Assembly: GCF_024609325.1 (NCBI RefSeq)
Contig: NZ_JANHMQ010000001.1
Span: forward strand, 1,240,001 to 1,304,000
From: Geothrix fuzhouensis
Lineage (GTDB): Bacteria > Acidobacteriota > Holophagae > Holophagales > Holophagaceae
Length of the DNA: 64,000 nt
Direction of reading: 5' to 3'
Positions within the stretch are counted from its first letter, which is position 1. Every line of letters begins with the position of its first letter. The notes beneath the pieces were generated by a model, which saw only the letters and a program-made list of their open reading frames with translations, made no database searches and was not told where the DNA came from. Both the position numbers and the translations under genes were made by a program. Below are positions 1-64,000 of the stretch, piece by piece.

Positions 1-1
1 C

Positions 2-1321
2 CTCAGCCCAGCTCCCGTCCAAGGTCCCGTACCAACCTCCGCGCCAGCCCTAGCAGCCACCGCCAGCCCGCACCCAACCGTGCAACTCACCCTGGCTCAG
101 GCCCTTCGGACCGCCCTGGCACAGAACCCGCGCGTGCAGCAGTCGCTGCTGACCATCGCGGAAAGCGGCGACGACCGCCGGGCCGCCGCCGCGGCGCTCA
201 TGCCCACGGTGGCTGCCCAGGCCATCGGCCAGCGCAACAAATACAACCTGGATGCCCTGATGGGGCTGGCGCAGCCGCACGGCCCCGAAGTCGTCGGCCC
301 TTTCAACTGGGGCCAGGTAGGCGTGGAAGCCCAGGTCTCCCTATTCGATTTGAGCCTCTGGAAGAAGTGGCGGGCCTCCCGGCACGCCGAGGATGCCACA
401 CGCGCCCAAGGACGCGCCGTGCGCGAGGAGATCGCCGCCCTGGTCGTGGGCCAGTATTTGCGGGCCCTCCGCGCCGCGGCTTCGGTGCAGGCCGGGGAAT
501 CCCGCGTGGACCTGGCGGAGGCCCTGGCCAAGCTGGCGGAGAACCAGCAGAAGCAAGGGGTGGGTACCAAGCTCGATACCTTGCGCGCCCAGTTGCAGCT
601 GCAGACCGAGCGCCAGCGCCTCATCCAGGCCCAGACCCAGCGCTTGACGGCCCTCGCCGGCCTGGGCCGCCTGCTGGACCTGGCGCCCGGCACCCACCTC
701 GATCTGACGGACACCCTCGCGGCCCCCGCCCTGCCGGCGGGCGGTTTCGACGAGGCCTACCAGGCGGGTCTGACCCAGCGCCCCGAACTCGCAGCGCTGG
801 ATGCCCGGGAGAAGGCCGCCGAGAACCTGCGCCAAGCCGCCCAGGGCCTGCGTCTGCCCACCCTCGTGGCCACCGGGACGTATGGGTCCACAGGCCTCCA
901 ATCCCAGCCCTGGGTCAACACCTACCAGATCTCACTGGGCCTCCGGGTGCCCCTGTTCACCGGCGGCCTGGTGTCCTCCCACATCTCCCGCGCCAAGTCC
1001 GAGCAGAGCCGGGTTCAGGAAGCCCGGCGGGACATCCGCGCCCAGGTCGGCTACGAGGTCCAGGTGGCCCAGGCGGAACTGGATGCCGCGGCCCACGAGG
1101 TGGAGGTGGGCAACCTCGCCGTCTCTCTCGCTACGGAAGCGCTCACCCAGGCCCGGCACCGCTTTGAGGCCGGCGTGAGCAACAACATCGAAGTGATCAA
1201 CGCCCAGGATGAACTGGCGCGCGCCACCGACAACCAGATCAGCGCCCTCTACCGCCTGAACCAGTCCCGCGCGGACCTGGCCCGAGCCACGGGGCAGCTG
1301 GAATCGTTCTTCGCACGCTGA
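2..1321 (+). CDS. TolC-family outer-membrane efflux channel (5' end outside window)
   Basis: Outer-membrane channel partner of the EmrA/EmrB-type pump encoded next. The frame is open to the left edge, so the start lies outside the window; 439 residues are visible. The GTG at position 80 is only an internal codon: upstream residues are Pro/Ala-rich, like a linker after a signal peptide. The body shows the family's repeated helical hairpins, with Ala/Gln/Glu-rich helices (ALAQNPRVQQS near the start, NNIEVINAQDELARA near the end). The stop TGA overlaps the ATG at 1321, so it is tightly coupled to emrA. The substrate cannot be told from sequence. Confidence 0.9.
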   Translation, partial: LSPAPVQGPVPTSAPALAATASPHPTVQLTLAQALRTALAQNPRVQQSLLTIAESGDDRRAAAAALMPTVAAQAIGQRNKYNLDALMGLAQPHGPEVVGPFNWGQVGVEAQVSLFDLSLWKKWRASRHAEDATRAQGRAVREEIAALVVGQYLRALRAAASVQAGESRVDLAEALAKLAENQQKQGVGTKLDTLRAQLQLQTERQRLIQAQTQRLTALAGLGRLLDLAPGTHLDLTDTLAAPALPAGGFDEAYQAGLTQRPELAALDAREKAAENLRQAAQGLRLPTLVATGTYGSTGLQSQPWVNTYQISLGLRVPLFTGGLVSSHISRAKSEQSRVQEARRDIRAQVGYEVQVAQAELDAAAHEVEVGNLAVSLATEALTQARHRFEAGVSNNIEVINAQDELARATDNQISALYRLNQSRADLARATGQLESFFAR

Positions 1322-1332
1322 TGGAGACTCCC

Positions 1333-2442
1333 ATGAATCAAGAAGCTTCCCCCGTGACGGACACCCCCAGCGGAGCCCCTGCCAGTGGTTCCCGGGCCAT
1401 GCTGGCCCTCAAGATCGGCACGCCCATCGTGCTGGTCATCGCCGCTGGCATGTGGTTCTACACCCGCAACCGCGTGAGCACGGACGACGCCCAGGTGGAC
1501 GGCCACCTGGTGCCGGTCTCCTGTCGCGTCTACGGTACCGTGGACAAGGTGCTGGTGGAGGACAACCAGGCCGTGAAGGCCGGCGATCCCCTGGTGGCCA
1601 TGGATCCCCGGGACATCCAGGCGAAACTGGACCAGGCGAAAGCCGCCCTCGCCCAGGCCAAGGCCCAGGTCGAAGGCGCCCGGGCCGATCTGGAACGGGC
1701 CCGGGTGGCCTTCCAGCAGGCCAAGGGCTCGGACCTGGAGACCGCCAAGGCCAACCTGGATTCCAAACGGGCCAGCCTGGAGAAGGCGAAGACCGATGTC
1801 CAGCGCATGAAGCCCCTGGCCGAGCGGGAGGAGATCTCCGCCCAGCAGTTCGATGGCATCCGCACCCAGGCTGAGGTGGCCGACGGTGACTGGCGTGCCG
1901 CCCAGCAGAAGCTCAGTTCCCTCCAGCGCGAGGCGGATATTCGGAAAGTCGCCGTGGGCGCCTCTGAAGCCCGCCTGGCCTCGGCCCTGGCCCAGGTAGA
2001 CCAGGCCCGGGCCAGCCAGGAGGGCCTCGAACTCCAGCTTGGTTACACCCAGATCCTCGCCCCCGTGGATGGCGTCGTCACCCGCAAGTTCGTGGAAGCG
2101 GGCCAGACCATCCAGCCGGGCCAGGGCCTCCTCACGCTGATTCCCCTCCACCAGACCTGGGTCACCGCCAACTTCAAGGAGACCCAGCTGGCGCGGATGA
2201 AGCCCGGCCAGGAAGCGGAAATCAAGGTGGACATGAACGGCGTGGTGCTCAAGGGCCACGTGGATTCCATCGCCGGTTCCACCGGCTCGCGCATGAGCCT
2301 GCTGCCCCCCGAAAACGCCGTGGGCAACTTCGTGAAGGTCGTCCAGCGCATCCCCGTGAAGATCCACATCGATGAAACGGAAGCCCATAAAGTCATCCTC
2401 CGCCCCGGCATGAACGTCGAGGCCACGGTGATCGTGAAGTGA
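1333..2442 (+). CDS. emrA: HlyD/EmrA-family periplasmic adaptor (membrane fusion protein)
   Basis: Links the inner-membrane EmrB-type transporter to the TolC-type channel. 369 residues: an N-terminal membrane anchor at about residues 20-42, the EmrA-type stretch DDAQVDGHLVPV, a biotinyl-lipoyl half-motif (VEDNQAVKAGDPLVAMDP), a long Ala/Gln/Lys-rich coiled coil, then the second lipoyl half and a beta barrel (APVDGVVTRKFVEAGQ). GGAG at 1324-1327 sits at good spacing before ATG 1333; ATG 1321, overlapping the tolC stop, is the alternative start and adds four residues. The stop overlaps the next gene by 4 bases. Confidence 0.93.
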   Translation: MNQEASPVTDTPSGAPASGSRAMLALKIGTPIVLVIAAGMWFYTRNRVSTDDAQVDGHLVPVSCRVYGTVDKVLVEDNQAVKAGDPLVAMDPRDIQAKLDQAKAALAQAKAQVEGARADLERARVAFQQAKGSDLETAKANLDSKRASLEKAKTDVQRMKPLAEREEISAQQFDGIRTQAEVADGDWRAAQQKLSSLQREADIRKVAVGASEARLASALAQVDQARASQEGLELQLGYTQILAPVDGVVTRKFVEAGQTIQPGQGLLTLIPLHQTWVTANFKETQLARMKPGQEAEIKVDMNGVVLKGHVDSIAGSTGSRMSLLPPENAVGNFVKVVQRIPVKIHIDETEAHKVILRPGMNVEATVIVK

Positions 2443-4001
2443 CCCAGCACCGCCGCATCAATCCCTGGATCATTGCCCTCACGGTGATGATCGCGACCTT
2501 CATGGAGGTCCTCGACACCAGCGTGGCCAACGTGGCGCTGCCGCACATCGCGGGGGACCTCTCGGCGACGGTGGAGGAGACCACCTGGGTACTGACGTCA
2601 TACCTGGTGGCCAATGCCGTGGTGTTGCCGCTGGGTGGCTACTTCTCCAGCCTCATGGGCCGCAAGCGCTTCTACCTCACCTGCGTGAGCATCTTCACGG
2701 TGGCCTCGCTCCTCTGCGGCATCGCGCCCTCACTGGGCTGGCTCATCTTCTTCCGGGTGCTCCAGGGCCTCGGCGGCGGCGGCCTCCAGCCCATCTCCCA
2801 GGCCATCCTGGTGGAAACCTTCCCCCACGAGAAGCGCGGCGCGGCCATGGCCGTCTATGGCATGGGCGTGGTGCTGGCGCCCATCATCGGCCCCGTGCTG
2901 GGCGGATGGATCACGGACAATTTCAGCTGGCACTGGATCTTCCTCATCAACATCCCGGTGGGCCTCCTGTCCATCGCGCTCACCAGCTCGCTGGTGCAGG
3001 ATCCCCCGAACTTCCACCGCATCTCCCTCAAGGAGGGCGCCCGGTTCGACTACCTGGGCATCGGTGTCATCACCCTGGGATTGGCGTCGCTGGAGATCGT
3101 GCTGGACGAGGGCCAACGCAAGGATTGGTTCTCCTCGAACTTCATCGTCTTCTTCGCCGTCGTCGCGGTGGTGGCCCTGCTCTACGCGGTCTACCACGAG
3201 CTGCGGAAGGAACGGCCCATCGTGGATCTGAGGCTGCTGAAGGACCGTACCTTCGCGGTCTCCATCCTCATGCTCTTCGTGCTCGGCTTCGTGCTCTACG
3301 GCAGCCTGGCGCTGCTGCCCATTTTCCTGCAGACGCTGCTGGGCTACTCCGCCCTGCTGAGTGGCTGGGTGTTGAGTCCTGGCGGCCTGGCGGTGCTGCT
3401 GATGATGCCCGTGGTGGCCATGCTGCTGAAGAAAGTCGACACCCGCTGGCTCATCGGCATCGGGTTCTTCACCTGCGGTCTCGGCCTCATCCAGATGTCG
3501 GGGTTCAACCTGCAGGTGGATTTCCAGACGGCCATGACCTCCCGCGTGGTGCAGAGCCTGGGTTTCGCGTTTCTCTTCATCCCCATCAACGTCTCCGCTT
3601 TCCAGCACATCCCGCATGAGAAGACAGCCTATGCCGCCGGTCTCATGAACCTGGTGCGCAACATCGGCGGCAGCACAGGCATCGCCATCGCCACCACACT
3701 GCTGTCCCGTCGCTCCCAGTTCCACCAGGCCAACCTCATCGGCCACCTGGCGCCGGGGGACCCCGCCTACCAGGGCTTCCTGGACCGGGCCACCCAGCTG
3801 GGCGTGCTCCGCGGTGGCCTGTCACCGACGGATGCGGCCCACATGGCGCAGGGCGCCGCCTACGGCACGGTGGTCAAGCAGTCGAGCATGATGGCCTTCT
3901 CGGACACCTTCTGGTTCATGGGCATCCTCTGCTTCTGCCTCTTCCCCCTGCTTTTCCTCATGCGGCGGAGCCGAGCCACGGGCCCCGTGGCCATCGACTG
4001 A
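2439..4001 (+). CDS. emrB: DHA2-family MFS multidrug efflux permease (EmrB/QacA type)
   Basis: Inner-membrane drug:proton antiporter of 14 predicted helices, 520 residues, the usual DHA2 length. Visible family motifs are LDTSVANVALPHIA in helix 1, GRKRFY in the first cytoplasmic loop, the antiporter motif GPVLGGWI, and WHWIFLINIPVG before helix 6. The GTG start lies inside the emrA stop (GTGA overlap), so translation is coupled. With TolC and EmrA it completes a tripartite export system for hydrophobic toxicants; the substrate is unknown. Confidence 0.95.
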   Translation: MTQHRRINPWIIALTVMIATFMEVLDTSVANVALPHIAGDLSATVEETTWVLTSYLVANAVVLPLGGYFSSLMGRKRFYLTCVSIFTVASLLCGIAPSLGWLIFFRVLQGLGGGGLQPISQAILVETFPHEKRGAAMAVYGMGVVLAPIIGPVLGGWITDNFSWHWIFLINIPVGLLSIALTSSLVQDPPNFHRISLKEGARFDYLGIGVITLGLASLEIVLDEGQRKDWFSSNFIVFFAVVAVVALLYAVYHELRKERPIVDLRLLKDRTFAVSILMLFVLGFVLYGSLALLPIFLQTLLGYSALLSGWVLSPGGLAVLLMMPVVAMLLKKVDTRWLIGIGFFTCGLGLIQMSGFNLQVDFQTAMTSRVVQSLGFAFLFIPINVSAFQHIPHEKTAYAAGLMNLVRNIGGSTGIAIATTLLSRRSQFHQANLIGHLAPGDPAYQGFLDRATQLGVLRGGLSPTDAAHMAQGAAYGTVVKQSSMMAFSDTFWFMGILCFCLFPLLFLMRRSRATGPVAID

Positions 4002-4019
4002 CCCGGCGGGGCGGATACC

Positions 4020-4694
4020 ATGGGCGTCATGAGCCTGCGCAACCTGCCCCCCTCCGAGCGCGCCTTCGCGACCTTCGTGCTCCTGGCCATGGCGGCCTTC
4101 CTGACGGGTGGCTTGCTCTTCACTACCCGTCAGGAACGCGCCGGGATGGCCCAGGCTCCGGCCGCCAGACCCCGTCTCATGGCCATTCTCGAAGGCGTGA
4201 TGGCCCCGAACACCAGCCCGGCTGAGACCGCCATGTTCCGCACCTGGGTGCAGGGTGGTGCCGCCCGGGAGGGCTTCGCCCCCGTGGAAGCCATCGTCAC
4301 GAACAACTGCGCCAGCTGCCACGGCCCAGGCGGCCAGTTTCCCCGGATCACCAGCTACGAGGACCTGCGGCCCCTGGCCATGGAGGAGGCCTCGGACAGC
4401 CTCTATGCCACGATCGGCGCTCGGGGTCTCCATCTCGTGGCCTTCCCATTGGTCTTCCTGGCGGCGGCAGTCCTCTACCTTCGGCGGACGGCCTGGGCCA
4501 GTCGCAAGGGGCTCATGGGCGCTTCCGCGGTGGCGGTGCTCTTTGACATGGGCCAGTGGTGGCTGCGCCAGGGGCGGACCGGGATCGCCTGGGCGCCCTG
4601 GGCGGCCCTGGTCCTTGTCGCCACGACCTACTTAGCCCTGACGGGCATGGTGCTCGCGGATCTTTGGCACGGCTCCTCTGAAGGCCAGAGATAA
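4020..4694 (+). CDS. Membrane protein with one c-type heme motif
   Basis: 224 residues. An N-terminal hydrophobic segment (about residues 17-38) is followed by a probably periplasmic region with a single CASCH heme-binding motif (about residue 100) and three hydrophobic stretches in the C-terminal half. The CxxCH followed by GPGGQFPRI resembles small monoheme domains. It starts 18 bases after emrB and may be co-transcribed, but nothing links a cytochrome to drug export. ATG 4020 is used; ATG 4029 is possible. I do not recognise a named family; an electron-transfer or sensing role is inference. Confidence 0.7.
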   Translation: MGVMSLRNLPPSERAFATFVLLAMAAFLTGGLLFTTRQERAGMAQAPAARPRLMAILEGVMAPNTSPAETAMFRTWVQGGAAREGFAPVEAIVTNNCASCHGPGGQFPRITSYEDLRPLAMEEASDSLYATIGARGLHLVAFPLVFLAAAVLYLRRTAWASRKGLMGASAVAVLFDMGQWWLRQGRTGIAWAPWAALVLVATTYLALTGMVLADLWHGSSEGQR

Positions 4695-4793
4695 AAGATC
4701 ACCACCAAGGCACCAGACATCAGTTTGTCTCGCGTATCACCGCAGGTGATACCGAGAGGAAAAGCAGTTCTTATGTCTTGGTGGTGAAAAGTC
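4695..4793. repeat. Facing inverted array, CACCAAG family
   Basis: Begins right after the stop of the heme protein. The left arm (4699-4720) contains CACCACCAAG and the right arm (4772-4793) the complement CTTGGTGGTG. Between them is a perfect 7-bp stem, GTATCAC/GTGATAC (4734-4752). The same unit, better preserved, occurs at 9162-9238. It may fold as an RNA hairpin at the convergent ends of the two flanking genes. Confidence 0.7.
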
Positions 4794-4816
4794 TTTCCCC
4801 GACTTGGACGACCAGC

Positions 4817-5338
4817 CTACTGGGCCGCGGGCTCGTCTACGAAGTCGTCGTCCGAGAGGCCAGAATCTGGGGGGAGCTTGGCCAGCTCGGCCTTGACGAG
4901 GGTCTGGTGCAGAACCTCCTCGTCACGCAGCTCCTCGAAGAGGGCGCGGACCTTGGCATCCTTCAAAGCGGGGAGGGCCGCCACGAAGAAGGCATGGGCC
5001 TTGACCTCGGAAGCCAGGGCGGCCTTCATGGCCTGGCGTGGGCTCATGAAAGCCCGGGCCTCATCAAAGTCCGGGGCCTCCACATCGAAGATCATGGCCC
5101 GAGTCACAGTGGGTGTCAGACCGCCGAACAGCTGGCTCCGGCGGTCGGCCAGCTCCTGGCCATGTTTGGCCTCGTTGCCGGCCATGAGGCGGAAGAAGGT
5201 GGCCGCCTCCGGGGTGCGGTGCTGCTCCATCTGCGCTGCGAAGTCCTCGTAGCGCTCCTTCGCCTCATCCTCGATCAGGACAGCCAGGTCGAGGGCATCC
5301 ATGAGGCTCAAGCGGGCGAAATCAATCTGCGTGGCCAT
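4817..5338 (-). CDS. Ferritin-like diiron protein (rubrerythrin-like, no rubredoxin domain)
   Basis: 173 residues of four-helix-bundle type. Iron-ligand patterns are visible twice: EDEAKERYEDF with MAGNEAKHGQE, and SEVKAHAFF with ELRDEEVLHQ (E...ExxH in each half). There is no CxxC rubredoxin tail. ATG 5338 follows a GGGAGG ribosome site; further upstream the frame runs into korB and is not used. It lies 13 bases after korB on the same strand. The family is generally linked to peroxide or iron handling; a role in protecting the oxygen-sensitive ferredoxin oxidoreductase is inference. Confidence 0.85.
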   Translation of the reverse strand: MATQIDFARLSLMDALDLAVLIEDEAKERYEDFAAQMEQHRTPEAATFFRLMAGNEAKHGQELADRRSQLFGGLTPTVTRAMIFDVEAPDFDEARAFMSPRQAMKAALASEVKAHAFFVAALPALKDAKVRALFEELRDEEVLHQTLVKAELAKLPPDSGLSDDDFVDEPAAQ

Positions 5339-5351
5339 GGTCGGCCTCCCG

Positions 5352-6227
5352 TCACTTCTTGATGAAGAGGTCCAGGATGCGCTCCTTGGGGAGGGCGTCC
5401 TTGGCCAGCAGCGCCTGACGCTCACGCACCAGGGCATCGTAGGTGGTTGGCGGCTCGGGGTTCCGGTAGAACACACCGAGGTGCATCTTCTGGCCGTACT
5501 GCTGGGCCAGATTCATGGCCGCCAGCCGGTCTGCCGGGTCGTGCCCCATGGCCGCCAGTGATTCACTGATGGCCTTGAGGCCCTTGATCTGCTGGGCCTC
5601 TTCGCCGTAGGTCACGCAGGGCGACTGGACATTCACGAAGGCGAAGCCTGGGTAGCGGATGGCCTCCTCGATGGTGGAGGCCATGCCTGCCAGATCCGTC
5701 GGCGAGGCCTGGGCCACGAAGCCGGCGCCGTAGGCCAGCACGTAGAGCAGCGGATTGACGGGGTTCTCAAGGCTCCCGTAGGGCGAGGTGCAGGTGGTGC
5801 GACCCTTCTGGGAGGTGGGTGAGAGCTGGCCCTTGGTGAGGCCGTAGATCTGGTTGTCCATCACGATGTAGGTGATGTCGATGTTGCGCCGGATCAGGTG
5901 GGCGATGTGGCCGCCACCGATGGAGAAACCGTCGCCGTCGCCGCCCGCCGCCAGCACCAGCAGGTCGGGGTTGGCCAGCTTGATGCCCTGGGCGATGGGC
6001 AGGGCCCGGCCGTGGACGGTGTTGAAGCCGTAGGCCGTGGTGTAGCCGGGGATGCGGCTGGAGCAGCCGATGCCCGAGATGAAGGCGACCTCGTGCGGCG
6101 GGCGCCCGATGGCGGCCAGGGCCCGGTAGATGCCCTGCACCACGGAGTAGTCACCGCAGCCGGGGCACCAGATGGGCTTCAGGTCGCTCTTGTAGTCTTT
6201 CGCTTGGAATTCGCAGGTAGCGCTCAT
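5352..6227 (-). CDS. korB: 2-oxoacid:ferredoxin oxidoreductase, beta (TPP-binding) subunit
   Basis: Catalytic subunit that binds thiamine diphosphate and an iron-sulfur cluster; with the alpha subunit it oxidatively decarboxylates a 2-oxoacid and reduces ferredoxin. 291 residues. The N-terminal CPGCGDYSV holds cluster cysteines, GDGDGFSIGGGH with the downstream MDNQIYGLTKGQ is the TPP/Mg site, and SPCVTYGEE adds a further cysteine. ATG 6227 is preferred over GTG 6239 because GAGG precedes it. It starts 8 bases after korA. 2-Oxoglutarate is the likely substrate by family resemblance, but pyruvate or branched acids are not excluded. Confidence 0.92.
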   Translation of the reverse strand: MSATCEFQAKDYKSDLKPIWCPGCGDYSVVQGIYRALAAIGRPPHEVAFISGIGCSSRIPGYTTAYGFNTVHGRALPIAQGIKLANPDLLVLAAGGDGDGFSIGGGHIAHLIRRNIDITYIVMDNQIYGLTKGQLSPTSQKGRTTCTSPYGSLENPVNPLLYVLAYGAGFVAQASPTDLAGMASTIEEAIRYPGFAFVNVQSPCVTYGEEAQQIKGLKAISESLAAMGHDPADRLAAMNLAQQYGQKMHLGVFYRNPEPPTTYDALVRERQALLAKDALPKERILDLFIKK

Positions 6228-6235
6228 GGTGAACC

Positions 6236-8026
6236 TCACTCCTGGGGCTGAAGCTTGCCCTCGTGGCTGCGCTGCAGCTCCGAGAGGAGATGGTGGAGGG
6301 CCGCGACGATCTCGCCGGGCAGGAAGGGGTTCGCGCCGCTGCGGGCCAGGGACTGCAGGCCCTTGGGCAGGTCGAGGTGCATGCGCAGCACCTTGAAGGT
6401 CTGGGCCAGGTGGGACTGCTCGACGACGAGGCCCTTCTGCACCGAGGCGAAGAAATCGCGGTAGGTCTGCTCGGCCACGGGATAGAGCAGGTAGGGCACC
6501 ATGAGCTTCACATCCAGGCCCTCGGCCCGGGCCATCTGCAGCGCCTCGCGGCAGACGCCGGCCACGCTGCCCCAGGCCACCAGGGCCAGCGGCGCATCGG
6601 GGTTGCCGGTGATCTCGAAGAGATCTTTGCGCTCCTTGAGGGGGTCCAGCTTCTTGATGCGCTTGTCGTTCATGCGCGCATGGACGGAGCCGCTGTTCGT
6701 GGGCGCGCCGGATTCCACATGCTCGATGCCGGAAGCCAGGTAGGTGCCGCCGAGCAGGCCCGGGTGGCTGATGGGGCTGATGTGGTTCTCGGTCTGCTTG
6801 AACCGCTTGTAGTCCTGCAGGTCCGAGCCCGTGGGGGCAAGGCGGTTGATGATCTTGAACTGGCTGGTGTCGATGGGATCCAGCGTCTCCTTGCGGGAGG
6901 CGATCTCCTGATCGGAGAGGATGATCACCGGCGTCTGGTAGTACTCGGCGATGTTGAAGGCCTCGATGGTGGTGCGGAACGTGTCGGCCACGGAGGTGGG
7001 GGCCAGCACGGGGCGGATCACGTCGCCATGGGCGGAGAAGGCGGCCGCGAAGAGGTCGGACTGCTCGGTCTTGGTGGGCAGGCCCGTGGAGGGGCCGCCG
7101 CGCTGCACGTCCACGATCACCAGGGGCAGCTCGGCGATGCTGGCGAGGCCCATCATCTCCGACTTCAACGAAAGGCCCGGGCCGCTGGTGGCGGTCATGG
7201 CCTTCTTGCCAGCGAAGGAGGCGCCCACGGCCGCGCCGATGCCCGCGATCTCATCCTCGGCCTGCAGCACGGCGCCGCCGTACTTCCAGACGTGGTTGGT
7301 GAAGAACTGCATGATCTCGGTAGAGGGCGTGATCGGGTAGCCGCCGAAGAACTGGCAACCAGCGAAGATGGCGGCGGCGGCACACATGTCGTTGCCATCG
7401 GTCAGGAGCTTCACGCCACCTTTGCCCGCGGAGGGTTCGATGGTCATGTCCGCCTTGAGGGGATGCGCCTGCGCGAAGGCCATGCCCGCATCGAAGGCCT
7501 TTTGGTTGGCTTCGACGAGTTCCTGGCTTTTCTTGGCCAGCTTCTTGGAGATGCCCTTCATCACGGCCACCGCGCCGATGCCGAACCAGCCGGCAATCAG
7601 GCCCAGCACCACAGTGTTCTTGGCGCGCTCGGTGCCGGCGGTCTCCTTGGCCATCGCGGCGATGGGCACCGCGATCACCTGCAGGGGCGTCACGCCCACC
7701 AGGGGGATCTGGTTCTCGGCCACGCCGGTGGCGGCCTCGTAGATCACCACGGTGGTACCAGCCACCGGAAGCTCGGCGCCGAACTTGAGGAAGTCCTCCC
7801 AGTTCAGGGCCACGGCCACATCAAGGTTGCCGCCTGGATTCAAGACCGGATCCGTGCTGATGCGCACGCGACAAGAGGATTCACCACCGCGGATCTGCGA
7901 ACCGAAGCTCTTGGTCATCACGCCGTGATAACCCTCGGCCGAAGCGGCCTGGAGAAGGGAGTCGCCGGCAGAGACGATGCCATCGCCTCCTGAGCCGGCC
8001 ATTCCGAAGACAAGATCCTTGCGCAT
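6236..8026 (-). CDS. korA: 2-oxoacid:ferredoxin oxidoreductase, fused gamma-alpha subunit
   Basis: 596 residues. The N-terminal gamma domain (about 1-190, starting FGMAGSGGDGIVSAG) is fused to the pyrimidine-binding alpha domain (from about 200, with GYPITPSTEIMQFF) and a C-terminal transketolase-like domain. This is the usual KorA arrangement. ATG 8026 has GAGGTG just upstream; the frame reaches 8092 without a good start. It is the first gene of the korA-korB-ferritin-like operon. It supplies reduced ferredoxin, relevant to the NADH-module-less complex I encoded downstream in the window. Confidence 0.92.
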   Translation of the reverse strand: MRKDLVFGMAGSGGDGIVSAGDSLLQAASAEGYHGVMTKSFGSQIRGGESSCRVRISTDPVLNPGGNLDVAVALNWEDFLKFGAELPVAGTTVVIYEAATGVAENQIPLVGVTPLQVIAVPIAAMAKETAGTERAKNTVVLGLIAGWFGIGAVAVMKGISKKLAKKSQELVEANQKAFDAGMAFAQAHPLKADMTIEPSAGKGGVKLLTDGNDMCAAAAIFAGCQFFGGYPITPSTEIMQFFTNHVWKYGGAVLQAEDEIAGIGAAVGASFAGKKAMTATSGPGLSLKSEMMGLASIAELPLVIVDVQRGGPSTGLPTKTEQSDLFAAAFSAHGDVIRPVLAPTSVADTFRTTIEAFNIAEYYQTPVIILSDQEIASRKETLDPIDTSQFKIINRLAPTGSDLQDYKRFKQTENHISPISHPGLLGGTYLASGIEHVESGAPTNSGSVHARMNDKRIKKLDPLKERKDLFEITGNPDAPLALVAWGSVAGVCREALQMARAEGLDVKLMVPYLLYPVAEQTYRDFFASVQKGLVVEQSHLAQTFKVLRMHLDLPKGLQSLARSGANPFLPGEIVAALHHLLSELQRSHEGKLQPQE

Positions 8027-8186
8027 GGGCACCTCGGACTGAGGGTGATGTAGGCGGGCCCCGGGCCGCTTTGACGCTGCCCGGCACCGCACACTGGGAG
8101 ACGCAGTGTCGTCTCTTCCACCCTACGCCTGGGGGGCATTGCTTTTCATCACACCTTCCCGGCGGGAAATCGCTGCCAGCGCGGTG

Positions 8187-9125
8187 TCAACCCAATTGGG
8201 CCATGTCTTCCGGGGCGCCGATGCTCAGAGCCGAGACCTCCAGGCCCCGCTCCTTGGCCTGTCGTTTCACCAGGCCCGCCAGAACCTTCCCTGGTCCCAA
8301 TTCGAAGAAAGAGGTGACTCCCTGGTCCAGCAGCAGGTCCATGGTGGCCTGCCAGCGCACCGCGCCCGGGATCTGGCGCACCAGTCCGTCCCGCAGAACC
8401 TCGGGCGCTGAGACAGCGGCTGCGTCCACATTGTTGACCAGGGGGCAGATGGGTGTCTTGAAGGCCAAGTTGCCCAGGGTGGGGGCCATGCGGGCCTGGG
8501 CGGGCTCCATGAGCGGGGAATGGAACGGCGCACTCACGGGCAGCTTCATGACCTTGCGCCCGCCCCTGGCCTTGACGGCTTCCAGAGCCGCCTCCACCGC
8601 CTCGGCATGTCCCGCGATGACGATCTGGCCGGGACCATTGAAGTTGGCGGGCACCACGATCTTGCCGGTCGCGGCGGCCGCCTCGGCGCAGCTGGCCTCC
8701 ACATCCGCCTGGCTCATGCCCAGGATCGCCGCCATGGCGCCCACGCCCACGGGCACGGCCTCCTGCATGGCCCGGCCGCGCTCACGCACCGTGCGGACCG
8801 CATCCTGGAAACCCAGGGCGCCCAGGGCCACCAGGGCGCTGTACTCGCCCAGCGAGTGGCCCGCGGCGAAATCGGGCTTCGGCAGCCGGTGGGCCCAGGC
8901 GCGCACCACCATGGTGCTGTGGGTGAGGATGGCGGGCTGGGTGTGCTCCGTCAGCTTCAGCGTGTCTTCCGGCCCCTCGGCCATGAGCTTCGAGAGCGGG
9001 AAGCCCAAGGCAGCGTCAGCGTCCTGAAGCACCGCCCGTGCCGCAGGCTCGGCCGCCGCCAGGGCCACGCCCATGCCCACCGCCTGCGACCCCTGCCCCG
9101 GAAACAGCCAAGCCACCTTGCTCAT
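8187..9125 (-). CDS. fabD: Malonyl-CoA:ACP transacylase
   Basis: Transfers malonyl groups from CoA to acyl carrier protein to feed fatty-acid elongation. 312 residues, normal length. Catalytic features are visible: FPGQGSQ near the N-terminus (oxyanion-hole Gln), the nucleophile elbow GHSLGE with Ser about 91, and the catalytic His in PFHSPLM. GGGGAGG lies 7 bases before ATG 9125. It follows plsX-rpmF-yceD on the same strand, separated by an inverted repeat array, so it may have its own transcript or be read through. Confidence 0.96.
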   Translation of the reverse strand: MSKVAWLFPGQGSQAVGMGVALAAAEPAARAVLQDADAALGFPLSKLMAEGPEDTLKLTEHTQPAILTHSTMVVRAWAHRLPKPDFAAGHSLGEYSALVALGALGFQDAVRTVRERGRAMQEAVPVGVGAMAAILGMSQADVEASCAEAAAATGKIVVPANFNGPGQIVIAGHAEAVEAALEAVKARGGRKVMKLPVSAPFHSPLMEPAQARMAPTLGNLAFKTPICPLVNNVDAAAVSAPEVLRDGLVRQIPGAVRWQATMDLLLDQGVTSFFELGPGKVLAGLVKRQAKERGLEVSALSIGAPEDMAQLG

Positions 9126-9161
9126 AGAGAACCTCCCCGACCACTCGAACTTGAACTGCTT

Positions 9162-9238
9162 ACCACCAAGGCACCAAGACACCAAGAAAGACAACGAACT
9201 TGCCTTTGCAGTTCTTGGTGTCTTGGTGTCTTGGTGGT
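9162..9238. repeat. Inverted array, CACCAAGA 8-nt family (best copy)
   Basis: Left arm 9162-9188 is four partial units of CACCAAG(A/G); right arm 9212-9238 is its reverse complement with a single mismatch in 27, around a 23-base spacer. It lies between plsX and fabD, both minus-strand. Such a stem could cap or process a transcript. It is a second copy of the element at 4695-4793. Confidence 0.9.
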
Positions 9239-9260
9239 GAATCCTTTCCCGGAAGCCGCC

Positions 9261-10286
9261 TCAGTCCTGGGGCAGCAGCAACGCCACGCGCTCCTGGATG
9301 CGCTCGTGGAGGTGGTGCTCTACGGCGCGCAGGGCGGCCCGGATGGCGTTCCGCACGGCCTTGTGGTCGCTGCGGCCGTGGCCGATGATGCTCACGCCCT
9401 TCACGCCGAGCAACGGCGCGCCGCCGTACTCCGAGTAGTCCAGTTTCTTCTTGAACCGCTTCATGGCGGGCTTCGCGAGCAGGCCGGCCAATTTGGTGAT
9501 GGGCGACTCCATGAAGCTGTCCCGCAGGCCGCCGATGATGCCCTCGGCCAGGGCTTCGCTGGACTTCAGCACCACGTTGCCCACAAAGCCATCGCAGGCG
9601 ATGACGTCGAAGTTCCCGTTCCAGATGTCCCGGCCTTCAGCATTGCCTTCAAAGCGGATCCCCATCTCACGCAGCATGGCGGAAGCGTCCTTGGTGACAT
9701 CAGTACCCTTGCCGTCCTCCTCGCCCACGCTGAGGATGCCGACGCGGGGGCGTTCGAGCCCGAGGACTTCCTCGGCGTACACCGAACCCATCACCGCGAA
9801 CTGGGCAATGTGGTCGGCCCGGCTGTCCACGTTGGCGCCCACATCGAGGAGCACGGTGGGGCCGCCCTTCATGTTGGGCAGGACGCTGGCCAGCGCCGGC
9901 CGATCCACGCCGTCGAGCTTGCCGATGACGAGGCTCGAGGCCACCATGGCGGCCCCGGTATGACCCATGGACACCACGCCGTGGGCCCGCCCCTCGCGCA
10001 CAAGCTGGGCGGCCACACGGATGGAGCTGTCCTTCTTTTCCTTCAGGATGCTGGTGGCCTTGTCATCCATGACCACAGTCTGGGAGGCGTGCACCAACTC
10101 CGTGCGGGCCAGCAGCTCCGGCGTGAAGCCGTGGCGAACTAGCTGCGGACGCAGCACCGCCTCATCCCCGACGAGGAAGAGGAAGAGCTCCGGCCAAACC
10201 TGAAGGGCCTCCCGGGCACCCAGCAACGTGGCATGGGGGGCATGGTCGCCCCCCATGACGTCCAAAGCGATGCGATGGCCGTCCAC
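9261..10286 (-). CDS. plsX: Phosphate acyltransferase PlsX
   Basis: Converts acyl-ACP to acyl-phosphate for phospholipid synthesis. 341 residues, full length. The N-terminal ALDVMGGDHAP, GHTGAAM and DVGANVD are hallmark PlsX motifs. The GTG start at 10286 is 4 bases after the rpmF stop, and no better start lies nearby. The yceD-rpmF-plsX-fabD order is a widely conserved cluster coupling ribosome and lipid synthesis. Confidence 0.96.
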   Translation of the reverse strand: MDGHRIALDVMGGDHAPHATLLGAREALQVWPELFLFLVGDEAVLRPQLVRHGFTPELLARTELVHASQTVVMDDKATSILKEKKDSSIRVAAQLVREGRAHGVVSMGHTGAAMVASSLVIGKLDGVDRPALASVLPNMKGGPTVLLDVGANVDSRADHIAQFAVMGSVYAEEVLGLERPRVGILSVGEEDGKGTDVTKDASAMLREMGIRFEGNAEGRDIWNGNFDVIACDGFVGNVVLKSSEALAEGIIGGLRDSFMESPITKLAGLLAKPAMKRFKKKLDYSEYGGAPLLGVKGVSIIGHGRSDHKAVRNAIRAALRAVEHHLHERIQERVALLLPQD

Positions 10287-10290
10287 TGCC

Positions 10291-10476
10291 TTAGGCAGTA
10301 GCGGCGACGTGGACGGCCAGCTTGCCGCGGTAGAAGCCGCAGCTGGGGCACACGCGGTGGGGCAGCTTGGGGGTCTGGCAGTTGGGGCAGGTGCTGGCGC
10401 TCATGACCTCCAGAGCGTCGTGGGTGCGCCGGCGGTCGCGGCGGGCCTTGGAATGGCGGCGCTTGGGATTCGGCAT
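10291..10476 (-). CDS. rpmF: Ribosomal protein bL32
   Basis: Large-subunit ribosomal protein, 61 residues. It begins MPNPKRRHSKARRD, and a zinc ribbon is visible as CPNCQ followed by CPSC, so this is the zinc-binding (C+) form rather than a cysteine-free paralogue. It lies between yceD and plsX in the conserved order. Confidence 0.97.
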   Translation of the reverse strand: MPNPKRRHSKARRDRRRTHDALEVMSASTCPNCQTPKLPHRVCPSCGFYRGKLAVHVAATA

Positions 10477-10520
10477 GGCTTGCTCCTAGGGGGAAAATGC
10501 AAAGTTTCAGGTTAAGGGTT

Positions 10521-11054
10521 TCAGGATTCCGGGTCCAGCTTGATTCCCGCCAGGGCCTTGGTAAGGGCCTGGTTGAGCGCTGAGGGGGCCTGCACGGAAT
10601 CAGGCGGGCACTGGCAGGGGCCCTTGTTCCAGTTCTTACCGCAGGTGGGGCAGAGGCCCTTGCAGTCCTCGACACAAAGGGGGTGCATGGGGGCCTGGAG
10701 CTCGAACTGCTCACGCACCAGCTCGGTTTCGTCCAGGAGGTCCTCGGGCAGGAAGACCACGTCCAGATCCTGGGAGCCCAGGGTGTGGGAGCCACGACCC
10801 ACCAGGTCCGGATCCTTGCTGCCCAGGAATTGACTTTCCACCATGAGGGGGCGGTCCAGGGGCGCGAGGCAGCGGCTGCAGGTCCCCTGCCACACCGCCT
10901 CGCCCTTCACTTCCAGGAACACGTCCCCGTCGGAAGCCAGCGCGAACACAGACCAGGTCAGGTCGCGCAGGGAGACACCGCCCTCCAGCGTCACCTGCTC
11001 GGTGGTGCCGTTCAGACGGAGGCCCTCGGGGGGCAGCTTGTGGAGGTCAATCAC
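10521..11054 (-). CDS. yceD: YceD/DUF177 family protein
   Basis: 177 residues of the YceD family, linked in other bacteria to 23S rRNA/L32 accumulation. The central CSRCLAPL and a Cys-rich tail (CKGLCPTCGKNWNKGPCQC) are the usual metal-ribbon features. The start is the GTG at 11054, overlapping the TGA of the pilin-like gene upstream (GTGA), so the two are translationally coupled. The family is clear and the exact role less so. Confidence 0.9.
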   Translation of the reverse strand: MIDLHKLPPEGLRLNGTTEQVTLEGGVSLRDLTWSVFALASDGDVFLEVKGEAVWQGTCSRCLAPLDRPLMVESQFLGSKDPDLVGRGSHTLGSQDLDVVFLPEDLLDETELVREQFELQAPMHPLCVEDCKGLCPTCGKNWNKGPCQCPPDSVQAPSALNQALTKALAGIKLDPES

Positions 11055-11551
11055 TTCTTGGCTCCGGCATCCGCGGCCGGGGTGTCGGCCTTGGGGGCTG
11101 CATTGGAACCTGATGAGCTGACTGGGGAGGAACCGGTCACCTGGCCGGGAGTCCGGGTGATGGGCCCCGCATCCTCCTGGTTGCCGGGATCGCCGGCGCA
11201 CTTCAGCTCGTAGGTGGCGCGGCTGGACTTGCCCTCGTAGGGCTGGCCGAAGGGGTCCTGGGCGGGCATGCCGGTCTTGATGAGGCTTTCCTTCACCAGC
11301 GAGGAGTTGCCGTCGATCATGGCGTCGTAGCTGCCGAAATCCGGGAAGCGACCGTACTTCAGGTAGTACTGGTCCAACCCCTCGGCCACGATCTTGAGGT
11401 CATCCTGGGCCTTGAGGTAGCGGGCTGCGGCAGAGTGCTTCTTGTACTGCGAGAAACCCAGGGTGCCCAGGACGGCGATGATCATCATCGCCACCAGCAG
11501 CTCCAACAGAGAGAAACCGCGGTCTCGGCGGCAGGCGGTGGTCGGGGTCAT
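11051..11551 (-). CDS. Type IV pilin-like / GspG-like prepilin
   Basis: 166 residues. A short basic leader ending in Gly precedes FSLLELLVAMMIIAVLG, the class III prepilin-peptidase site with Glu at +5, then a hydrophobic helix and a pseudopilin-like body (YYLKYGRFPDF). The C-terminal 50 residues are Pro/Ser/Ala-rich and probably disordered. ATG 11551 is chosen; ATG 11587 would lengthen the leader. It overlaps yceD by 4 bases, an odd place for a pilin gene. The NtrC-type regulator gene lies just upstream on the same strand. Confidence 0.85.
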   Translation of the reverse strand: MTPTTACRRDRGFSLLELLVAMMIIAVLGTLGFSQYKKHSAAARYLKAQDDLKIVAEGLDQYYLKYGRFPDFGSYDAMIDGNSSLVKESLIKTGMPAQDPFGQPYEGKSSRATYELKCAGDPGNQEDAGPITRTPGQVTGSSPVSSSGSNAAPKADTPAADAGAKK

Positions 11552-11639
11552 GGGAGGGTCCGGTGAGAGGGCTCGTCTGCGTCGCATCCGAGCGTTCCAG
11601 TGTGCCAGGAATGGCTGAAAAAGCAAGGTTTCATCGGCT

Positions 11640-13094
11640 TCATGCGTCCTTGCCGCCTTCGGTTCCGCCGCCTTCTTCCACCGCGGGGGCCGGGAAGTCC
11701 GCAGGCCAGGGGAAGTCCTGTGGCAACGCCTCCAGGCCGCCCAGTTCGGCCAGCCAGTACCGGTAGGCCCGGAAGCTCATGCCGAGCCGCTTCCCGGCCT
11801 TGGTCTTCACGCCGCCCACGTCCTCCAGGGCCCGCCGGAGGAAGTGGCCTTTCAGGGCGGTGATCCAGGCCTCCAGGTCGAAACCCTCCGGCGGGATGGT
11901 CAGGGGCGGCGGGCGGAGGCCACCTTCCGCCGCAGGATTCTGCCCAAAACCATCAGGCAACAGGTCCTTGGTGATGGGACCGCCGGCGTTGAGCGCCACA
12001 CAGCGCTCCATGAGGTTTTCCAGCTCCCGCACATTGCCGGGGAACCGGTAGGCCAGCAGTTGGGTCATGGTGTCCGGGTGGAGTTGCATGGGGGGCTTGC
12101 CCAGCTTCTGGCAGAACCGCCGCAGGAAGTGCTCGGCGAGCACCGGCAGGTCCTCGGGTCGCTCCCGCAGGGGCGGCAGCTCGATCTGGAGAATGTTCAG
12201 CCGGTAGAACAGGTCCTCGCGGAAGGCCCCGGACTCCGCCCTGGCCCGCAGATCCCGGTTGGTGGCAGCGATGACACGCACGTCCACCGGCCGCTCTTCC
12301 GTGGCGCCCAGGCGGCGCAGGCGGCGCTCCTGGAGCACCCGCAGCAGCTTCACCTGGAGGGACAGTGGCATCTCGCCAATCTCATCCAGGAACAGGATGC
12401 CGCCGCCAGCCTCCTCGAAGAGGCCGCGCTTCATGGCCCCGGCGCCGGTGAAAGCCCCCTTCTCGAAGCCGAACAGCTCGCTTTCCAGCAAAGCCTCGGG
12501 CAGGGCCCCGCAGTTCACGGCCACAAAGGGCCCCTTGGCCCGGTCGGAATAGCGGTGGATGAGCCGGGCCACCACCTCCTTGCCGGTGCCGCTTTCGCCC
12601 GTGAGCAGTACCGTGGTGTCCGCGCGGGAGACCTTGCCGATGAGCGCGTTGATCTTCCGCATGATGGGGCCCACGCCCACCAGCTCGCCCAGGTCCTGGG
12701 GCAGCGGCGCGGCCGGTTCTGTGGCGGCCAGCAGGCCCTTCAGCGTGCCGATGAGCTCGTCGTGCTTGAAGGGTTTCGTGATGAAGTCCACGGCCCCCTG
12801 GTTCAGGGCCTCCACCGTGGTTTCCGTGGTGGCGTAGGCGGTCATGATCACCACCGGCGTCTCCAGCCCCTGCTCCTTCATCCAGGTGAGCAGCTCGATG
12901 CCGGAGCCGTCCTTCAGCTTCAGATCGGAGAGCACGCCATCGAACGTGGTCTCCCGGAGGGCCTGCTGGCCCTCTTCGATGCCTGCGGCAGCCTCGCACC
13001 GGAAGCCGGCCCCTTCCAGGGCCAACGTCAGCACCTCCCGAAGGCCGGGTTCATCCTCCACCAGCAGGATCCGTTGGGTCGTGGCGAGGGACAT
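11640..13094 (-). CDS. NtrC-family sigma-54-dependent response regulator
   Basis: 484 residues: receiver domain (about 8-120; acidic ILLVEDE, phospho-acceptor Asp in LSDLKLKDG, Lys in FITKPF), AAA+ sigma-54 interaction domain (Walker A GESGTGK at 165-171, sigma-54 contact GAFTGA), and a C-terminal Fis-like helix-turn-helix (VKTKAGKRLGMSFRAYRYW). The neighbouring pilin-like gene and the pilus locus at 49-58 kb make a PilR-like role plausible, but no cognate kinase is next to it. Confidence 0.92.
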   Translation of the reverse strand: MSLATTQRILLVEDEPGLREVLTLALEGAGFRCEAAAGIEEGQQALRETTFDGVLSDLKLKDGSGIELLTWMKEQGLETPVVIMTAYATTETTVEALNQGAVDFITKPFKHDELIGTLKGLLAATEPAAPLPQDLGELVGVGPIMRKINALIGKVSRADTTVLLTGESGTGKEVVARLIHRYSDRAKGPFVAVNCGALPEALLESELFGFEKGAFTGAGAMKRGLFEEAGGGILFLDEIGEMPLSLQVKLLRVLQERRLRRLGATEERPVDVRVIAATNRDLRARAESGAFREDLFYRLNILQIELPPLRERPEDLPVLAEHFLRRFCQKLGKPPMQLHPDTMTQLLAYRFPGNVRELENLMERCVALNAGGPITKDLLPDGFGQNPAAEGGLRPPPLTIPPEGFDLEAWITALKGHFLRRALEDVGGVKTKAGKRLGMSFRAYRYWLAELGGLEALPQDFPWPADFPAPAVEEGGGTEGGKDA

Positions 13095-13142
13095 GGCAAC
13101 CTGGAGAAGTGACGCGTTAGGTCAGTTATCCTATCTTGAACC

Positions 13143-13419
13143 TTAGGGGTCTGATTTCAAAATGGGGTGTGGCCGCGCAGGGGGCACCGCCCAAGCGAGA
13201 CAAGGAAAGCGACGATGGCAATAGCGGCACTATTGGCGAGAAGCTTGACGCAGTATCGCGCCGGGCGCTGCCCCCTGCCCTTCGGGACGGGCCCAGCCGC
13301 GCGCCCAGGTGCGTTGGTGGCCTTGAACGATGTCCCGCATCGCCCTGCGGCCGCCGCCTTCCTGGATCACGCGGCTGGACCCGTCGCGGCTCGCATCCAT
13401 TTTGAAAACAAACCCCTAG
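13143..13419. repeat. IR-bounded structured intergenic element
   Basis: Occupies most of the 335-base gap between the divergent NtrC-type and glycosyltransferase genes. Terminal arms 13143-13165 and 13397-13419 are inverted and match at 19 of 23 bases (core TTTCAAAATGG/CCATTTTGAAA). Inside are a perfect 10-bp stem (13178-13187 with 13269-13278) and a hairpin CAATAG/CTATTG (13219-13235). No convincing gene lies within. It ends two bases before the GGAG ribosome site of the next gene. It may be a non-autonomous mobile element or structured RNA. Confidence 0.6.
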
Positions 13420-13429
13420 CTGGAGTCCC

Positions 13430-14533
13430 GTGAAGCACGTCGTGTTCGCGCACCGGAAGCTGTCCTTCGGGGGGGGCGAGCGGGTGCTCCTGGAACAGGT
13501 AGCGGCGCTGGCGGATCTGCCCGTGAAGGTAACCGTGATCTTCCGGAAGGATCCGGGAAAACGTGACCTCGAACCGGAATTGCGCGCCCGCAACCCGAAC
13601 GTGGCCGAAGTGATCCATCTCCCCGGGGCCGTGGGTGCCTTCCGTTGGCTGCGCCAGACCCGGCCGAACCTGCTGGTGCTTTGCAACCACAAGGGGGTCC
13701 AGCGCGCCCTGCCCTGGCTGGCGCGGTTCGGTGTGCGAATCCCTACGGTCCTCACCCTGCACGAGCACTACGAGCGCCACCTGCGGAAGTACCGCGGCAT
13801 CCGAAACCTCGTGGACCGCTGGATCTGCACCTACGACTTCACCGACGCCGTGCGGGAGCACCTGAGCGCCGCCCCGTGCAGCATCATCCATCCCCTGTAC
13901 CCGCGGCCTGAGGCCCGACCTGTGGACGCCGAGGAGCGCCGGGCCGTTCGGCGCGAGCTGGGCCTGCCGGAAACTGGCCCATTGGTGGGTTACATAGGCC
14001 AGATCGATGGCCGCAAGGATCCCGTCTCCGTGCTGCGCTTCGCCGAAAACCTGCTTGGCGCCACTGTGCTGTTCGCGGGACGGGAGGAACCGGCAACCGC
14101 AACGGCCCTCCAGGCGGCCCTGGAGGCATCCCCCTTGAAAGAGCGCACCCGCCGCCTCGGCCCCCTGCCCGATTTGGGCATGGCCTTCGCGGCCCTGGAC
14201 CTCTACGTGATGACCAGCCGCAACGAGGGCTTCTTCCCCCTGGCCCTCATCGAGGCCCTGGAACGAGGCGTGCCCGTGCTGGCGCCCACCGTGGGGGGTA
14301 TCGGCTCCGTGCTGAAGGATGGAGAAGGCGGGTTCCTCATCCGGAAGCCCGACGACCGGCGCGCCATCGATGGGGCCCTCCTCCGGGCTACTGCCGCGCG
14401 TCTGGGGCCGCTCCTGGCGGATCCCGCGGCCTGGGAGGTCCAGCGGGCCAAGGCCCACGCCTTCGGCACGGCCCTGACCCGGAACTACGACGCTGCCGCA
14501 AAGTTCCGGGAGGCGCTGTCGCCATGGCTGTGA
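13430..14533 (+). CDS. GT-B glycosyltransferase (family 4-like)
   Basis: 367 residues. The N-terminal FGGGERVLLEQVAAL is a typical acceptor-side Gly-rich start, and the C-terminal SRNEGFFPLALIEALERG is the donor-binding EX7E region of family 4 enzymes. The GTG start at 13430 has GGAG 5 bases upstream. It overlaps the heptosyltransferase gene by 10 bases. Together with that gene and hldD it points to LPS core or another envelope glycan; sugar and acceptor are unknown. Confidence 0.88.
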   Translation: MKHVVFAHRKLSFGGGERVLLEQVAALADLPVKVTVIFRKDPGKRDLEPELRARNPNVAEVIHLPGAVGAFRWLRQTRPNLLVLCNHKGVQRALPWLARFGVRIPTVLTLHEHYERHLRKYRGIRNLVDRWICTYDFTDAVREHLSAAPCSIIHPLYPRPEARPVDAEERRAVRRELGLPETGPLVGYIGQIDGRKDPVSVLRFAENLLGATVLFAGREEPATATALQAALEASPLKERTRRLGPLPDLGMAFAALDLYVMTSRNEGFFPLALIEALERGVPVLAPTVGGIGSVLKDGEGGFLIRKPDDRRAIDGALLRATAARLGPLLADPAAWEVQRAKAHAFGTALTRNYDAAAKFREALSPWL

Positions 14534-15489
14534 TTCCCGACCACGCCACCTGGGTGCGCTTCCCGCGGTTCGTGGGGGATGCCGCCATGCAGCTTCCGGT
14601 GCTACGCCTCCTCCGGGAGATCGACGCTGGACCCCTTGTCGTCTGGGGGCCGAAAAGCACCGTGGGACTGGTGGCGGAGACGTGGTTCTGCGACGCGGCC
14701 TTGCCGGACGAGGGCAAGCCCGGTCCCTTTGCCATGGCGCGCGTCCTCCGGAAGCACCGGGCCGCCCGCAGCATCCACTTCCCGAAATCCCTGCGGCCCG
14801 CGCTGGCGGCCTGGCTGGCCTGGGTCCCGGAGCGCATCGGCGTGGACGAAAGCCTGGCGGGCCTCTTCAACACCCACAGCGGGCCCTTCTGGGACGCGGA
14901 GGGGCCCTTCCTCCTCCGCTACCACGCCGTGCTGAAACGGCGCTGGCCAGACCTGCCGCCCATGCCCTTCGCTGACTTCGACCCGGGCGTGGCCATCGAG
15001 AAGCCCTCGCAGCGCTACCTCTGCCTCATGCCTGGATCCACCTGGCCGTCCAAAGCCTGGCCCGTGGACCACTTCCGAGCCCTCTTGCTGAAGGCCCGAA
15101 CCGAGGGATTCGCCGTGGTGGTGCTCGGCTCGCCGGATGAAGCGCCCACATGCTCGGCGGTGGCCGGTGCAGAAGGCATCAACCTCTGCGGCAGGACGAC
15201 CCTCAAGGAGGCCGCCGCCTGGATGCGCGGGGCCGCGGCGGTCATGGGCAACGACTCGGGGCTCAGCCACCTGGCCGCGGCCACCGGCGCGCCGGCCTTG
15301 GCACTCTATGGCGCCACGGACCCGGGCGGGTCCACGCCCTGGGGCCCCAGAAGCCGTGGCTTGCGGAAGGAGGGCATCCCCTGCGCCCCCTGCTTCAAGC
15401 GGGACTGCTTCACGCCGGGGCACCCCTGCCTGGCGGAGATTGGGCCCGACCAGGTCTGGGCTGAGCTGAAAGAACTCATCTCCGGCTAG
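14524..15489 (+). CDS. Glycosyltransferase family 9 (ADP-heptose:LPS heptosyltransferase-like)
   Basis: 321 residues. The C-terminal half has the family-9 pattern: MPGSTWPSKAWP for donor binding and NDSGLSHLAAATG followed by ALYGATDP. Adds heptose to the LPS inner core in characterised relatives. It overlaps the preceding glycosyltransferase, and hldD, which makes the ADP-heptose donor, is 2 kb downstream on the same strand. Whether it is WaaC-, WaaF- or WaaQ-like cannot be told here. Confidence 0.9.
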   Translation: MAVIPDHATWVRFPRFVGDAAMQLPVLRLLREIDAGPLVVWGPKSTVGLVAETWFCDAALPDEGKPGPFAMARVLRKHRAARSIHFPKSLRPALAAWLAWVPERIGVDESLAGLFNTHSGPFWDAEGPFLLRYHAVLKRRWPDLPPMPFADFDPGVAIEKPSQRYLCLMPGSTWPSKAWPVDHFRALLLKARTEGFAVVVLGSPDEAPTCSAVAGAEGINLCGRTTLKEAAAWMRGAAAVMGNDSGLSHLAAATGAPALALYGATDPGGSTPWGPRSRGLRKEGIPCAPCFKRDCFTPGHPCLAEIGPDQVWAELKELISG

Positions 15490-15517
15490 AATCACAGGTC
15501 TTCCTGCGAGGTCCCGC

Positions 15518-16480
15518 ATGCTCCGTCGCCTCCTTCTCGCTTGCGCCGCCATCACGCTCACGGCCCAGGCGCCCATCATCAGCTTCGACAAGACCCACCA
15601 CGACTTCGGCCGGATTACGCCGGACCGCAAGGTGGCTGCGAAGTACCACGTCACCAACACCGGCAACGCCATCCTGAGCATCACCCAGGTGCGACCCAGC
15701 TGCGGCTGCACCGCCACCGTGATCGGCAAATGGTCGATCGCTCCCGGCGAGGGCACGGACCTCGAGGCCACGTTCGATCCGCGGGGCCTCAAGGGCGGCG
15801 TGCGCAAATCCATCGAGGTGGTCAGCAATGACCCCAAGAATCCGGCCGTGAGCCTGACCCTTGAGGCGGAAGTGGTGCAGGAGATCATGCCCTCCGTGGA
15901 TTCCGTTTATTTCCACAACGTGCCCAAGGCTGCCATTTCCCGCAGCACCGTGCGCTACGCCAGCGGCAGTGGCGAACCCGTCCAGATTGTGGACGTGAAG
16001 GCCCCTGGCGCCCCTTTCCTCGCCTTCGCCTACCGGCAGGAGGGCAAGGATCTGGTCATGGAAGTGGCTTTCGACGGCCGCAAGGTGCCCATCGGCCGGT
16101 TCCGCGGCGTCGAGGAGGCCACGGTGCACTTCAAGAACCCTCGTATGAACCAGCTGCCCCTGAACATCCAGTGGGAGCTGAAGCCTGCGGTCCAGGCCAC
16201 TCCCGCTGAACTGGTGTTCCAGGACACCGCCGGCCGGGAACTGCGGCAGAAGCTCACCCTGAAGCAGGCAGATGGCCACCCCTTCCGCGTCACCGGAAGC
16301 CGCTGTTCCCTCGCGGGTGTCCGGGTCGAGGGCTCCGGCCCGAAAGCGGCCACCCAGGAGCTGTCCGTGGTGTTGCCCGCCTCCCTGCAGGCCGGCAGGT
16401 ACAGCGAAGTACTGTCCCTGAACACCGACGACCCGGATCAGCCCGAATTGACGATCCGCTTGGCAGCGATCTTGAAATAG
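15518..16480 (+). CDS. Secreted DUF1573-type protein
   Basis: 320 residues. A signal peptide (LLLACAAITLTAQA) is followed by an Ig-like beta domain with the DUF1573 pattern: FDKTHHDFGRI, then RPSCGCTATV and VVSNDP. A second, more divergent beta domain repeats near the C-terminus (LNTDDPDQPELTI). Likely periplasmic or surface-located; function unknown. GCGAGG precedes the ATG. Confidence 0.85.
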   Translation: MLRRLLLACAAITLTAQAPIISFDKTHHDFGRITPDRKVAAKYHVTNTGNAILSITQVRPSCGCTATVIGKWSIAPGEGTDLEATFDPRGLKGGVRKSIEVVSNDPKNPAVSLTLEAEVVQEIMPSVDSVYFHNVPKAAISRSTVRYASGSGEPVQIVDVKAPGAPFLAFAYRQEGKDLVMEVAFDGRKVPIGRFRGVEEATVHFKNPRMNQLPLNIQWELKPAVQATPAELVFQDTAGRELRQKLTLKQADGHPFRVTGSRCSLAGVRVEGSGPKAATQELSVVLPASLQAGRYSEVLSLNTDDPDQPELTIRLAAILK

Positions 16481-16547
16481 CAACAAACCGTCAATGCCAT
16501 CCGGAATTATCCTTCGCCCTGCTCGGGGCCGGGGCTAGCCTGGAAGG

Positions 16548-17498
16548 ATGCTGGAGTCCCGCAAGTCCCACCTCGTCGCTGTCGTCGCCATGGCCGCCAC
16601 CGCGGCGGTGTGGGGTGGCGGCTTCCCTGCCACCAAATACTGCCTGCAGGCGGGCCTTTCCGTGGGAGCGCTGCTGACCCTCCGGTTCGCCATCGGGACG
16701 GCGGGCCTGGGTTTGATGATGCTGCTGCTCAAGGTGCCCATCCGGCGGCGGGACGCCCTGGACGGCCTCTGGTTGGGCCTGGTGCTGGCTACCCTGTTCT
16801 GGCTCCAGACCGATGGCCTCCGGTTCACCACGACCTCGAAATCCGGATTCATCACGGGGCTCTACGTGATCTTCACCCCCCTGGTGGCTCTGCTGGCGGG
16901 CGATCGCCTGCGGCCTTCGCACGGCCTGGCCGCCCTGGTGGCCCTCACGGGACTGGCTTTGCTGGTCCGCGAGCCTGGGGCCGCCTGGGGGGGCTGGAAC
17001 CGGGGAGATTCCGAGACCCTGCTGGCCGCTGTGCTGTGCGGATTCCACATCGTGATGACGGCGCACTTTTCCCGTCGCTCGTCGGGTTGGGTGTTGGCCT
17101 TCATGCAGGTGGCCGTCACTGGCGCCATCTCGCTGGCCATCACGCTCGCCCTCCCCGCGCCGTACGGCTTCCAGGGCGCCGGCGTCGCCCTGGCCCGGGC
17201 TGGCACCTGGGTTTCGCTCGGCTTCATGGGCCTGCTGGCCACCACCCTCGCCTTCTATGTGCAAAGCACCATGCAGGCCCGCCTGGGCGCCACCGAAAGC
17301 GCCATCCTGTTCAGCCTGGAACCCGTGTACACCGCCCTCATCGCCGTCAGCGGTGTCGTCCCAGGCGTCCTCGAACACCTGGGGCCCAGCCAGCTGGCCG
17401 GTGGCCTTCTGATCCTCGCCGCCACCTTCGTGGCAGAGCTGGGACCAAGGCTGCTGAAGCGGCTCCAGCGCCCGGAACCGGAAGAGGCCATCGGATAG
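16548..17498 (+). CDS. EamA-family (DMT) transporter
   Basis: 316 residues, ten hydrophobic segments in two EamA repeats (WGGGFPATKYCL in the first; LEPVYTALIAVSG typical of the second). An inner-membrane metabolite exporter by family. TAGCCT at 16536-16541 ends 6 bases before the ATG, while the GGAAGG abutting the ATG is too close to act as a ribosome site, so a leaderless mRNA is possible. Confidence 0.9.
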   Translation: MLESRKSHLVAVVAMAATAAVWGGGFPATKYCLQAGLSVGALLTLRFAIGTAGLGLMMLLLKVPIRRRDALDGLWLGLVLATLFWLQTDGLRFTTTSKSGFITGLYVIFTPLVALLAGDRLRPSHGLAALVALTGLALLVREPGAAWGGWNRGDSETLLAAVLCGFHIVMTAHFSRRSSGWVLAFMQVAVTGAISLAITLALPAPYGFQGAGVALARAGTWVSLGFMGLLATTLAFYVQSTMQARLGATESAILFSLEPVYTALIAVSGVVPGVLEHLGPSQLAGGLLILAATFVAELGPRLLKRLQRPEPEEAIG

Positions 17499-17530
17499 CC
17501 GGTATCCTGGATGTGGAAGAGGAGTCGGGC

Positions 17531-18466
17531 ATGTTCATCGTCACGGGCGGCGCGGGATTCGTGGGCAGCAACGTAGTGCGGCAGCTGAACCGCCGCGGGC
17601 ACACGGACATCCTCGTGGTGGACAACCTGGCCCGGGCGGAGAAGGCCCGGAACCTGGCGGACCTCACCCTCTCCGACTACATGGACAAGCGGGAGTTCCG
17701 GGCGCGTCTCGACGCCGGCACCTTGGATCTTCAGCCCGAGGCTGTGTTCCACAACGGCGCCTGCTCCGACACCATGGAGACCGACGGCCGCTACATGATG
17801 GAGAACAACTTCGGCGATTCGAAGGCCCTGCTGCACTGGTGCCTGGCCCGGAAGGCGCCCCTGGTCTACGCCAGCAGCGCCGCCACCTACGGCGCCAGCA
17901 CGGACTTCGAGCCCGTGCCGAAGAACGAGGGTCCGCTGAACGTCTACGGCTACTCCAAGCTGGCCTTCGATCAGCATGTGCGGAGCCTCCTGCCGGCCAT
18001 CCAGAGCCCGGTGGTAGGGCTGCGCTACTTCAACGTCTTCGGCCCCCGCGAGCACCACAAGGGCCGCATGATGTCCGTGCTTCACCAGCTGCTGCGCCAG
18101 TTGAAGGAGACTGGCGTCTGTCGCCTCTTCGAGGGCACGGATGGCTACGCCAACGGCGAGCAGCATCGCGACTTCATCTTCGTGGGTGACATCGTGGCCA
18201 TCAACCTGCACTTCGGCGGCGCGGGCATGGCGAAAGGCATCGTCAACGCCGGCACCGGCAAAGCGCGCAGCTTCAACGACATCGCCCAGACCCTCATCAC
18301 CCACCTGGGTCAGGGACGCATCGAATACATCCCCTTCCCCGAAGCCCTACGCGGCAAGTACCAGAGCTTCACCCAGGCCGACGTGCGCAGCCTGCGGGCG
18401 GCCGGCTACACCGCTCCCTTCACGGAGCTGGAGGTCGGCATCGCCGCGACCTTGGCGGAAATCTAG
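17531..18466 (+). CDS. hldD: ADP-glycero-manno-heptose 6-epimerase
   Basis: Last enzyme of ADP-L-glycero-D-manno-heptose synthesis for LPS inner core. 311 residues. Rossmann motif GGAGFVGSN, SDR catalytic pair in YGYSKLAFDQ, and the HldD-like RYFNVFGPREHHKGRM. ATG 17531 follows GAGGAG; the frame stays open upstream through the DMT gene but that part is not coding. It indicates a heptose-containing LPS. Confidence 0.94.
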   Translation: MFIVTGGAGFVGSNVVRQLNRRGHTDILVVDNLARAEKARNLADLTLSDYMDKREFRARLDAGTLDLQPEAVFHNGACSDTMETDGRYMMENNFGDSKALLHWCLARKAPLVYASSAATYGASTDFEPVPKNEGPLNVYGYSKLAFDQHVRSLLPAIQSPVVGLRYFNVFGPREHHKGRMMSVLHQLLRQLKETGVCRLFEGTDGYANGEQHRDFIFVGDIVAINLHFGGAGMAKGIVNAGTGKARSFNDIAQTLITHLGQGRIEYIPFPEALRGKYQSFTQADVRSLRAAGYTAPFTELEVGIAATLAEI

Positions 18467-18483
18467 GTTCGTCTCGGATCCTC

Positions 18484-18578
18484 GAAAAAACAGGAACACA
18501 GAGGACACTGAGTTCGCACAGAGGACGCAGAGAGAGACAGGTCAGGGTTTTCTCTGCGCCCTCTGTGTTCCTGTTTTC
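18484..18578. repeat. Inverted array, ACACAGAGG 9-nt family
   Basis: Left side (18487-18532) has repeated ACAGAGGAC-type units starting AAAACAGGAACACAGAGG; right side (18550-18577) is the inverted form ending CCTCTGTGTTCCTGTTTT. It sits between the convergent ends of hldD and the SpoIIE-type gene, where it could act as a bidirectional stem. A related nested copy is at 42785-43168. Confidence 0.85.
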
Positions 18579-18594
18579 AGGCCCAGGACGGACT

Positions 18595-19761
18595 TCAGGC
18601 TTTCCGGTCCAGGATCACCAAGGTCACGTCGTCCACGAACGGCGCGGGGGCGTTGAAAGCGCGGGCCTGGGCGATGACGGAGGCCGCCGCCTCGTCGGCC
18701 CCGGCGGGAAGCTCCGCGCAGATGCGGCGCAGGCCGGCCTCTTCCAGCATGGTGCGATCCTCTCGCTCCACCTCCACCAAGCCATCCGTATAGAGCACGA
18801 GCCGATCTTCGGGCAGGAACTCCGCATCATGTTCCAGGAAGGGGAGCTGGGCATCCAAGCCCAGCATGAAGCCCTTTCCCCGCAGGACTTCGGAACGCTG
18901 AAGCCCGCCCCTGGAGCCCCGCACGATGCGCAGTGGGGCGCAGTGGCCGGCTGCCACGTAGCGGATGCGGTCCGTGGCGGGATCCAGACGGCCCAACCAG
19001 GCCGTGGCGAACTGTTCGGCCAGGGTGGAGCGGCAGAGATCCTCATTCATGCCCATGGCCCAGGCCAGGGGTTCGCCGCCCAGGCGCACCTGGTTCTCGA
19101 AGGAGGTCTTCACCATGGCCGAGATGAGCGCCGCGGTGACCCCGTGGCCGCTCACGTCCGCGATCATCATGGCCGTGCAGCCATCCGCCAGTGGCAGCAC
19201 CGCGTAAATGTCCCCCCCGATGCCCGCGGCCGGAAGGTAGCGATGCGTGTAGCTCACACCCCGCCCCTCACCCGGAAGTTTGGGCAGCAGACCCATCTGC
19301 AGGGCCGCGGCCAGCTCCATCTCCTCCCGTACGCGCTCCTGGAAGGCGGTCAGCTCCTTGTTCTGGCGCTTGATCTCCTTCTGCATCCCGATGAGGCGGA
19401 AGGTGGAGTCCACCTTGGCCAGCACCTCCTGCGCATGGAAGGGCTTCGGGATCATGTCGTCGGCACCCAGGGAGAGGCCGCCAATCCGTGAGGCCGTGCC
19501 GTCCAGGGCGGACAGGATGATGAAGTAGATATCCTGCGTGGCGGGATCGCTCTTGACCCGCTTGCAGAGTTCGTCGCCGGACATCTCCGGCATGCGCAGA
19601 TCCGAAATGATGAGGTCGGGCTTCAGGCGGCTCATCTCCCCGAGGGCTTCGACGCCATGGCCAGCAGTCAGGACCTGGTAGCCCGCCCGCTTGAGGTAGA
19701 AGCTGAGGATATCCCGGATGGGCGCTTCATCATCCACCACCAGGACTACGCCCTTGGCCAT
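18595..19761 (-). CDS. Response regulator with PP2C/SpoIIE phosphatase output
   Basis: 388 residues: receiver domain (VLVVDDEAPIRD; phospho-Asp in LIISDLRMPEMSG; Lys in IPKPF), a coiled-coil linker (about 125-160), then an RsbU/SpoIIE phosphatase domain with metal-binding Asp in GGDIY and IADVSGHG. It probably dephosphorylates the STAS protein encoded just upstream. No anti-sigma kinase gene is present locally. Confidence 0.92.
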   Translation of the reverse strand: MAKGVVLVVDDEAPIRDILSFYLKRAGYQVLTAGHGVEALGEMSRLKPDLIISDLRMPEMSGDELCKRVKSDPATQDIYFIILSALDGTASRIGGLSLGADDMIPKPFHAQEVLAKVDSTFRLIGMQKEIKRQNKELTAFQERVREEMELAAALQMGLLPKLPGEGRGVSYTHRYLPAAGIGGDIYAVLPLADGCTAMMIADVSGHGVTAALISAMVKTSFENQVRLGGEPLAWAMGMNEDLCRSTLAEQFATAWLGRLDPATDRIRYVAAGHCAPLRIVRGSRGGLQRSEVLRGKGFMLGLDAQLPFLEHDAEFLPEDRLVLYTDGLVEVEREDRTMLEEAGLRRICAELPAGADEAAASVIAQARAFNAPAPFVDDVTLVILDRKA

Positions 19762-19793
19762 GCAGAGCCTTCAGGGAGCGCCGTTCCCGACTG

Positions 19794-20132
19794 TCACGCG
19801 CCGCGGAGGGCGTCCTGCTCGGTGGCGAAGATGGAGAAGTAGTTGGTGAGGTTGGTCTGGTCGAAGGTCTTTTTCACCGGAGCAGGCAGGCAGGACAGAT
19901 GGAGCTTCCCGCCGGACTTGTCCACGCTGTTCCGGGCAGCGACCAGGAGGCCGAGACCCGAGGAATCGATGAAGCTCACGCCCTCCAGGTTGATCACCAG
20001 GAGTTTCGGCTGCGCCGTGGCCACTGTTTCCCGGATCACATCCCGCAGCTGGGCGGTCACTTCGAAGTTGACCTTGCCCTGGATCGACACCACGGAAGCG
20101 GTGCCCTCTTGGCGGGTCTGGATGTTCAGCAT
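19794..20132 (-). CDS. STAS-domain anti-anti-sigma factor
   Basis: 112 residues, a single STAS domain. The segment LEGVSFIDSSGLGLLV contains the conserved phosphorylatable serine of SpoIIAA/RsbV. Its start overlaps the end of the RelA/SpoT-like gene by 7 bases, and the SpoIIE-type phosphatase follows 32 bases later, so these three genes probably form one partner-switching operon. Confidence 0.9.
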   Translation of the reverse strand: MLNIQTRQEGTASVVSIQGKVNFEVTAQLRDVIRETVATAQPKLLVINLEGVSFIDSSGLGLLVAARNSVDKSGGKLHLSCLPAPVKKTFDQTNLTNYFSIFATEQDALRGA

Positions 20133-21307
20133 GATTCCTCCTGAAGAATTCCCTGAAGTACTCGCCGCCGCGCAGCGTCACGCTGGCGTTGTTTGTATTC
20201 CGAATGGGATGCAGGACCTGATCGTGAGCTTTGAAACCCTGATTGTTCCATCACTTGGACTTCATGTGCGAAGAAGAAAGTAAACTCCTCCTGTTCCTGG
20301 ATCAACTCTGGAATCCCGGCGAGGTCCGCCAAGTCCCCGTGCCCGAGGGCTCGGAGCCGTTCCTGGACGGCCTCCAGGGCAGATCCGCCCGGTCCTGGAA
20401 GGCGGACCAGCGTGCGTGCCGTAAACTGGATGGCCGAGTAATCCTTGCTGGAGAACGGGTTCTGTTCGACGCCGCCGGACTTGAGGGCCAAGGTGCTGCT
20501 GAGGGCCTGCCGGGCCTCGGGAGTCAGATCCTGGATCTGGAACAGGGGTGGCAATGACTCCGTCCAGGCGGCGAGGGCGTCCAGGTCGATCATCAGGTTG
20601 CGGCTTCGGCTGGGCTTGATGTGCGTGGGCATCAGCACGTGATGGTCCAGGAGGAAGCGGATGGCCATGAGCACGCCCAGGCGGTCCTCAGCCACGAAGC
20701 GGATGCCGATCTGGTCGTAGATGGTCTCGGCGACGTTCTCGGGCTTGTGGAGCATCTTAAGGAGCATGGAGACCCGGTCCTTGTTCTCCTTGCGCTCCAC
20801 AGCCACCAGAGGCACCTCGTAGGCGCCCCGCAGCAGCCAGTTCCCGTTCTCGCAGACAAGGAACTGGTCGTAGCGGCTGAAGACCTGACGCTGGATCTCC
20901 GGGAGGAACCGGAGGTTCACGTTGTGGTCCACATGGAAGAGGGTGTGCATCACCCGCAGGATCGAGCAGGCCCAGCGACCGCTGGAGGTGCGGGGGCGCT
21001 CCGAAGCCCAGACCAGAAGGTCTAGGGGATCCCCGACGGCCCGCAACTCGTTCGGAACATGCAGGTTCGTGCCCTCGAGCACCACGCCCTCGAGGAAGTC
21101 GATGGCATCCTCGTAGATCCTGGCCACCCGGGCCCGCTGGGTGGGCACGCTCATGTCGTAGCCGTAGTTGAGGGCGAAGGTCCAGGCCTCGTCGAGGGAC
21201 TGGATACGGAGGCCATCCAGGTCGATGGGGGACCCCCCGCCGAGGATCACCTGGGTGACTTCTGGTGGCATGGGGAAAAGGGCGTGATGGCGCATGACGT
21301 CGAGCAT
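20126..21307 (-). CDS. Uncharacterised protein with RelA/SpoT-synthetase-like motifs
   Basis: 393 residues from ATG 21307 (GTG 21325 would add six). No signal peptide or membrane segment. The middle section recalls the (p)ppGpp synthetase fold: VERKENKDRVSMLLKM, a basic-serine stretch, followed by IYDQIGIRFVAED, like the Asp-x-x-G-x-R strand of RelA/SpoT, and a conserved-looking MPTHIKPSRSRN. I believe the family is TIGR04552, known mainly from myxobacteria and relatives, but that is from memory. The operon with STAS and phosphatase genes suggests stress signalling. Activity is unproven. Confidence 0.6.
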   Translation of the reverse strand: MLDVMRHHALFPMPPEVTQVILGGGSPIDLDGLRIQSLDEAWTFALNYGYDMSVPTQRARVARIYEDAIDFLEGVVLEGTNLHVPNELRAVGDPLDLLVWASERPRTSSGRWACSILRVMHTLFHVDHNVNLRFLPEIQRQVFSRYDQFLVCENGNWLLRGAYEVPLVAVERKENKDRVSMLLKMLHKPENVAETIYDQIGIRFVAEDRLGVLMAIRFLLDHHVLMPTHIKPSRSRNLMIDLDALAAWTESLPPLFQIQDLTPEARQALSSTLALKSGGVEQNPFSSKDYSAIQFTARTLVRLPGPGGSALEAVQERLRALGHGDLADLAGIPELIQEQEEFTFFFAHEVQVMEQSGFQSSRSGPASHSEYKQRQRDAARRRVLQGILQEESC

Positions 21308-21333
21308 CTTTACCGATTCTCTCACTATGGATC

Positions 21334-21371
21334 ATAAAAAAACGGGGCGTCTTAAAAAGAGACGCCCCGTT
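21334..21371 (-). terminator. Rho-independent terminator of the F0 operon
   Basis: A 12-bp stem (AACGGGGCGTCT, 21341-21352, with its complement at 21360-21371) is followed on the minus strand by a run of T. It lies 16 bases after the atpE stop. Confidence 0.93.
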
Positions 21372-21387
21372 GAATACCGATTTTATC

Positions 21388-21684
21388 CTACTTGATGGCG
21401 AAGGCGGCGACGAGCACGTAAATCACGAGGGCCTCGATGAGCGCCAGACCGATGATCATGGTGGTGCGGATGTTACCGGCGGCCTGGGGGTTGCGGGCCA
21501 CGCCCTCGCAGGCGGCGACCACAGCCTTGCCCTGGGCCAGACCGCAACCGGCGGCGGCGATGGCGAGGGCGATGTGGGCCGTGAACTGGCCTTCAAAGAG
21601 GCTCTTGGTGGCGGCGGGGGCGCCCTGCGCGAAGGCGACGGCGGCCAGGGTGAACAGGAAGGCGGTGGTAAGGAACTTCTTCAT
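21388..21684 (-). CDS. atpE: ATP synthase F0 subunit c with signal-peptide-like N-terminus
   Basis: Proteolipid of the rotating ring, 98 residues. The first ~25 ([19 protein letters not shown]) look like a cleavable signal sequence, as in some c subunits. Mature part: helix 1, polar loop [10 protein letters not shown], helix 2 with the ion-binding Glu in [12 protein letters not shown] Gln in CGLAQG aligns with the sodium-ligand Gln of Na+-type rings, but the residue after Glu is Ala, not Ser/Thr, so proton use is more likely. AGGAG precedes ATG 21684. Confidence 0.95.
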
Positions 21685-21794
21685 GGTGGTGCTCCTAAGT
21701 GGTGCCCGAAGGGTTCGGAATCCCGCGGGCGGTTGAATGCTTTTCACATGCGGAAAACGCGAGCGGGCCCGGCCTGTTCGCGTTATTGGTAGGT

Positions 21795-22526
21795 TCAATG
21801 TTCGTGGCTGACGGCACCGCTGAGATAGATCACGGCCAGCATGGTGAATACGAACGTCTGGATGAGCCCGAAGAAGAGGCCCAGGAACATCATGGGCACC
21901 GGCAGCAGAATGGGCATCAGGCCGAAGAAGATGCCCGCCACCACGTGCTCACCGGCGATGTTGCCGAAGAGACGGAGGGAATGGCTGAGGATGCGGCTGA
22001 GGAGGCCAAGGATCTCAAGGGGGAACATCAGGGGCATCAGCCACCAGATGGGGCCTGCGAAGTGCAGCCAGTACTTGCCGACGCCCTGCTCCTTCATGCC
22101 CTGGAAGTTGTAGTAGCCGAACACCACGAGGGCCGCGCCCAGGGTGATGTTCCAGTTGCTGGTGCCGGGGCTGAGACCGGGCAGCAGGCCGAAGAGGTTG
22201 TTGAAGAAGACGAAGAGCGCCATGGTCCCGATGAAGGGCAGGTGCTTCTCCCCGTGGTGGGCGATGTTGTCATTGATCATGCCCTTGAGCCACTCAACGA
22301 CGCCCTCGAACATCTGCTGAAGGGGACCGGGGATGCGAGACAGGTTCTTTCGCACCAGGGCCGTGAAGAGCATGGCCACAAGGGCCGCCAGGGCCGCGTT
22401 CAACAGGTGGTCATAGCGCTCGAGGATGGACAGGGCCGCCCCATGGGCGAACCCGGGCCACGGGTGCTGGGACAGGTGGAGAACCTGGGTGAGCCACTGG
22501 GCTAGCAACGATGCGTGGTGTTCCAT
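21795..22526 (-). CDS. atpB: ATP synthase F0 subunit a
   Basis: Stator subunit forming the ion half-channels. 243 residues with about six hydrophobic helices. The essential Arg lies in [14 protein letters not shown], and ending with [12 protein letters not shown] is typical. It lies between the atpI-like gene and atpE on the same strand. Confidence 0.95.
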
Positions 22527-22538
22527 CTGGGTCGAACC

Positions 22539-22937
22539 TCAATCGGGCGGCGGAGCTTCAGGTTTCTGGAAGACGAGGCGCACGGCTTCCAGGAGGATGC
22601 CAGCCACGAAGAGGAGCACTCCAATGGCCAGCGGCAGGGCTTCCGCCGGGTATCGCCCCATCATCCCACGCAGCACCAGTGCGATCAACGCCAGTTTGCC
22701 CAGGGACAGGAAGGCGTAGAGCCACCTCCGGCGCACGGAGGGGGTCAGCATGCGGGCGGTCAAATACCGGTGGAGGGTCCAGAAAGCCAGGCTGGCCAAG
22801 GCCCCCACGCCGAAGGCGAAAGCGGCGGTCCAGGACCGCAGGAAGCCCCAGAGGGGGATGCCCAGGATCATGAGGACCACCATGGCTCCGGTCACGCGAC
22901 GGAGGTGGTCCTCGCCCTCATCCCTGGTTCCGGTCAT
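22539..22937 (-). CDS. ATP synthase subunit I-like membrane protein
   Basis: 132 residues, four hydrophobic segments, basic loop between the pairs (TPSVRRRWLY). Size, topology and place between atpZ and atpB match ATP synthase protein I, which aids c-ring assembly. Start ATG 22937 has GGAAGGA upstream and overlaps atpZ by 20 bases. Sequence alone is weakly conserved in this family; the position carries the call. Confidence 0.75.
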   Translation of the reverse strand: MTGTRDEGEDHLRRVTGAMVVLMILGIPLWGFLRSWTAAFAFGVGALASLAFWTLHRYLTARMLTPSVRRRWLYAFLSLGKLALIALVLRGMMGRYPAEALPLAIGVLLFVAGILLEAVRLVFQKPEAPPPD

Positions 22938-23214
22938 CGGAGTCCTTCCCATCCTTGAGGCGCTTCAGCTCCTCCGCATCCCGCTTTGCCATCCGCCGGT
23001 TCACCTTGTAGAGCTCCCAGAAGGCCGTGACGATCCCCCAGGCCAGGCCGACCCACTGACCCGCGGCAGGATGCCCGAACCGCCCGCCAATCCACCGGCC
23101 CAGGAAGAAACCCAGGGTGATGCAGAGGGGAAAGGTGAGGCCCATGGACATAAGGTCTCCCCAGAGCGCCCGCTCCCCAGGGTCCGCATCCTTGCTGCCG
23201 CGCCTCAAAAACAC
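22918..23214 (-). CDS. atpZ: AtpZ/AtpI-type F0 accessory protein
   Basis: 98 residues: two hydrophobic helices (MGLTFPLCITLGFFLGRWIG and a second near GQWVGLAWGIVTAF) and a charged tail. This matches the small protein usually encoded first in split F0 operons (ATPase_gene1 family). The start is a GTG at 23214; no strong ribosome site is seen. Genes for subunits b, delta and F1 are not in the window. Confidence 0.8.
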   Translation of the reverse strand: MFLRRGSKDADPGERALWGDLMSMGLTFPLCITLGFFLGRWIGGRFGHPAAGQWVGLAWGIVTAFWELYKVNRRMAKRDAEELKRLKDGKDSDDRNQG

Positions 23215-23225
23215 GAATCGTCCCC

Positions 23226-23256
23226 CAAAGAAAAGGCGCGGGTCACCCCGCGCCTT
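23226..23256 (-). terminator. Rho-independent terminator after nuoN
   Basis: A perfect 10-bp stem AAGGCGCGGG/CCCGCGCCTT with a 4-base loop (23233-23256), followed on the minus strand by TTTTCTTT. It separates the nuo operon from the F0 operon. Confidence 0.9.
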
Positions 23257-23275
23257 CCAGTGTATGGCTGAGGGC

Positions 23276-24742
23276 TCAAACCCACGTAATCTTGGAGGCC
23301 CAATCCACCAGCCAGGGGCCGAAGGCCGTGGCCACCAGGACCAGGGCGCAGGCCAAGGTCACGATGAACACGGAGGTGGCACCCATCGGGGCCGAGGGTT
23401 CGCCGTCCGGCTCGCGGAAATACATCTGGGCGACCACGCCCAGGTAGTAGTAGGCACCCACAGCGCTGGTAAGCAGCGCGATCGTCGTGAGGGTGACGAA
23501 GCCCTGTTCGATGGCCAGCTTGAAGAGGTAGAACTTGCCGAAGAAGCCCGCCAGAGGCGGGATCCCGGCCAGGCTGAGCATGAAGATCATCATGGCAAAG
23601 GCCAGCACGGGGTGCTTGCGGCCCAGGCCCTTGAAATCTTCGATGCGCTCACCCTCGCCTTTGCCCTGGAGGTAGATCACCACGGCGAAGGCGCCCGTGT
23701 TCATCACGATGTAGATGAGCATGTAGAGCCAGACGGCCTGGGCCCCTGCCCTGGCGTCACCCGAAAGCACGCCCAGCAACATGTAGCCCACGTGGGCGAT
23801 GCTGGAGTAGGCCAGCAGGCGCTTCATGCTTTCCTGACGCACGGCCGTCACGTTGCCGAGGATCATGCTGGCGCCGGCGATGTAGCAGAGGGGCAGGATC
23901 CAGTCGCTAGTCACGCCATGGAAACCCGCGCCGAAGACGCGAAGGAAGGCCGCCAGGCCGGCGGCCTTGGGTGCTGTGGACATGAACATGGTGATGGGTG
24001 TGGGGGCGCCCTCGTAGGCGTCCGGCGCCCACATGTGGAACGGCACGGCCGCCACCTTGAAGGCCATGCCCATCAACACCATCAGCACCCCGGAGAACAC
24101 CAGCAGGTTGCTGGTGGTGGGGGTGAGGGCCAGTGCCTGGTTCAAGTCCGCCAGGTTCGTGGTGGTGCCGCCGGCGGCGCCGTAGAGCAGGCTGATGCCA
24201 TAGACGAGGATGCCGCTGGAGAAGGCGCCCAACAGGAAGTACTTCACGCCGGCTTCCACGCTGGTGGCCCGATCCCGCAGGTAGGCCACCAGGATGTAGA
24301 TGCTGATGGCCATCAGCTCGAGGCTGAAGTAGACCGAGATCAGGTCCGAGGCCCCGCAGAGGAAGAGCATGCCCGCCAGGGAGAACAGGATCAGGGCGTA
24401 GTACTCCACCGTCTGCTGCTTGATGCTGTTGAGCAGCTTCACGCTGAGGGCCACGGTGGCCGCGGCCCCGAGCACGCAGAGCATCTGGAAGCCCCGGGTG
24501 AGGCCATCCATGCGGAACATGCGGGAGAAGCCTTCGCCATCCGTCGTGCGGCCGATCAGGGCCGCCGTAATGGCGAGAATCACCAAGGTGATGGACGCCC
24601 ACTTGTGCTTCTCGTTCCGGTTGAAGAAGAGGTCGCCGGGCCAAAGCATGAGGGTGGCCACGACCATCAAGAAGAGTTGGGGCGCGATCAGATGCGAATC
24701 CCGGAGGAGCGCATCCAAAAGGCCCTGTGAGAAGCCGGTCAT
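23276..24742 (-). CDS. nuoN: NADH-quinone oxidoreductase subunit N
   Basis: Antiporter-like proton-pumping membrane subunit, 488 residues, about 14 helices. LLAYSSIAHVGYMLLG is the conserved helix 8 region and PFHMWAPDAYEGAPTP the typical Lys/His channel segment. Start and nuoM stop overlap as ATGA. It is the last gene of the operon, followed by a terminator. Confidence 0.96.
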   Translation of the reverse strand: MTGFSQGLLDALLRDSHLIAPQLFLMVVATLMLWPGDLFFNRNEKHKWASITLVILAITAALIGRTTDGEGFSRMFRMDGLTRGFQMLCVLGAAATVALSVKLLNSIKQQTVEYYALILFSLAGMLFLCGASDLISVYFSLELMAISIYILVAYLRDRATSVEAGVKYFLLGAFSSGILVYGISLLYGAAGGTTTNLADLNQALALTPTTSNLLVFSGVLMVLMGMAFKVAAVPFHMWAPDAYEGAPTPITMFMSTAPKAAGLAAFLRVFGAGFHGVTSDWILPLCYIAGASMILGNVTAVRQESMKRLLAYSSIAHVGYMLLGVLSGDARAGAQAVWLYMLIYIVMNTGAFAVVIYLQGKGEGERIEDFKGLGRKHPVLAFAMMIFMLSLAGIPPLAGFFGKFYLFKLAIEQGFVTLTTIALLTSAVGAYYYLGVVAQMYFREPDGEPSAPMGATSVFIVTLACALVLVATAFGPWLVDWASKITWV

Positions 24743-26418
24743 CAGTGGCCTCCGCCGTGGGCAGGAGCTTCGTGGACGGGGACCTCGTGGCCAGTGGCAG
24801 GGGCAGCCTCATGACCTTCAGAGGTCACTTCCTGCTGAGCTGGGGCCTCCATGCCGCGCATGCCGAGCTTGGCGGCGATGGCCTGCTGGGCAGCCAGGGA
24901 CTGGGCGGCGTGGTAACCGGGGGTGATCTGTTCGACGAGCTTGCGCACGGGCGCATCCATCACGTCCATGATCGGCTTGGGATACATGCCGATCCAGAAG
25001 GCGGCGATCACGAGAGGCGCGAAGTAGAGGATCTCGCGGAGGTTGAGGTCCTCCATCTTCTCGTTGACCGCGGTGATGGGCCCGAACATCACGCGCTGGT
25101 ACATCCACAGCAGGTAGGCGGCGCCGAGGATGATGCCCAACGTGGCCACCACGGCGGCCCATGGGAAGGCCTGGAAGGAGCCCATGAGGATGATGCCCTC
25201 GCCGATGAACCCGTTCAGCAGGGGCAGGCCCAGGCTGCTCATGGTCATGAGCATGAAGACCGTGGCGTAGATCGGCATGCTCTTCGAGAGGCCCCCGAAG
25301 TCCGCGATCATGCGGGTATGGCGGCGTTCATAGACGATGCCGACCGCGAGGAAGAGCCCGCTGGTGCTGATGCCGTGGTTGATCATCTGGAACATGCCGC
25401 CCTTGATGCCATAAGGATTCAGGGCGAAAAGGCCCAGCATGCACAGGCCCAAGTGGCTCACGGAGGAATAGGCCACCAGCTTCTTCATGTCCTTCTGGAT
25501 CATGGCCACCAGGGCGCCGTAGATGATGCCGATGAGGGACAGACCGATGAACCAGGGCATCAGGTCCTTGGTGGCGCCGGGCAGGATGGGCAACAGGAAC
25601 CGCACGAAACCGTAGGTGCCCATCTTCAGGAGAATGGCGGCCAGGATGACGGAACCGGCCGTGGGTGCCTGCACGTGAGCGTCCGGCAGCCAGGTATGGA
25701 ACGGGAACATCGGGACCTTGATGGCGAAGCCGATGAAGAAGGCCAGGGCCAGCAGGATCTGGTAAGTCTTGCTCTGCTGCGCGATCACCGGCGCCATGGC
25801 CTGGAAGCTCTCCAGGGAGAAGTTGTAGCCGCCCGTTGTCTTGTGCTGCAGGAAGTAGATGGCGAGGATCGCCACCAGCATGAGCACGCCGCCGGCCAGG
25901 GTGTAGAGGAAGAGCTTGATGGCGGCGTAGAGCTTCTGTGGGCCACCCCAGATGGCGATGAGGAAGTACATCGGCACCAGCATCACTTCCCAGAAAAGGT
26001 AGAAGAGGAACATGTCCTGGGTGATGAACACGCCGAGCATGGCCGTCTGGAGGACCAGCATCCAGATGTAGTACTCCTTGTGCCGCTCCTCGATGGACTT
26101 GAAGGAGCAGGCGATCGCGATGGGGCCGATGAAGGTGGTCAGTAGCCAGAGCAGAAGGCTGATGCCGTCCATGCCGACGCTGAACTTCACGCCCATGGAG
26201 GGAATCCACTCCCAGGCTCGGGCCCACTGCACAGCATCGCTGGCGCGGTCATAGCCGAACCAGAAGACCGCGCTCATCAGGAAGCTGACGATCATCACCA
26301 GGAGGGAACCAATCTCGAAGACCCGGCGCTGGCCTTTGGGCACAAGAAGCAGGACCAGCGCCCCCAGTAGGGGCAGGAAGGTCGCCACCAGCATCAGTGT
26401 CGTATTTGCGGTGAACAT
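24742..26418 (-). CDS. nuoM: NADH-quinone oxidoreductase subunit M
   Basis: Antiporter-like pumping subunit, 558 residues. Conserved FPFHTWLPDAHVQAPT and LVAYSSVSHLGLCMLG are present. The C-terminal ~50 residues are Ala/His/Glu-rich (ending HGGGH), beyond the usual end of NuoM. Start ATG 26418 has GGAG upstream. Confidence 0.96.
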   Translation of the reverse strand: MFTANTTLMLVATFLPLLGALVLLLVPKGQRRVFEIGSLLVMIVSFLMSAVFWFGYDRASDAVQWARAWEWIPSMGVKFSVGMDGISLLLWLLTTFIGPIAIACSFKSIEERHKEYYIWMLVLQTAMLGVFITQDMFLFYLFWEVMLVPMYFLIAIWGGPQKLYAAIKLFLYTLAGGVLMLVAILAIYFLQHKTTGGYNFSLESFQAMAPVIAQQSKTYQILLALAFFIGFAIKVPMFPFHTWLPDAHVQAPTAGSVILAAILLKMGTYGFVRFLLPILPGATKDLMPWFIGLSLIGIIYGALVAMIQKDMKKLVAYSSVSHLGLCMLGLFALNPYGIKGGMFQMINHGISTSGLFLAVGIVYERRHTRMIADFGGLSKSMPIYATVFMLMTMSSLGLPLLNGFIGEGIILMGSFQAFPWAAVVATLGIILGAAYLLWMYQRVMFGPITAVNEKMEDLNLREILYFAPLVIAAFWIGMYPKPIMDVMDAPVRKLVEQITPGYHAAQSLAAQQAIAAKLGMRGMEAPAQQEVTSEGHEAAPATGHEVPVHEAPAHGGGH

Positions 26419-26439
26419 GGGGACTCCAACCAATGAGGG

Positions 26440-28782
26440 CTAGGCGAGGAATTTCCAGAAAGCGAAGACGAGGAAGCCGAGGAACATCACGAAGGCGTAG
26501 TGCTGCACCCGGCCGCTCTGCAAGCCCCGGAAGACCGAACTGGTCTCCTGGATGATGTAGGCGACGAGGTTGACGGCACCGTCCACCAGCTTCTGATCGA
26601 TCCAGTTCGACAGGTCGGCCCAGATGACCGTGGCACGGGCCGCACCGTTCACCATGCCATCCACCACCCAGGTGTCGAAGCTCCAGAGCTGGGCGGAGAA
26701 ACGCTTGATGGGCTCGATGAGGGCCGCCTCGTAGAACTCGTCCACATAGTACTTGGCGTTCACCCAGCGGTAGAGGTTCGGGAAGCGGGCCACGAAGGCC
26801 TTGGCCCGGCTCCAGCTCGGGTCCACCTTGTAGATCCACCAGGCCAAGACCATCGCACCGGGAGCCCAGACGAAAGTCGCCCAGCCCATGAGGATGTACT
26901 CCATGGCCGGCGGAACATGTTCGCCGTGATGGATAGGCGCCACCTGATAGAGCAGCGGCTCGATCCACTTGCTGAACAACTCGGCGGGCACGATGGGCAG
27001 CACGCGATGCAGGCTCTCGGGGTAGTTCAGGAACCCGCCCACCACGGCCAGGCCAGCCAAAATGGCCACCGGCAACCACATGCGCCAGGAGACCTCGTGG
27101 GGATGATGCCCCGGCACGATGTCATGGTCTTCCGGGTCATCTCCACGGTGGTTGTGCGGCTTATCCAATTCGTGGAGGCCGTTTTCCAGGTGGTCATGCG
27201 CGTCGTGAGCGTGAGCGTGGGCGTCGTGCCCATGGTCATCGTGACCGTGATGGGCCTCGGACTGGACCGACAGGTTGTAGGGGTCGTTCCCCGCCCCGCG
27301 ATACTCGCCATAGAAGGTCATGGCGATCAGGCGGGTCATGTAGAAGGCGGTACAGAAGGCGCCCAGCATGCCCAGGATCCAGGCGACCAGGTTCAGCGCC
27401 GGGCCGGTGTAGTGGCCGTGCTGATACCAACCCTCGAACACCTTCCAGAGGATCTCATCCTTCGAGAAAAAGCCCGAGAAGGGGAAGATGCCCGCGATGG
27501 CGAAGGTCGCCAGGATCATGCTCATGGCCGTGATGGGCATCAGCTTCTTGAGGCCGCCCATGTTGCGCATATCCTGCTCGTGGTGGCAGGCCGCGATCAC
27601 GGCGCCGGATCCGAGGAAGAGGCTGGCCTTGAAGAAGGCGTGGGTGAAGACGTGGAACATGCCGGCGCTGAAGGCCCCGGCACCCATGCCCATGAACATG
27701 AAGCCCAGCTGGGACACGGTGGAGTAGGCCAGCACCTTCTTGATGTCGTACTGGGCCAGCCCCATGGTCGCGGCCACGAAAGCCGTCAGGGAACCGAAGG
27801 CCAGCACCACGGCGAGCGCCACCGGGGCGTTCACGTAGATGAAGTTCAGCCGGGTGATCATGTAGAGGCCGCTGGTGACCATGGTGGCGGCGTGGATCAG
27901 CGCGCTGACAGGCGTCGGGCCCGCCATGGCGTCCGGCAGCCACACATACAGGGGGATCTGCGCGGACTTGCCCATGGCGCCCACGAAGAGGCAGCAGCCG
28001 ATGAGGTTGAACCACCAGGTGGGGCTCGCGGTGTGGCCGTAGAGCGTGATGGCCGGCATGTTAGCGATGCCGCGGACTGAGCCCATCAGCGTGTCGTAGT
28101 CGAGGGTGCCGAAGACCTGGAAGATCAGGAAGAAGCCGATCATGAAGCCGAAGTCGCCGATGCGGTTCGTGACGAAGGCCTTCTTGCCCGCGACGGCGGC
28201 GAATTCCTTTTCGAAGTAGAAGCCGATGAGCAGGTAGGAACAGAGGCCCACCCCTTCCCAGCCCAGGAACATCATCAGGATGTTCGCGCCCAGCACCAGG
28301 TTCAGCATGCTGAACACGAAGAGGTTCATATAGGCCATGAAGCGGTAGTAACGGCCATCGTTCCGCTCCTCCGCCATGTAGCCCGTGCTGAACAGGTGGA
28401 TGAGGAAGCCGGCGCCCGAGACCAGCAAGGCCATGCAGCCGCTGAGCACATCGAACTTGTAAGCCCACTCGATCTTGTAGGTGGTCATGCCGCCCAGCAC
28501 ATGGGCGCCGCCGATGCTGAACCAGGTCCAGAGGCTCTGGTGGATGGACCGACCATCCGCGGGAAGTCCAGCGAGCTGGACGAAGTGCCAAAGGGTGAGG
28601 AGGAAAGCCACGCCCACACTGCCCAGGGCGAAGAAGTCCACCACCTTGGTGCTCTGCAACTTGCGGCCGCTGAGACCGTTGATGAGGAACCCGAAGAAGG
28701 GCAGGAAGGGGATCAGCCAAAGGTAGCTGCCCGCCTGGGAGGCTACGGTGGCGGCGTGCGTCAGGGTCATGTCGGCACTCAT
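26440..28782 (-). CDS. nuoL: NADH-quinone oxidoreductase subunit L with His-rich insert
   Basis: Distal antiporter-like subunit with the lateral helix, 780 residues, longer than the usual ~620-650. The core motif PLYVWLPDAMAGPTPVSALI is clear. Residues about 507-563 form a hydrophilic loop with 17 histidines (HGHDAHAHAHDAHDH in the middle) between the transporter core and the C-terminal helices. The loop is unusual for the family and could bind metal; its role is unknown. Confidence 0.95.
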   Translation of the reverse strand: MSADMTLTHAATVASQAGSYLWLIPFLPFFGFLINGLSGRKLQSTKVVDFFALGSVGVAFLLTLWHFVQLAGLPADGRSIHQSLWTWFSIGGAHVLGGMTTYKIEWAYKFDVLSGCMALLVSGAGFLIHLFSTGYMAEERNDGRYYRFMAYMNLFVFSMLNLVLGANILMMFLGWEGVGLCSYLLIGFYFEKEFAAVAGKKAFVTNRIGDFGFMIGFFLIFQVFGTLDYDTLMGSVRGIANMPAITLYGHTASPTWWFNLIGCCLFVGAMGKSAQIPLYVWLPDAMAGPTPVSALIHAATMVTSGLYMITRLNFIYVNAPVALAVVLAFGSLTAFVAATMGLAQYDIKKVLAYSTVSQLGFMFMGMGAGAFSAGMFHVFTHAFFKASLFLGSGAVIAACHHEQDMRNMGGLKKLMPITAMSMILATFAIAGIFPFSGFFSKDEILWKVFEGWYQHGHYTGPALNLVAWILGMLGAFCTAFYMTRLIAMTFYGEYRGAGNDPYNLSVQSEAHHGHDDHGHDAHAHAHDAHDHLENGLHELDKPHNHRGDDPEDHDIVPGHHPHEVSWRMWLPVAILAGLAVVGGFLNYPESLHRVLPIVPAELFSKWIEPLLYQVAPIHHGEHVPPAMEYILMGWATFVWAPGAMVLAWWIYKVDPSWSRAKAFVARFPNLYRWVNAKYYVDEFYEAALIEPIKRFSAQLWSFDTWVVDGMVNGAARATVIWADLSNWIDQKLVDGAVNLVAYIIQETSSVFRGLQSGRVQHYAFVMFLGFLVFAFWKFLA

Positions 28783-28789
28783 GTCGTCG

Positions 28790-29092
28790 TCATCCCTTCA
28801 GCAGGTTGATGTCGTCCACTTGGACGGTGTCGCGCTTGCGGTAGAGGGCCACCACCAGCGCGAGGCCCACGGCGACCTCGGCGGCGGCGAAGCCCATCAC
28901 CAGCAGGGCGAAGGCCTGGCCGGAGACTGAACCGCTGTGGCGGGCGAAGGCGATGAAGTTCAGGTTGGCGGCGTTGAGCATGAGCTCGACGCACATGAGG
29001 ATGATCAGGGCATTGCGGCGGATGAGAACCCCCGCGATGCCAATGGAGAACAGCAGGAAGGAGATGACGAGGACTGCGTTCAGGCTGACCAT
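28790..29092 (-). CDS. nuoK: NADH-quinone oxidoreductase subunit K
   Basis: 100 residues, three helices, with buried glutamates in MCVELMLNAANLNF and the helix-3 stretch AAEVAVGLALVVALYRK. ATG 29092 overlaps the nuoJ stop by one base; the GTG just before is less likely. Confidence 0.96.
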   Translation of the reverse strand: MVSLNAVLVISFLLFSIGIAGVLIRRNALIILMCVELMLNAANLNFIAFARHSGSVSGQAFALLVMGFAAAEVAVGLALVVALYRKRDTVQVDDINLLKG

Positions 29093-29643
29093 CACACCCG
29101 CTCCGTCTTTGCCAGCGCCACGGCGCCCACCAGGGCCACCAGCAGGATCACGCTGAGGATCTCGAAGGGCAGGAGGTAGTCCGCGAACAGACCGCGGCTC
29201 ACCGCCTGGGCGTTCTGATGGGCCACATCTAGCCCCCTGGCCAGCTCTGGTCGAAGGACCAGGGCCTCAGGCGAGGCTGCGCCGAAGAGCACCTTGCGGA
29301 AGACCCCCAGGAACATCACCACGCCCACCGCGACCGCCACTACCGCGTACCGCGACTGCAGCTGGAAGACCTCACCCTCCCGCTTCTTGCTCATTTCCAC
29401 GAGCATGACCACGAAGAGGAAGAGCACCACGATGCCGCCCGCGTAGACCAGGATCTGGGCCACGCCCAGGAACTCGGCCTCCAGCGCGAGGAAACACCCG
29501 GCGATGTTCAACATCGCGAAGAGGAAGCCCAGCACGCTGTGGATCGCGCTCCTGGAGCCGATGGTGAGCAAGGCGCCGACAAGGGCCATGACGCCGAAAA
29601 TGGCGAACAGGTTCCGGCCGATCGTTTCGATGAAATGTTCCAT
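29092..29643 (-). CDS. nuoJ: NADH-quinone oxidoreductase subunit J
   Basis: 183 residues, five helices. ILVYAGGIVVLFLFVVML is the hallmark helix 3 with its pi-bulge Tyr-Ala-Gly-Gly. Start ATG 29643 is supported by homology of the N-terminus and by GAGG upstream. Lies between nuoI and nuoK. Confidence 0.95.
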   Translation of the reverse strand: MEHFIETIGRNLFAIFGVMALVGALLTIGSRSAIHSVLGFLFAMLNIAGCFLALEAEFLGVAQILVYAGGIVVLFLFVVMLVEMSKKREGEVFQLQSRYAVVAVAVGVVMFLGVFRKVLFGAASPEALVLRPELARGLDVAHQNAQAVSRGLFADYLLPFEILSVILLVALVGAVALAKTERV

Positions 29644-29677
29644 GGGACGTCCTCTGAATGTGCGCGAAGGGATGGAA

Positions 29678-30181
29678 TCAGTCGTCGGCCACGCTGAACT
29701 TGCCCACATGCGAGGGCTCGAACATGTTCTGGTCCAGCCCCACCGTACCGAGGGAGAAGTCCTCGCGGTTGTAGGCGGCCAGCTCGAACTGGTGGTTGAG
29801 GATGATGGCGTCGAAGCCGCAGCTCTCCACGCAGAACTCGCAGAAGATGCAGCGCTCCATCTCGAAGTCGTACCGCACGGGATAGGGCATCTTGCGCCCC
29901 TCCTGCTTGCCCTTCTCGATGGTGATCACCTGAGTGGGGCAGATCTTTTCGCAGGCCAGGCAGCAGATGCACTTGATCACGCCCTGTTCGTCCTTCAGCA
30001 TCGTCAGGCGCCCGCGAAACCGCGGCTGAACCTTGGCGGGCACCTCGGGGTACTCGGAGACGATGTGGAACGGGACCTTGCGGCGGTTGGCCGTGAAGAA
30101 GACCTGGCTGAAGTGCTTGCCGGTGACGGACAGGCCCTTGGCGATGTCGGCGGGGAGGAGGGTCCTCAGGAACTTGTTCAT
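29678..30181 (-). CDS. nuoI: NADH-quinone oxidoreductase subunit I (2x 4Fe-4S)
   Basis: Carries clusters N6a/N6b towards N2. 167 residues. First motif CICCLACEKICP has the C-x2-C-x2-C-x3-C spacing plus one extra Cys. The second, CIFCEFCVESCGFDAI, has the four ligands but Gly where Pro is usual after the last Cys. It sits between nuoH and nuoJ. Confidence 0.95.
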   Translation of the reverse strand: MNKFLRTLLPADIAKGLSVTGKHFSQVFFTANRRKVPFHIVSEYPEVPAKVQPRFRGRLTMLKDEQGVIKCICCLACEKICPTQVITIEKGKQEGRKMPYPVRYDFEMERCIFCEFCVESCGFDAIILNHQFELAAYNREDFSLGTVGLDQNMFEPSHVGKFSVADD

Positions 30182-30191
30182 GGACGGCCCC

Positions 30192-31358
30192 TTAGACGGC
30201 GAAGCAGCGGATGACGGCCGCCAGCAGAAGGTTGACCAGCGCCAAGGGGATCAGATATTTCCAGCCCACGGCCATGATCTGGTCGTACCGGTAGCGGGGG
30301 ATGGTGCCGCGCACCCAGATGTAGGTGAAGAGAAGGAAGATGATCTTGGCCACGAAGAAGATGGCGTGGGGCGCCCCGAACCAGGACAGGAAGCCCGGCA
30401 GATAGGGATTCAACAGACCTTGCAGGCCGAAGGGGAGCAGCCAGGGACCACCGAGGAAGAAAGCGGAGGCCAGGGCTGACACGACGGTCATGTTGATGTA
30501 CTCGGCCAGGTAGAAGAGCCCGAACTTCATGCCGGAGTACTCGGTATGGAAGCCCGCCACCAGCTCGTTCTCAGCCTCTGGCATGTCGAAGGGCAGGCGG
30601 TTGGTCTCCGCGAAACCACAGGTCAGGTAGAGCAGGAACCCGATGACCTGGGGCACCAGGGCCCAGAAGGGCATGCCGATCGCCATGCGCGAGGACATCT
30701 CGCTGAAGTTCAGGCTGGCGGAAAGCACCACCGGCGCGAGGAGGCTGAGGGTCAGGGGCACTTCATAGCTCACCATCTGGGCCGCGCTGCGCAGGCCGCC
30801 CAGGAGGGGGTACTTGGAGTTCGAGGACCAGCCAGCCAGGACGATGCCGTAGATCCCCACGGTCGCCACACCCAGGATCCAGAGCAGACCCACGTTGATG
30901 TCGGCGATGCCCCCGGACACTGGGAGCCCGCCCACAAAGGGGAACCAGGTGGGCAGGGTGAAGAAGGTACCAGGCACGAAGGAGATCGCGGCGAAGACCA
31001 CGATCGCAGCCACCATGCTGATGGACGGGGCGAGGAAGAAGACGAACTTGTCGGCCTTGGTCGGCATGATGTCTTCTTTGAGGATCAGCTTCAGGACGTC
31101 GCCCACGAGGCCGGGGATGCCGCGCCAGTAGGAGAGGACGGGCACCCTGCCCATCTTCCACATCCTGCGGTTCATCCAGCCGCTGAAGCCGACGTGGCCG
31201 CTGGCCACGCGGGTGGAGCCCAGGCGTTGCTGGAGGTGGCCGAGCACCTTGCGCTCGGCGAACACCGTGAGGGGAACGACGACGAAAACGAAGATCACCA
31301 CCAGCAGGCACTGGATGAGGGTGATCACGAGAGACTGGATGAGGGTCGGGGTCGGCAT
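30192..31358 (-). CDS. nuoH: NADH-quinone oxidoreductase subunit H
   Basis: Membrane subunit at the quinone site, 388 residues, eight or more helices. ERKVLGHLQQRLGS is the conserved first loop, and ETNRLPFDMPEAENELVAGF the conserved acidic loop lining the E-channel. ATG 31358 is chosen; the frame upstream is not conserved. In most operons nuoE, nuoF and nuoG would precede it; here nuoD does directly. Confidence 0.96.
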   Translation of the reverse strand: MPTPTLIQSLVITLIQCLLVVIFVFVVVPLTVFAERKVLGHLQQRLGSTRVASGHVGFSGWMNRRMWKMGRVPVLSYWRGIPGLVGDVLKLILKEDIMPTKADKFVFFLAPSISMVAAIVVFAAISFVPGTFFTLPTWFPFVGGLPVSGGIADINVGLLWILGVATVGIYGIVLAGWSSNSKYPLLGGLRSAAQMVSYEVPLTLSLLAPVVLSASLNFSEMSSRMAIGMPFWALVPQVIGFLLYLTCGFAETNRLPFDMPEAENELVAGFHTEYSGMKFGLFYLAEYINMTVVSALASAFFLGGPWLLPFGLQGLLNPYLPGFLSWFGAPHAIFFVAKIIFLLFTYIWVRGTIPRYRYDQIMAVGWKYLIPLALVNLLLAAVIRCFAV

Positions 31359-31377
31359 GTCTTGGGATCCTCGTCGG

Positions 31378-32478
31378 CTAGCGGTCGATCTCGCCGAGCA
31401 CGATGTCCAGGGAGCCGATGGCCGCAACGACGTCGGCGATCAGTCCTCCCTCGGCCATCTTGGGCAGGGATTGGAGGTTGATGAACCCAGGAGCCCGCAC
31501 GTGGAATCGGTAAGGGTTCAGCGAGCCCTTCTCGCCCACGAGGTAGTACCCGATCTCGCCTTTCGGCGATTCGGTGGCGTGGTAGACCTCGTTGACCTCG
31601 GACCGCAGGATCTTGGGGAGCTTGGCCATGACGGGCCCTTCGGGCATGCCGTCCATGCACTGCTGGATGATCCGGGCGCTCTGGCGCATCTCCGCCATGC
31701 GGACTTGATACCGCGCGTAGGTATCTGCCTCGGGGCGGGTGGGGATCTCGAAGTCCATCTCGGCGTAGGCCGCGTAGGGGAAGGCCTTGCGGATGTCGTA
31801 GGCCACGCCGGCCGCGCGGAGCATGGGCCCGGTGACACCAAGGGCGATGGCATCCTCGGCGCTGAGCCGGGCCACCCCGATGGTGCGCTTCTTCCAGATG
31901 CGGTTCTCGGTGAGCAGGTTCTCGTATTCCTCGAGGCAGTCGGAGAACTTGGCCAGGAACTTCCGCACCATCTTCTCGAAGCCGGGAGGCAGGTCCTCGC
32001 GCAGGCCGCCGATGCGGAAAGCCGTGGTGGTGAGCCGGGAGCCGCAGAAAGCCTCGTTGATGTCGAGAACATCCTCGCGCTCGCGGAAGGCGTAGAGGAA
32101 CACCGTCAGGGCCCCGATGTCCATGGCGTGGGTGCCCAGCCAGATGAGGTGCGAGGCGATGCGGTTGAACTCGTTCAGCAGCGTGCGGATGTACTGGGCA
32201 CGCCGCGGCACCGTGATGCCGAACAGCTTCTCGTTGGCTTCCGCCCAGCCCAGGTTGTTGGCCACGGCGGAGCAGTAGTCCATGCGGTCCGTCCAGACCT
32301 GGCCCTGGAAGAAGGACTGGTTCTCGCAGATCTTCTCGACGCCCCGGTGCAGGTAACCGATCATCGGCCGGCAATGGGTGACGGTCTCGCCATCCAGCCG
32401 CAGCTTCACCCGAAGCACACCGTGCGTGGACGGGTGCTGCGGGCCCAGGTTGATCTCCATTTCCTCGTTCTTGAACAC
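31378..32478 (-). CDS. nuoD: NADH-quinone oxidoreductase subunit D (49 kDa)
   Basis: Quinone-site subunit of the peripheral arm, 366 residues. GPQHPSTHGVLRV at the N-terminus is the conserved loop with the quinone-binding His; DRMDYCSAVANN and SPKGEIGYYLVG are family-typical. The GTG start at 32478 has AGGAG upstream; ATG 32460 is an alternative. It ends 19 bases before nuoH. Confidence 0.96.
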   Translation of the reverse strand: MFKNEEMEINLGPQHPSTHGVLRVKLRLDGETVTHCRPMIGYLHRGVEKICENQSFFQGQVWTDRMDYCSAVANNLGWAEANEKLFGITVPRRAQYIRTLLNEFNRIASHLIWLGTHAMDIGALTVFLYAFREREDVLDINEAFCGSRLTTTAFRIGGLREDLPPGFEKMVRKFLAKFSDCLEEYENLLTENRIWKKRTIGVARLSAEDAIALGVTGPMLRAAGVAYDIRKAFPYAAYAEMDFEIPTRPEADTYARYQVRMAEMRQSARIIQQCMDGMPEGPVMAKLPKILRSEVNEVYHATESPKGEIGYYLVGEKGSLNPYRFHVRAPGFINLQSLPKMAEGGLIADVVAAIGSLDIVLGEIDR

Positions 32479-32487
32479 CGTCCGCTC

Positions 32488-33366
32488 CTAGTCCGCCTTG
32501 GGTTGCTTCAGGTTGATGCCCAGCTGGCCGGCCTTCTGGAGGGCGATGCGCTCGAGCATGCCGCTGCGGTCCTCACGGAAGGAGATGTCGCGCTGGCCCC
32601 AGCCCACGGTCGGGTAGTCCTTCCTAAGGGGGTAGCCTTCCCAGTCCTCGGGGCAGAGGATGCGGGTCATGTCGGGATGGTTCGCGAACCGGATGCCGAG
32701 CATGTCGTAGATCTCCCGCTCCATCCAGTTGGCGCTGGGATAGAGGGGGCAGGCGCTTTCGGGCACGAAGCCTTCGGGCACGAGGATGCGGAGCCGGAGG
32801 CGCTTGCGACGGCTGATGCTCGTCAGGTGGTAGACCACGCTGTAGGCGAAATCCTGGGCGGCCGGATAGTGCGTGCCCGACTGGTCGGCAAGCATCTCGT
32901 ACTTCAGGTCGGCCTCGTCGCGGCACAGCGTCAGCGCTTCGTGAATGGCCTCCTTCTTCACCTGACAGACCAGCTCCCCGGCCTGTTCGAAGATCTCCTC
33001 GACCTTGTCGCCCAGGAGGGCCTGCAGCTTCAGAAGATCGGGATCCTTTGCCTCCTCGGGCACAGGGGTCTTCAGATCGTTGTCATCCTTGCGGGGAACG
33101 GACCGGACGGGGGGCTTGGGCGCATCCTTGCCCTCGGCCTCGGCCTTGGTCTTGGCAGTCTCGTAGTCGGCCAGCATCTTCTGCCACTTGGCCTCGTCGG
33201 CCTCGGCCGCGGCCTTCTGCTCGGCCACGTAGGTCCGGTAGCTCGGCAGGGGCACCGTCTTCGGCATGGTGATCTGGCGGAAAGGCGCCGCCTTGTAGTC
33301 GTACACGTAGGGGCCGGCGGGGGTCTCCGGCACTTCCGGGACCGGAGGGACGTTCGGTTCCGACAT
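32488..33366 (-). CDS. nuoC: NADH-quinone oxidoreductase subunit C with long N-terminal extension
   Basis: 30-kDa-type subunit. The conserved domain occupies about residues 115-290 (LYPSANWMEREIYDMLGI, then WEGYPLRKDYP). The first ~110 residues are an extra Pro/Ala/Lys/Glu-rich region with a short coiled coil (AAEADEAKWQKMLADYE). Total 292 residues against about 160-200 usual for stand-alone NuoC. ATG overlaps the nuoB stop (ATGA). Confidence 0.95.
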   Translation of the reverse strand: MSEPNVPPVPEVPETPAGPYVYDYKAAPFRQITMPKTVPLPSYRTYVAEQKAAAEADEAKWQKMLADYETAKTKAEAEGKDAPKPPVRSVPRKDDNDLKTPVPEEAKDPDLLKLQALLGDKVEEIFEQAGELVCQVKKEAIHEALTLCRDEADLKYEMLADQSGTHYPAAQDFAYSVVYHLTSISRRKRLRLRILVPEGFVPESACPLYPSANWMEREIYDMLGIRFANHPDMTRILCPEDWEGYPLRKDYPTVGWGQRDISFREDRSGMLERIALQKAGQLGINLKQPKAD

Positions 33367-33875
33367 CAGCCGACCTCCTCGAAGATGTCCTTGTACCGGT
33401 CGGCCAGGCTGCTGGTCATGATCTTGTCCTGCAGCTTCAGGAACCCGTAGATGAAGGCTTCAGGGCGGGGTGGGCAACCCGGGATGTAGACATCCACGGG
33501 GATGACCTTGTCCACGCCCTGGATCGTGTGGTACGAGTCGAAGGGCCCGCCGGCGGTGGCGCAGGAACCCATGGCCATCACCCACTTGGGTTCGGGCATC
33601 TGGTCGTAGAGGGTCTTGATGATGGGCGCCATCTTGTAGGTCACGGTGCCGGCAATAATCATCAGGTCGGCTTGGCGCGGGCTGGCGCGGAAGATGCCGG
33701 CGCCGAAGCGATCGAAGTCGAAGCGGCTGGCGCCCGCAGCCATCATCTCGATGGCGCAGCAGGCCAAGCCAAAGGTCACCGGCCACACGCTGGTGGCACG
33801 GGACCAGTTCATGACCTTCTCCACCTTGGTGGTGATCAGGATGTGCTCCAGGGCGGTGGGTTGGTTCATTCCCAT
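33366..33875 (-). CDS. nuoB: NADH-quinone oxidoreductase subunit B (N2 cluster)
   Basis: Holds the terminal N2 4Fe-4S cluster. 169 residues. Tandem cysteines in [11 protein letters not shown] plus [10 protein letters not shown] and PGCPPRPE give the four ligands. ATG 33875, with GGGAG upstream, is preferred over ATG 33869; both overlap the nuoA end. The same frame is open far upstream, antisense to the ATPase gene, but is not coding there. Confidence 0.96.
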
Positions 33876-34219
33876 GTTAGGGCTCCCTTGGACCAGATGT
33901 AGCCGTAGCCGAACAGCAGCAGGAACAGGAAGAGGCCCAGCTCGATGAAGCCGAAAACAGCCAATTCCTTCATCTGGATGGCCCAGGGCATCAGAAAGAC
34001 CGTTTCCACGTCGAACACCAGGAACATCACTGCCACCAGATAGTAACGAACGGAGAACTTCTCCCGCGCCTCGCTGGTCGTGACGATGCCGCACTCGTAG
34101 GTCGAGTATTTGGCCGCACTGGGCCAGCTGGGGCGCAGAAGCCGCGATAAGTTCAGGATGATGATCGGCAGAGCCACCGCTACCAGGATCAGCAGCAGGA
34201 TCGACGCGTACCCGCGCAT
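33866..34219 (-). CDS. nuoA: NADH-quinone oxidoreductase subunit A
   Basis: 117 residues, three helices, the first gene of the nuo operon. [20 protein letters not shown] is the conserved loop with the Cys exposed in the deactive form, and [14 protein letters not shown] follows. GGAGG lies just before ATG 34219. Confidence 0.96.
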
Positions 34220-34238
34220 GGAGCCTCCAGGACCAGTC

Positions 34239-34268
34239 ATTGTGGAGTGCCGGTCCCGCGCAGGTCAA
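34239..34268 (-). promoter_or_regulatory. Possible sigma-70-type promoter of the nuo operon
   Basis: On the minus strand TTGACC (34263-34268) is followed after 18 bases by CACAAT (34239-34244), 20 bases before the nuoA start. The -35 matches 5/6 and the -10 4/6 of the consensus. It is the only reasonable candidate in the 134-base divergent region shared with the ATPase gene. Confidence 0.4.
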
Positions 34269-34353
34269 CGATCGAAGCCAACCGGTGCGTCCTTTGTGAT
34301 CCAGGTCCGATTCCGTCCATCCAGGCCGAGGCACCTTCCAGTAGGATGATTCC

Positions 34354-35985
34354 ATGACTTTTCCCAATCCCCCGGATCCCGCGGATGCCGTCGAAACTGG
34401 CGATCCAGCATTAACAGGCTTCCGGCCGGCCCGGGACCTGTACCCCAACCTGGACCTGACTCGGGAGCCGGTGGAGTTCGCGCTCTTCCAGGCCATCCCG
34501 ATCGATCTGATGCTCAAGCACCACTTCGTGCCGGTGCAGGAGCGGGAAGGCGTCCTCTGGGTGGCTATGGCCGACCCCCTGGACATCCCCACCCAGGATC
34601 TCCTACGGCAGCAGCTCAAGCGGCCCTTGCGCTTCGCCGGCGCGCCCCTGGCCCAGATCCAGGAAGTCCTGAAGAAATCCGAGAGCGGCCAGAAAGTCAT
34701 GGATGAGGCCGGCGAGGCCCTCAAGATCCAGGTGCTCCACGAGGAAGATCTGGACGAGGAAGTGCTCGACCTCGAGCGGCTCACGGACAAGGACGAGGCC
34801 CCCATCGTCCGGCTCGTGGACACCACCATCTTCAACGCCCTCCAACGCCGGGCTTCGGATATCCACCTGGAAACCACGGCCACGGGGTTCCAGATCAAGT
34901 ACCGCATCGACGGCAGCCTGTACCCGGCCGCCGAACCCATCGACCGCCGGTTCGCCTCGCCGATCATCAGCCGCATCAAGGTCATGTCCGAGCTGGACAT
35001 CGCCGAAAAACGCAAGCCGCAGGACGGCCGCTTCAAGCTCAAGGTCCGCGGCCGGGCCATCGATTTCCGCGTGAGCATCATGCCCACCATCCACGGCGAG
35101 GACGCGGTGATCCGCATCCTCGACAAGGAGAACCTCACCGAAGAGTTCCAGGCCCTCAGCCTCGAGATCCTCGGCTTCTCCGAGCACGAGCTGAAGCGCC
35201 TGCGCCGCTTCTCCCGCGAGCCCTACGGCATGTTCCTGGTGACTGGCCCCACAGGATCGGGCAAGACCACCACCCTCTATGCCGTGCTGAGCGAGATCAA
35301 GGCCCCCGAGGACAAAATCATCACCATCGAGGACCCCGTCGAGTATCAGCTCGAGGGCGTCACCCAGATCCCTGTGAACGAAAAGAAGGGTCTCACCTTC
35401 GCCTTGGGCCTGCGATCCATCCTCCGCCACGATCCCGACAAGATCCTCGTCGGCGAAATCCGCGATCCCGAGACCGCCCAGATCGCCATCCAGTCCGCCC
35501 TCACGGGCCACCTGGTCTTCACAACCGTCCACGCCAACAACGTGCTGGACGTCATCGGCCGCTTCCAGCACATGGGCGTCGAGGTCTACAACTTCGTGTC
35601 GTCCCTGAACTGCATCCTGGCTCAGCGCCTCATCCGCGTGCTCTGCCCCAAGTGCAAGCGCCCCGCCCATGTTCCCAGCCCCCAGGAACTGGAGGAGAAC
35701 GGCGTGGACGAGGCCTGGTTGCGCGGCGCCACCCTGTTCGACCGGGTGGGTTGCGTGGATTGCCACGGCACGGGCTTCCGGGGCCGGCAGGCCATCATCG
35801 AGTTCATGGGCCTCAACGACGAGATCCGCGAGCTGCTCATCCAGCGCGCCCCCACCCGCGAGGTGAAGGCTGCCGCCCGTCGCGGCGGCATGCAGTTCCT
35901 CCGGGAGAGCGCCATCGAGAAAGTCCGGATGGGCATCACCACCTTCGCAGAGATCAACAAGGTGACTTTCCGCGAAGGGGCCTGA
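34354..35985 (+). CDS. GspE/PilB-family secretion ATPase
   Basis: 543 residues. N-terminal MshE/GspE N domain (about 30-130), then the ATPase core: Walker [11 protein letters not shown] near 298-306, Asp-box [11 protein letters not shown], Walker [12 protein letters not shown], and a Cys4 zinc ribbon (CPKCKRP ... CVDCHGTG). It is a second pilus/secretion assembly ATPase besides PilB at 55.9-57.7 kb, with no secretion partners next to it. The stop abuts the stop of the convergent FUSC gene. TAGGAT at 34342-34347 before the ATG may be a -10 or a ribosome site. Confidence 0.92.
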
Positions 35986-37884
35986 TCAGGCCGCGGCGGA
36001 CCGTTCAAGCCGACCGAACGACAGCAGGTCGGCTGATTTCTCGAGGCCCTCCGCCAGGTCCAGGAGCACTGGGCGCAAAGGCTCTCCGGGGTTCCTCCCC
36101 GCCAGGTTACGCAGCGCTCCGGCGGCCTGCATCGGATCCTCGGCCAGCTGTCGCAGGGCTATGAAGGCCTCCGGTTTCACGGGCCCCGCGACGGCATCCG
36201 GGACCTCGTGCAGCTGCTCGATGGCGTACCCCAGGTTGAGCACCGCCAGGATGCCCTTGGGCCAGCGCCCGCCCAAATCCTTCGCGTGGCCCAGATGCAG
36301 GGAGAGCCGCAGAATCTGACGCGACCCGCGTGCCCGCCAGTCCTCGATGGCGGCACCCGGCGCTGGCTCGATCATCCGGAGCAGGTCCCGTCGGATCACC
36401 TCGGCGGTCTCCTTCGCCTGCCGAACGGAACTCCGGGGCATCAGAATGTAGTTGCCGGCCACCAGGCAGGCCGCCGAGGCGAGCGCGGCCGAGCCCCCCA
36501 CCACGGCCATGGCGCTGGCGGCCACCGTGATGCCGGCTTGGCTGGCCAACAGGAAACACATGTTGAAATCCACGCCCGCGAGGGCCGTGCGAGGATGCGC
36601 GCGAAGCAAGCCCCCCAGCAGCAGGAAGGGCACCAGCGTCAGCAGCAGGCCCGGTGGGGCCGGAAAGGCCGGCTGCACCACAAGGCGGTAGAAGATCGCG
36701 AGGGTGGCTCCGCCCACCACCCCGGTCAGCAGCTTGGGCGCGATGTGCTGGGGCAGGGCCATGGAGCCCAAGACCAGAGAAAAGATGCAGACCCCCACCG
36801 CCGCCTGAACCACCAGAGGCGAACCCGCCCAGTGGGCCAGGCTCGCGGCCAGGAATGTGGCGGCCCCCGCGGCCACGGCCGTGCGTCCGGCCTGGGGCCA
36901 TTCCCGGTGGGGCGCAAGAACCGCAAGCTGTCGGCGGAAGGGCCGAACCGTCGCGCCGACCAGGGGACGGCTCAAGCTGGCGTTGGCCTCCAGAATGCGG
37001 GCCAGAGCGCCCTCCAGACGGCTGAAGACGGACGGTCCGCCCCTCAAGGCCGGCCCGCCGGATGGCGGGGCCCCAGCCTCCGCGCGCAACCCCTCCGCAG
37101 CCTGGTCCAGGTGCGGTGCCAGGACCTCGGCTGCGGCCCGATCCTCCGGCTTGAACGCAACCGCGGCGCTCATGACCGCGAGGGTGCCCACCACCAGCGA
37201 ATCCACATCGTGCAGGCGGCGGTAGCCTTCGAAGGAGCCCGCCAGGATCAGGCGAGCGGAGGCTTCGACCTCGCTGATTTCCGAGAGGATCCGCTGTTTC
37301 TCCTCGCCCATCTCGGTGGCTCCGCGACGCAGGACCTGCGCCGCGTAGACGATGGCATCCGCCGAAAGGTCCCGGATCTGGGCGAAGAAGGCCTGGCTCG
37401 GCGACTTGGGTGTGGCCAGGCCGGTGATGACGGTGGTCACCACCACCCCGATCAGGGTGCATTCCACCCGCGCGGTGGCGAGGTCCAGCGAGGCCCCTGG
37501 CGCCAGCACCGCCGGGATGACGACGATGGCAGCCGTGACGCCCGCCAACAGGGCGCCGTAGCCGTGCACACCGCGCAGAACATGGGTCAGTCCCCCGTTG
37601 ATGGCCACCCACAAGCTCAGCAGGGCAAACTGCACATAGGGGTGCACCGGCACATGGAGGATCGCGAACCCGACCGCCGCACCCAGCAGGGTCCCCAGCA
37701 CCCGCAGGAGGGCCCGTTCGAACAGCACCCCGCGTGAGGCCTGAGCCACCACCCAGACCGGCATGGCCGCCCAGTAGGCATTCTGGGCATGCACCAGCGT
37801 GGCGATGGTGAAGGCCACCCAGGCCGACAGAGCCAGCACCAGGGCCCGCGTCACCACCTGCCGGTCGATCTGCAGGACCTTCAT
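35986..37884 (-). CDS. FUSC-family (aromatic acid exporter-like) membrane protein
   Basis: 632 residues: two blocks of about five to six hydrophobic helices (residues about 10-150 and 340-490) alternating with soluble helical regions, the layout of YccS/AaeB-like FUSC proteins. It starts within the stop of the ABC exporter gene (ATGA overlap), so the two are co-translated. Likely inner membrane; substrate unknown. Confidence 0.85.
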   Translation of the reverse strand: MKVLQIDRQVVTRALVLALSAWVAFTIATLVHAQNAYWAAMPVWVVAQASRGVLFERALLRVLGTLLGAAVGFAILHVPVHPYVQFALLSLWVAINGGLTHVLRGVHGYGALLAGVTAAIVVIPAVLAPGASLDLATARVECTLIGVVVTTVITGLATPKSPSQAFFAQIRDLSADAIVYAAQVLRRGATEMGEEKQRILSEISEVEASARLILAGSFEGYRRLHDVDSLVVGTLAVMSAAVAFKPEDRAAAEVLAPHLDQAAEGLRAEAGAPPSGGPALRGGPSVFSRLEGALARILEANASLSRPLVGATVRPFRRQLAVLAPHREWPQAGRTAVAAGAATFLAASLAHWAGSPLVVQAAVGVCIFSLVLGSMALPQHIAPKLLTGVVGGATLAIFYRLVVQPAFPAPPGLLLTLVPFLLLGGLLRAHPRTALAGVDFNMCFLLASQAGITVAASAMAVVGGSAALASAACLVAGNYILMPRSSVRQAKETAEVIRRDLLRMIEPAPGAAIEDWRARGSRQILRLSLHLGHAKDLGGRWPKGILAVLNLGYAIEQLHEVPDAVAGPVKPEAFIALRQLAEDPMQAAGALRNLAGRNPGEPLRPVLLDLAEGLEKSADLLSFGRLERSAAA

Positions 37885-39635
37885 AGCGTGCCCTTGACCA
37901 GTTCCCGTTCCAGACTCTGCAGCCGCTTGAGCCGGGCGAAGAGACCCGGCTGGGTGGTCAACGTCTCAGAGGTGCCCAGCTGGACGGCCCGGCCCTCCTC
38001 CAACACCAGCACACGAGCGCAAGTCTCGGCCACGAAAACCCGGTGGGTGGCGAGCACCAGTGTGGACTTGCCGAGGAAGGCGCGCAGGTTTTCGAGGATG
38101 CGGCTTTCGGTCTCGGCATCCACGGCGGAGAGGGCGTCATCCAATAGCAGCAGGCGGGGACGGCGCAGCAGGGCGCGGGCCAGCGCTGTGCGCTGCCGCT
38201 CCCCGCCACTGAGGGCCACGCCTCGCTCGCCCACCACCGTGTCGAGACCGTCGGGCAGGCGCTGGATCAACTCGTCCATGGCCACCACCCGCGCGATCTC
38301 CCAGATTTCCTCCTCGGTGGCCTCAGGGCGGCCCATGGCGAGGTTCATGCGCAAGGTGTCCGAAAACAGGAAGGCCTCCTGGGGCACCCAGCCCAGGCCC
38401 GCCCAGTGGCGCCGCAAGGTCGCGTCGGACAGCGGCTCGCCATCCACCAGCATGCGGCCGGACTGGGGCGCACGAAGGCCCGCCAATACCTGCAACAGCA
38501 ACGTCTTGCCGGAGCCGATGCCGCCGACCACGGCCAGACTGTCGCCAGGCGCCAGGGCAAGGTCCAGAGGACCCAGGCCGCGCCCGGTCTCGAAGCGGTG
38601 GGTCAGGCCTTCCAGAGCCAGCGCCGCGGGAAAGTCCGGCAGAGTGATGGCCTCGGCGGGAGGCAGGGGCAGTTCGGGACTGTGGAGCAGCTGATCCAGC
38701 CGCTCCTGACCGGCCCTGGCCCGCTGGAAGAGGTTGGCCGACCAACCCAGGCTCATCATGGGCCAGGCCAGGGCCACCAGAAAGCCGGTGAAGGCGGTGA
38801 GATCACCCAGGTTCAGGACCCCCCGTACCATCAGGCTGCCGCCGTAGGTCACCAGCACCAGGGCCGACACGCCGCTGATGAGCGCGGACAAGGGCGCGTA
38901 GGCACTGAAGATCACCGATTGTTTCATGCTCAGCGATGCGTGGCGGCGGCTGAGGGCATCGAACTGCGCCACCCGGGCCTCCTCCAGGCCGAAGGCCTGC
39001 ACCACCCGTTCGCCGCTGATGGTCTCGTGGCTGTAGGTCGAGAGGGCCGAGAAGGCCAGTTGCAGCTTCTGCTGCACCATGTGGCTCCACTTCCCGATGA
39101 TGTAGAAACCCAGTGCCAGGAAGGAGAAGGGCAGCATGACCGCCAGGGTGAGCCGCCAACTGGTGCTGAACATCAGGCCGAGCGTCACGGGGAGGATCGA
39201 AAGCACCTGCAGGAAACTCATGAGTCCTGGCCCCGTGGCCATGCGCACGGTGCCCACGTCGTCGCCCAGGCGCGACATGAGGTCGCCCACGCGCTGCCGC
39301 TCATAGAAAGCGAAAGGTCGCGAGAGCAGGAAGGTATAGAGGGATTCACGTTGCTCCCGCTCCACATCGCGACTGAGGCCGATGAGGGTGTTGCGCATGA
39401 GGTAGCGGCCGATGCCCGCCACCGCGGTGAAGGCCAGCATCCAGGCCAGGAAGACCCGCGAACCATGCCAGTCCTGGCGTTCCAGGGCATGCACGGCCCG
39501 ACCCGACCAGTAGGGCACCACCGAAGCCGCCACGCTGCACCAGACCGTGGCCACCAGGCCCCAGTAGAGGGTGCGCCGGTGGCGGTCCATGAGCGGCCAC
39601 CACCAGAACAGCTTGGACTCCGAAAGATCCGCCAC
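37881..39635 (-). CDS. ABC exporter, fused permease and ATPase
   Basis: 584 residues: six-helix membrane domain (about 20-310), then ATPase with Walker A GGIGSGKT, signature LSGGERQR, Walker B LLLLDDALSAVD and the H-loop in LATHRVF. It resembles MdlA/LmrA-type half-exporters, so it acts as a homodimer or with a partner not seen here. The GTG start has GGAGG upstream. Confidence 0.92.
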   Translation of the reverse strand: MADLSESKLFWWWPLMDRHRRTLYWGLVATVWCSVAASVVPYWSGRAVHALERQDWHGSRVFLAWMLAFTAVAGIGRYLMRNTLIGLSRDVEREQRESLYTFLLSRPFAFYERQRVGDLMSRLGDDVGTVRMATGPGLMSFLQVLSILPVTLGLMFSTSWRLTLAVMLPFSFLALGFYIIGKWSHMVQQKLQLAFSALSTYSHETISGERVVQAFGLEEARVAQFDALSRRHASLSMKQSVIFSAYAPLSALISGVSALVLVTYGGSLMVRGVLNLGDLTAFTGFLVALAWPMMSLGWSANLFQRARAGQERLDQLLHSPELPLPPAEAITLPDFPAALALEGLTHRFETGRGLGPLDLALAPGDSLAVVGGIGSGKTLLLQVLAGLRAPQSGRMLVDGEPLSDATLRRHWAGLGWVPQEAFLFSDTLRMNLAMGRPEATEEEIWEIARVVAMDELIQRLPDGLDTVVGERGVALSGGERQRTALARALLRRPRLLLLDDALSAVDAETESRILENLRAFLGKSTLVLATHRVFVAETCARVLVLEEGRAVQLGTSETLTTQPGLFARLKRLQSLERELVKGTL

Positions 39636-39699
39636 AGCGCCTCCGCCATTCAGAGTAGCAACACCGATCCCGGAGCGCAGGCGGGCCCGGCAAAAACGG

Positions 39700-39776
39700 G
39701 GACAGGAGGAACAGGATTGAAGGATGGATTAACAGGATTCAAAGGCAGCTTTGCCGGTGAAAGACGGTGATGGACG
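39700..39776. repeat. AACAGGATT-family array with adjoining GGTGATG units
   Basis: 39700-39741 holds GACAGGAGG, AACAGGATT and a second AACAGGATT, about 9-nt spaced. 39752-39776 has GCCGGTGAAAGACGGTGATGGAC, units of the ATCACTG/GGTGATG type. It lies in the 206-base gap between the divergent ABC exporter and solute-binding protein genes. Only one orientation is seen, so it may be half of an element. Confidence 0.7.
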
Positions 39777-39841
39777 GGCCACCCCTTGGCAGGCCTCATC
39801 GGCCCGGGCATGCTGGAGGAAACTTCCTTGAGCCTGCAACC

Positions 39842-41203
39842 ATGCGGAACCGCTTCGCCGCCCTGACCCTGGTCTTTCTAGCGGCCCTGGCCCCGGTCCG
39901 GGCCCAGATGGTGGAGGAATCCCTGCCCCGGGATCCCGGGCCCCTCGATCTCATCCACGGTGACAGCTACGAGCAATGGATCCTCCAGTCGTTGGCGGGG
40001 GATGCCCTGGTGGGCCTCGGCCTCGGCGGGCGGGCGGTGCCCCGCCTGGCCACCTCCTGGAAGATCCTGAAGGATGGCGCCATCACCTTCACCCTGCGGG
40101 CCGATGCGAGGTTCACAGACGGCAGCCTGGTCACGCCGGAAGATGTCCTCTGGACCTTCGCAGAGATCAGCCGCGATCCCAAAGCCAGCCCCACCAAACG
40201 GGCCATCCTGGAGGGCGCCGTGGCTCGCTTGCAGGATGGCCGGTTGTGGATCCGCTCCCCCAAGCCTCCGGGTCGCCTGCTGCTGGAGCTGGCCCGGGTG
40301 CCCATCGCCCAGAAGGGCCACCCAGAGCGAGGCTCCGGCCCCTTCCTGTTCCAGAAGGAACCGGCGGCCTGGACCTTTCTGCGCCGTGAGCACTTCCTCA
40401 AGCCCCGCATCGACGGCATCCGGTTCCGGCTGCTGCCCGACCCGGCCACGGTGCTCCAGGCCCTCCAGAAGGGCTGGCTGACCATCGGGGCCCCGCCGGC
40501 CCGCCCCCTGCCGCCCCCAGCCAGCCATCACGTGGTGGTCCAGCCCATGAATGCCCAGCTGGTGGTCTGGAGCCACGCCGGCCTGGGGCCCCTGCAACTG
40601 CTGGAGCGCTGGCGCCAGGACGCTTTCCCCCCCGGCCTTCTCGGCCAGAATGCCAAGCCCAGCCACGGTCTGTGGCCCGAGAGCCTGGGCTTCGAGCCCC
40701 AGGCCATCGACACCGAAGCCGGCCCGCCCAAGCCCCCCACCCTCCTGAAGCTGCTCTACGCATCAGGAGAGGCGTTCACCGAGAACCTGCTGCTGGCCCT
40801 GCGGGAGCGGGCCCGGAAGGACGGCTTCGAGCTGCGGCTAATTCCCCTGGAGCAGGCCATTCTCGTGGATCGGCTGCGCCGGGGCGAGTTTGAGCTCGCC
40901 TGTTCCGTGGTGGTCTTCGAGCCCCATCCCTGGGCCGTGCTGGAATACATGGAACCGAACGGCCCCATGAACGTCACCGGGTGGCGCGACCCCCAGTTCG
41001 CCGCACTGGCGGCGAAGCTCCGTGAACCGGGAGATGGCGCCTGGCTCGACCTCCAGGGCCTCTGGGCCAAACATCCCGCTGCCCTGCCCTTGCTCGACTT
41101 CCAGAGCGTGATCTGGGTGGACAAGCGCCTCACCGTGGAACCCAGCCCTCTGGGGCTCTACCTCGGCACCCCAGGAGCGGCAGGCTGGCGCTGGAACCGG
41201 TGA
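39842..41203 (+). CDS. Family-5-like extracellular solute-binding protein
   Basis: 453 residues with a signal peptide (ALTLVFLAALAPVRAQ). Early family-5 traits are present: PRLATSWKILKDGAITFTLR and ARFTDGSLVTPEDVLWTF, as in DppA/OppA. Shorter than typical (~530). ATG 39842 is used because the signal peptide begins there. It overlaps the first permease gene by 4 bases. Peptide or nickel-type cargo cannot be chosen. Confidence 0.85.
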   Translation: MRNRFAALTLVFLAALAPVRAQMVEESLPRDPGPLDLIHGDSYEQWILQSLAGDALVGLGLGGRAVPRLATSWKILKDGAITFTLRADARFTDGSLVTPEDVLWTFAEISRDPKASPTKRAILEGAVARLQDGRLWIRSPKPPGRLLLELARVPIAQKGHPERGSGPFLFQKEPAAWTFLRREHFLKPRIDGIRFRLLPDPATVLQALQKGWLTIGAPPARPLPPPASHHVVVQPMNAQLVVWSHAGLGPLQLLERWRQDAFPPGLLGQNAKPSHGLWPESLGFEPQAIDTEAGPPKPPTLLKLLYASGEAFTENLLLALRERARKDGFELRLIPLEQAILVDRLRRGEFELACSVVVFEPHPWAVLEYMEPNGPMNVTGWRDPQFAALAAKLREPGDGAWLDLQGLWAKHPAALPLLDFQSVIWVDKRLTVEPSPLGLYLGTPGAAGWRWNR

Positions 41204-41862
41204 CTTGGTCTCCGGCCCGCAGCGCCGTCACCCAGGGCATGGCCATCTGGGCCCTGGCCCTGGCCCTGGCTTGGAGCCTTCCTGGCGCCCTCTGGCGACC
41301 GGTGCCGCCGCCACCCTTCCCCGTTCACGCCCTGCTTCCCGCTGGCCTCGCCTTGGGCGCCCTGGCCCTCCTGGCGCCGTTGCTGGCCTGGCTCGGAGGA
41401 CCTGCCCTTGCGACCCGGCGCCCCTTGGCCTTGCTGGAAGCCCCGCCCGACCTGCTCTGGGCCGCCGCTCTGCTCGCCTGCTGGCCGGCGGTGTGGGGCC
41501 CTCCTGGTCAGGGCGGCTGGCTCGCCGCTTTCCTTGCGGCCGCGCTGCCGAGTGAGGTGCGCTGGCTGTCAGCGGCCCTACCGGGGGAGTTCCCCTTCCC
41601 CACGGCCTGGGGCCCCCGGGCGGTGCGCAAGGTCCGGCGGCTGGCCCTGGCCCGCCTCATCTGCCGCTGGCTGGCCGCCCGCTTGCCGGTCTGGCTCACG
41701 GCCTCCCTGGTGCTGGAGCGGATGCTCGGTGTACCGGGGCTGGGAATGGATTGGATGGACCGTGTGGCCGGGCGGGACCGGGCCGGGCTCGCCGCTTGGG
41801 TGGCGGCCCTGGCCCTGCTCTGGCTGTTGTCGCGACCGCTGGAAGCGGAGGCTGCAACGTGA
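41200..41862 (+). CDS. Reduced DppB-like permease
   Basis: 220 residues, very Ala/Leu/Trp-rich, about five hydrophobic segments. The C-terminal LERMLGVPGLGMDWMDRVAGRDR recalls the E-x-x-F-x-x-PGLG ... RD loop of DppB/OppB permeases. The family norm is 300-340 residues; the N-terminal half is shortened. GTG start in GTGA overlap with the binding-protein stop. It may be degenerate or a specialised relative. Confidence 0.6.
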   Translation: MTWSPARSAVTQGMAIWALALALAWSLPGALWRPVPPPPFPVHALLPAGLALGALALLAPLLAWLGGPALATRRPLALLEAPPDLLWAAALLACWPAVWGPPGQGGWLAAFLAAALPSEVRWLSAALPGEFPFPTAWGPRAVRKVRRLALARLICRWLAARLPVWLTASLVLERMLGVPGLGMDWMDRVAGRDRAGLAAWVAALALLWLLSRPLEAEAAT

Positions 41863-42584
41863 AGTGGCGCCTCGCGTTTCTGCTGGCCCTGGCGCTGCCC
41901 GAGCTGCCCCTGGACCCCTTCCACGGAGGCCTCGCCGCCTCACTTGCGCATCCCCTGGGCACGGATGATCTCGGACGGGACGCCCTACTGCGGCTGCTGC
42001 TGGCGGGTGGCCGCAGCGTGGGGTTCGCCAGCGCCTGCGCGTTGTTGGCCCTGGGATTGGCGCTCCTACTGGCCTGGTGGGGGCGACCCTGGCGCGGGGC
42101 CCTGTCCGCCCTCCGCAGCCTGCCGCCAGTATTGTTCCTGCTGCCGCTGGCCGCGGCCGCTGGGGGGATTGGCGCCGCGGCCCTCATCCTGCTGCTGGGC
42201 CTGCTCCTGGCCCCTCACCTGGAGCCACCTCTCCGCGGCAAGCTCGATGCCTTCCGCCATTCACCAGCCTGGGCGGCGGAGCGCACCCTGGGCGCCACAC
42301 CTGTCTCAACGCTCCGCCGCTGGGCCCCCTGGGGGCTGGAGCAGGCCGCAGTCCTCTTTCCCAGCGCATGGCTGGGCGCCCTCTGGGGCGAGGCCACCCT
42401 GTCTACCCTGGGCCTGGGTCCTGGCCCCGACCACGACAGCCTGGGCCGCCTGCTGCTGGAACAACTGCCCCGCCTGGCCACCGACCCGAGTCCACTCGGC
42501 TGGGGCGCCTTGGCCGTGGTGCTCGCGCTTGCCTGGAGCGCGTCCAAGCCGACCGCCAAAAAGAGAACTGCCACTAGCCGGTGA
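41859..42584 (+). CDS. Reduced DppC-like permease
   Basis: 241 residues. HPLGTDDLGRDALLRLLLAG is the clear DppC/OppC signature, followed by about five hydrophobic segments; the norm is near 290 residues. GTG start in GTGA overlap with the previous gene. No ATPase genes (DppD/DppF) follow. The last codons and the stop lie inside the left arm of the repeat element at 42576-42772. Confidence 0.65.
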   Translation: MKWRLAFLLALALPELPLDPFHGGLAASLAHPLGTDDLGRDALLRLLLAGGRSVGFASACALLALGLALLLAWWGRPWRGALSALRSLPPVLFLLPLAAAAGGIGAAALILLLGLLLAPHLEPPLRGKLDAFRHSPAWAAERTLGATPVSTLRRWAPWGLEQAAVLFPSAWLGALWGEATLSTLGLGPGPDHDSLGRLLLEQLPRLATDPSPLGWGALAVVLALAWSASKPTAKKRTATSR

Positions 42585-42772
42585 TGGACGGTGATAAAGC
42601 AGATCTCGGCTGAGCCCCGCAAGGGCCCGCCGAAGGCGGCCTCCGGCCAGGCCGGAGGTCAGTGAGGGAGCGAGGGCCGCACCCACCAAAAGGCGCGGCC
42701 CTCGTACCCTCACTGGAGCCCATGCTTGGGTGTGAGCGGCACCATCACCGTAATCACCGTTCATCACCGGCT
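42576..42772. repeat. Composite intergenic element A (ATCACTG-type arms, inner hairpin)
   Basis: Terminal arms 42576-42595 and 42753-42772 are inverted, 19/20 matching, built of GGTGATG/ATCACCG units. Inside is a strong hairpin: arms 42661-42680 and 42695-42714 pair in two perfect blocks (8 and 10 bp) around a 2x2 internal loop. A GC-rich module (42611-42660, GGCGGCCTCCGG) is shared with copy B in reverse. The left arm covers the stop codon of the DppC-like gene. Confidence 0.85.
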
Positions 42773-42784
42773 AAATCTGTCTTT

Positions 42785-43168
42785 GAATCCTGTTATCTGA
42801 TTATCGGCGAATCTCAGCCAGAAAAGCAGGAACACAGAAGGCACAGAAGCGCCCGTTGGGCGCACACAGAGGGCGCAGAAGGGGCCGGGCTCACCGCGGA
42901 TATCCCTCCGCGGGCGGCGACTCCGGGCGGCTTCCAGGGGCCGCCATGGCCACCGCCCACGAAGCAGGCCGCGCGAAGCGCGACCTGGGGCCGGAGGCCC
43001 GGATATCCTGGCTGGAGCGCCAGGTGCATGGTTCTTTCCTCCGCTTATGGACGCCTTTTCTGCGCCCATCTGCGACCTCTGCGGTTTCAGACTTTCAGGC
43101 TGAGGCTCGCCGATAAGCAGATCCTGTTAATCGAAGCCCTTGATCCTGTTCATCCTGTCCCTGCTTTT
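42785..43168. repeat. Nested inverted-repeat element E
   Basis: Three layers fill the rest of this 593-base gap. Outer AATCCTGTT units lie at 42786-42794 and 43121-43159. Next, 23-base arms at 42797-42819 and 43098-43120 match at about 20 positions (core TTATCGGCGA/TCGCCGATAA). Inner ACACAGA-type arrays are at 42827-42883 and 43056-43088. The centre (42884-43055) is GC-rich with several short palindromes. It ends ten bases before the UPF0597 stop. No gene is supported inside. Confidence 0.8.
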
Positions 43169-43177
43169 CCAAGAGCT

Positions 43178-44428
43178 TCAGAGCTTCGCCTGCATGATCT
43201 CCAGCACCTCGGCGTCCACCCCGGTCATGCCGCGGCGGGCCAGGCGGCCCAGGTTGGCCAGGGAGGTGTCCCCGTCCACCCCCACGATGCCGTCCGTGGC
43301 GGGGATGCCGAAGTTCGCCAGGGCCAGGGTGGCCGAGCGGAACGCTGCGTCCACGCCCGTCATCGCCTTCATGGCGCAGCCGATCTTGGCGCCATCGCAG
43401 ATCATGCCCGCCACGTTGCCTACCATGTTGGCCACGGCCAGATCCATCTGCGCCGGGGTCGCCCCCTCCAGCAGGAGGATGGCCAAGGCGATGCCGATGC
43501 CCGCGGCATTGGCGGCACCGCACACAGCGGACAAGGTGCCCAGGCGCTGCGTGGTGGCGGTGGTCACCAGACAGCCGAAGGCCAGCGCCTCGTCGATGCG
43601 GGCCTGGGTGTGGCCGCCAGCCTGGCCCCACGCCGTGACCGGCACAGACACGGTGATCCCCTTGTTCCCGGAGCCCGCCAGGGACACGACCATGAGGGGT
43701 TCGCCGGACATGCGCGCGAACACCCCGGCGGCCACCAGCCGGGAGAGTCGGGTCATGAGGTCCTGTCCTGGCGGTGGCACGAAGCCCGCAGGCAACAGGG
43801 ACACCCCATGTTCGGCCATGGCCAGGTTGTAGGCCGCCCCTTCCCGCAGCCGCTGGCGATCGCCCTCTGAAAGCGTGGTCGCCAGCTTCCGCAGTTCCTG
43901 GAGGCCCATGGCCCCTACCGTAGCCCGCACGGACGGCGCGCCCTCGGCCCCGATCCGGGCAGGGCTGCCGCCCACCTGCACGCCATTCGCTTCCAGTCGC
44001 GCCAGGTGCGTGTGCTCCACTTCCAGCACGGCCCGCCCCGTGCCGCCCTCGCGTGCCACAGCGCAATCGATGGAGAGTTCGGCACGGGAGGAATCGACCT
44101 GGATGTGGATGGCCTCCCGGGCGATCAGGTCCGCCGCGGCCGCGAGCATCGCCGCGTCCACCGCCGCAAAGCAGCCCAGACCCAGGGAGGGGTCCGGCAG
44201 GCAGGCACCCAGGGCCAGCGCCCAGAGGATGCCCGTGCGGCCGCCGCTATTGGGGAGGCCGACCGCGTGGCAGTTCTTGTAGGTGCGGGGGTCCACAACT
44301 AGGCGCACCTCATGGATGGCCCCCGTTCCCTGTGCTGCAGCCAAGCTGGCAGCATGGGCCACCGCGGCTGGCTCGGTACAGCCCAGGGCTGGCTTCCATT
44401 CGGCATCCAGATACTCGGTCAGGTCCAT
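43178..44428 (-). CDS. UPF0597 / L-cysteine desulfidase-like (CyuA) protein
   Basis: 416 residues. Family motifs: GCTEPAAVAHAA near the N-terminus, LAGSGNKGITVSVPV, and MICDGAKIGCAMK. These cysteines resemble the iron-sulfur/serine-dehydratase-like site of CyuA/YhaM. Cysteine catabolism releasing sulfide is the known role of relatives. ATG 44428 has GGAG 6 bases upstream; ATG 44434 is too near that site. It is a single gene set between elements E and B. Confidence 0.85.
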   Translation of the reverse strand: MDLTEYLDAEWKPALGCTEPAAVAHAASLAAAQGTGAIHEVRLVVDPRTYKNCHAVGLPNSGGRTGILWALALGACLPDPSLGLGCFAAVDAAMLAAAADLIAREAIHIQVDSSRAELSIDCAVAREGGTGRAVLEVEHTHLARLEANGVQVGGSPARIGAEGAPSVRATVGAMGLQELRKLATTLSEGDRQRLREGAAYNLAMAEHGVSLLPAGFVPPPGQDLMTRLSRLVAAGVFARMSGEPLMVVSLAGSGNKGITVSVPVTAWGQAGGHTQARIDEALAFGCLVTTATTQRLGTLSAVCGAANAAGIGIALAILLLEGATPAQMDLAVANMVGNVAGMICDGAKIGCAMKAMTGVDAAFRSATLALANFGIPATDGIVGVDGDTSLANLGRLARRGMTGVDAEVLEIMQAKL

Positions 44429-44545
44429 GGTCATCTCCGCGGCCCCATTCTGTCCGCATCCAGGCTTGTCCCCGGTCACAGGCCCCGGGTGGCCACTGCC
44501 CCCTCGTTCCGGAGTCTCCACAGCATTCCAGGGAAAAGTTTTTTA

Positions 44546-44746
44546 GCCGCTGATTTCCGTGGTTGCGGTGATTGGCCGTTCGCGCCCGAGCATGGGCTCC
44601 AGGATGGGTGCCACCGCCGCGCCTTTTAGGGGGCGCGGTGGCGGCACCCACCCTGACCTCCGGCCGAGCCGGAGGCCGCCATCGGCGGGCCCGTGCGGCG
44701 TCTATCCGAAACCCGCTTTATCACCGTCATCACTGGAATCAGCGGC
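44546..44746. repeat. Composite intergenic element B (reverse orientation)
   Basis: In the 468-base gap between UPF0597 and bcp. Arms 44546-44572 and 44720-44746 are inverted, 22/27 matching (GCCGCTGATT/AATCAGCGGC). The inner hairpin pairs 44606-44623 with 44632-44649 (18 bp, one mismatch and one G-U). Read on the minus strand, its interior aligns along its length with copy A, including GGCGGCCTCCGG and TGGAGCCCATGC. 44747-44790 continues with a GAAACTTGTTAATCCAG tail related to the AACAGGATT family. Nothing else was seen in the gap except a -10-like TAGGCT. Confidence 0.85.
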
Positions 44747-44896
44747 AAATCTTGTCTTTTGAAACTTGTTAATCCAGTCTCGGCTGTTCCCAGTGCTTTC
44801 GGGCCCCGCCCCATCCTCCCCAGCAACCCACGAACTTAGCCCGCCCTGTGCCGGATCTCCTATCCAGGAGCGCGGGTCCAGATTAGGCTACGGCCC

Positions 44897-45367
44897 ATGA
44901 GCGCTCTCGTTGGACAGCCCCTTCCCGCCTTCTCCCTCCAGGACGACCAGGGCACGACGGTCACGGCCGCCGACCTCAAGGGCCACTGGACTGTCCTCTA
45001 CGCCTATCCCAAGGACAGCACCCCCGGCTGCACCACGGAAGCCTGCGACTTCCGGGACAACCTGGCCCGAGTGCAGTCCCTCGGTGCCCAGGTCTACGGC
45101 CTCAGCCGCGACAGCCTCAAGAGCCACCAGAACTTCATCGCCAAGCAGAGCCTCCCCTTCCGCCTGCTCTCCGACCCCGATCGCACCCTGCTGGAACCGC
45201 TCGGCGCTTTCGGCAAGAAGATGATGTACGGCAAGGAAGTGGAAGGCATCATCCGCAGCACCTTCCTCATCGATCCCAAAGGCGTCATCCGCCACGTCTG
45301 GCCCAAAGTGAGCGTGAAGGGCCACGTGCAGGACGTGCTGGACACCCTCAAGAAGCTGAAGGGCTGA
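44897..45367 (+). CDS. bcp: Peroxiredoxin of the Bcp/PrxQ type
   Basis: Thioredoxin-dependent peroxidase, 156 residues. The peroxidatic Cys in STPGCTTEACDFRDN is followed five residues later by the resolving Cys, the alpha2 (PrxQ) arrangement; the active-site Arg lies in LPFRLLSD. TAGGCT at 44884-44889 ends 7 bases before the ATG, and no ribosome site is evident, so the mRNA may be leaderless. Confidence 0.95.
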   Translation: MSALVGQPLPAFSLQDDQGTTVTAADLKGHWTVLYAYPKDSTPGCTTEACDFRDNLARVQSLGAQVYGLSRDSLKSHQNFIAKQSLPFRLLSDPDRTLLEPLGAFGKKMMYGKEVEGIIRSTFLIDPKGVIRHVWPKVSVKGHVQDVLDTLKKLKG

Positions 45368-45368
45368 C

Positions 45369-46172
45369 ATGAACTGGACCTACATCGGGATCGCGGCCCT
45401 CCTGCCGCTGGCGGTGGCGCTGGGCGTGACCCTGGCCGCCGGAGCCATCCAGGCCATCCGTCTCAACCGCCAAGGCGGTGCCAGCGGTGAGGCCCTCCAT
45501 CGCCTGCTGCACTCCATGGCCCTAGTATTCCCCGTGGCCTTCCTGGTCGTTTCCCTCTGGGATGGACGAAAAGTCTGGAAAGGCCTGGCTGGCGTGGCCG
45601 TAGGCCGATTGGCCGACCAGCGCACCATGGGACTGCTTCGGGCCGGCGGCCACCGCTTCCTCCGGCAAGATCCCGCCAAGGCCGCCTACTGGTACAGGAA
45701 GGCTGCCGAAGGGGGCGATGCGGAGAGCCAGCTGCTCCTAGCCCGGGCCCTGAACCAGGGCGCGGGCCTGCCCAGAGACCCCGCGGAAGCCCTCCGGTGG
45801 GCCGGGGCATCCGGCAACCAGGGCAATGCCGATGCCATGGTTCTCGCCGGCGATCTTCAACGCCAGGTCGATCCCGGGACAGCCGTGACCTGGTACCGGA
45901 GGGCAGTCGAGGCCTACCGGGTGCGCATCCAGCACCGCGATCCAGACGCATGCATGGCCTACGGCCTGCTCTTGATCAACGGCAAAGGTATCGAAAAGGA
46001 CCCCGTGGAGGGCCTGGCCCACCTGTACCTGGCCCGTCGCTTGGGCCTCGATCCCTTCAAAGTCCTCATCATCCAGCTGAGTGAAGTCTCCCTATCCAAG
46101 CCCCAGCGCTCCGAAGCCGCCCAGCGCGCCCTAGCCATCCAGAAAACCTTGCCCCCCCAGGGGAAAAGCTGA
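45369..46172 (+). CDS. Membrane-anchored Sel1-repeat protein
   Basis: 267 residues. Two N-terminal hydrophobic segments (about 5-30 and 45-63), then Sel1-like repeats: AAYWYRKAAEGGDAESQ, LRWAGASGNQGNADAM, VTWYRRAVEAY, EGLAHLYLARRLGL. Helical repeats of this type mediate protein contacts. It starts one base after the bcp stop. Its last codons (GKS, stop) coincide with the end motif of a repeat array. Confidence 0.8.
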   Translation: MNWTYIGIAALLPLAVALGVTLAAGAIQAIRLNRQGGASGEALHRLLHSMALVFPVAFLVVSLWDGRKVWKGLAGVAVGRLADQRTMGLLRAGGHRFLRQDPAKAAYWYRKAAEGGDAESQLLLARALNQGAGLPRDPAEALRWAGASGNQGNADAMVLAGDLQRQVDPGTAVTWYRRAVEAYRVRIQHRDPDACMAYGLLLINGKGIEKDPVEGLAHLYLARRLGLDPFKVLIIQLSEVSLSKPQRSEAAQRALAIQKTLPPQGKS

Positions 46173-46273
46173 GACAGGATGAACAGGATTGAAAGACGGA
46201 TTAACAGGATCCCAAAAGCTTTACTGAATCCTTAATCCTGTTAATCAATCACTTAATCCTGTCAATCTTGTCC
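46164..46273. repeat. Facing inverted AACAGGATT arrays
   Basis: Left array 46164-46211 (GAAAAGC end motif, GACAGGAT, GAACAGGATT, TTAACAGGAT) faces the right array 46226-46273 (AATCCTTAATCCTGTTAATC...). The left end overlaps the stop codon of the Sel1 gene. It lies between the convergent Sel1 and fabI genes and could form a long stem. Confidence 0.85.
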
Positions 46274-46295
46274 AAGCCTTTCGAACTCCCGACGC

Positions 46296-47075
46296 CTACC
46301 CCGCCATGACGCTGAAGCCACCGTCCACGTAGAGCACCTGGCCGGTGATGCCGCGGCCCATGTCGCTCACGAGAAAGACGCCGGCATCGCCCACTTCCAG
46401 TTGATCCGTGTCCCGCTGCAGGGGGGTGTGGGAGCGGTGGGCCTTGAGTTTGGAGCCGATGCCCGGAATGGCCGAGGAGGCCAGGGTCTTGATGGGGCCG
46501 GCGGAGATGGCGTTCACGCGGATGCCCTGAGGACCCAGGTCAGCAGCCAGGTACCTCACACTGGACTCCAGGGCGGCCTTGGCCACGCCCATCACGTTGT
46601 AGCCGGGCACCACCCGTTCGCCACCCAGGTAGGTGAGTGTCACGATGGAGCCGCCCTCGGCCATGAGGGGCTGGGCCGCGTTGCAGACCGCCGCCAGGGA
46701 ATAGGCGCTGATGTCGTGGGCCACCCGGAAATCCTCGCGGCTGGTCTCCACGAACCGGCCCTCCAGGGCCTGCCGGGGCGCGTAGGCCACGGCATGCACC
46801 AGGAAGTCGAGCTTGCCCCACTTCTTGCGGATTTCGTCGAAGGCCATGACGATCTGGCTATCGCTGCCCACGTCCATGGGCAGGAGGAGTGGATTCTTCA
46901 GGTCTGCCGCCAGCTCGCGGACATTCTCGCCCAGGCGCTCGTTCTGGTAGGTCAGGCAGAGCTGGGCGCCGGCCTCGGCCACCCTCTGGGTGATGCCCCA
47001 GGCGATGGACCGCTTGTTCGCCACGCCGATAATCAGCCCGCGCTTCCCCTCCAACAACCCACCCTTGGCGCTCAT
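46296..47075 (-). CDS. fabI: Enoyl-ACP reductase (NADH)
   Basis: Final reduction of the fatty-acid elongation cycle. 259 residues. The N-terminal GVANKRSIAWGI is the FabI variant of the Rossmann loop, the catalytic Tyr-x6-Lys is in YNVMGVAK, and RYLAADLGPQGIRVNAISAG follows. GGAGGAGA lies before ATG 47075. TATGCT about 40 bases upstream is a possible -10. Confidence 0.95.
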   Translation of the reverse strand: MSAKGGLLEGKRGLIIGVANKRSIAWGITQRVAEAGAQLCLTYQNERLGENVRELAADLKNPLLLPMDVGSDSQIVMAFDEIRKKWGKLDFLVHAVAYAPRQALEGRFVETSREDFRVAHDISAYSLAAVCNAAQPLMAEGGSIVTLTYLGGERVVPGYNVMGVAKAALESSVRYLAADLGPQGIRVNAISAGPIKTLASSAIPGIGSKLKAHRSHTPLQRDTDQLEVGDAGVFLVSDMGRGITGQVLYVDGGFSVMAG

Positions 47076-47206
47076 GCGATCTCCTCCAGAGTCGTGTGCA
47101 GACAATCACTTAGCATAGCCGAACCCGCGCTACCGCGCTATACCCGGAGTCAGGACGAAGCCGCAGCTGCCAGTGATGACCGGACCCTGAAGCCTAAAGA
47201 TGTTCA

Positions 47207-47349
47207 GCCACCGATTTCAGTGATTTCACTGATCAATCCAGTGATTCTCTGTTCCAGCGCAGCACGGGCTCTAGGGAGGGTGTCAGGCCCATGCGGGAAG
47301 CATCCGGAGCCTAATCACTGCCATCACTGTAATCACTCGAATCGGTGGC
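47207..47349. repeat. Composite intergenic element D (short form)
   Basis: Arms 47207-47246 and 47312-47349 are inverted arrays of ATCACTG-type 9-mers (GCCACCGATT/AATCGGTGGC at the ends). The interior (47247-47311) keeps sequences of copy C in reverse (GGATGCTTCCCGCATGGGCC) but lacks the large hairpin, so it looks like a deletion form. It lies between the tandem ccdB and fabI genes. Confidence 0.8.
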
Positions 47350-47360
47350 GGAAAATATTT

Positions 47361-47678
47361 TCAGAACCCCGTTAGCAGCAGATCCATCGCCGCAAGGATC
47401 TCGCCCCTCGAAGACAACAGATCACCCGCGATGGCCCCCAACTCCCGCCGCGGGATGCCTGCCAACTCCGGGACTATGGCCACCAGCGGCTGTCCCTGGA
47501 AGTCCACCACCGGGGTCAGTCGGGACATAGTGTGGACATTGGCGGCATCGGTCCGGTACAGGGGCACCACCAACCGCGTCCCGAGCATGGAGAGAACCTC
47601 CGATTGCACATCCAGCAGGAAGGGAATGGCTGTGTTCGTCCCTGGATTCGGGTTCCGGAACACGGAATACGAGACCAT
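47361..47678 (-). CDS. ccdB: CcdB-family toxin
   Basis: 105 residues. SVFRNPNPGTNTAIPFLLDVQSEVL and the C-terminal LAAMDLLLTGF match CcdB, which poisons DNA gyrase in characterised members (the terminal aromatic/Gly region contacts gyrase). ATG overlaps the ccdA stop (ATGA). Confidence 0.92.
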   Translation of the reverse strand: MVSYSVFRNPNPGTNTAIPFLLDVQSEVLSMLGTRLVVPLYRTDAANVHTMSRLTPVVDFQGQPLVAIVPELAGIPRRELGAIAGDLLSSRGEILAAMDLLLTGF

Positions 47679-47902
47679 CAGAAGGTCCGGAGGCCGTCGC
47701 TGAACACGCCCTGGGCTTCGATCCTTCGGTTGTAGGCCTCGACCGCCGCCCGGTTCTCCTCCGCCCAGCGTTCCGCCAGCCGGACACTCACAGCGTAGGT
47801 GAGCGCCTCCTCAGCCACGCTCGAGAGGTTGAGCCCCAGCTCCCGAGCCTGCCGCAGGAGATCGGAATCCAAGCTGAGATTGACCGCCTTCTTGGATGCC
47901 AC
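47678..47902 (-). CDS. ccdA: CcdA-family antitoxin
   Basis: 74 residues from GTG 47902: a ribbon-helix-helix N-terminus (KKAVNLSLDSDLLRQARELG) and a C-terminal toxin-binding tail (WAEENRAAVEAYNRRIEAQG). GGAGG lies 5 bases before GTG 47902. ATG 47926 would add eight residues, but it lies within a palindromic putative operator, so the GTG is preferred. Autorepression with CcdB is the family rule. Confidence 0.85.
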   Translation of the reverse strand: MASKKAVNLSLDSDLLRQARELGLNLSSVAEEALTYAVSVRLAERWAEENRAAVEAYNRRIEAQGVFSDGLRTF

Positions 47903-47918
47903 GGATCCTCCGACATGA

Positions 47919-47939
47919 ATGCGCATTAAACATGCGCAT
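47919..47939 (-). promoter_or_regulatory. Probable ccdAB operator: two ATGCGCAT palindromes
   Basis: Two identical 8-bp palindromes, ATGCGCAT, at 47919-47926 and 47932-47939, 13 bases centre to centre, lie 17 bases upstream of the chosen ccdA start. On the minus strand TTGACG lies just before them. Spacing fits cooperative ribbon-helix-helix dimers. Confidence 0.55.
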
Positions 47940-47978
47940 CTTCCCTATTATCGTCAATCCCCAAGAGAAAGCCTTTCT

Positions 47979-48188
47979 GCCACCGATTTCGGTAATGGAC
48001 AGCGATTGGGCCCCGGATGCTTCCCACATGGGCCGGCCAGAGGCCACCCCCGGCTCTGCCGGAAGTCAGGGAGGGTGCCAGGGCCGCGCATCCGAAAAAG
48101 GCACGGCCCTGGCACCTTTCCTGGCGCCCTTGCCGCGCTGGGACAAAGATTCACTGGCTTGATCACTGGAATCACTGAAATCAGCGGC
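47979..48188. repeat. Composite intergenic element C
   Basis: Fills most of the 338-base gap between divergent ccdA and the TPR gene. Arms 47979-48006 and 48161-48188 are inverted (GCC-CGATTTC / GAAATCAGCGGC, units ATCACTGGA ATCACTGAA). The inner hairpin pairs 48074-48089 with 48101-48116 (15/16 bp, loop with GAAAAAG). Flanking blocks match A and B (CCGGCTCTGCCGGAAGTCAG) and D (GGATGCTTCCCACATGGGCC). Confidence 0.85.
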
Positions 48189-48207
48189 GAAAAAAGTTCT
48201 TCCCCCC

Positions 48208-48247
48208 AATCCTGTTCATCCTGTCCTCAATCCTGTTAATCCTGTCT
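48208..48247. repeat. AACAGGATT-family array (complement orientation)
   Basis: AATCCTGTT CATCCTGTC CTCAATCCTGTT AATCCTGTC, 9-nt units, 20 bases after element C and 17 before the TPR gene start. A facing array lies at the other end of that gene (49348-49378). Confidence 0.85.
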
Positions 48248-48264
48248 TCGCTTTTGTTGGAGGG

Positions 48265-49359
48265 ATGCCCGTGCTCCCCTTGGCCCCCATCTCCCTCGTC
48301 ACCCTCATCGCTCTCGCCCCATCCACCGCTCATCCCTTCCGCGCCGACCTCAACGCCGGGCACTACCTCAAGGTGCTGGCCGAAGCCGAGGCCCGTCTGC
48401 GCCAGGACGGGGCCAACGCTGCTGCCTGGGCGGCCAAGTCCCAGGCCTTGTCCAGCCTGCAGCGGTTCACTGAGGCCCACTCCGCCGCTGACCGGGCGGT
48501 CTCCCTGCAACCGGGGTTGGCGGATGCCCTCCTGGCCCGGGGTCTGGCCCAGGCCGGCGAAGCCATCCGTCAGCGCGACCTCGGCAGCCTGCGGGGAGCC
48601 CTGGGTGCCATGGATGATTTGCGCGCCGCCACTCAGGCCGACCCCACCCTCGCCCCCGCCTGGATGAGCCTGGGGCTGGCCTACGAGCTGCTGCCGGGGA
48701 TCCTGGGCGGCTCCACGAAGAAGGCCCTGCGCTGCGCCGACCAGCTGCGGCGCGTGGCCCCCGCCCGGGGGGATCTGCTCCAGGCCCTGGTCCTGGTGGA
48801 AGAAGACCAGTGGTGGGAAGCCCAACCCTATTTCGGCCGCGCCTTGGCCCAGGCGCCGCAGGATCCCGAAGTGGTGGGCCAGTGGCTCGATGCCCTGGAC
48901 CGCCGACCTGCCAAGAAGGCCCTGGGCGAGGCTGGGAAGAACGCCCGACTGCTGGCCGAAGCCTCCCGTCTGCTGCCCGGCGTCCGCACCCGCGCCCGCG
49001 GCGTGGCCGCCGTCAGCGACGCCTACCTGCACGGTGGGCGGCCCGACCTCGCCTGGCAGGTCGTCCAGGAGCACCTCACCCAAGTGGACGCCCCCAGTCT
49101 GCTCCGACTCCAGATGGGCAAAGTGGCCGCCGTCAGCGGCCTCCACCGCCCTGAAGGCCTCGCCGCCCTCGACCAGGTGCTGCGCGAGCCCCTCGAAGGC
49201 GGCAGTTCCGGTTACCCCGGCGCCTGGTGGCGCAAAGGCCAGATCCTCCGCGACCTCGGCAGGAAGGACGAAGCCCGCAAAGCCGCCCAGGAAACCCTCA
49301 ATCTCGATCCCAGGCACCGGGGGGCGCGGGAACTGCTGGAAAACCTTGGACAGGATTGA
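48265..49359 (+). CDS. TPR-repeat protein
   Basis: 364 residues. A hydrophobic N-terminus (LAPISLVTLIALAPSTA) may be a signal peptide, then TPR-like helices: NAAAWAAKSQALSSLQRFTEA, PAWMSLGLAYELLPG, and a clear C-terminal unit GAWWRKGQILRDLGRKDEA. Probably periplasmic; function unknown. ATG 48265 abuts GGAGGG, so GTG 48271 is a possible real start. The final codons (GQD, stop) come from the AACAGGATT-type repeat. Confidence 0.75.
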   Translation: MPVLPLAPISLVTLIALAPSTAHPFRADLNAGHYLKVLAEAEARLRQDGANAAAWAAKSQALSSLQRFTEAHSAADRAVSLQPGLADALLARGLAQAGEAIRQRDLGSLRGALGAMDDLRAATQADPTLAPAWMSLGLAYELLPGILGGSTKKALRCADQLRRVAPARGDLLQALVLVEEDQWWEAQPYFGRALAQAPQDPEVVGQWLDALDRRPAKKALGEAGKNARLLAEASRLLPGVRTRARGVAAVSDAYLHGGRPDLAWQVVQEHLTQVDAPSLLRLQMGKVAAVSGLHRPEGLAALDQVLREPLEGGSSGYPGAWWRKGQILRDLGRKDEARKAAQETLNLDPRHRGARELLENLGQD

Positions 49360-49454
49360 CAGGATTAAAAGCTGGATTAACAAGATTAAAGCTGGCAATT
49401 TTGGTCGTTAATCCTGTTCATCCTTAAGAATCCTGTTCATCCTGTCCCTGCTTT
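49348..49454. repeat. Facing inverted AACAGGATT arrays after the TPR gene
   Basis: Left array 49348-49388 (GACAGGATTGACAGGATT ... GGATTAACAAGATT) and right array 49408-49454 (GTTAATCCTGTTCATCC ... CCTGTTCATCCTGTCC) are inverted. The right end carries the CCTGCTTTTCC motif also seen at 43159-43169. It overlaps the TPR stop codon. Confidence 0.85.
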
Positions 49455-49713
49455 TCCATGCATGTGTACTCCTGGATGGCCAGGAAACCCTCCGGCTCGA
49501 CTCCAAGCAGCAAACGTGTGAATGGATGGACGCAATGGAGCCGGGACACTGACCCATCGCGTCAGTCCCTTGACGGGAGGCTGGGCCCGGCGGCTCCCCA
49601 CAGGCGGAAACCTCACCTGATGCCTTTCCCCGTCAATGGTTCCATTTCTCCCTGGCCCCTTGGCACAGGTATTGATACCTTCAGTCGCGGCAACCGCCCA
49701 TTAGGAGATCTCC
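49455..49713 (+). promoter_or_regulatory. pilA upstream region with sigma-54-like site
   Basis: This 259-base leader of pilA has no convincing gene. TGGCAC (49661-49666), 5 bases, then TTGAT (49672-49676) resembles a -24/-12 sigma-54 promoter, with the -12 GC imperfect (GA). It lies 38 bases before the start codon; TTAGGAG supplies the ribosome site. Control by the NtrC-type regulator at 11640-13094 is possible. Confidence 0.4.
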
Positions 49714-50262
49714 ATGAAGAACCAGAAGGGCTTTACCCTCATCGAGCTGCTGCTCGTGCTCGCTATCATCGGCATCATCAGCGCCATCGCCATTCCGGCC
49801 CTGCTCAGCCAGCGCGCCCGGGCCCGTGACAAGGCCTCCATTTCCAACCTGAATGGCCGCATCGGTGATCTGGTCGGCCAGTGGGACCGGCTCAAGGAAG
49901 GTGGCACTCCGAATAGTCAGACTACGGCGGCACTGAATTCATATCTCACCAACACAGCAAAGAGCGACCGTAGCCCTTGGGTGGCCTCTCAGTTGGCGTT
50001 CGCGACAATCGTTTCCGCCCAGGCTACCTCCACCACGGCCATCTCTGCTGTTGTCTCTGACATCAAGGGTATCGCGGCAACCATGCCCAAGGGGCAGGTC
50101 GCCTTCAAGGTCTGGTTCCCCCAAGCCGGCGGCGGTACGGCTGTCGTGAGTAATGTTACCGTCGTACAGAAGCCGGGTAGTGGCTTCATCGCCGGTGGCG
50201 TTATGATTGACGGCCTCGTCAATGGCACGAATGTCGTGACCAAGGTTAGCGCGCTGGAGTAG
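49714..50262 (+). CDS. pilA: Type IV major-pilin-like protein
   Basis: 182 residues. A very short leader MKNQKG is followed by FTLIELLLVLAIIGIISAIAIP, the classic prepilin site with Glu5. The globular part is Ser/Thr/Val-rich with no Cys pair and few aromatics. AGGAG precedes the ATG; a strong terminator follows. Codon use is somewhat less GC-rich in its second half than in neighbours, common for variable pilins. It is probably the main fibre subunit, but the pilin at 52345 is an alternative. Confidence 0.88.
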   Translation: MKNQKGFTLIELLLVLAIIGIISAIAIPALLSQRARARDKASISNLNGRIGDLVGQWDRLKEGGTPNSQTTAALNSYLTNTAKSDRSPWVASQLAFATIVSAQATSTTAISAVVSDIKGIAATMPKGQVAFKVWFPQAGGGTAVVSNVTVVQKPGSGFIAGGVMIDGLVNGTNVVTKVSALE

Positions 50263-50281
50263 GGTGGTTTTTGATAGATTC

Positions 50282-50314
50282 AAACCGGAGGCTACCAAGC
50301 CTCCGGTTTTTTTT
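50282..50314 (+). terminator. Rho-independent terminator after pilA
   Basis: Stem ACCGGAGGC/GCCTCCGGT (50284-50292 with 50299-50307) followed by eight T. It lies 20 bases after the pilA stop and just before the next gene. Confidence 0.94.
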
Positions 50315-50320
50315 GGGGTA

Positions 50321-52291
50321 ATGATGCGAAGGCTTCAAACCTTTTGGCGGTGGATCGCTCCTCTTGCCGCGGGATTCCTGGCGCTAGTCCTCCTGTTCCT
50401 CATGTTTTGGGTGGATGCCCGAGGCACAAACGCAGGACTAGGATCGCTCATTACCGAAGGGCTCACTTCCACCTACGGCAAGCGCTTCGCCTTCCGGCTG
50501 GTATTCGCCGAAATCGCCCCCTTGTACCTTGTCGGGGGGCTTATTGGCTGGCTGGCAGCCTTGGCTGCCGGAACGCTGGTGCTTGATCGCACCTGGCGGT
50601 CTGGCTGGACCTGGACCCAAGGCTTCCTCCTCTCCCTGGCTGGGCTGGTCTGGATCCACTGGATCTACTGGTGGGAGGTGCCCACGGCCATGTGGGTCAT
50701 CCCGGGCCTTTCCCGTCTACCGATCCTGGCTTCTCTCCTGCTGCTGCTCGGGCTGGCGGTGGGGTTGGCTTATCTGGGCTTGCGGCGAGTCGGGCGGGGC
50801 CAGAGCTGGGGGGGGCTGCGGCGCTTGGGGGTGTTGCTTATCTGCCTGACGGCCTGGGGCGGCCTGGCGGAACTTCCCCTCTGGCTGGCCCAGCGGACCC
50901 ACCCCCACGCGCCATCCGGCCATCCGGTCAAGGCACTGTTCCTGGGCATCGACGGCATGCGGGGGGACTTCCGGACCCAACCGGAGTTCAAGAGCTTCGC
51001 GGGTGTGTCCTACCCGAACGTCTATTCCCCCCTGCCCGCCACCCGCATGCTGTATCACCTCTTGTGGGGGGGGGATCCAGAGTTCTATTCCATCGCCACC
51101 GTGGTGCCGTCCATCGAGGAACTGACCGGCGAGGTCAACCTGAAGCTCCTAAAGGATGCCCAGGCACGTGGTCAGAAGGTGCGTTTCTTCATTGATGATG
51201 GCGGCACCATCAGCATCTCGGGGCGGACCTACCTGTTCGACCGGGTCACCATGCCCGCGCGGGGGTGGGAGAACTTCGTCAATTCCAACCTCGGTGTGCG
51301 CGTGCCACTGTTTGCGGCCTGGCTGGACATCCTGAGGGTGTTCCCCACCACCAACCCGTGGACGAACCCCGCGGCTGGACTGCACCAGACCTTGGAACAG
51401 GGGCGGGGAGCAGACTGGGTGATCTACCATTCCTGCCTCGCCCATCAACCCATTTTCCTCACCAGGAAGGAACTCGGGGAGATCCAAGGCTGGTGGAAAA
51501 TCCCAGCCAACCGTTTCAAACCCTTCAGCCAGCTTGAACAGATCGAGGCTCGTGACCTGGTGGAGCAGCCTCCGGCCCAGGATCCCTACCAGGCGTACCA
51601 GATCCGCATCCGGAGCATCCTCAAAGCCTGGGCTCCCATCTGGAACCAGCTCTCCAAGGATCCGGACTACCAGGATGCTTTTCGGGTGCTGACCTCGGAT
51701 CATGGGGAGCGCTTCTACCACGCCACCAAGGCCCTTCGCCTGGGAGGGGTGCATGGCTATGGCCTGGATCCCTGGGAATTGCGCGTACCCCTGGTCGTGG
51801 CCACGCCTGGCTGCGCCCAACAGCAGGTCCAAGGACCGGCCCGGGCCCTCAGCCTGCTGGATCTCCGGGATGTGACCGACCAGCTTTTGACTACGGGAAA
51901 GGTCCCAGACCCCGCACGGCTGGCCTCACGGCCGTTTGCGCCAGCCCGATTCCACACCCTTCGGGACACCCACTTCAGGCGATCTCTCAAGGAGTACCGG
52001 GAGTACACCACCGAGGGCATCATCAAGGCCACCTACATCCTGCCAGAGGGACTCTGGGCCATGATCTACGAGAAACCCGCCAGCGAACGAGGCGCGGATG
52101 TCTCCCTGGCCAAGGCAGAGGAAGATCATTTGACGGTCCTGAAGCCGCTCAAGGGAGGCGGGGCGGAGAAGACGGAATTCAAGGGGTACGACCTGATCGC
52201 CCAAGGCGATATCGACGAAAAGGAATTCCAGCGACTGAAGGCGATCATTGAGAAGGAGTTCTTCCGAACGCCCTGGAATCCATCGAAATAA
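50321..52291 (+). CDS. Membrane sulfatase/phosphotransferase-like protein
   Basis: 656 residues. Five N-terminal hydrophobic helices (about 10-195), then an extracytoplasmic alkaline-phosphatase-fold domain: metal Asp in FLGIDGMRGDF (near 206), a likely nucleophile Thr in SPLPATRMLYH, and TSDHGERF (near 460) with a later GGVHGYGLDP. This layout resembles LtaS or phosphoethanolamine transferases. Placed between two pilin genes, it may modify pilin or envelope lipid; that is inference. Start ATG 50321 or 50324. Confidence 0.75.
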   Translation: MMRRLQTFWRWIAPLAAGFLALVLLFLMFWVDARGTNAGLGSLITEGLTSTYGKRFAFRLVFAEIAPLYLVGGLIGWLAALAAGTLVLDRTWRSGWTWTQGFLLSLAGLVWIHWIYWWEVPTAMWVIPGLSRLPILASLLLLLGLAVGLAYLGLRRVGRGQSWGGLRRLGVLLICLTAWGGLAELPLWLAQRTHPHAPSGHPVKALFLGIDGMRGDFRTQPEFKSFAGVSYPNVYSPLPATRMLYHLLWGGDPEFYSIATVVPSIEELTGEVNLKLLKDAQARGQKVRFFIDDGGTISISGRTYLFDRVTMPARGWENFVNSNLGVRVPLFAAWLDILRVFPTTNPWTNPAAGLHQTLEQGRGADWVIYHSCLAHQPIFLTRKELGEIQGWWKIPANRFKPFSQLEQIEARDLVEQPPAQDPYQAYQIRIRSILKAWAPIWNQLSKDPDYQDAFRVLTSDHGERFYHATKALRLGGVHGYGLDPWELRVPLVVATPGCAQQQVQGPARALSLLDLRDVTDQLLTTGKVPDPARLASRPFAPARFHTLRDTHFRRSLKEYREYTTEGIIKATYILPEGLWAMIYEKPASERGADVSLAKAEEDHLTVLKPLKGGGAEKTEFKGYDLIAQGDIDEKEFQRLKAIIEKEFFRTPWNPSK

Positions 52292-52320
52292 AAGCCAGGG
52301 AACCCTTTTGGGGCCCTGGC
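52286..52320 (-). terminator. Terminator of the second pilin gene
   Basis: Stem GCCAGGG/CCCTGGC (52294-52300 with 52314-52320) with an AACC/GG-rich upper part. On the minus strand it ends in TTTTATTT. It overlaps the 3' end of the convergent sulfatase-like gene. Confidence 0.8.
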
Positions 52321-52344
52321 CGCTTACGAACGCTTACCAAACAG

Positions 52345-52788
52345 TCAATGCTGTCGGGCCAGTTCTTTCCCGGATTGGTCCGTCTGGTAGACCAGCCCAC
52401 CCCCGCCCTTGTTGTTGACGGATAAAACGTAGGTCAACCCCACGTTCTTGATCTCGACGGTGTAATCCATCTGCGAATTACCTTGGGGGGTGAAGCTGGG
52501 GGCGATGTCGGTGGAGGGGCGGGTTCCGTCCGATTTCCAGGTGTAGGTGCCTGCACCGCCGTAGAGTCCATTCTCGGCTTTGCGTGTTTCAAGGGCCATG
52601 GACAGCACCTTGGCATTCGACATGGCATCGCCAATGACCCGGGCCCGGGTGCGCTGGCCCAGGAAGGTGGGAATGGCGATGGCGCTGATGATGCCGATGA
52701 GGGCCATTACGAGCAACAGCTCGATTAGGGAGAAACCGCGGGCGTTGCCGGAGCGGCGGGGCGTCAAGCGGGACAGCAGGCCGGACAT
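52345..52788 (-). CDS. Second type IV pilin-like protein
   Basis: 147 residues. Leader with basic residues ending RG, then FSLIELLLVMALIGIISAIAIP with Glu5. The body has a repeated aromatic/Gly character (GLYGGAGTYTW) and no cysteines. ATG 52788 follows GAGG. It lies just downstream of pilC on the same strand, opposite to pilA. It could be a minor pilin or the pilin of a second fibre. Confidence 0.87.
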   Translation of the reverse strand: MSGLLSRLTPRRSGNARGFSLIELLLVMALIGIISAIAIPTFLGQRTRARVIGDAMSNAKVLSMALETRKAENGLYGGAGTYTWKSDGTRPSTDIAPSFTPQGNSQMDYTVEIKNVGLTYVLSVNNKGGGGLVYQTDQSGKELARQH

Positions 52789-52843
52789 GGGGACCTCCAG
52801 GGATCGCAGGAAAGCATGCAAGGGACGTGCGAAACCGCCGCGG

Positions 52844-54046
52844 TCAATCCTTCCCGAACACGTTGGCCAGGTTGAAGATGGGCAGGTACATGGCGATCAC
52901 GATAAAGCCGATGATGCCGCCGAGCATGGCGATCATGACGGGTTCCATGAGGCTGGTGAGGTTGGCCACGGCGTTGTCCACCTCGTCTTCGTAAAAATCC
53001 GCCACCTTGGACAGCATGGCGTCCAGGGCGCCCGTGGCCTCGCCCACGCCCACCATCTGCACCACCATGGGCGGGAAGACCTTGGTTTCTGCCAGGGGGG
53101 TGGCGATGTTGCGGCCTTGCTCCACGGCATCCTTGGACTTGAGGATGGCGTTCTGGATGACCATGTTGCCGGCGGTGCGGGCCGTGATGTCCATGCCTTC
53201 CAGGATGGGCACACCGGAGCTGATGAGGGTGCCCAGGGTGCGGCAGAATCGGGCCACAGCCACCTTTCGGAGCACGTCGCCAATGATGGGGATCTTCAAT
53301 AGGAGCGCATCGATTTGGAGGCGACCCGGCGGTGTCTTGTAATACTGGCGGAGGCCAATCGTGATGACAGCGATGGCGATGATGAGCAACCAGCTGTAGT
53401 TGATGAGCGCATTGGACATGGCCATGCAGACCAGGGTGGGGAAGGGTAGCTTGCTGCCCAGACCGTCATACATGGCGGAGAAGACGGGGATCACCTTGAC
53501 CATGATGATGACCACTACGGCGATGGCGATGGTGATGACGGCCACAGGGTAGGTCATCGCGCCTTTCACCTTAGCAGTGAGCTTCACGGCCTTCTCGATG
53601 TAGCCCGACAGCCGCTGGAGGATGACGTCCAGGATGCCACCGCTCTCGCCGGCGCCCACCATGTTCACGTAGAGGTCATTGAAGGCCTTGGGATGCTTGG
53701 AGAGGGCGGCCTGGAGGGTGAGACCCTGCTCCACGTCTCCCCGCACGGCTTCGATGATCTTCTGGAAGCCCTTGTCCTGCTGCTGGGCCCCCAGGATCTC
53801 CAGGCACTGCACCAGGGGCAGGCCCGCGTCGATCATGACGCTGAACTGCCGAGTGAAGATGGCCAGTTCCTTGGGCTTCACCTTGCCGAAGGACTTGGTG
53901 CCCTTGGCGGCCATGGCGCCGATGGTGGTGACTTCAATACCGTTGCGCTTCAGGGTGGCGGCGGCGGCATCCCGGGATTCGGACACCAGGACGCCCTCCT
54001 GGGCCTCCCCCATGCGATTCTTGCCTTTCCATGCGTATGCGGGCAT
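52844..54046 (-). CDS. pilC: Type IV pilus inner-membrane platform protein
   Basis: 400 residues, two GspF domains with three hydrophobic helices. Typical stretches: FTRQFSVMIDAGLPLVQCLEIL, VNMVGAGESGGILD, and a C-terminal half repeating FCRTLGTLISSGVPILEGM and VGVGEATGALD. It anchors PilB/PilT action on the fibre base. Sits with pilT and pilB on the minus strand. Confidence 0.96.
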   Translation of the reverse strand: MPAYAWKGKNRMGEAQEGVLVSESRDAAAATLKRNGIEVTTIGAMAAKGTKSFGKVKPKELAIFTRQFSVMIDAGLPLVQCLEILGAQQQDKGFQKIIEAVRGDVEQGLTLQAALSKHPKAFNDLYVNMVGAGESGGILDVILQRLSGYIEKAVKLTAKVKGAMTYPVAVITIAIAVVVIIMVKVIPVFSAMYDGLGSKLPFPTLVCMAMSNALINYSWLLIIAIAVITIGLRQYYKTPPGRLQIDALLLKIPIIGDVLRKVAVARFCRTLGTLISSGVPILEGMDITARTAGNMVIQNAILKSKDAVEQGRNIATPLAETKVFPPMVVQMVGVGEATGALDAMLSKVADFYEDEVDNAVANLTSLMEPVMIAMLGGIIGFIVIAMYLPIFNLANVFGKD

Positions 54047-54135
54047 GCGGACCTCGGCGGGCTAGGAACGGTGGTGCCTTCAGGATAGGCAGGAATGGAT
54101 CAGTGGTGAAGAACTAATGGTCGCAGGGGAAATGC

Positions 54136-55323
54136 CTAGGTGTACTTGATGTTGGGATTCCGCCCGCCCAACGCGGGATTGGTGGTGGTGGCCTGGGCCG
54201 CGGCAGCTCCGCGGCCACCGGCCGAGCCGAGGCCCACGCCCCGGTTGATGAGTTCCCGCAGTTCATCCACGTTCGACGAATACTCGAAGGCCTGCTCCTG
54301 GGTGATCTCCTTGCGGAGAACCAGGTCAGCCAGGCTCTGGTTGAAGGTCTGCATGCCGTATTTGGTCTGGCCGGACTGCATGGTGCCGTAGATCTGGTGG
54401 ACCTTGTCCTCGCGGATGAGGTTCCGGATGGCGGAGTTGGGGATCATGATCTCCAGAGCCAGGGCCCGCCCCTTGCCACTGGCTTTGGGGATGAGGCTCT
54501 GACAGATGACGCCTTCCAGCACCAGCGAGAGCTGGGCTCGGATCTGCGCCTGCTGGTGGCTGGGAAACACGTCGATGATGCGGTTGATGGTCTGCACCGT
54601 ACTGTTGGTGTGCAGGGTGCCGAAGGTGAGGTGGCCCGTCTCGGCAATGGTCAGGGCCGATTCGATGGTCTCCAGATCGCGCATTTCACCCACCAGCACT
54701 ACGTCGGGATCCTGGCGGAGGGCCGAACGCAAGGCCTTTTTGAAGCTGTGAGTGTCCGCGTGAATCTCCCGCTGGTTCACCAGTGCCCGCTTGTGTTTGT
54801 GGACGTATTCCACCGGGTCTTCGATGGTGAGGATGTGGACGGGCTCCTCGGCATTGATCTTGTCCACCATGGCGGCCAGGGTCGTGGACTTGCCGGAACC
54901 AGTCACGCCCGTCACCAGCACCAGGCCGCGGGGTTTGTCGCAGAGGGCCTGGACCGAGGGCGGCAGGTTGAGCTGCTCGAAGCTGCGGATGTTCTCGGGG
55001 ATCGTGCGGAAGACGCCCGCCGTGGCACCCCGCTGATTGAAGACGTTGGCACGGAAACGGGCCACGCCCTGGAGACCGAAGGAGAAGTCCACCTCCAGAT
55101 CCTCCTCGAGGCGGTGCTTCTGCTGATCAGTCATGACGCCATAGCAAAGCCAGCGGGTCTGGGAGGCGTCCAGCGGGGGTAGCTTGAGAGGCACCATGCG
55201 CCCATCGATGCGGATCTGCGGCGCCGATTCCGTGGTGATGTGAAGGTCCGTGCCTCCGTACTCCACCATGGTCTTGAGCAGCTGCTGCAGCGGAGCTACG
55301 TAGTTGGCACCAATGTCACTCAT
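54136..55323 (-). CDS. pilT: Type IV pilus retraction ATPase
   Basis: 395 residues. Walker A GVTGSGKST (near 139-147), Asp box IEDPVEYVHKHK, His box HLTFGTLHTNS, and the PilT-specific AIRNLIRE motif in the C-terminal domain. A Gly/Ala-rich tail (about 30 residues) extends beyond the usual end. Powers pilus retraction and twitching. Confidence 0.96.
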   Translation of the reverse strand: MSDIGANYVAPLQQLLKTMVEYGGTDLHITTESAPQIRIDGRMVPLKLPPLDASQTRWLCYGVMTDQQKHRLEEDLEVDFSFGLQGVARFRANVFNQRGATAGVFRTIPENIRSFEQLNLPPSVQALCDKPRGLVLVTGVTGSGKSTTLAAMVDKINAEEPVHILTIEDPVEYVHKHKRALVNQREIHADTHSFKKALRSALRQDPDVVLVGEMRDLETIESALTIAETGHLTFGTLHTNSTVQTINRIIDVFPSHQQAQIRAQLSLVLEGVICQSLIPKASGKGRALALEIMIPNSAIRNLIREDKVHQIYGTMQSGQTKYGMQTFNQSLADLVLRKEITQEQAFEYSSNVDELRELINRGVGLGSAGGRGAAAAQATTTNPALGGRNPNIKYT

Positions 55324-55350
55324 GCTGGCCTCGGGAAAAACAACTGCTTG

Positions 55351-55390
55351 GACGGGATTAACAGGATGGAAGGCAGGATTAACAGGATTC
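55351..55390. repeat. AACAGGATT-family array at the 3' side of the GxxExxY gene
   Basis: GGATTAACAGGATGG, then GGATTAACAGGATTC, 9-nt-like units. The TTA at 55379-55381 inside the second unit is the stop codon of the GxxExxY gene on the other strand. It faces the array at 55795-55837. Confidence 0.88.
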
Positions 55391-55777
55391 TTGGAGTCGA
55401 GGGCTCCGGAACTTCTTCTTCACTTGGAGGCTCCGGGCACCGAAGTTCAGGAGCAAAGCCCGTTCCAGGCCGGTGGCGGTCAAGTAATTGACGACTTGCA
55501 CCTCGTGCTCGGGGAGGATGGCCTGGACAGCTTTCAATTCAAGGGTCAGGGATCCATCCACCAGAAGATCTGCCCGGTACTGCCCGACAAGCTCGCCCCG
55601 GTAGTGGACTTCGAGCCGCACTTCGCGTTCGAACGGGATGCCGCCCAGGGCCATCTCGAGGGCCAGGGCATTCTGGTACACCGCTTCACTGAACCCAGAC
55701 CCCAGCGTGGAATGCACCCTCATCGCCGCGCCGATGACACGTCCCGAAAGTTCTTCCAGCACAGCCCCAACCACCAT
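55379..55777 (-). CDS. GxxExxY protein with PD-(D/E)XK nuclease-like residues
   Basis: 132 residues, complete. GFSEAVY (28-34) is the naming motif, and RADLLVDGSLTLELKAV gives Asp70, Glu80 and Lys82 in PD-(D/E)XK spacing. Pfam groups the family under PDDEXK_3 as I recall; its function is not established. It lies between pilT and pilB, framed on both sides by inverted AACAGGATT arrays, and its last residues (ESC) and stop codon are repeat-derived. It looks like cargo inserted into the pilus operon rather than part of the machine. Confidence 0.85.
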   Translation of the reverse strand: MVVGAVLEELSGRVIGAAMRVHSTLGSGFSEAVYQNALALEMALGGIPFEREVRLEVHYRGELVGQYRADLLVDGSLTLELKAVQAILPEHEVQVVNYLTATGLERALLLNFGARSLQVKKKFRSPRLQESC

Positions 55778-55794
55778 TCCCGTCCCACTCTTTC

Positions 55795-55837
55795 AAAATC
55801 CTGTTAATCCAGCTTTCAATCCTGTTAATCCTGTCAA
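55795..55837. repeat. AACAGGATT-family array at the 5' side of the GxxExxY gene
   Basis: AAATCCTGTT AATCCAGCTTTC AATCCTGTT AATCCTGTC, opposite in orientation to the array at 55351-55390. The two arrays frame the gene 55379-55777 as a unit of about 490 bases between pilT and pilB. Confidence 0.88.
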
Positions 55838-55863
55838 AGAACTTGGCAAACGTGGGTCGGCGC

Positions 55864-57699
55864 CTAGAGGACTGTCTCGCGGATGATCTCTTCGATGGTG
55901 GTCACGCCGTCGAGGACCTTGCGGCACCCGGAGCGGCGGAGGGTGATCATGCCCTCCTTCTGGCCCTGCTCGCGCAGTTCGATGGCCGAGGCCCCGGTGA
56001 GGATCATGTCCTTGAGGGTCTCCGACATCTCCAGCACCTCGTAGAGGCCCACGCGGCCCTTGTAGCCACGCTTGTTGCAAATATCGCACCCGACGGGCTT
56101 GTAGAAGGTGATGCCCCGCTGGATCTCCTCCGGGGTGAACCCCACCTCGCGCAGGGCCTCTTCGGGCTGGTGGTGGGTGTCCACGGCTTTGCAGCTGGCG
56201 CAAAGGCGGCGCACGAGACGCTGGGCGCAGATGATGTTCACAGAGGTGGCCACCAGGAACGGCTCCACGCCCATGTTCATGAGGCGGTTGATGGTACTGG
56301 GGGCGTCGTTGGTGTGCAGGGTGGACAGCACCAGATGGCCCGTGAGGCTCGCCTTGATGGCGATCTCGGCCGTCTCGAAGTCGCGGATTTCGCCCACCAG
56401 GATGATGTTCGGATCCTGCCGGAGGAAGGAGCGCAAGGCCGCCGCGAAGTTGAGGCCGATCTGCTCCTTCATCTGCACCTGGTTGATGCCGGGGAAGTTG
56501 AACTCAACCGGATCCTCGGCGGTGAGGATGTTTGTGTCCACCGTGTTGAGCTTGGCGATGGAGGAGTACAGGGTGTTGGTCTTGCCAGATCCCGTGGGCC
56601 CCGTCACCAGCACCATGCCGTAGGGCTTCGAGATCTGCCGATCCCAGCGATCCAGGCTTTCCTGTTCGAAGCCGAGCTTGGTGAGGTCGAGCATGAGCTT
56701 GTCGCTGTCCAGCAGCCGCAGCACGATCTTCTCGCCGAACAGGGTTGGCAGAATGCTCACGCGGTAGTCGATGACCTTCTGCCGGCCACCCATGTTCACG
56801 CGGAGCTTGATGCGGCCGTCCTGGGGCAGGCGCTTCTCGGCGATGTTGAGCTTGGCCAGGATCTTCACGCGGGAGGTGAGGGGATCCTTCAGCTTCAGGT
56901 TCGGGCGCATCACCTCCATGAGGATGCCGTCGATGCGGAACCGGATGCGGTAGTTCTTTTCGTAGGGTTCGATGTGGATGTCGGAGGCCCCGCGCTTGAT
57001 GGCGTCGATGAGCACCATGTTCACGAGCTTCACCACCGGGGCATCCTCGCTGCCCTTCTTCAGGGCGCCGACGTTGATGCTCTCCTCGTCGTCGTCGGTG
57101 GCCTCGAACTCGGCGTCGGCATCCAGCTCCTGCTCCAGTTCCTGGAGGTCGAACTGTTCGTCCAGCTCGTTGAAGGGCTTGGCTGCGGTGGTGTCGATGG
57201 GCCCGGCCCCCGCGGGTCCGCCGCCCATGGTGGCGCGGCCGCCCTGGCTATCGGCAAGACGCACACCACTGGCGCCGCCATAGTACTTCTCGACCGCCCG
57301 CACCAAGCCCATCTCGCTGGACACGACGGGATCCACGTTGTAGCCGGTGTGGAACCGCACGTCGTCCATGGCGAAGATATCGGTGGGATCCGACATGGCC
57401 AGAGTCAGCACATTGCCCGTGCGCTGGAGGGGCAACACCTTGTGGCGCTGGGCCAGATCCTTCGGGATCAGGGCGATGACACCCGCATCGATAGGGGGCC
57501 ATTGCTCCAGATCCGCGGCCGGAACTCCGTACTGCATGCCGAGGAAGCTCACGATGTCCTGATCTGAACAGTAGCCCTGGCGCACGACGATGCTTCCGAG
57601 CTTGCCGCCTTCACGCCGCTGGATTTTCATAACGTCTTCCAGCTGTACATCCGTGATGAGCTGGGCCTTGACTAGCATTTCCCCGAGCTTACTTGCCAC
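55864..57699 (-). CDS. pilB: Type IV pilus extension ATPase
   Basis: 611 residues from GTG 57699 (GGAGG 7 bases upstream; the GTG at 57735 has no spacing to its ribosome site). N-terminal MshE-N domain (SKLGEMLVKAQLIT), an acidic linker around 180-220, then Walker [11 protein letters not shown] near 367, Asp box AEDPVEFNFPG, Walker B LVGEIRDFETA, and a Cys4 zinc site (CASC ... CDICNKRGYKG). Drives pilus polymerisation with PilC. Confidence 0.95.
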   Translation of the reverse strand: MASKLGEMLVKAQLITDVQLEDVMKIQRREGGKLGSIVVRQGYCSDQDIVSFLGMQYGVPAADLEQWPPIDAGVIALIPKDLAQRHKVLPLQRTGNVLTLAMSDPTDIFAMDDVRFHTGYNVDPVVSSEMGLVRAVEKYYGGASGVRLADSQGGRATMGGGPAGAGPIDTTAAKPFNELDEQFDLQELEQELDADAEFEATDDDEESINVGALKKGSEDAPVVKLVNMVLIDAIKRGASDIHIEPYEKNYRIRFRIDGILMEVMRPNLKLKDPLTSRVKILAKLNIAEKRLPQDGRIKLRVNMGGRQKVIDYRVSILPTLFGEKIVLRLLDSDKLMLDLTKLGFEQESLDRWDRQISKPYGMVLVTGPTGSGKTNTLYSSIAKLNTVDTNILTAEDPVEFNFPGINQVQMKEQIGLNFAAALRSFLRQDPNIILVGEIRDFETAEIAIKASLTGHLVLSTLHTNDAPSTINRLMNMGVEPFLVATSVNIICAQRLVRRLCASCKAVDTHHQPEEALREVGFTPEEIQRGITFYKPVGCDICNKRGYKGRVGLYEVLEMSETLKDMILTGASAIELREQGQKEGMITLRRSGCRKVLDGVTTIEEIIRETVL

Positions 57700-57804
57700 T
57701 GGCTGCCTCCGGATGGGGTAAGCCGATGGTATCACCTCCTGAAGTCATCCCCGCGTCTGGCTGTATCTCCCGGTCCGCCGGTCTTCACTTAGTCCGGCCC
57801 ATTG

Positions 57805-57810
57805 TATGCT
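57805..57810 (+). promoter_or_regulatory. Possible -10 element for a leaderless mRNA
   Basis: TATGCT ends 6 bases before ATG 57817, and no ribosome site is visible between them. Transcription would then start at or next to the start codon. Similar TAnnnT-N6/7-ATG layouts precede the genes at 16548, 34354 and 44897. Confidence 0.4.
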
Positions 57811-57816
57811 TTCGAC

Positions 57817-59775
57817 ATGCCCGTCCCAGGAACCCCGCCCCAGCGCCTGATGCTGGCCCGGCAGTTGATCCGGGAGAAGGGTCTTTCCCGGATGGACCTG
57901 GCCCTGCTGGAAGACATCCTCCGGGCAGGGGCGGGCGATCTGGATCCCCTGCTGGAGGCCCCTTCGCGGGAGGCCATGGCCGCTGAGGAATCCCCGGCCC
58001 AGGCCAACCTGCGCCGGAACCTTGGCCTTTTCCTGGCCTTCCTGCACCAGTTCTCGCCCCGCCGGCTCGGCGAAGCCCGGGCTCCCATGGGCTTGGTCCT
58101 CCAACATGGTCTGGGGCGACTGGCCCAGCTGACGGGGACCGCCCACCGGGAACTGAGGGTGGAACAGGAACAGCCCGCCTGGGTGGGGCTGCTTCTCGAC
58201 CTCCTGGCCTCGCTCCGGGCCATGGCCCCGGCTCCGGGGGAGGATACCGGGGCCCTCCGGGTCTTGTGGGCCGCCTTCCTGGAGGATCACCGTGACGCCT
58301 TCCGACAGATTCTGACCGCCCTCCAGACCTGCAAGGAGGGGCCAGAGGCCGTGGCCAGCCTGAACACCCAGATGAAGGTGGTGAACCGGGCCATCCAGGG
58401 CCAAGGCCGGCTGGAGGAATCCCTGGCGCGGCTCGCGGAACAGCTGGAAGCCTGCATCCCCCCGGAATTCCACGCCCGGGTGGAACCCCTGCTGTTGCTG
58501 CAGCACGTGGTGTCGAACCTGCGCCTGAGCCTGCTGCGCCCCCTTGATCGGGGCATCCACTGGCCCGCGGTGGAGCAGATCCGGGGGAGCCTGCGTTGGC
58601 TCTGGGACCACTTGGGCTGGGTTCTCCCACGCATGGACGCCGAGCTGTTCAGGGACCGCATGCCCGCGGATCTGCGGCAGCTGCTCCAGGACCTTCGCGG
58701 AGAGGACCGGGCCCTCTTTGCCGTGGTAGCGCGAGCCCTGGCCAGCCACATCTCCCTCCTTGGGTTGATGGAATCCCTGGAACCCTACGCCGGGGCCAGC
58801 GCCCAGGACCTCTATGCCGCCGTGCCTACCTTCCTCGTCATCGAATCCGAGCTGGGCCGCGTGGCGGACCGTGCCGACGACCCAGGACGGACTGCGCAGC
58901 TGAATCCACAACGGCAGGAGGTTCCGCGGCTCCGGGCCTACCTCCGCCAGGCGGTGTTGAGCCTGCACCAGGATCAAGTGACCCTGCGGAGCCTGCTGCA
59001 GCAGGCCCTGGCTGGGGCGGACACGGACCAGCTGGCCCACACTCTGGACAACTTGCGCGGCCTGCTCGTCAACCACCAGAAGCAGCTCATGAGCGAGCTG
59101 GTCGGCCTGTTCTCACCGGCTGTTCAGCAGCGGCTCTTCCCGGAATCCCCCAGCATGATGGAGGAGGGTGAACGCCTCCGGTTGCGCATCCAGCGGCTCT
59201 GGGAACAGGTCCCACCGATTCACGCCCACCTTCTGCTGAGTATGGAACTCCAGGACTGGCCGCGGCTCGCCCTGGGGCTCGCCCAGGCCTACCGGCATGT
59301 GCTGGCCTTCCGCCGCAGCCCGGAATTCCCTCTGATGCGGCGGCCGGACCGGGAGGAGGCCGAGCGCCTCATCCTGGACCTGGGTCGGCTGCTGGAATCC
59401 CCTGAGGAAGTCCACCAGGCCCTCCGGGATAGCCTGGACCTGCTGGGCGAACTGCTGCGGTTCCTGGAACTGTTCCTGCTCCGCATCAATGCCCGGGTCC
59501 CCCTTATCAGGCAGGACCTTGAGGTGGCCCAGGAGGCCTTGAAGCTCATCGCCAGTCTGCAAAAGGATCCCGCGGGAGCGGAGCGCACCCGGCTCTCCCA
59601 CAAGCTGATCCAGAACGCCAAGCGCCTTGGGGTTCGCGACGCCCAGGCCGTGACCCTGCTGAAGCGCTGGGTCCGGGCCGAGCGCAGCCAGCGGGAGGGG
59701 TCGCTGCCCACCCTGGAACAGCTCGCCGCCCACCTCGGCCAGTTGGCCTTGAGATTGGAAGCCGCGCTGGGCTGA
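57817..59775 (+). CDS. Large helical protein of unknown function
   Basis: 652 residues, unrecognised. Nearly all Leu/Ala/Arg/Glu/Gln-rich helices with no signal peptide or membrane segment; likely cytoplasmic and all-alpha. Examples are LRRNLGLFLAFLHQFSPRRL and LAEQLEACIPPEFHARVEPL. Codon use matches real genes and no stops occur over 2 kb, so it is coding. ATG 57817 is used. The GGDEF gene follows after 40 bases, suggesting a shared operon. No function is proposed. Confidence 0.75.
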   Translation: MPVPGTPPQRLMLARQLIREKGLSRMDLALLEDILRAGAGDLDPLLEAPSREAMAAEESPAQANLRRNLGLFLAFLHQFSPRRLGEARAPMGLVLQHGLGRLAQLTGTAHRELRVEQEQPAWVGLLLDLLASLRAMAPAPGEDTGALRVLWAAFLEDHRDAFRQILTALQTCKEGPEAVASLNTQMKVVNRAIQGQGRLEESLARLAEQLEACIPPEFHARVEPLLLLQHVVSNLRLSLLRPLDRGIHWPAVEQIRGSLRWLWDHLGWVLPRMDAELFRDRMPADLRQLLQDLRGEDRALFAVVARALASHISLLGLMESLEPYAGASAQDLYAAVPTFLVIESELGRVADRADDPGRTAQLNPQRQEVPRLRAYLRQAVLSLHQDQVTLRSLLQQALAGADTDQLAHTLDNLRGLLVNHQKQLMSELVGLFSPAVQQRLFPESPSMMEEGERLRLRIQRLWEQVPPIHAHLLLSMELQDWPRLALGLAQAYRHVLAFRRSPEFPLMRRPDREEAERLILDLGRLLESPEEVHQALRDSLDLLGELLRFLELFLLRINARVPLIRQDLEVAQEALKLIASLQKDPAGAERTRLSHKLIQNAKRLGVRDAQAVTLLKRWVRAERSQREGSLPTLEQLAAHLGQLALRLEAALG

Positions 59776-59815
59776 TCGCCCACCACCGACCAAGCACTGC
59801 CCTTCCAGGAGCCCC

Positions 59816-60976
59816 ATGAATCGCATCCACTGGCTGGAACCGCATCCCTCCCGGGCCGGCGCCACGTTGCGCGCGGCCCTGGAGGCATGGGGGCACGACG
59901 TGGTGCCGGGACCAGGGGCAGGGTCGCTCGTGCTGGTGGCGGAGCGGCCCGACCCGCGGCTGATTCCAGCAGAGGGATCCGAGATCCTTTGGTGGGTTGA
60001 GCGTGCAGAAGCCGAGGAGGTCAGCGCCGTGCTGGGGCTGAGGCCAGGCTGGGTGCTGCTCCAGGACCGCCCACTTGAGACGGCCCGGGAGGCGCTCCGG
60101 CACCTGCGTCAGCGGGATCTGGGCAGCGAGGGTTGGCTGCGTCAGATGCTTCACCTCGCCTCGCTGGACGACCTCCTGAAGGTCATGCTGAGCCGGGCCA
60201 TCAGCCAATCCCGGGCGCGGGGCGGTGCCATTTGGCTCAGGAAGGACAATTTGTACTACCAGCGGGCCGGCGACGGATCGTTCCCCGAGGCACCGCTGCC
60301 CCGCCAGGAGGCCGCCGAACTGGTACGCCGCGGCGAAGCGTTCCCGCTGGCGGCCTCAGAGCAACTGGGCCTTTTGAGGTTGTTGAATCCCCAGGAGCCT
60401 CCCGAGCGCCTGCTCCAGGGCTTCGAGGATGTGGAGCCCCTGCTGCTCAACGCCTGGCGCCTGGAGGAGAGCCGGGCGCTGTCCTTCAAGGACGATCTCA
60501 CCGTGGCCCAGAATCGTCGCTGCCTCGAGGCGGAGCTGCCCCAGACGGTACGCGAGGCCGCCGCCAGGGGGGAATCCGTGGCCCTGGTGTTCATCGATGT
60601 AGATGACCTCAAGCAGGTGAACAGCCAATACGGTCATCCCGCCGGAAGCATCGTGCTTGAGGCTGTCGCCCGGACCGCCCAGCGCCTCTGCCGAGCCCAC
60701 GATCGCCTCTATCGCTATGGAGGGGATGAGTTCTGTCTCATCATGCCCAGCACCGGCTCTCTCGGGGCCCAGAAGCTGGCGGAACGCCTGATTGAAGTCA
60801 TCCTGGGCCAGCCCGTCTCGATCGGAGGCAATCGCCTGACCATCTCCCTCAGCGCCGGGGTGGCCGCCTTCCCGGAGCATGCCGACGGGGCCGGGCACCT
60901 CATCGAACAGGCCGACCGCGCCCTCCTGCGTGCCAAGCGGGAAGGCAAACGGCAGGTGATGGTGGCGGGGAGATAG
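59816..60976 (+). CDS. Diguanylate cyclase (GGDEF) with N-terminal sensor region
   Basis: 386 residues. A degenerate receiver-like segment (1-95), a GAF-like middle (about 115-215), then a GGDEF domain: substrate-binding IDVDDLKQVNSQYGHPAG, catalytic GGDEF at 302-306, and an inhibitory I-site RAHD five residues before it. Probably makes cyclic-di-GMP under product feedback. GGAG precedes the ATG. Nearness to the pilus locus fits motility/adhesion control, but that is inference. Confidence 0.92.
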   Translation: MNRIHWLEPHPSRAGATLRAALEAWGHDVVPGPGAGSLVLVAERPDPRLIPAEGSEILWWVERAEAEEVSAVLGLRPGWVLLQDRPLETAREALRHLRQRDLGSEGWLRQMLHLASLDDLLKVMLSRAISQSRARGGAIWLRKDNLYYQRAGDGSFPEAPLPRQEAAELVRRGEAFPLAASEQLGLLRLLNPQEPPERLLQGFEDVEPLLLNAWRLEESRALSFKDDLTVAQNRRCLEAELPQTVREAAARGESVALVFIDVDDLKQVNSQYGHPAGSIVLEAVARTAQRLCRAHDRLYRYGGDEFCLIMPSTGSLGAQKLAERLIEVILGQPVSIGGNRLTISLSAGVAAFPEHADGAGHLIEQADRALLRAKREGKRQVMVAGR

Positions 60977-61004
60977 GGGCAGCCTGGAGTCCAGACTGAA
61001 ATCC

Positions 61005-62165
61005 CTACTTCCGCTTCTTCTTCCCAGTCTTCTCGGCTCCGAATACTTTGGACAGAAAGCCTTCCTCACCGCTCTCAGCGGGTTCGCCGTCGAGGCTGCG
61101 GCGGAGCTGCTCCAGCAGTTGGCGCTGTTCGGCCGTGACAGACTTTGGCACCGCCGCCCGCAGGTGCAGGTAGAGGTCACCACGGCCGCTGCCCTGGAGC
61201 CTGGGGACGCCGGCGTTCACGAGCTTGACCACGTGATCCGCGGGGGTTCCCGGCGCCAGCTTCACCTTGTCCGCCCCATAGGGCGTGTCAACTTCGAGCG
61301 CGCCGCCGGTCACCAGCAGGGGCCAGGACACCTCCAGCCGCTGGTGGAGATCAAACCCATCGCGCTCGTATCTCGGGTCCTGCTCCACGTCGAAGACCAC
61401 ATAGAGATCGCCGGTGCGGCCCCCGAACCGCCCCGCTTCGCCCTGATTCTGCAGACGGAGCCGAGTGCCCCGGTCCACCCCCGCCGGCACCTTGAAGCTC
61501 ACCTTGGACTTGCGGTGGACGCGCCCCTCCCCTTTGCATTCGCGACAGGGTTTGGGAATGATGCGGCCCCGGCCCTCGCAGCGGGGACAGGGGGTGAGCA
61601 TCTGGAAAAAGCCCTGCCGCATGGCCACCTGGCCCGTGCCCCGGCACTGAGGACAGGTCTCCGGGCGGGAGCCTGCCTCGCACCCTGAGCCATGGCAGGT
61701 ACTGCAGGCCTCCAGGCGCGGGATGCTGAGTTCCACGCTGTCTTTGCCGAAGATCGCGTCCCGGAAGCTCAGCTTCAGGTTGTACTGCAAGTCCGAGCCG
61801 CGTTCCTCGCCGCTGGACCGACGCCGGCCTCCGCCGCCGAAAAGATCCCCGAAGAGGCCGCCACCGAAGAAACTGCCGAGGATGTCCTCGAAATCCGCGA
61901 ACTGGTTGGGATCGAACTGGAACTGCTGGCCGCCACCCGCACCACCCAGACCCGCATGGCCGTACTGGTCATAGGCCTTCCGCTTCTCTGGATCTGACAG
62001 CACGCTGTAAGCTTCGGCGGCCTCCTTGAACTTCTCTTCCGCCTCCTTGTTGCCGGGATTGCGGTCGGGATGCAGTTCCATGGCCAGCTTGCGGTAGGCC
62101 TTCTTCAGTTCATCCGCCCCGGCATCCTTCGCAACGCCGAGCACTTCGTAGTAGTCACGCTTCAT
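61005..62165 (-). CDS. dnaJ: Chaperone protein DnaJ
   Basis: 386 residues. J domain with HPD in MELHPDRNPG, a Gly/Phe region (DILGSFFGGGLFGDLFGGGG), four CxxCxGxG zinc-finger repeats (first one CSTCHGSG), and the C-terminal substrate domains. The co-chaperone of DnaK; the dnaK-like gene lies just upstream on the same strand. Confidence 0.96.
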   Translation of the reverse strand: MKRDYYEVLGVAKDAGADELKKAYRKLAMELHPDRNPGNKEAEEKFKEAAEAYSVLSDPEKRKAYDQYGHAGLGGAGGGQQFQFDPNQFADFEDILGSFFGGGLFGDLFGGGGRRRSSGEERGSDLQYNLKLSFRDAIFGKDSVELSIPRLEACSTCHGSGCEAGSRPETCPQCRGTGQVAMRQGFFQMLTPCPRCEGRGRIIPKPCRECKGEGRVHRKSKVSFKVPAGVDRGTRLRLQNQGEAGRFGGRTGDLYVVFDVEQDPRYERDGFDLHQRLEVSWPLLVTGGALEVDTPYGADKVKLAPGTPADHVVKLVNAGVPRLQGSGRGDLYLHLRAAVPKSVTAEQRQLLEQLRRSLDGEPAESGEEGFLSKVFGAEKTGKKKRK

Positions 62166-62181
62166 GTCTGGTCAATCCTCT

Positions 62182-62209
62182 GTCTTCAAATCTTCAGTCT
62201 TAAGTCCTC
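62182..62209. repeat. Short GACTGAA-type repeat (complement)
   Basis: GTCTTCAAA TCTTCA GTCTTAA GTCCTC: about four degenerate 7-8 nt units in the 210-base gap between dnaJ and the dnaK-like gene. It resembles the other short-period families in style but is short and lacks a facing partner. The rest of the gap shows nothing clear. Confidence 0.45.
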
Positions 62210-62375
62210 GGCGTTCCGTGGCCTTCCTCACCAGGGCCGCCCGGCTCATTCAGGCATCTTGGCGAAAGCGTTGGCAAGCCCCACCACTCAGCGGGCCACT
62301 TTCTGGGTCAACCCGATCAGATGTCTATTCTCTCCCAAAAAGCTCCACAGCCGGACCCTCTGGAATGGCCTGAGG

Positions 62376-64000
62376 CTAGTTCGGCCCGGCGGCGCCCTCG
62401 TCTTCGCCATCCAGAGAGGCCATCATGGCTTCGCTGGCAGCCAGAACGGCGTCGGTGAGCAGATTCTGGGCTTCGAGCAGCTGCCCCTCACAGGCTCGCA
62501 GGCCCGCGGGATCCTGGGCGGCCACGGCCTGCCGGGCCCGGGCGAGCACGTCGCGGATCATGAATTGCTGGTTCTCCTGCAGGTACTTCCCACATTCGGT
62601 GAAGCTCTTGTCGCAGGAGAAGATCAGACCCTCGGCGGAGGCAATGTACTTCAGCGCATCCCGCTTCTTCACGTCGGTTTCGGCATTGGCCAAGGCCTCG
62701 CGGATCATGCGCTGAATCTCCAATTCGGAGAGGCCGGAACTGGGGCGGATGCTCAGGCCCTGTTCCAGGCCGGTCATGAGATCCCGGGCCGACACTTTCA
62801 CGATGCCGTTGGAGTCGATGTCGAAGGAGACCTCGATCTGGGGCACACCCTTGGGCAGCGGCGGCAGGTTGATGAGGTCGAAGCGGCCCAAGCTCTTGTT
62901 GTGTTCCGCCAATTCGCGCTCGCCCTGCAGGACGTGGATCTCCACTCGGTTCTGGTTGTCCGTGACCGTGGTGAAGGTGCGGGAATCCCGAGTGGGGATG
63001 GTGGCATTCCGCTGAATGATTTTCACGAAACCGCCGCCCTGGGTTTCGATGCCGAGCGACAGCGGCGTGACGTCCAGGAGCACCAGATCCTTGATATCAC
63101 CCTTGAGGACGGCGCCCTGGATGGAGGCGCCGGTAGCCACGACCTCATCCGGGTTGATGCTCCGGTTGGGCTCTTTGCCAAAGAAATCCTTCACCAGCCG
63201 CTGCACCAGCGGCATGCGGGTCTGCCCGCCCACCAGGATGACCTCATCGACCTGCTTCGGCGTCTTGCCGCCTTGTTCAAGCGCATCTTTGATGGGCACA
63301 AGGGTCTGCTGCACCAGATCTTTGGCCATGCCCTCGAGCTGCTCGCGGGTGAGGGTGGCCTCGAGGTGCTGGGGACCACCGGCGGCCTGGGCGATGAAGG
63401 GAAGCCGGATCTCCACGCGATCCAGGGTGGACAGCTCGCATTTGGCCTTCTCGCTGGCCTCCTTGAGCCGCTGGAGCGCCATGCGGTCCGTGGACAAGTC
63501 GATGCCGGTCTTCTCGTGAAACTGCTCCACGAGCCAGTTCTGGACGGCCAGGTCGATGTCCTCACCGCCGAGGAAGGTATCGCCGCTGGTGGCCAGCACC
63601 TCGAAGACACCGTCATTCATCTCCATCAAGGTGAAGTCGAAGGTGCCCCCGCCGAAGTCGTAGATGGCCAGAATCTGCTTAAGGCCCTTCTTGTTGAAAC
63701 CATAGGCGAGGGCCGCAGCGGTAGGCTCGTTGATGATGCGCTGCACGTTGAGACCGGCGATCTTGCCCGCGTCCTTGGTGGCCTGGCGCTGGGCATCATC
63801 AAAGTAGGCGGGGACCGTGATCACAGCGTCCGTCACATCCTCGTGGAGGAAGGCTTCGGCAGCCTGCTTCAGGGAGCGGAGGACGATGGCCGTGACTTCG
63901 GGCGGCGCATAGTCGCGTTCGCCTACCCGCAGCCAGGCGTCGCCGTTGGGCGCGGAAACCACCGGGAAAGGCAGACGGCCCACGGCTTCCTGCACCTTCG
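62376..64000 (-). CDS. Hsp70/DnaK-like chaperone (5' end outside window)
   Basis: 540 residues visible, open to the right edge, so the N-terminal ~70-110 residues are missing. ATPase motifs: [33 protein letters not shown] (usual DLGGGTFD has Leu), [11 protein letters not shown]. The substrate domain has [14 protein letters not shown]. The lid is short and ends [10 protein letters not shown] rather than a DnaK EEVD-like tail. HscA-like traits ([16 protein letters not shown]) are noted. With dnaJ next it is probably the main or a paralogous DnaK. Confidence 0.88.

Follow-up and report, generated by a model that had tools for sequence, protein, structure and literature searches.

A 505-bp inverted-repeat unit, made up of a GxxExxY gene and two facing AACAGGATT-type arrays, lies at positions 55341–55845 between the pilB and pilT genes of the window, i.e., the whole 64,000-nucleotide stretch of Geothrix fuzhouensis DNA analysed here. 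The unit is best regarded, with a probability of roughly 0.6, as belonging to a mobile-element family whose small members are bounded by facing arrays, with a cognate nuclease that acts on them. In this family, each array comprises 2–4 tandem units, the core of which approximates C[AG]C[ACG][AG]A[GT] for the majority of clades (for the pil-site unit, AACAGGATT), and the full form of the element encodes a single RecB/Cas4-like protein of 125–135 aa. The nuclease would bind its own units, probably with one subunit on each arm of an extruded hairpin, and would cut at the element ends; the element, and gene-less copies in trans, would move or be copied into intergenic DNA. Such a spread would resemble the role proposed for RAYT transposases in the dispersal of REPINs.

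The GxxExxY gene (132 aa) occupies positions 55379–55777 on the minus strand and encodes a predicted minimal RecB/Cas4-like PD-(D/E)XK nuclease. The insertion site is flanked on the 3′ side by pilT (54136–55323, minus strand, PF00437) and on the 5′ side by pilB (55864–57735, minus strand, PF00437 and MshEN), both of which served in the empty-site comparison. These coordinates bear out the initial annotation, which had placed the gene between pilT and pilB, bracketed by opposite-facing arrays. The arm at the 3′ end of the gene (55341–55389, plus strand, CAACTGCTTGGACGGGATTAACAGGATGGAAGGCAGGATTAACAGGATT, inverted-repeat score 35) contains the TAA stop codon of the gene, as had also been claimed. 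The arm on the 5′ side (55797–55845, minus strand) is the inverted copy and reads CAAGTTCTTTGACAGGATTAACAGGATTGAAAGCTGGATTAACAGGATT on that strand. AACAGGATT is found at positions 55360 and 55381 on the plus strand and at 55797, 55818 and 55827 on the minus strand. The window holds 12 copies of this word against 0.19 expected, and the whole genome 46 against a single copy of the reversed word. The units at the pil site are 9 and 12 nt long and follow in the order 9-12-9-9, so the earlier description of arrays of 9-nt AACAGGATT is right in substance at this site and inexact as to unit length. Other copies of the family have units of 8–10 nt.

The protein matches TIGR04256 over the full length of the profile (135 bits against a cut-off of 35, profile positions 2–115 of 116). 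Its sole Pfam match is PF13366 (PDDEXK_3; 132 bits, cut-off 22), and with this match and a RecB/Cas4-like fold it is not an HUH Y1 transposase of the kind found among the IS200/IS605 relatives. Residues G28, E31, Y34, D70, K82 and Y98 are invariant across 60 homologues, and E80 and Q94 are conserved in at least 90% of them, which confirms the complete gene with D70/E80/K82 reported earlier. The motif order of the RecB/Cas4 family is D, ExK, QxxxY, and residues D70, E80, K82, Q94 and Y98 of the window protein fit this order. The AlphaFold2 model is confident (pLDDT 94, pTM 0.86), and the solved structures nearest to it are Cas4 SSO0001, LHK exonuclease, AddAB and lambda exonuclease. The Foldseek match to Cas4 SSO0001 (4ic1) has an E-value of 8.9e-5 and a TMq of 0.60; the VIA comparison with 4ic1 gave Z = 9.9 and 4.3 Å over 100 residues, with restriction enzymes and Holliday-junction resolvases ranking below Cas4. 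A search of the PDB by sequence returned no relative. The confident model is that of a minimal RecB/Cas4-type nuclease in which no motif is missing, and nuclease activity is expected from the fold and motifs. Fold and motif order are common to the model and the Cas4/RecB-type nucleases (SSO0001, LHK-exo, lambda exonuclease and the AddAB nuclease domain); unlike these, the GxxExxY protein is about 130 aa long in total and has no additional domain. No CRISPR or recombination gene adjoins it at the window locus. PHROGs gave weak matches only, all unnamed, and PADLOC gave no match and thus no support for a listed defence system.

The genome has six GxxExxY genes, and all of them have flanking inverted arrays, the units of which differ. 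AACAGGATT is beside none of the other five, where the units are ACACCGATGA, a similar CACCGAT/GCTGATGAA mix, AGCGGAGGA, AATCACTGA/GACGGTGAT and the ACACAGAGG type; one of the five (L005) features a longer inverted repeat outside its arrays. A plain lag-9 autocorrelation gave a weak signal around GxxExxY genes because the units are 8–10 nt long with variable linkers, and an inverted-repeat test was therefore used instead, in which the upstream flank was compared with the downstream flank at a threshold score of at least 18 and control ORFs were treated identically. For the loci of the genus, the median score was 24.5 within a locus and 10 between loci. The threshold was reached by 74% of 74 cross-phylum GxxExxY genes versus 2.8% of 394 neighbouring ORFs (Mann–Whitney p = 3e-28). 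The first cross-phylum set came from a scan with a narrower subfamily (GPGLLES), chosen because the full family alignment was too diverse, and is hence biased; it was widened by searching for all GxxExxY family members in 40 of its genomes. In the larger set, inverted arms surround 88% of the 68 genus genes and 80% of the 128 genes sampled outside the genus. By group, as assigned from record titles, arms were found in planctomycetes (30/32), pseudomonadota (13/16), verrucomicrobia (6/7), bacteroidota (6/7) and archaea (2/3). Successive unit cores are spaced by 8 nt (199 cases), 9 nt (143) or 10 nt (60), and the cores of upstream arms point inward in 125 cases and outward in 10, with 42 ambiguous. 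The enrichment of arrays near GxxExxY genes, for which the initial annotation had proposed a comparison with random genes, is strong relative to neighbouring ORFs both in the genus and in many phyla. As a hallmark of these genes, arrays are general, with each nuclease clade having its own unit; the hallmark is not specifically the 9-nt AACAGGATT. A subclade represented by L289, L312, L313 and L317, most members of which start with LCDQIRQ or similar, is mostly without arms and is possibly a host-adopted form.

The array unit follows the protein clade. The RxASxIVDAAIKVH clade is found with the CACCAAG unit, the AKAREVVDAGFxVH clade with CACGAAG, the EITEKVLGAAIEVHKH clade with CACGGAG and the LSQRVIAACIEVH clade with CGCAGAG/CACAGAG. 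When pairs from different phyla only were compared, protein identity and arm similarity were correlated with a Spearman rho of 0.388, the best of 500 permutations reaching 0.118. Among different-phylum pairs with 58–75% protein identity, one third of the arms align at a score of at least 15; the sequences immediately beyond the arms never do. We interpret this as selection maintaining the arms jointly with the GxxExxY protein, and gene and arms almost certainly make up one selected, co-inherited unit. The cassette originally described, equipped with a nuclease and repeats of its own, is well supported, including by this cross-phylum co-variation; that it is repeat-guided and mobile by its own nuclease we infer. 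It is quite probable that the nuclease acts on its arms.

In this genome, there is no gene inside the majority of array pairs. Gene-less elements with AACAGGATT units lie in the window at 46163–46282 (two facing arms, hairpin z −8.2) and 49337–49458 (hairpin z −6.9), and an element with three CACCAAG units per arm at 9162–9238 (hairpin z −9.1). Facing array pairs with CACAGAG-type, CGGTGAT-type and CAGTGATT-type units are located at 18487–18577, 42575–42773 and 47196–47360, respectively. Strong hairpins were predicted for all four gene-less elements folded (z −7 to −11). The 19 gene-less CACCAAG copies inspected in the genome G008 have one design, namely ACCACCAAGRCACCAAGRCACCAAG, a variable loop and the inverted copy, and their flanks are unrelated.

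Occupancy differs between species at four of the five gene-less sites that were followed into five relatives. One G008 CACCAAG copy (L405) is absent from all five relatives (L412–L416), where a GC-rich terminator-like hairpin is found instead, a position suggesting that, once inserted, the palindromes may act as terminators. At another site, G015 and G000 have the same element, G018 has an element with other units, and G006 and G007 have none. At two further sites, CACCAAG units are present in G008 where G000 has CGCAGATGG or AACAGGATT units. Elements of this family very probably turn over between genomes. The same observations bear on a regulatory explanation, in which the arrays would act as operators or terminators, the protein would control its own expression by binding to its arms and the gene-less palindromes would be bidirectional terminators spread by recombination. 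The very stable predicted hairpins are consistent with it, as is the element located where five relatives have a terminator-like hairpin. However, it leaves unexplained the catalytic motifs, the insertion polymorphism, the cross-phylum conservation and the finding that a single intergenic site can be occupied by one unit family in one species and by another in its sister species, and PF13366 is a superfamily of nucleases and not of repressors. We consider this explanation improbable.

The number of repeats is related to the presence of the cognate gene. AACAGGATT occurs 46, 42, 41 and 27 times in the four genomes whose pil site carries the gene, versus 4–20 times in nine without it there (exact p = 0.0014, genomes treated as independent despite their shared ancestry). 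The median count of CNCCAAGRCNCCAAG (CCAAG units) is 62 in genomes with a gene of the CACCAAG/CGCCAAG clade and 13 in those without one (p = 0.0035, genomes again treated as independent). Both words are infrequent in genomes lacking GxxExxY genes, and gene-less arrays are present in such genomes as well. G022 is an exception, having 102 CCAAG matches without a known full-length cognate gene. It is somewhat more likely than not that the nuclease drives the spread of the elements.

At one locus of G008 (L402, contig C6, 551–1519), a DUF4268 gene of 322 aa is located inside CACCAAG arms in place of GxxExxY. DUF4268 was rejected as a regular partner of the arms, this being a single copy among 41 genomes.

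The abundance of elements without a gene could also mean that the palindromes are an independent repeat family, spread by the host or by another enzyme, and that GxxExxY is one of several riders. The occurrence of arrays in genomes without a GxxExxY gene, the ability of a DUF4268 gene to occupy CCAAG arms and the presence of unrelated four-helix-bundle genes in similar arrays point in the same direction. Yet a rider would not be expected to match its repeat by clade across phyla, to be flanked in 80–88% of cases versus 2.8% for other genes or to predict the copy number of its own unit, and the rider explanation is unlikely. Against the preferred reading of mobile elements with a cognate nuclease are counted the scattered pil-site carriers, the target-site duplications looked for and not found, the copy-number p-values that take no account of shared ancestry, the arrays in GxxExxY-free genomes, G022, DUF4268 within arms and the armless subclade.

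The initial annotation had proposed looking for empty sites in the pilT–pilB spacing of close relatives, and such sites prevail. Neither this check nor the one on array enrichment contradicted its interpretation. The locus was found in 20 same-genus relatives, 15 of which have a pilB–pilT spacer of 11–15 bp and one a spacer of 47 bp. The spacer is 540–590 bp long, with the gene and AACAGGATT arms, in this genome and in G008, G009 and G011. In G017, the outer arms are kept and a second, nested array element lies inside them with no GxxExxY gene. The genes of G008, G009 and G011 are 77–90% identical to the window gene. All pairs among the four carriers gave dN/dS values of 0.05–0.18 at dS of about 1–1.8, and the pil-site gene is, judging by these substitution rates, under purifying selection. 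The arms are nearly unchanged over the same distance, the 5′ arm being kept in all three relatives. The carriers are scattered on the tree of neighbouring genes, which gives losses or allele exchange at the pil site the same likelihood as new insertions. The carriers have some sequence beyond the arms in common, and this favours a single old insertion with either later losses or later allele exchange. Neither the pil site nor four gene-less sites showed a target-site duplication, but their flanks are diverged.

A single small PD-(D/E)XK gene with a scattered presence at one orthologous site is also what a free-standing homing endonuclease would look like. In that case, GxxExxY would cut the allele lacking the gene, and the arms would be its recognition site duplicated around the gene. 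However, the unit is absent from the empty sites, GxxExxY genes lie at many unrelated sites within one genome and gene-less arm pairs are abundant, which makes homing very improbable. The neighbouring pilC–pilT spacer also varies, measuring 473–790 bp in G009, G017 and G011 (L331, L332 and L336) and about 70–90 bp in others; by eye, the long spacers seem to encode a small nucleotidyltransferase-like protein.

Among known systems, RAYT/REPIN elements offer the closest likeness in behaviour to the mobile elements proposed here. RAYT genes are described as lying between inverted cognate repeats with which they co-evolve, with a repeat copy number that follows the gene and with non-autonomous elements (PMC2817692). 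The GxxExxY genes have inverted cognate flanks, co-variation of repeat and protein and, with genomes treated as independent, a gene-dependent copy number. The two systems (PMC2817692, PMC3116915) have in common a gene between two inverted cognate repeats, repeats and proteins that co-vary, gene-less inverted hairpin-forming doublets between genes and a correlation of gene presence with the number of cognate repeats. In contrast, RAYT is an HUH tyrosine transposase and GxxExxY a predicted RecB/Cas4-like PD-(D/E)XK nuclease, and RAYT/REPIN ends are single palindromic REPs, whereas those of GxxExxY elements are tandem arrays of 8–10-nt units. The comparison is best read as pointing to elements that would work like RAYT/REPIN yet share no homologous part with it, either in enzyme class or in end structure, and for this reason the element kind is called new; sorted by behaviour alone, GxxExxY elements could count as RAYT/REPIN-like. 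MITEs and insertion sequences are similar in their terminal inverted repeats, non-autonomous copies and empty sites. They differ in that GxxExxY elements lack any DDE, HUH, serine or tyrosine recombinase and end in tandem arrays; a target duplication was not seen in the diverged flanks compared.

Among 5.39 million open papers, two mention GxxExxY in passing and one mentions PF13366, with no function or link to repeats, and the tested repeat sequences were not found there. The search covered open papers, and the novelty is therefore provisional. GxxExxY proteins are annotated across bacteria and archaea without a known role, and the elements offer a testable one; puzzling short intergenic repeats are now tied to cognate proteins. 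The findings suggest that mobile DNA behaving like RAYT/REPIN had at least one further origin, in a RecB/Cas4-type nuclease. About a dozen units in one genus provide a natural set for studying the sequence specificity of a minimal nuclease.

Genes for four-helix-bundle proteins (S23p, TIGR02436) also lie between inverted arrays, both in the genus and at 28 cross-phylum loci (L176–L192, L362–L391). Their array units are mostly 7–8 nt long, e.g., AGCTATC, GTCTTCA and AGTTAGCA, and the inverted-repeat score is at least 18 in 54% of the 28 loci versus 0% between loci. The S23p-encoding intervening sequence of Coxiella has terminal inverted repeats and tandem GACAGAT heptamers before the gene (PMC4990558). 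For the TAACTGA heptamers of Beggiatoaceae, a repeat-binding protein, not yet known, was proposed as a possible mobile part (PMC4679880). These two cases and the cyanobacterial STRRs resemble the arrays studied here in being tandem 7-nt intergenic repeats of unexplained origin. They match the four-helix-bundle elements (7–8 nt) and not the GxxExxY elements (8–10 nt), and no nuclease is linked to them. More tentatively, bacteria and archaea may have a new class of miniature mobile DNA based on a stand-alone Cas4-like nuclease that recognises the tandem 8–10-nt repeats at its ends and spreads itself together with gene-less hairpin copies, with a parallel S23p class with 7–8-nt repeats behind the short tandem repeats of many bacteria.

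Between dnaJ and dnaK, at 62166–62375, the window itself contains what is left of a four-helix-bundle element, the repeats of which are of the GACTGAAGA type. This element is absent from most other genomes (spacer of about 39 bp), is present as a remnant in G017 and is intact in G008, G009 and G011. The dnaJ–dnaK element and the pil-site insertion, or its arms, are found in the same five genomes.
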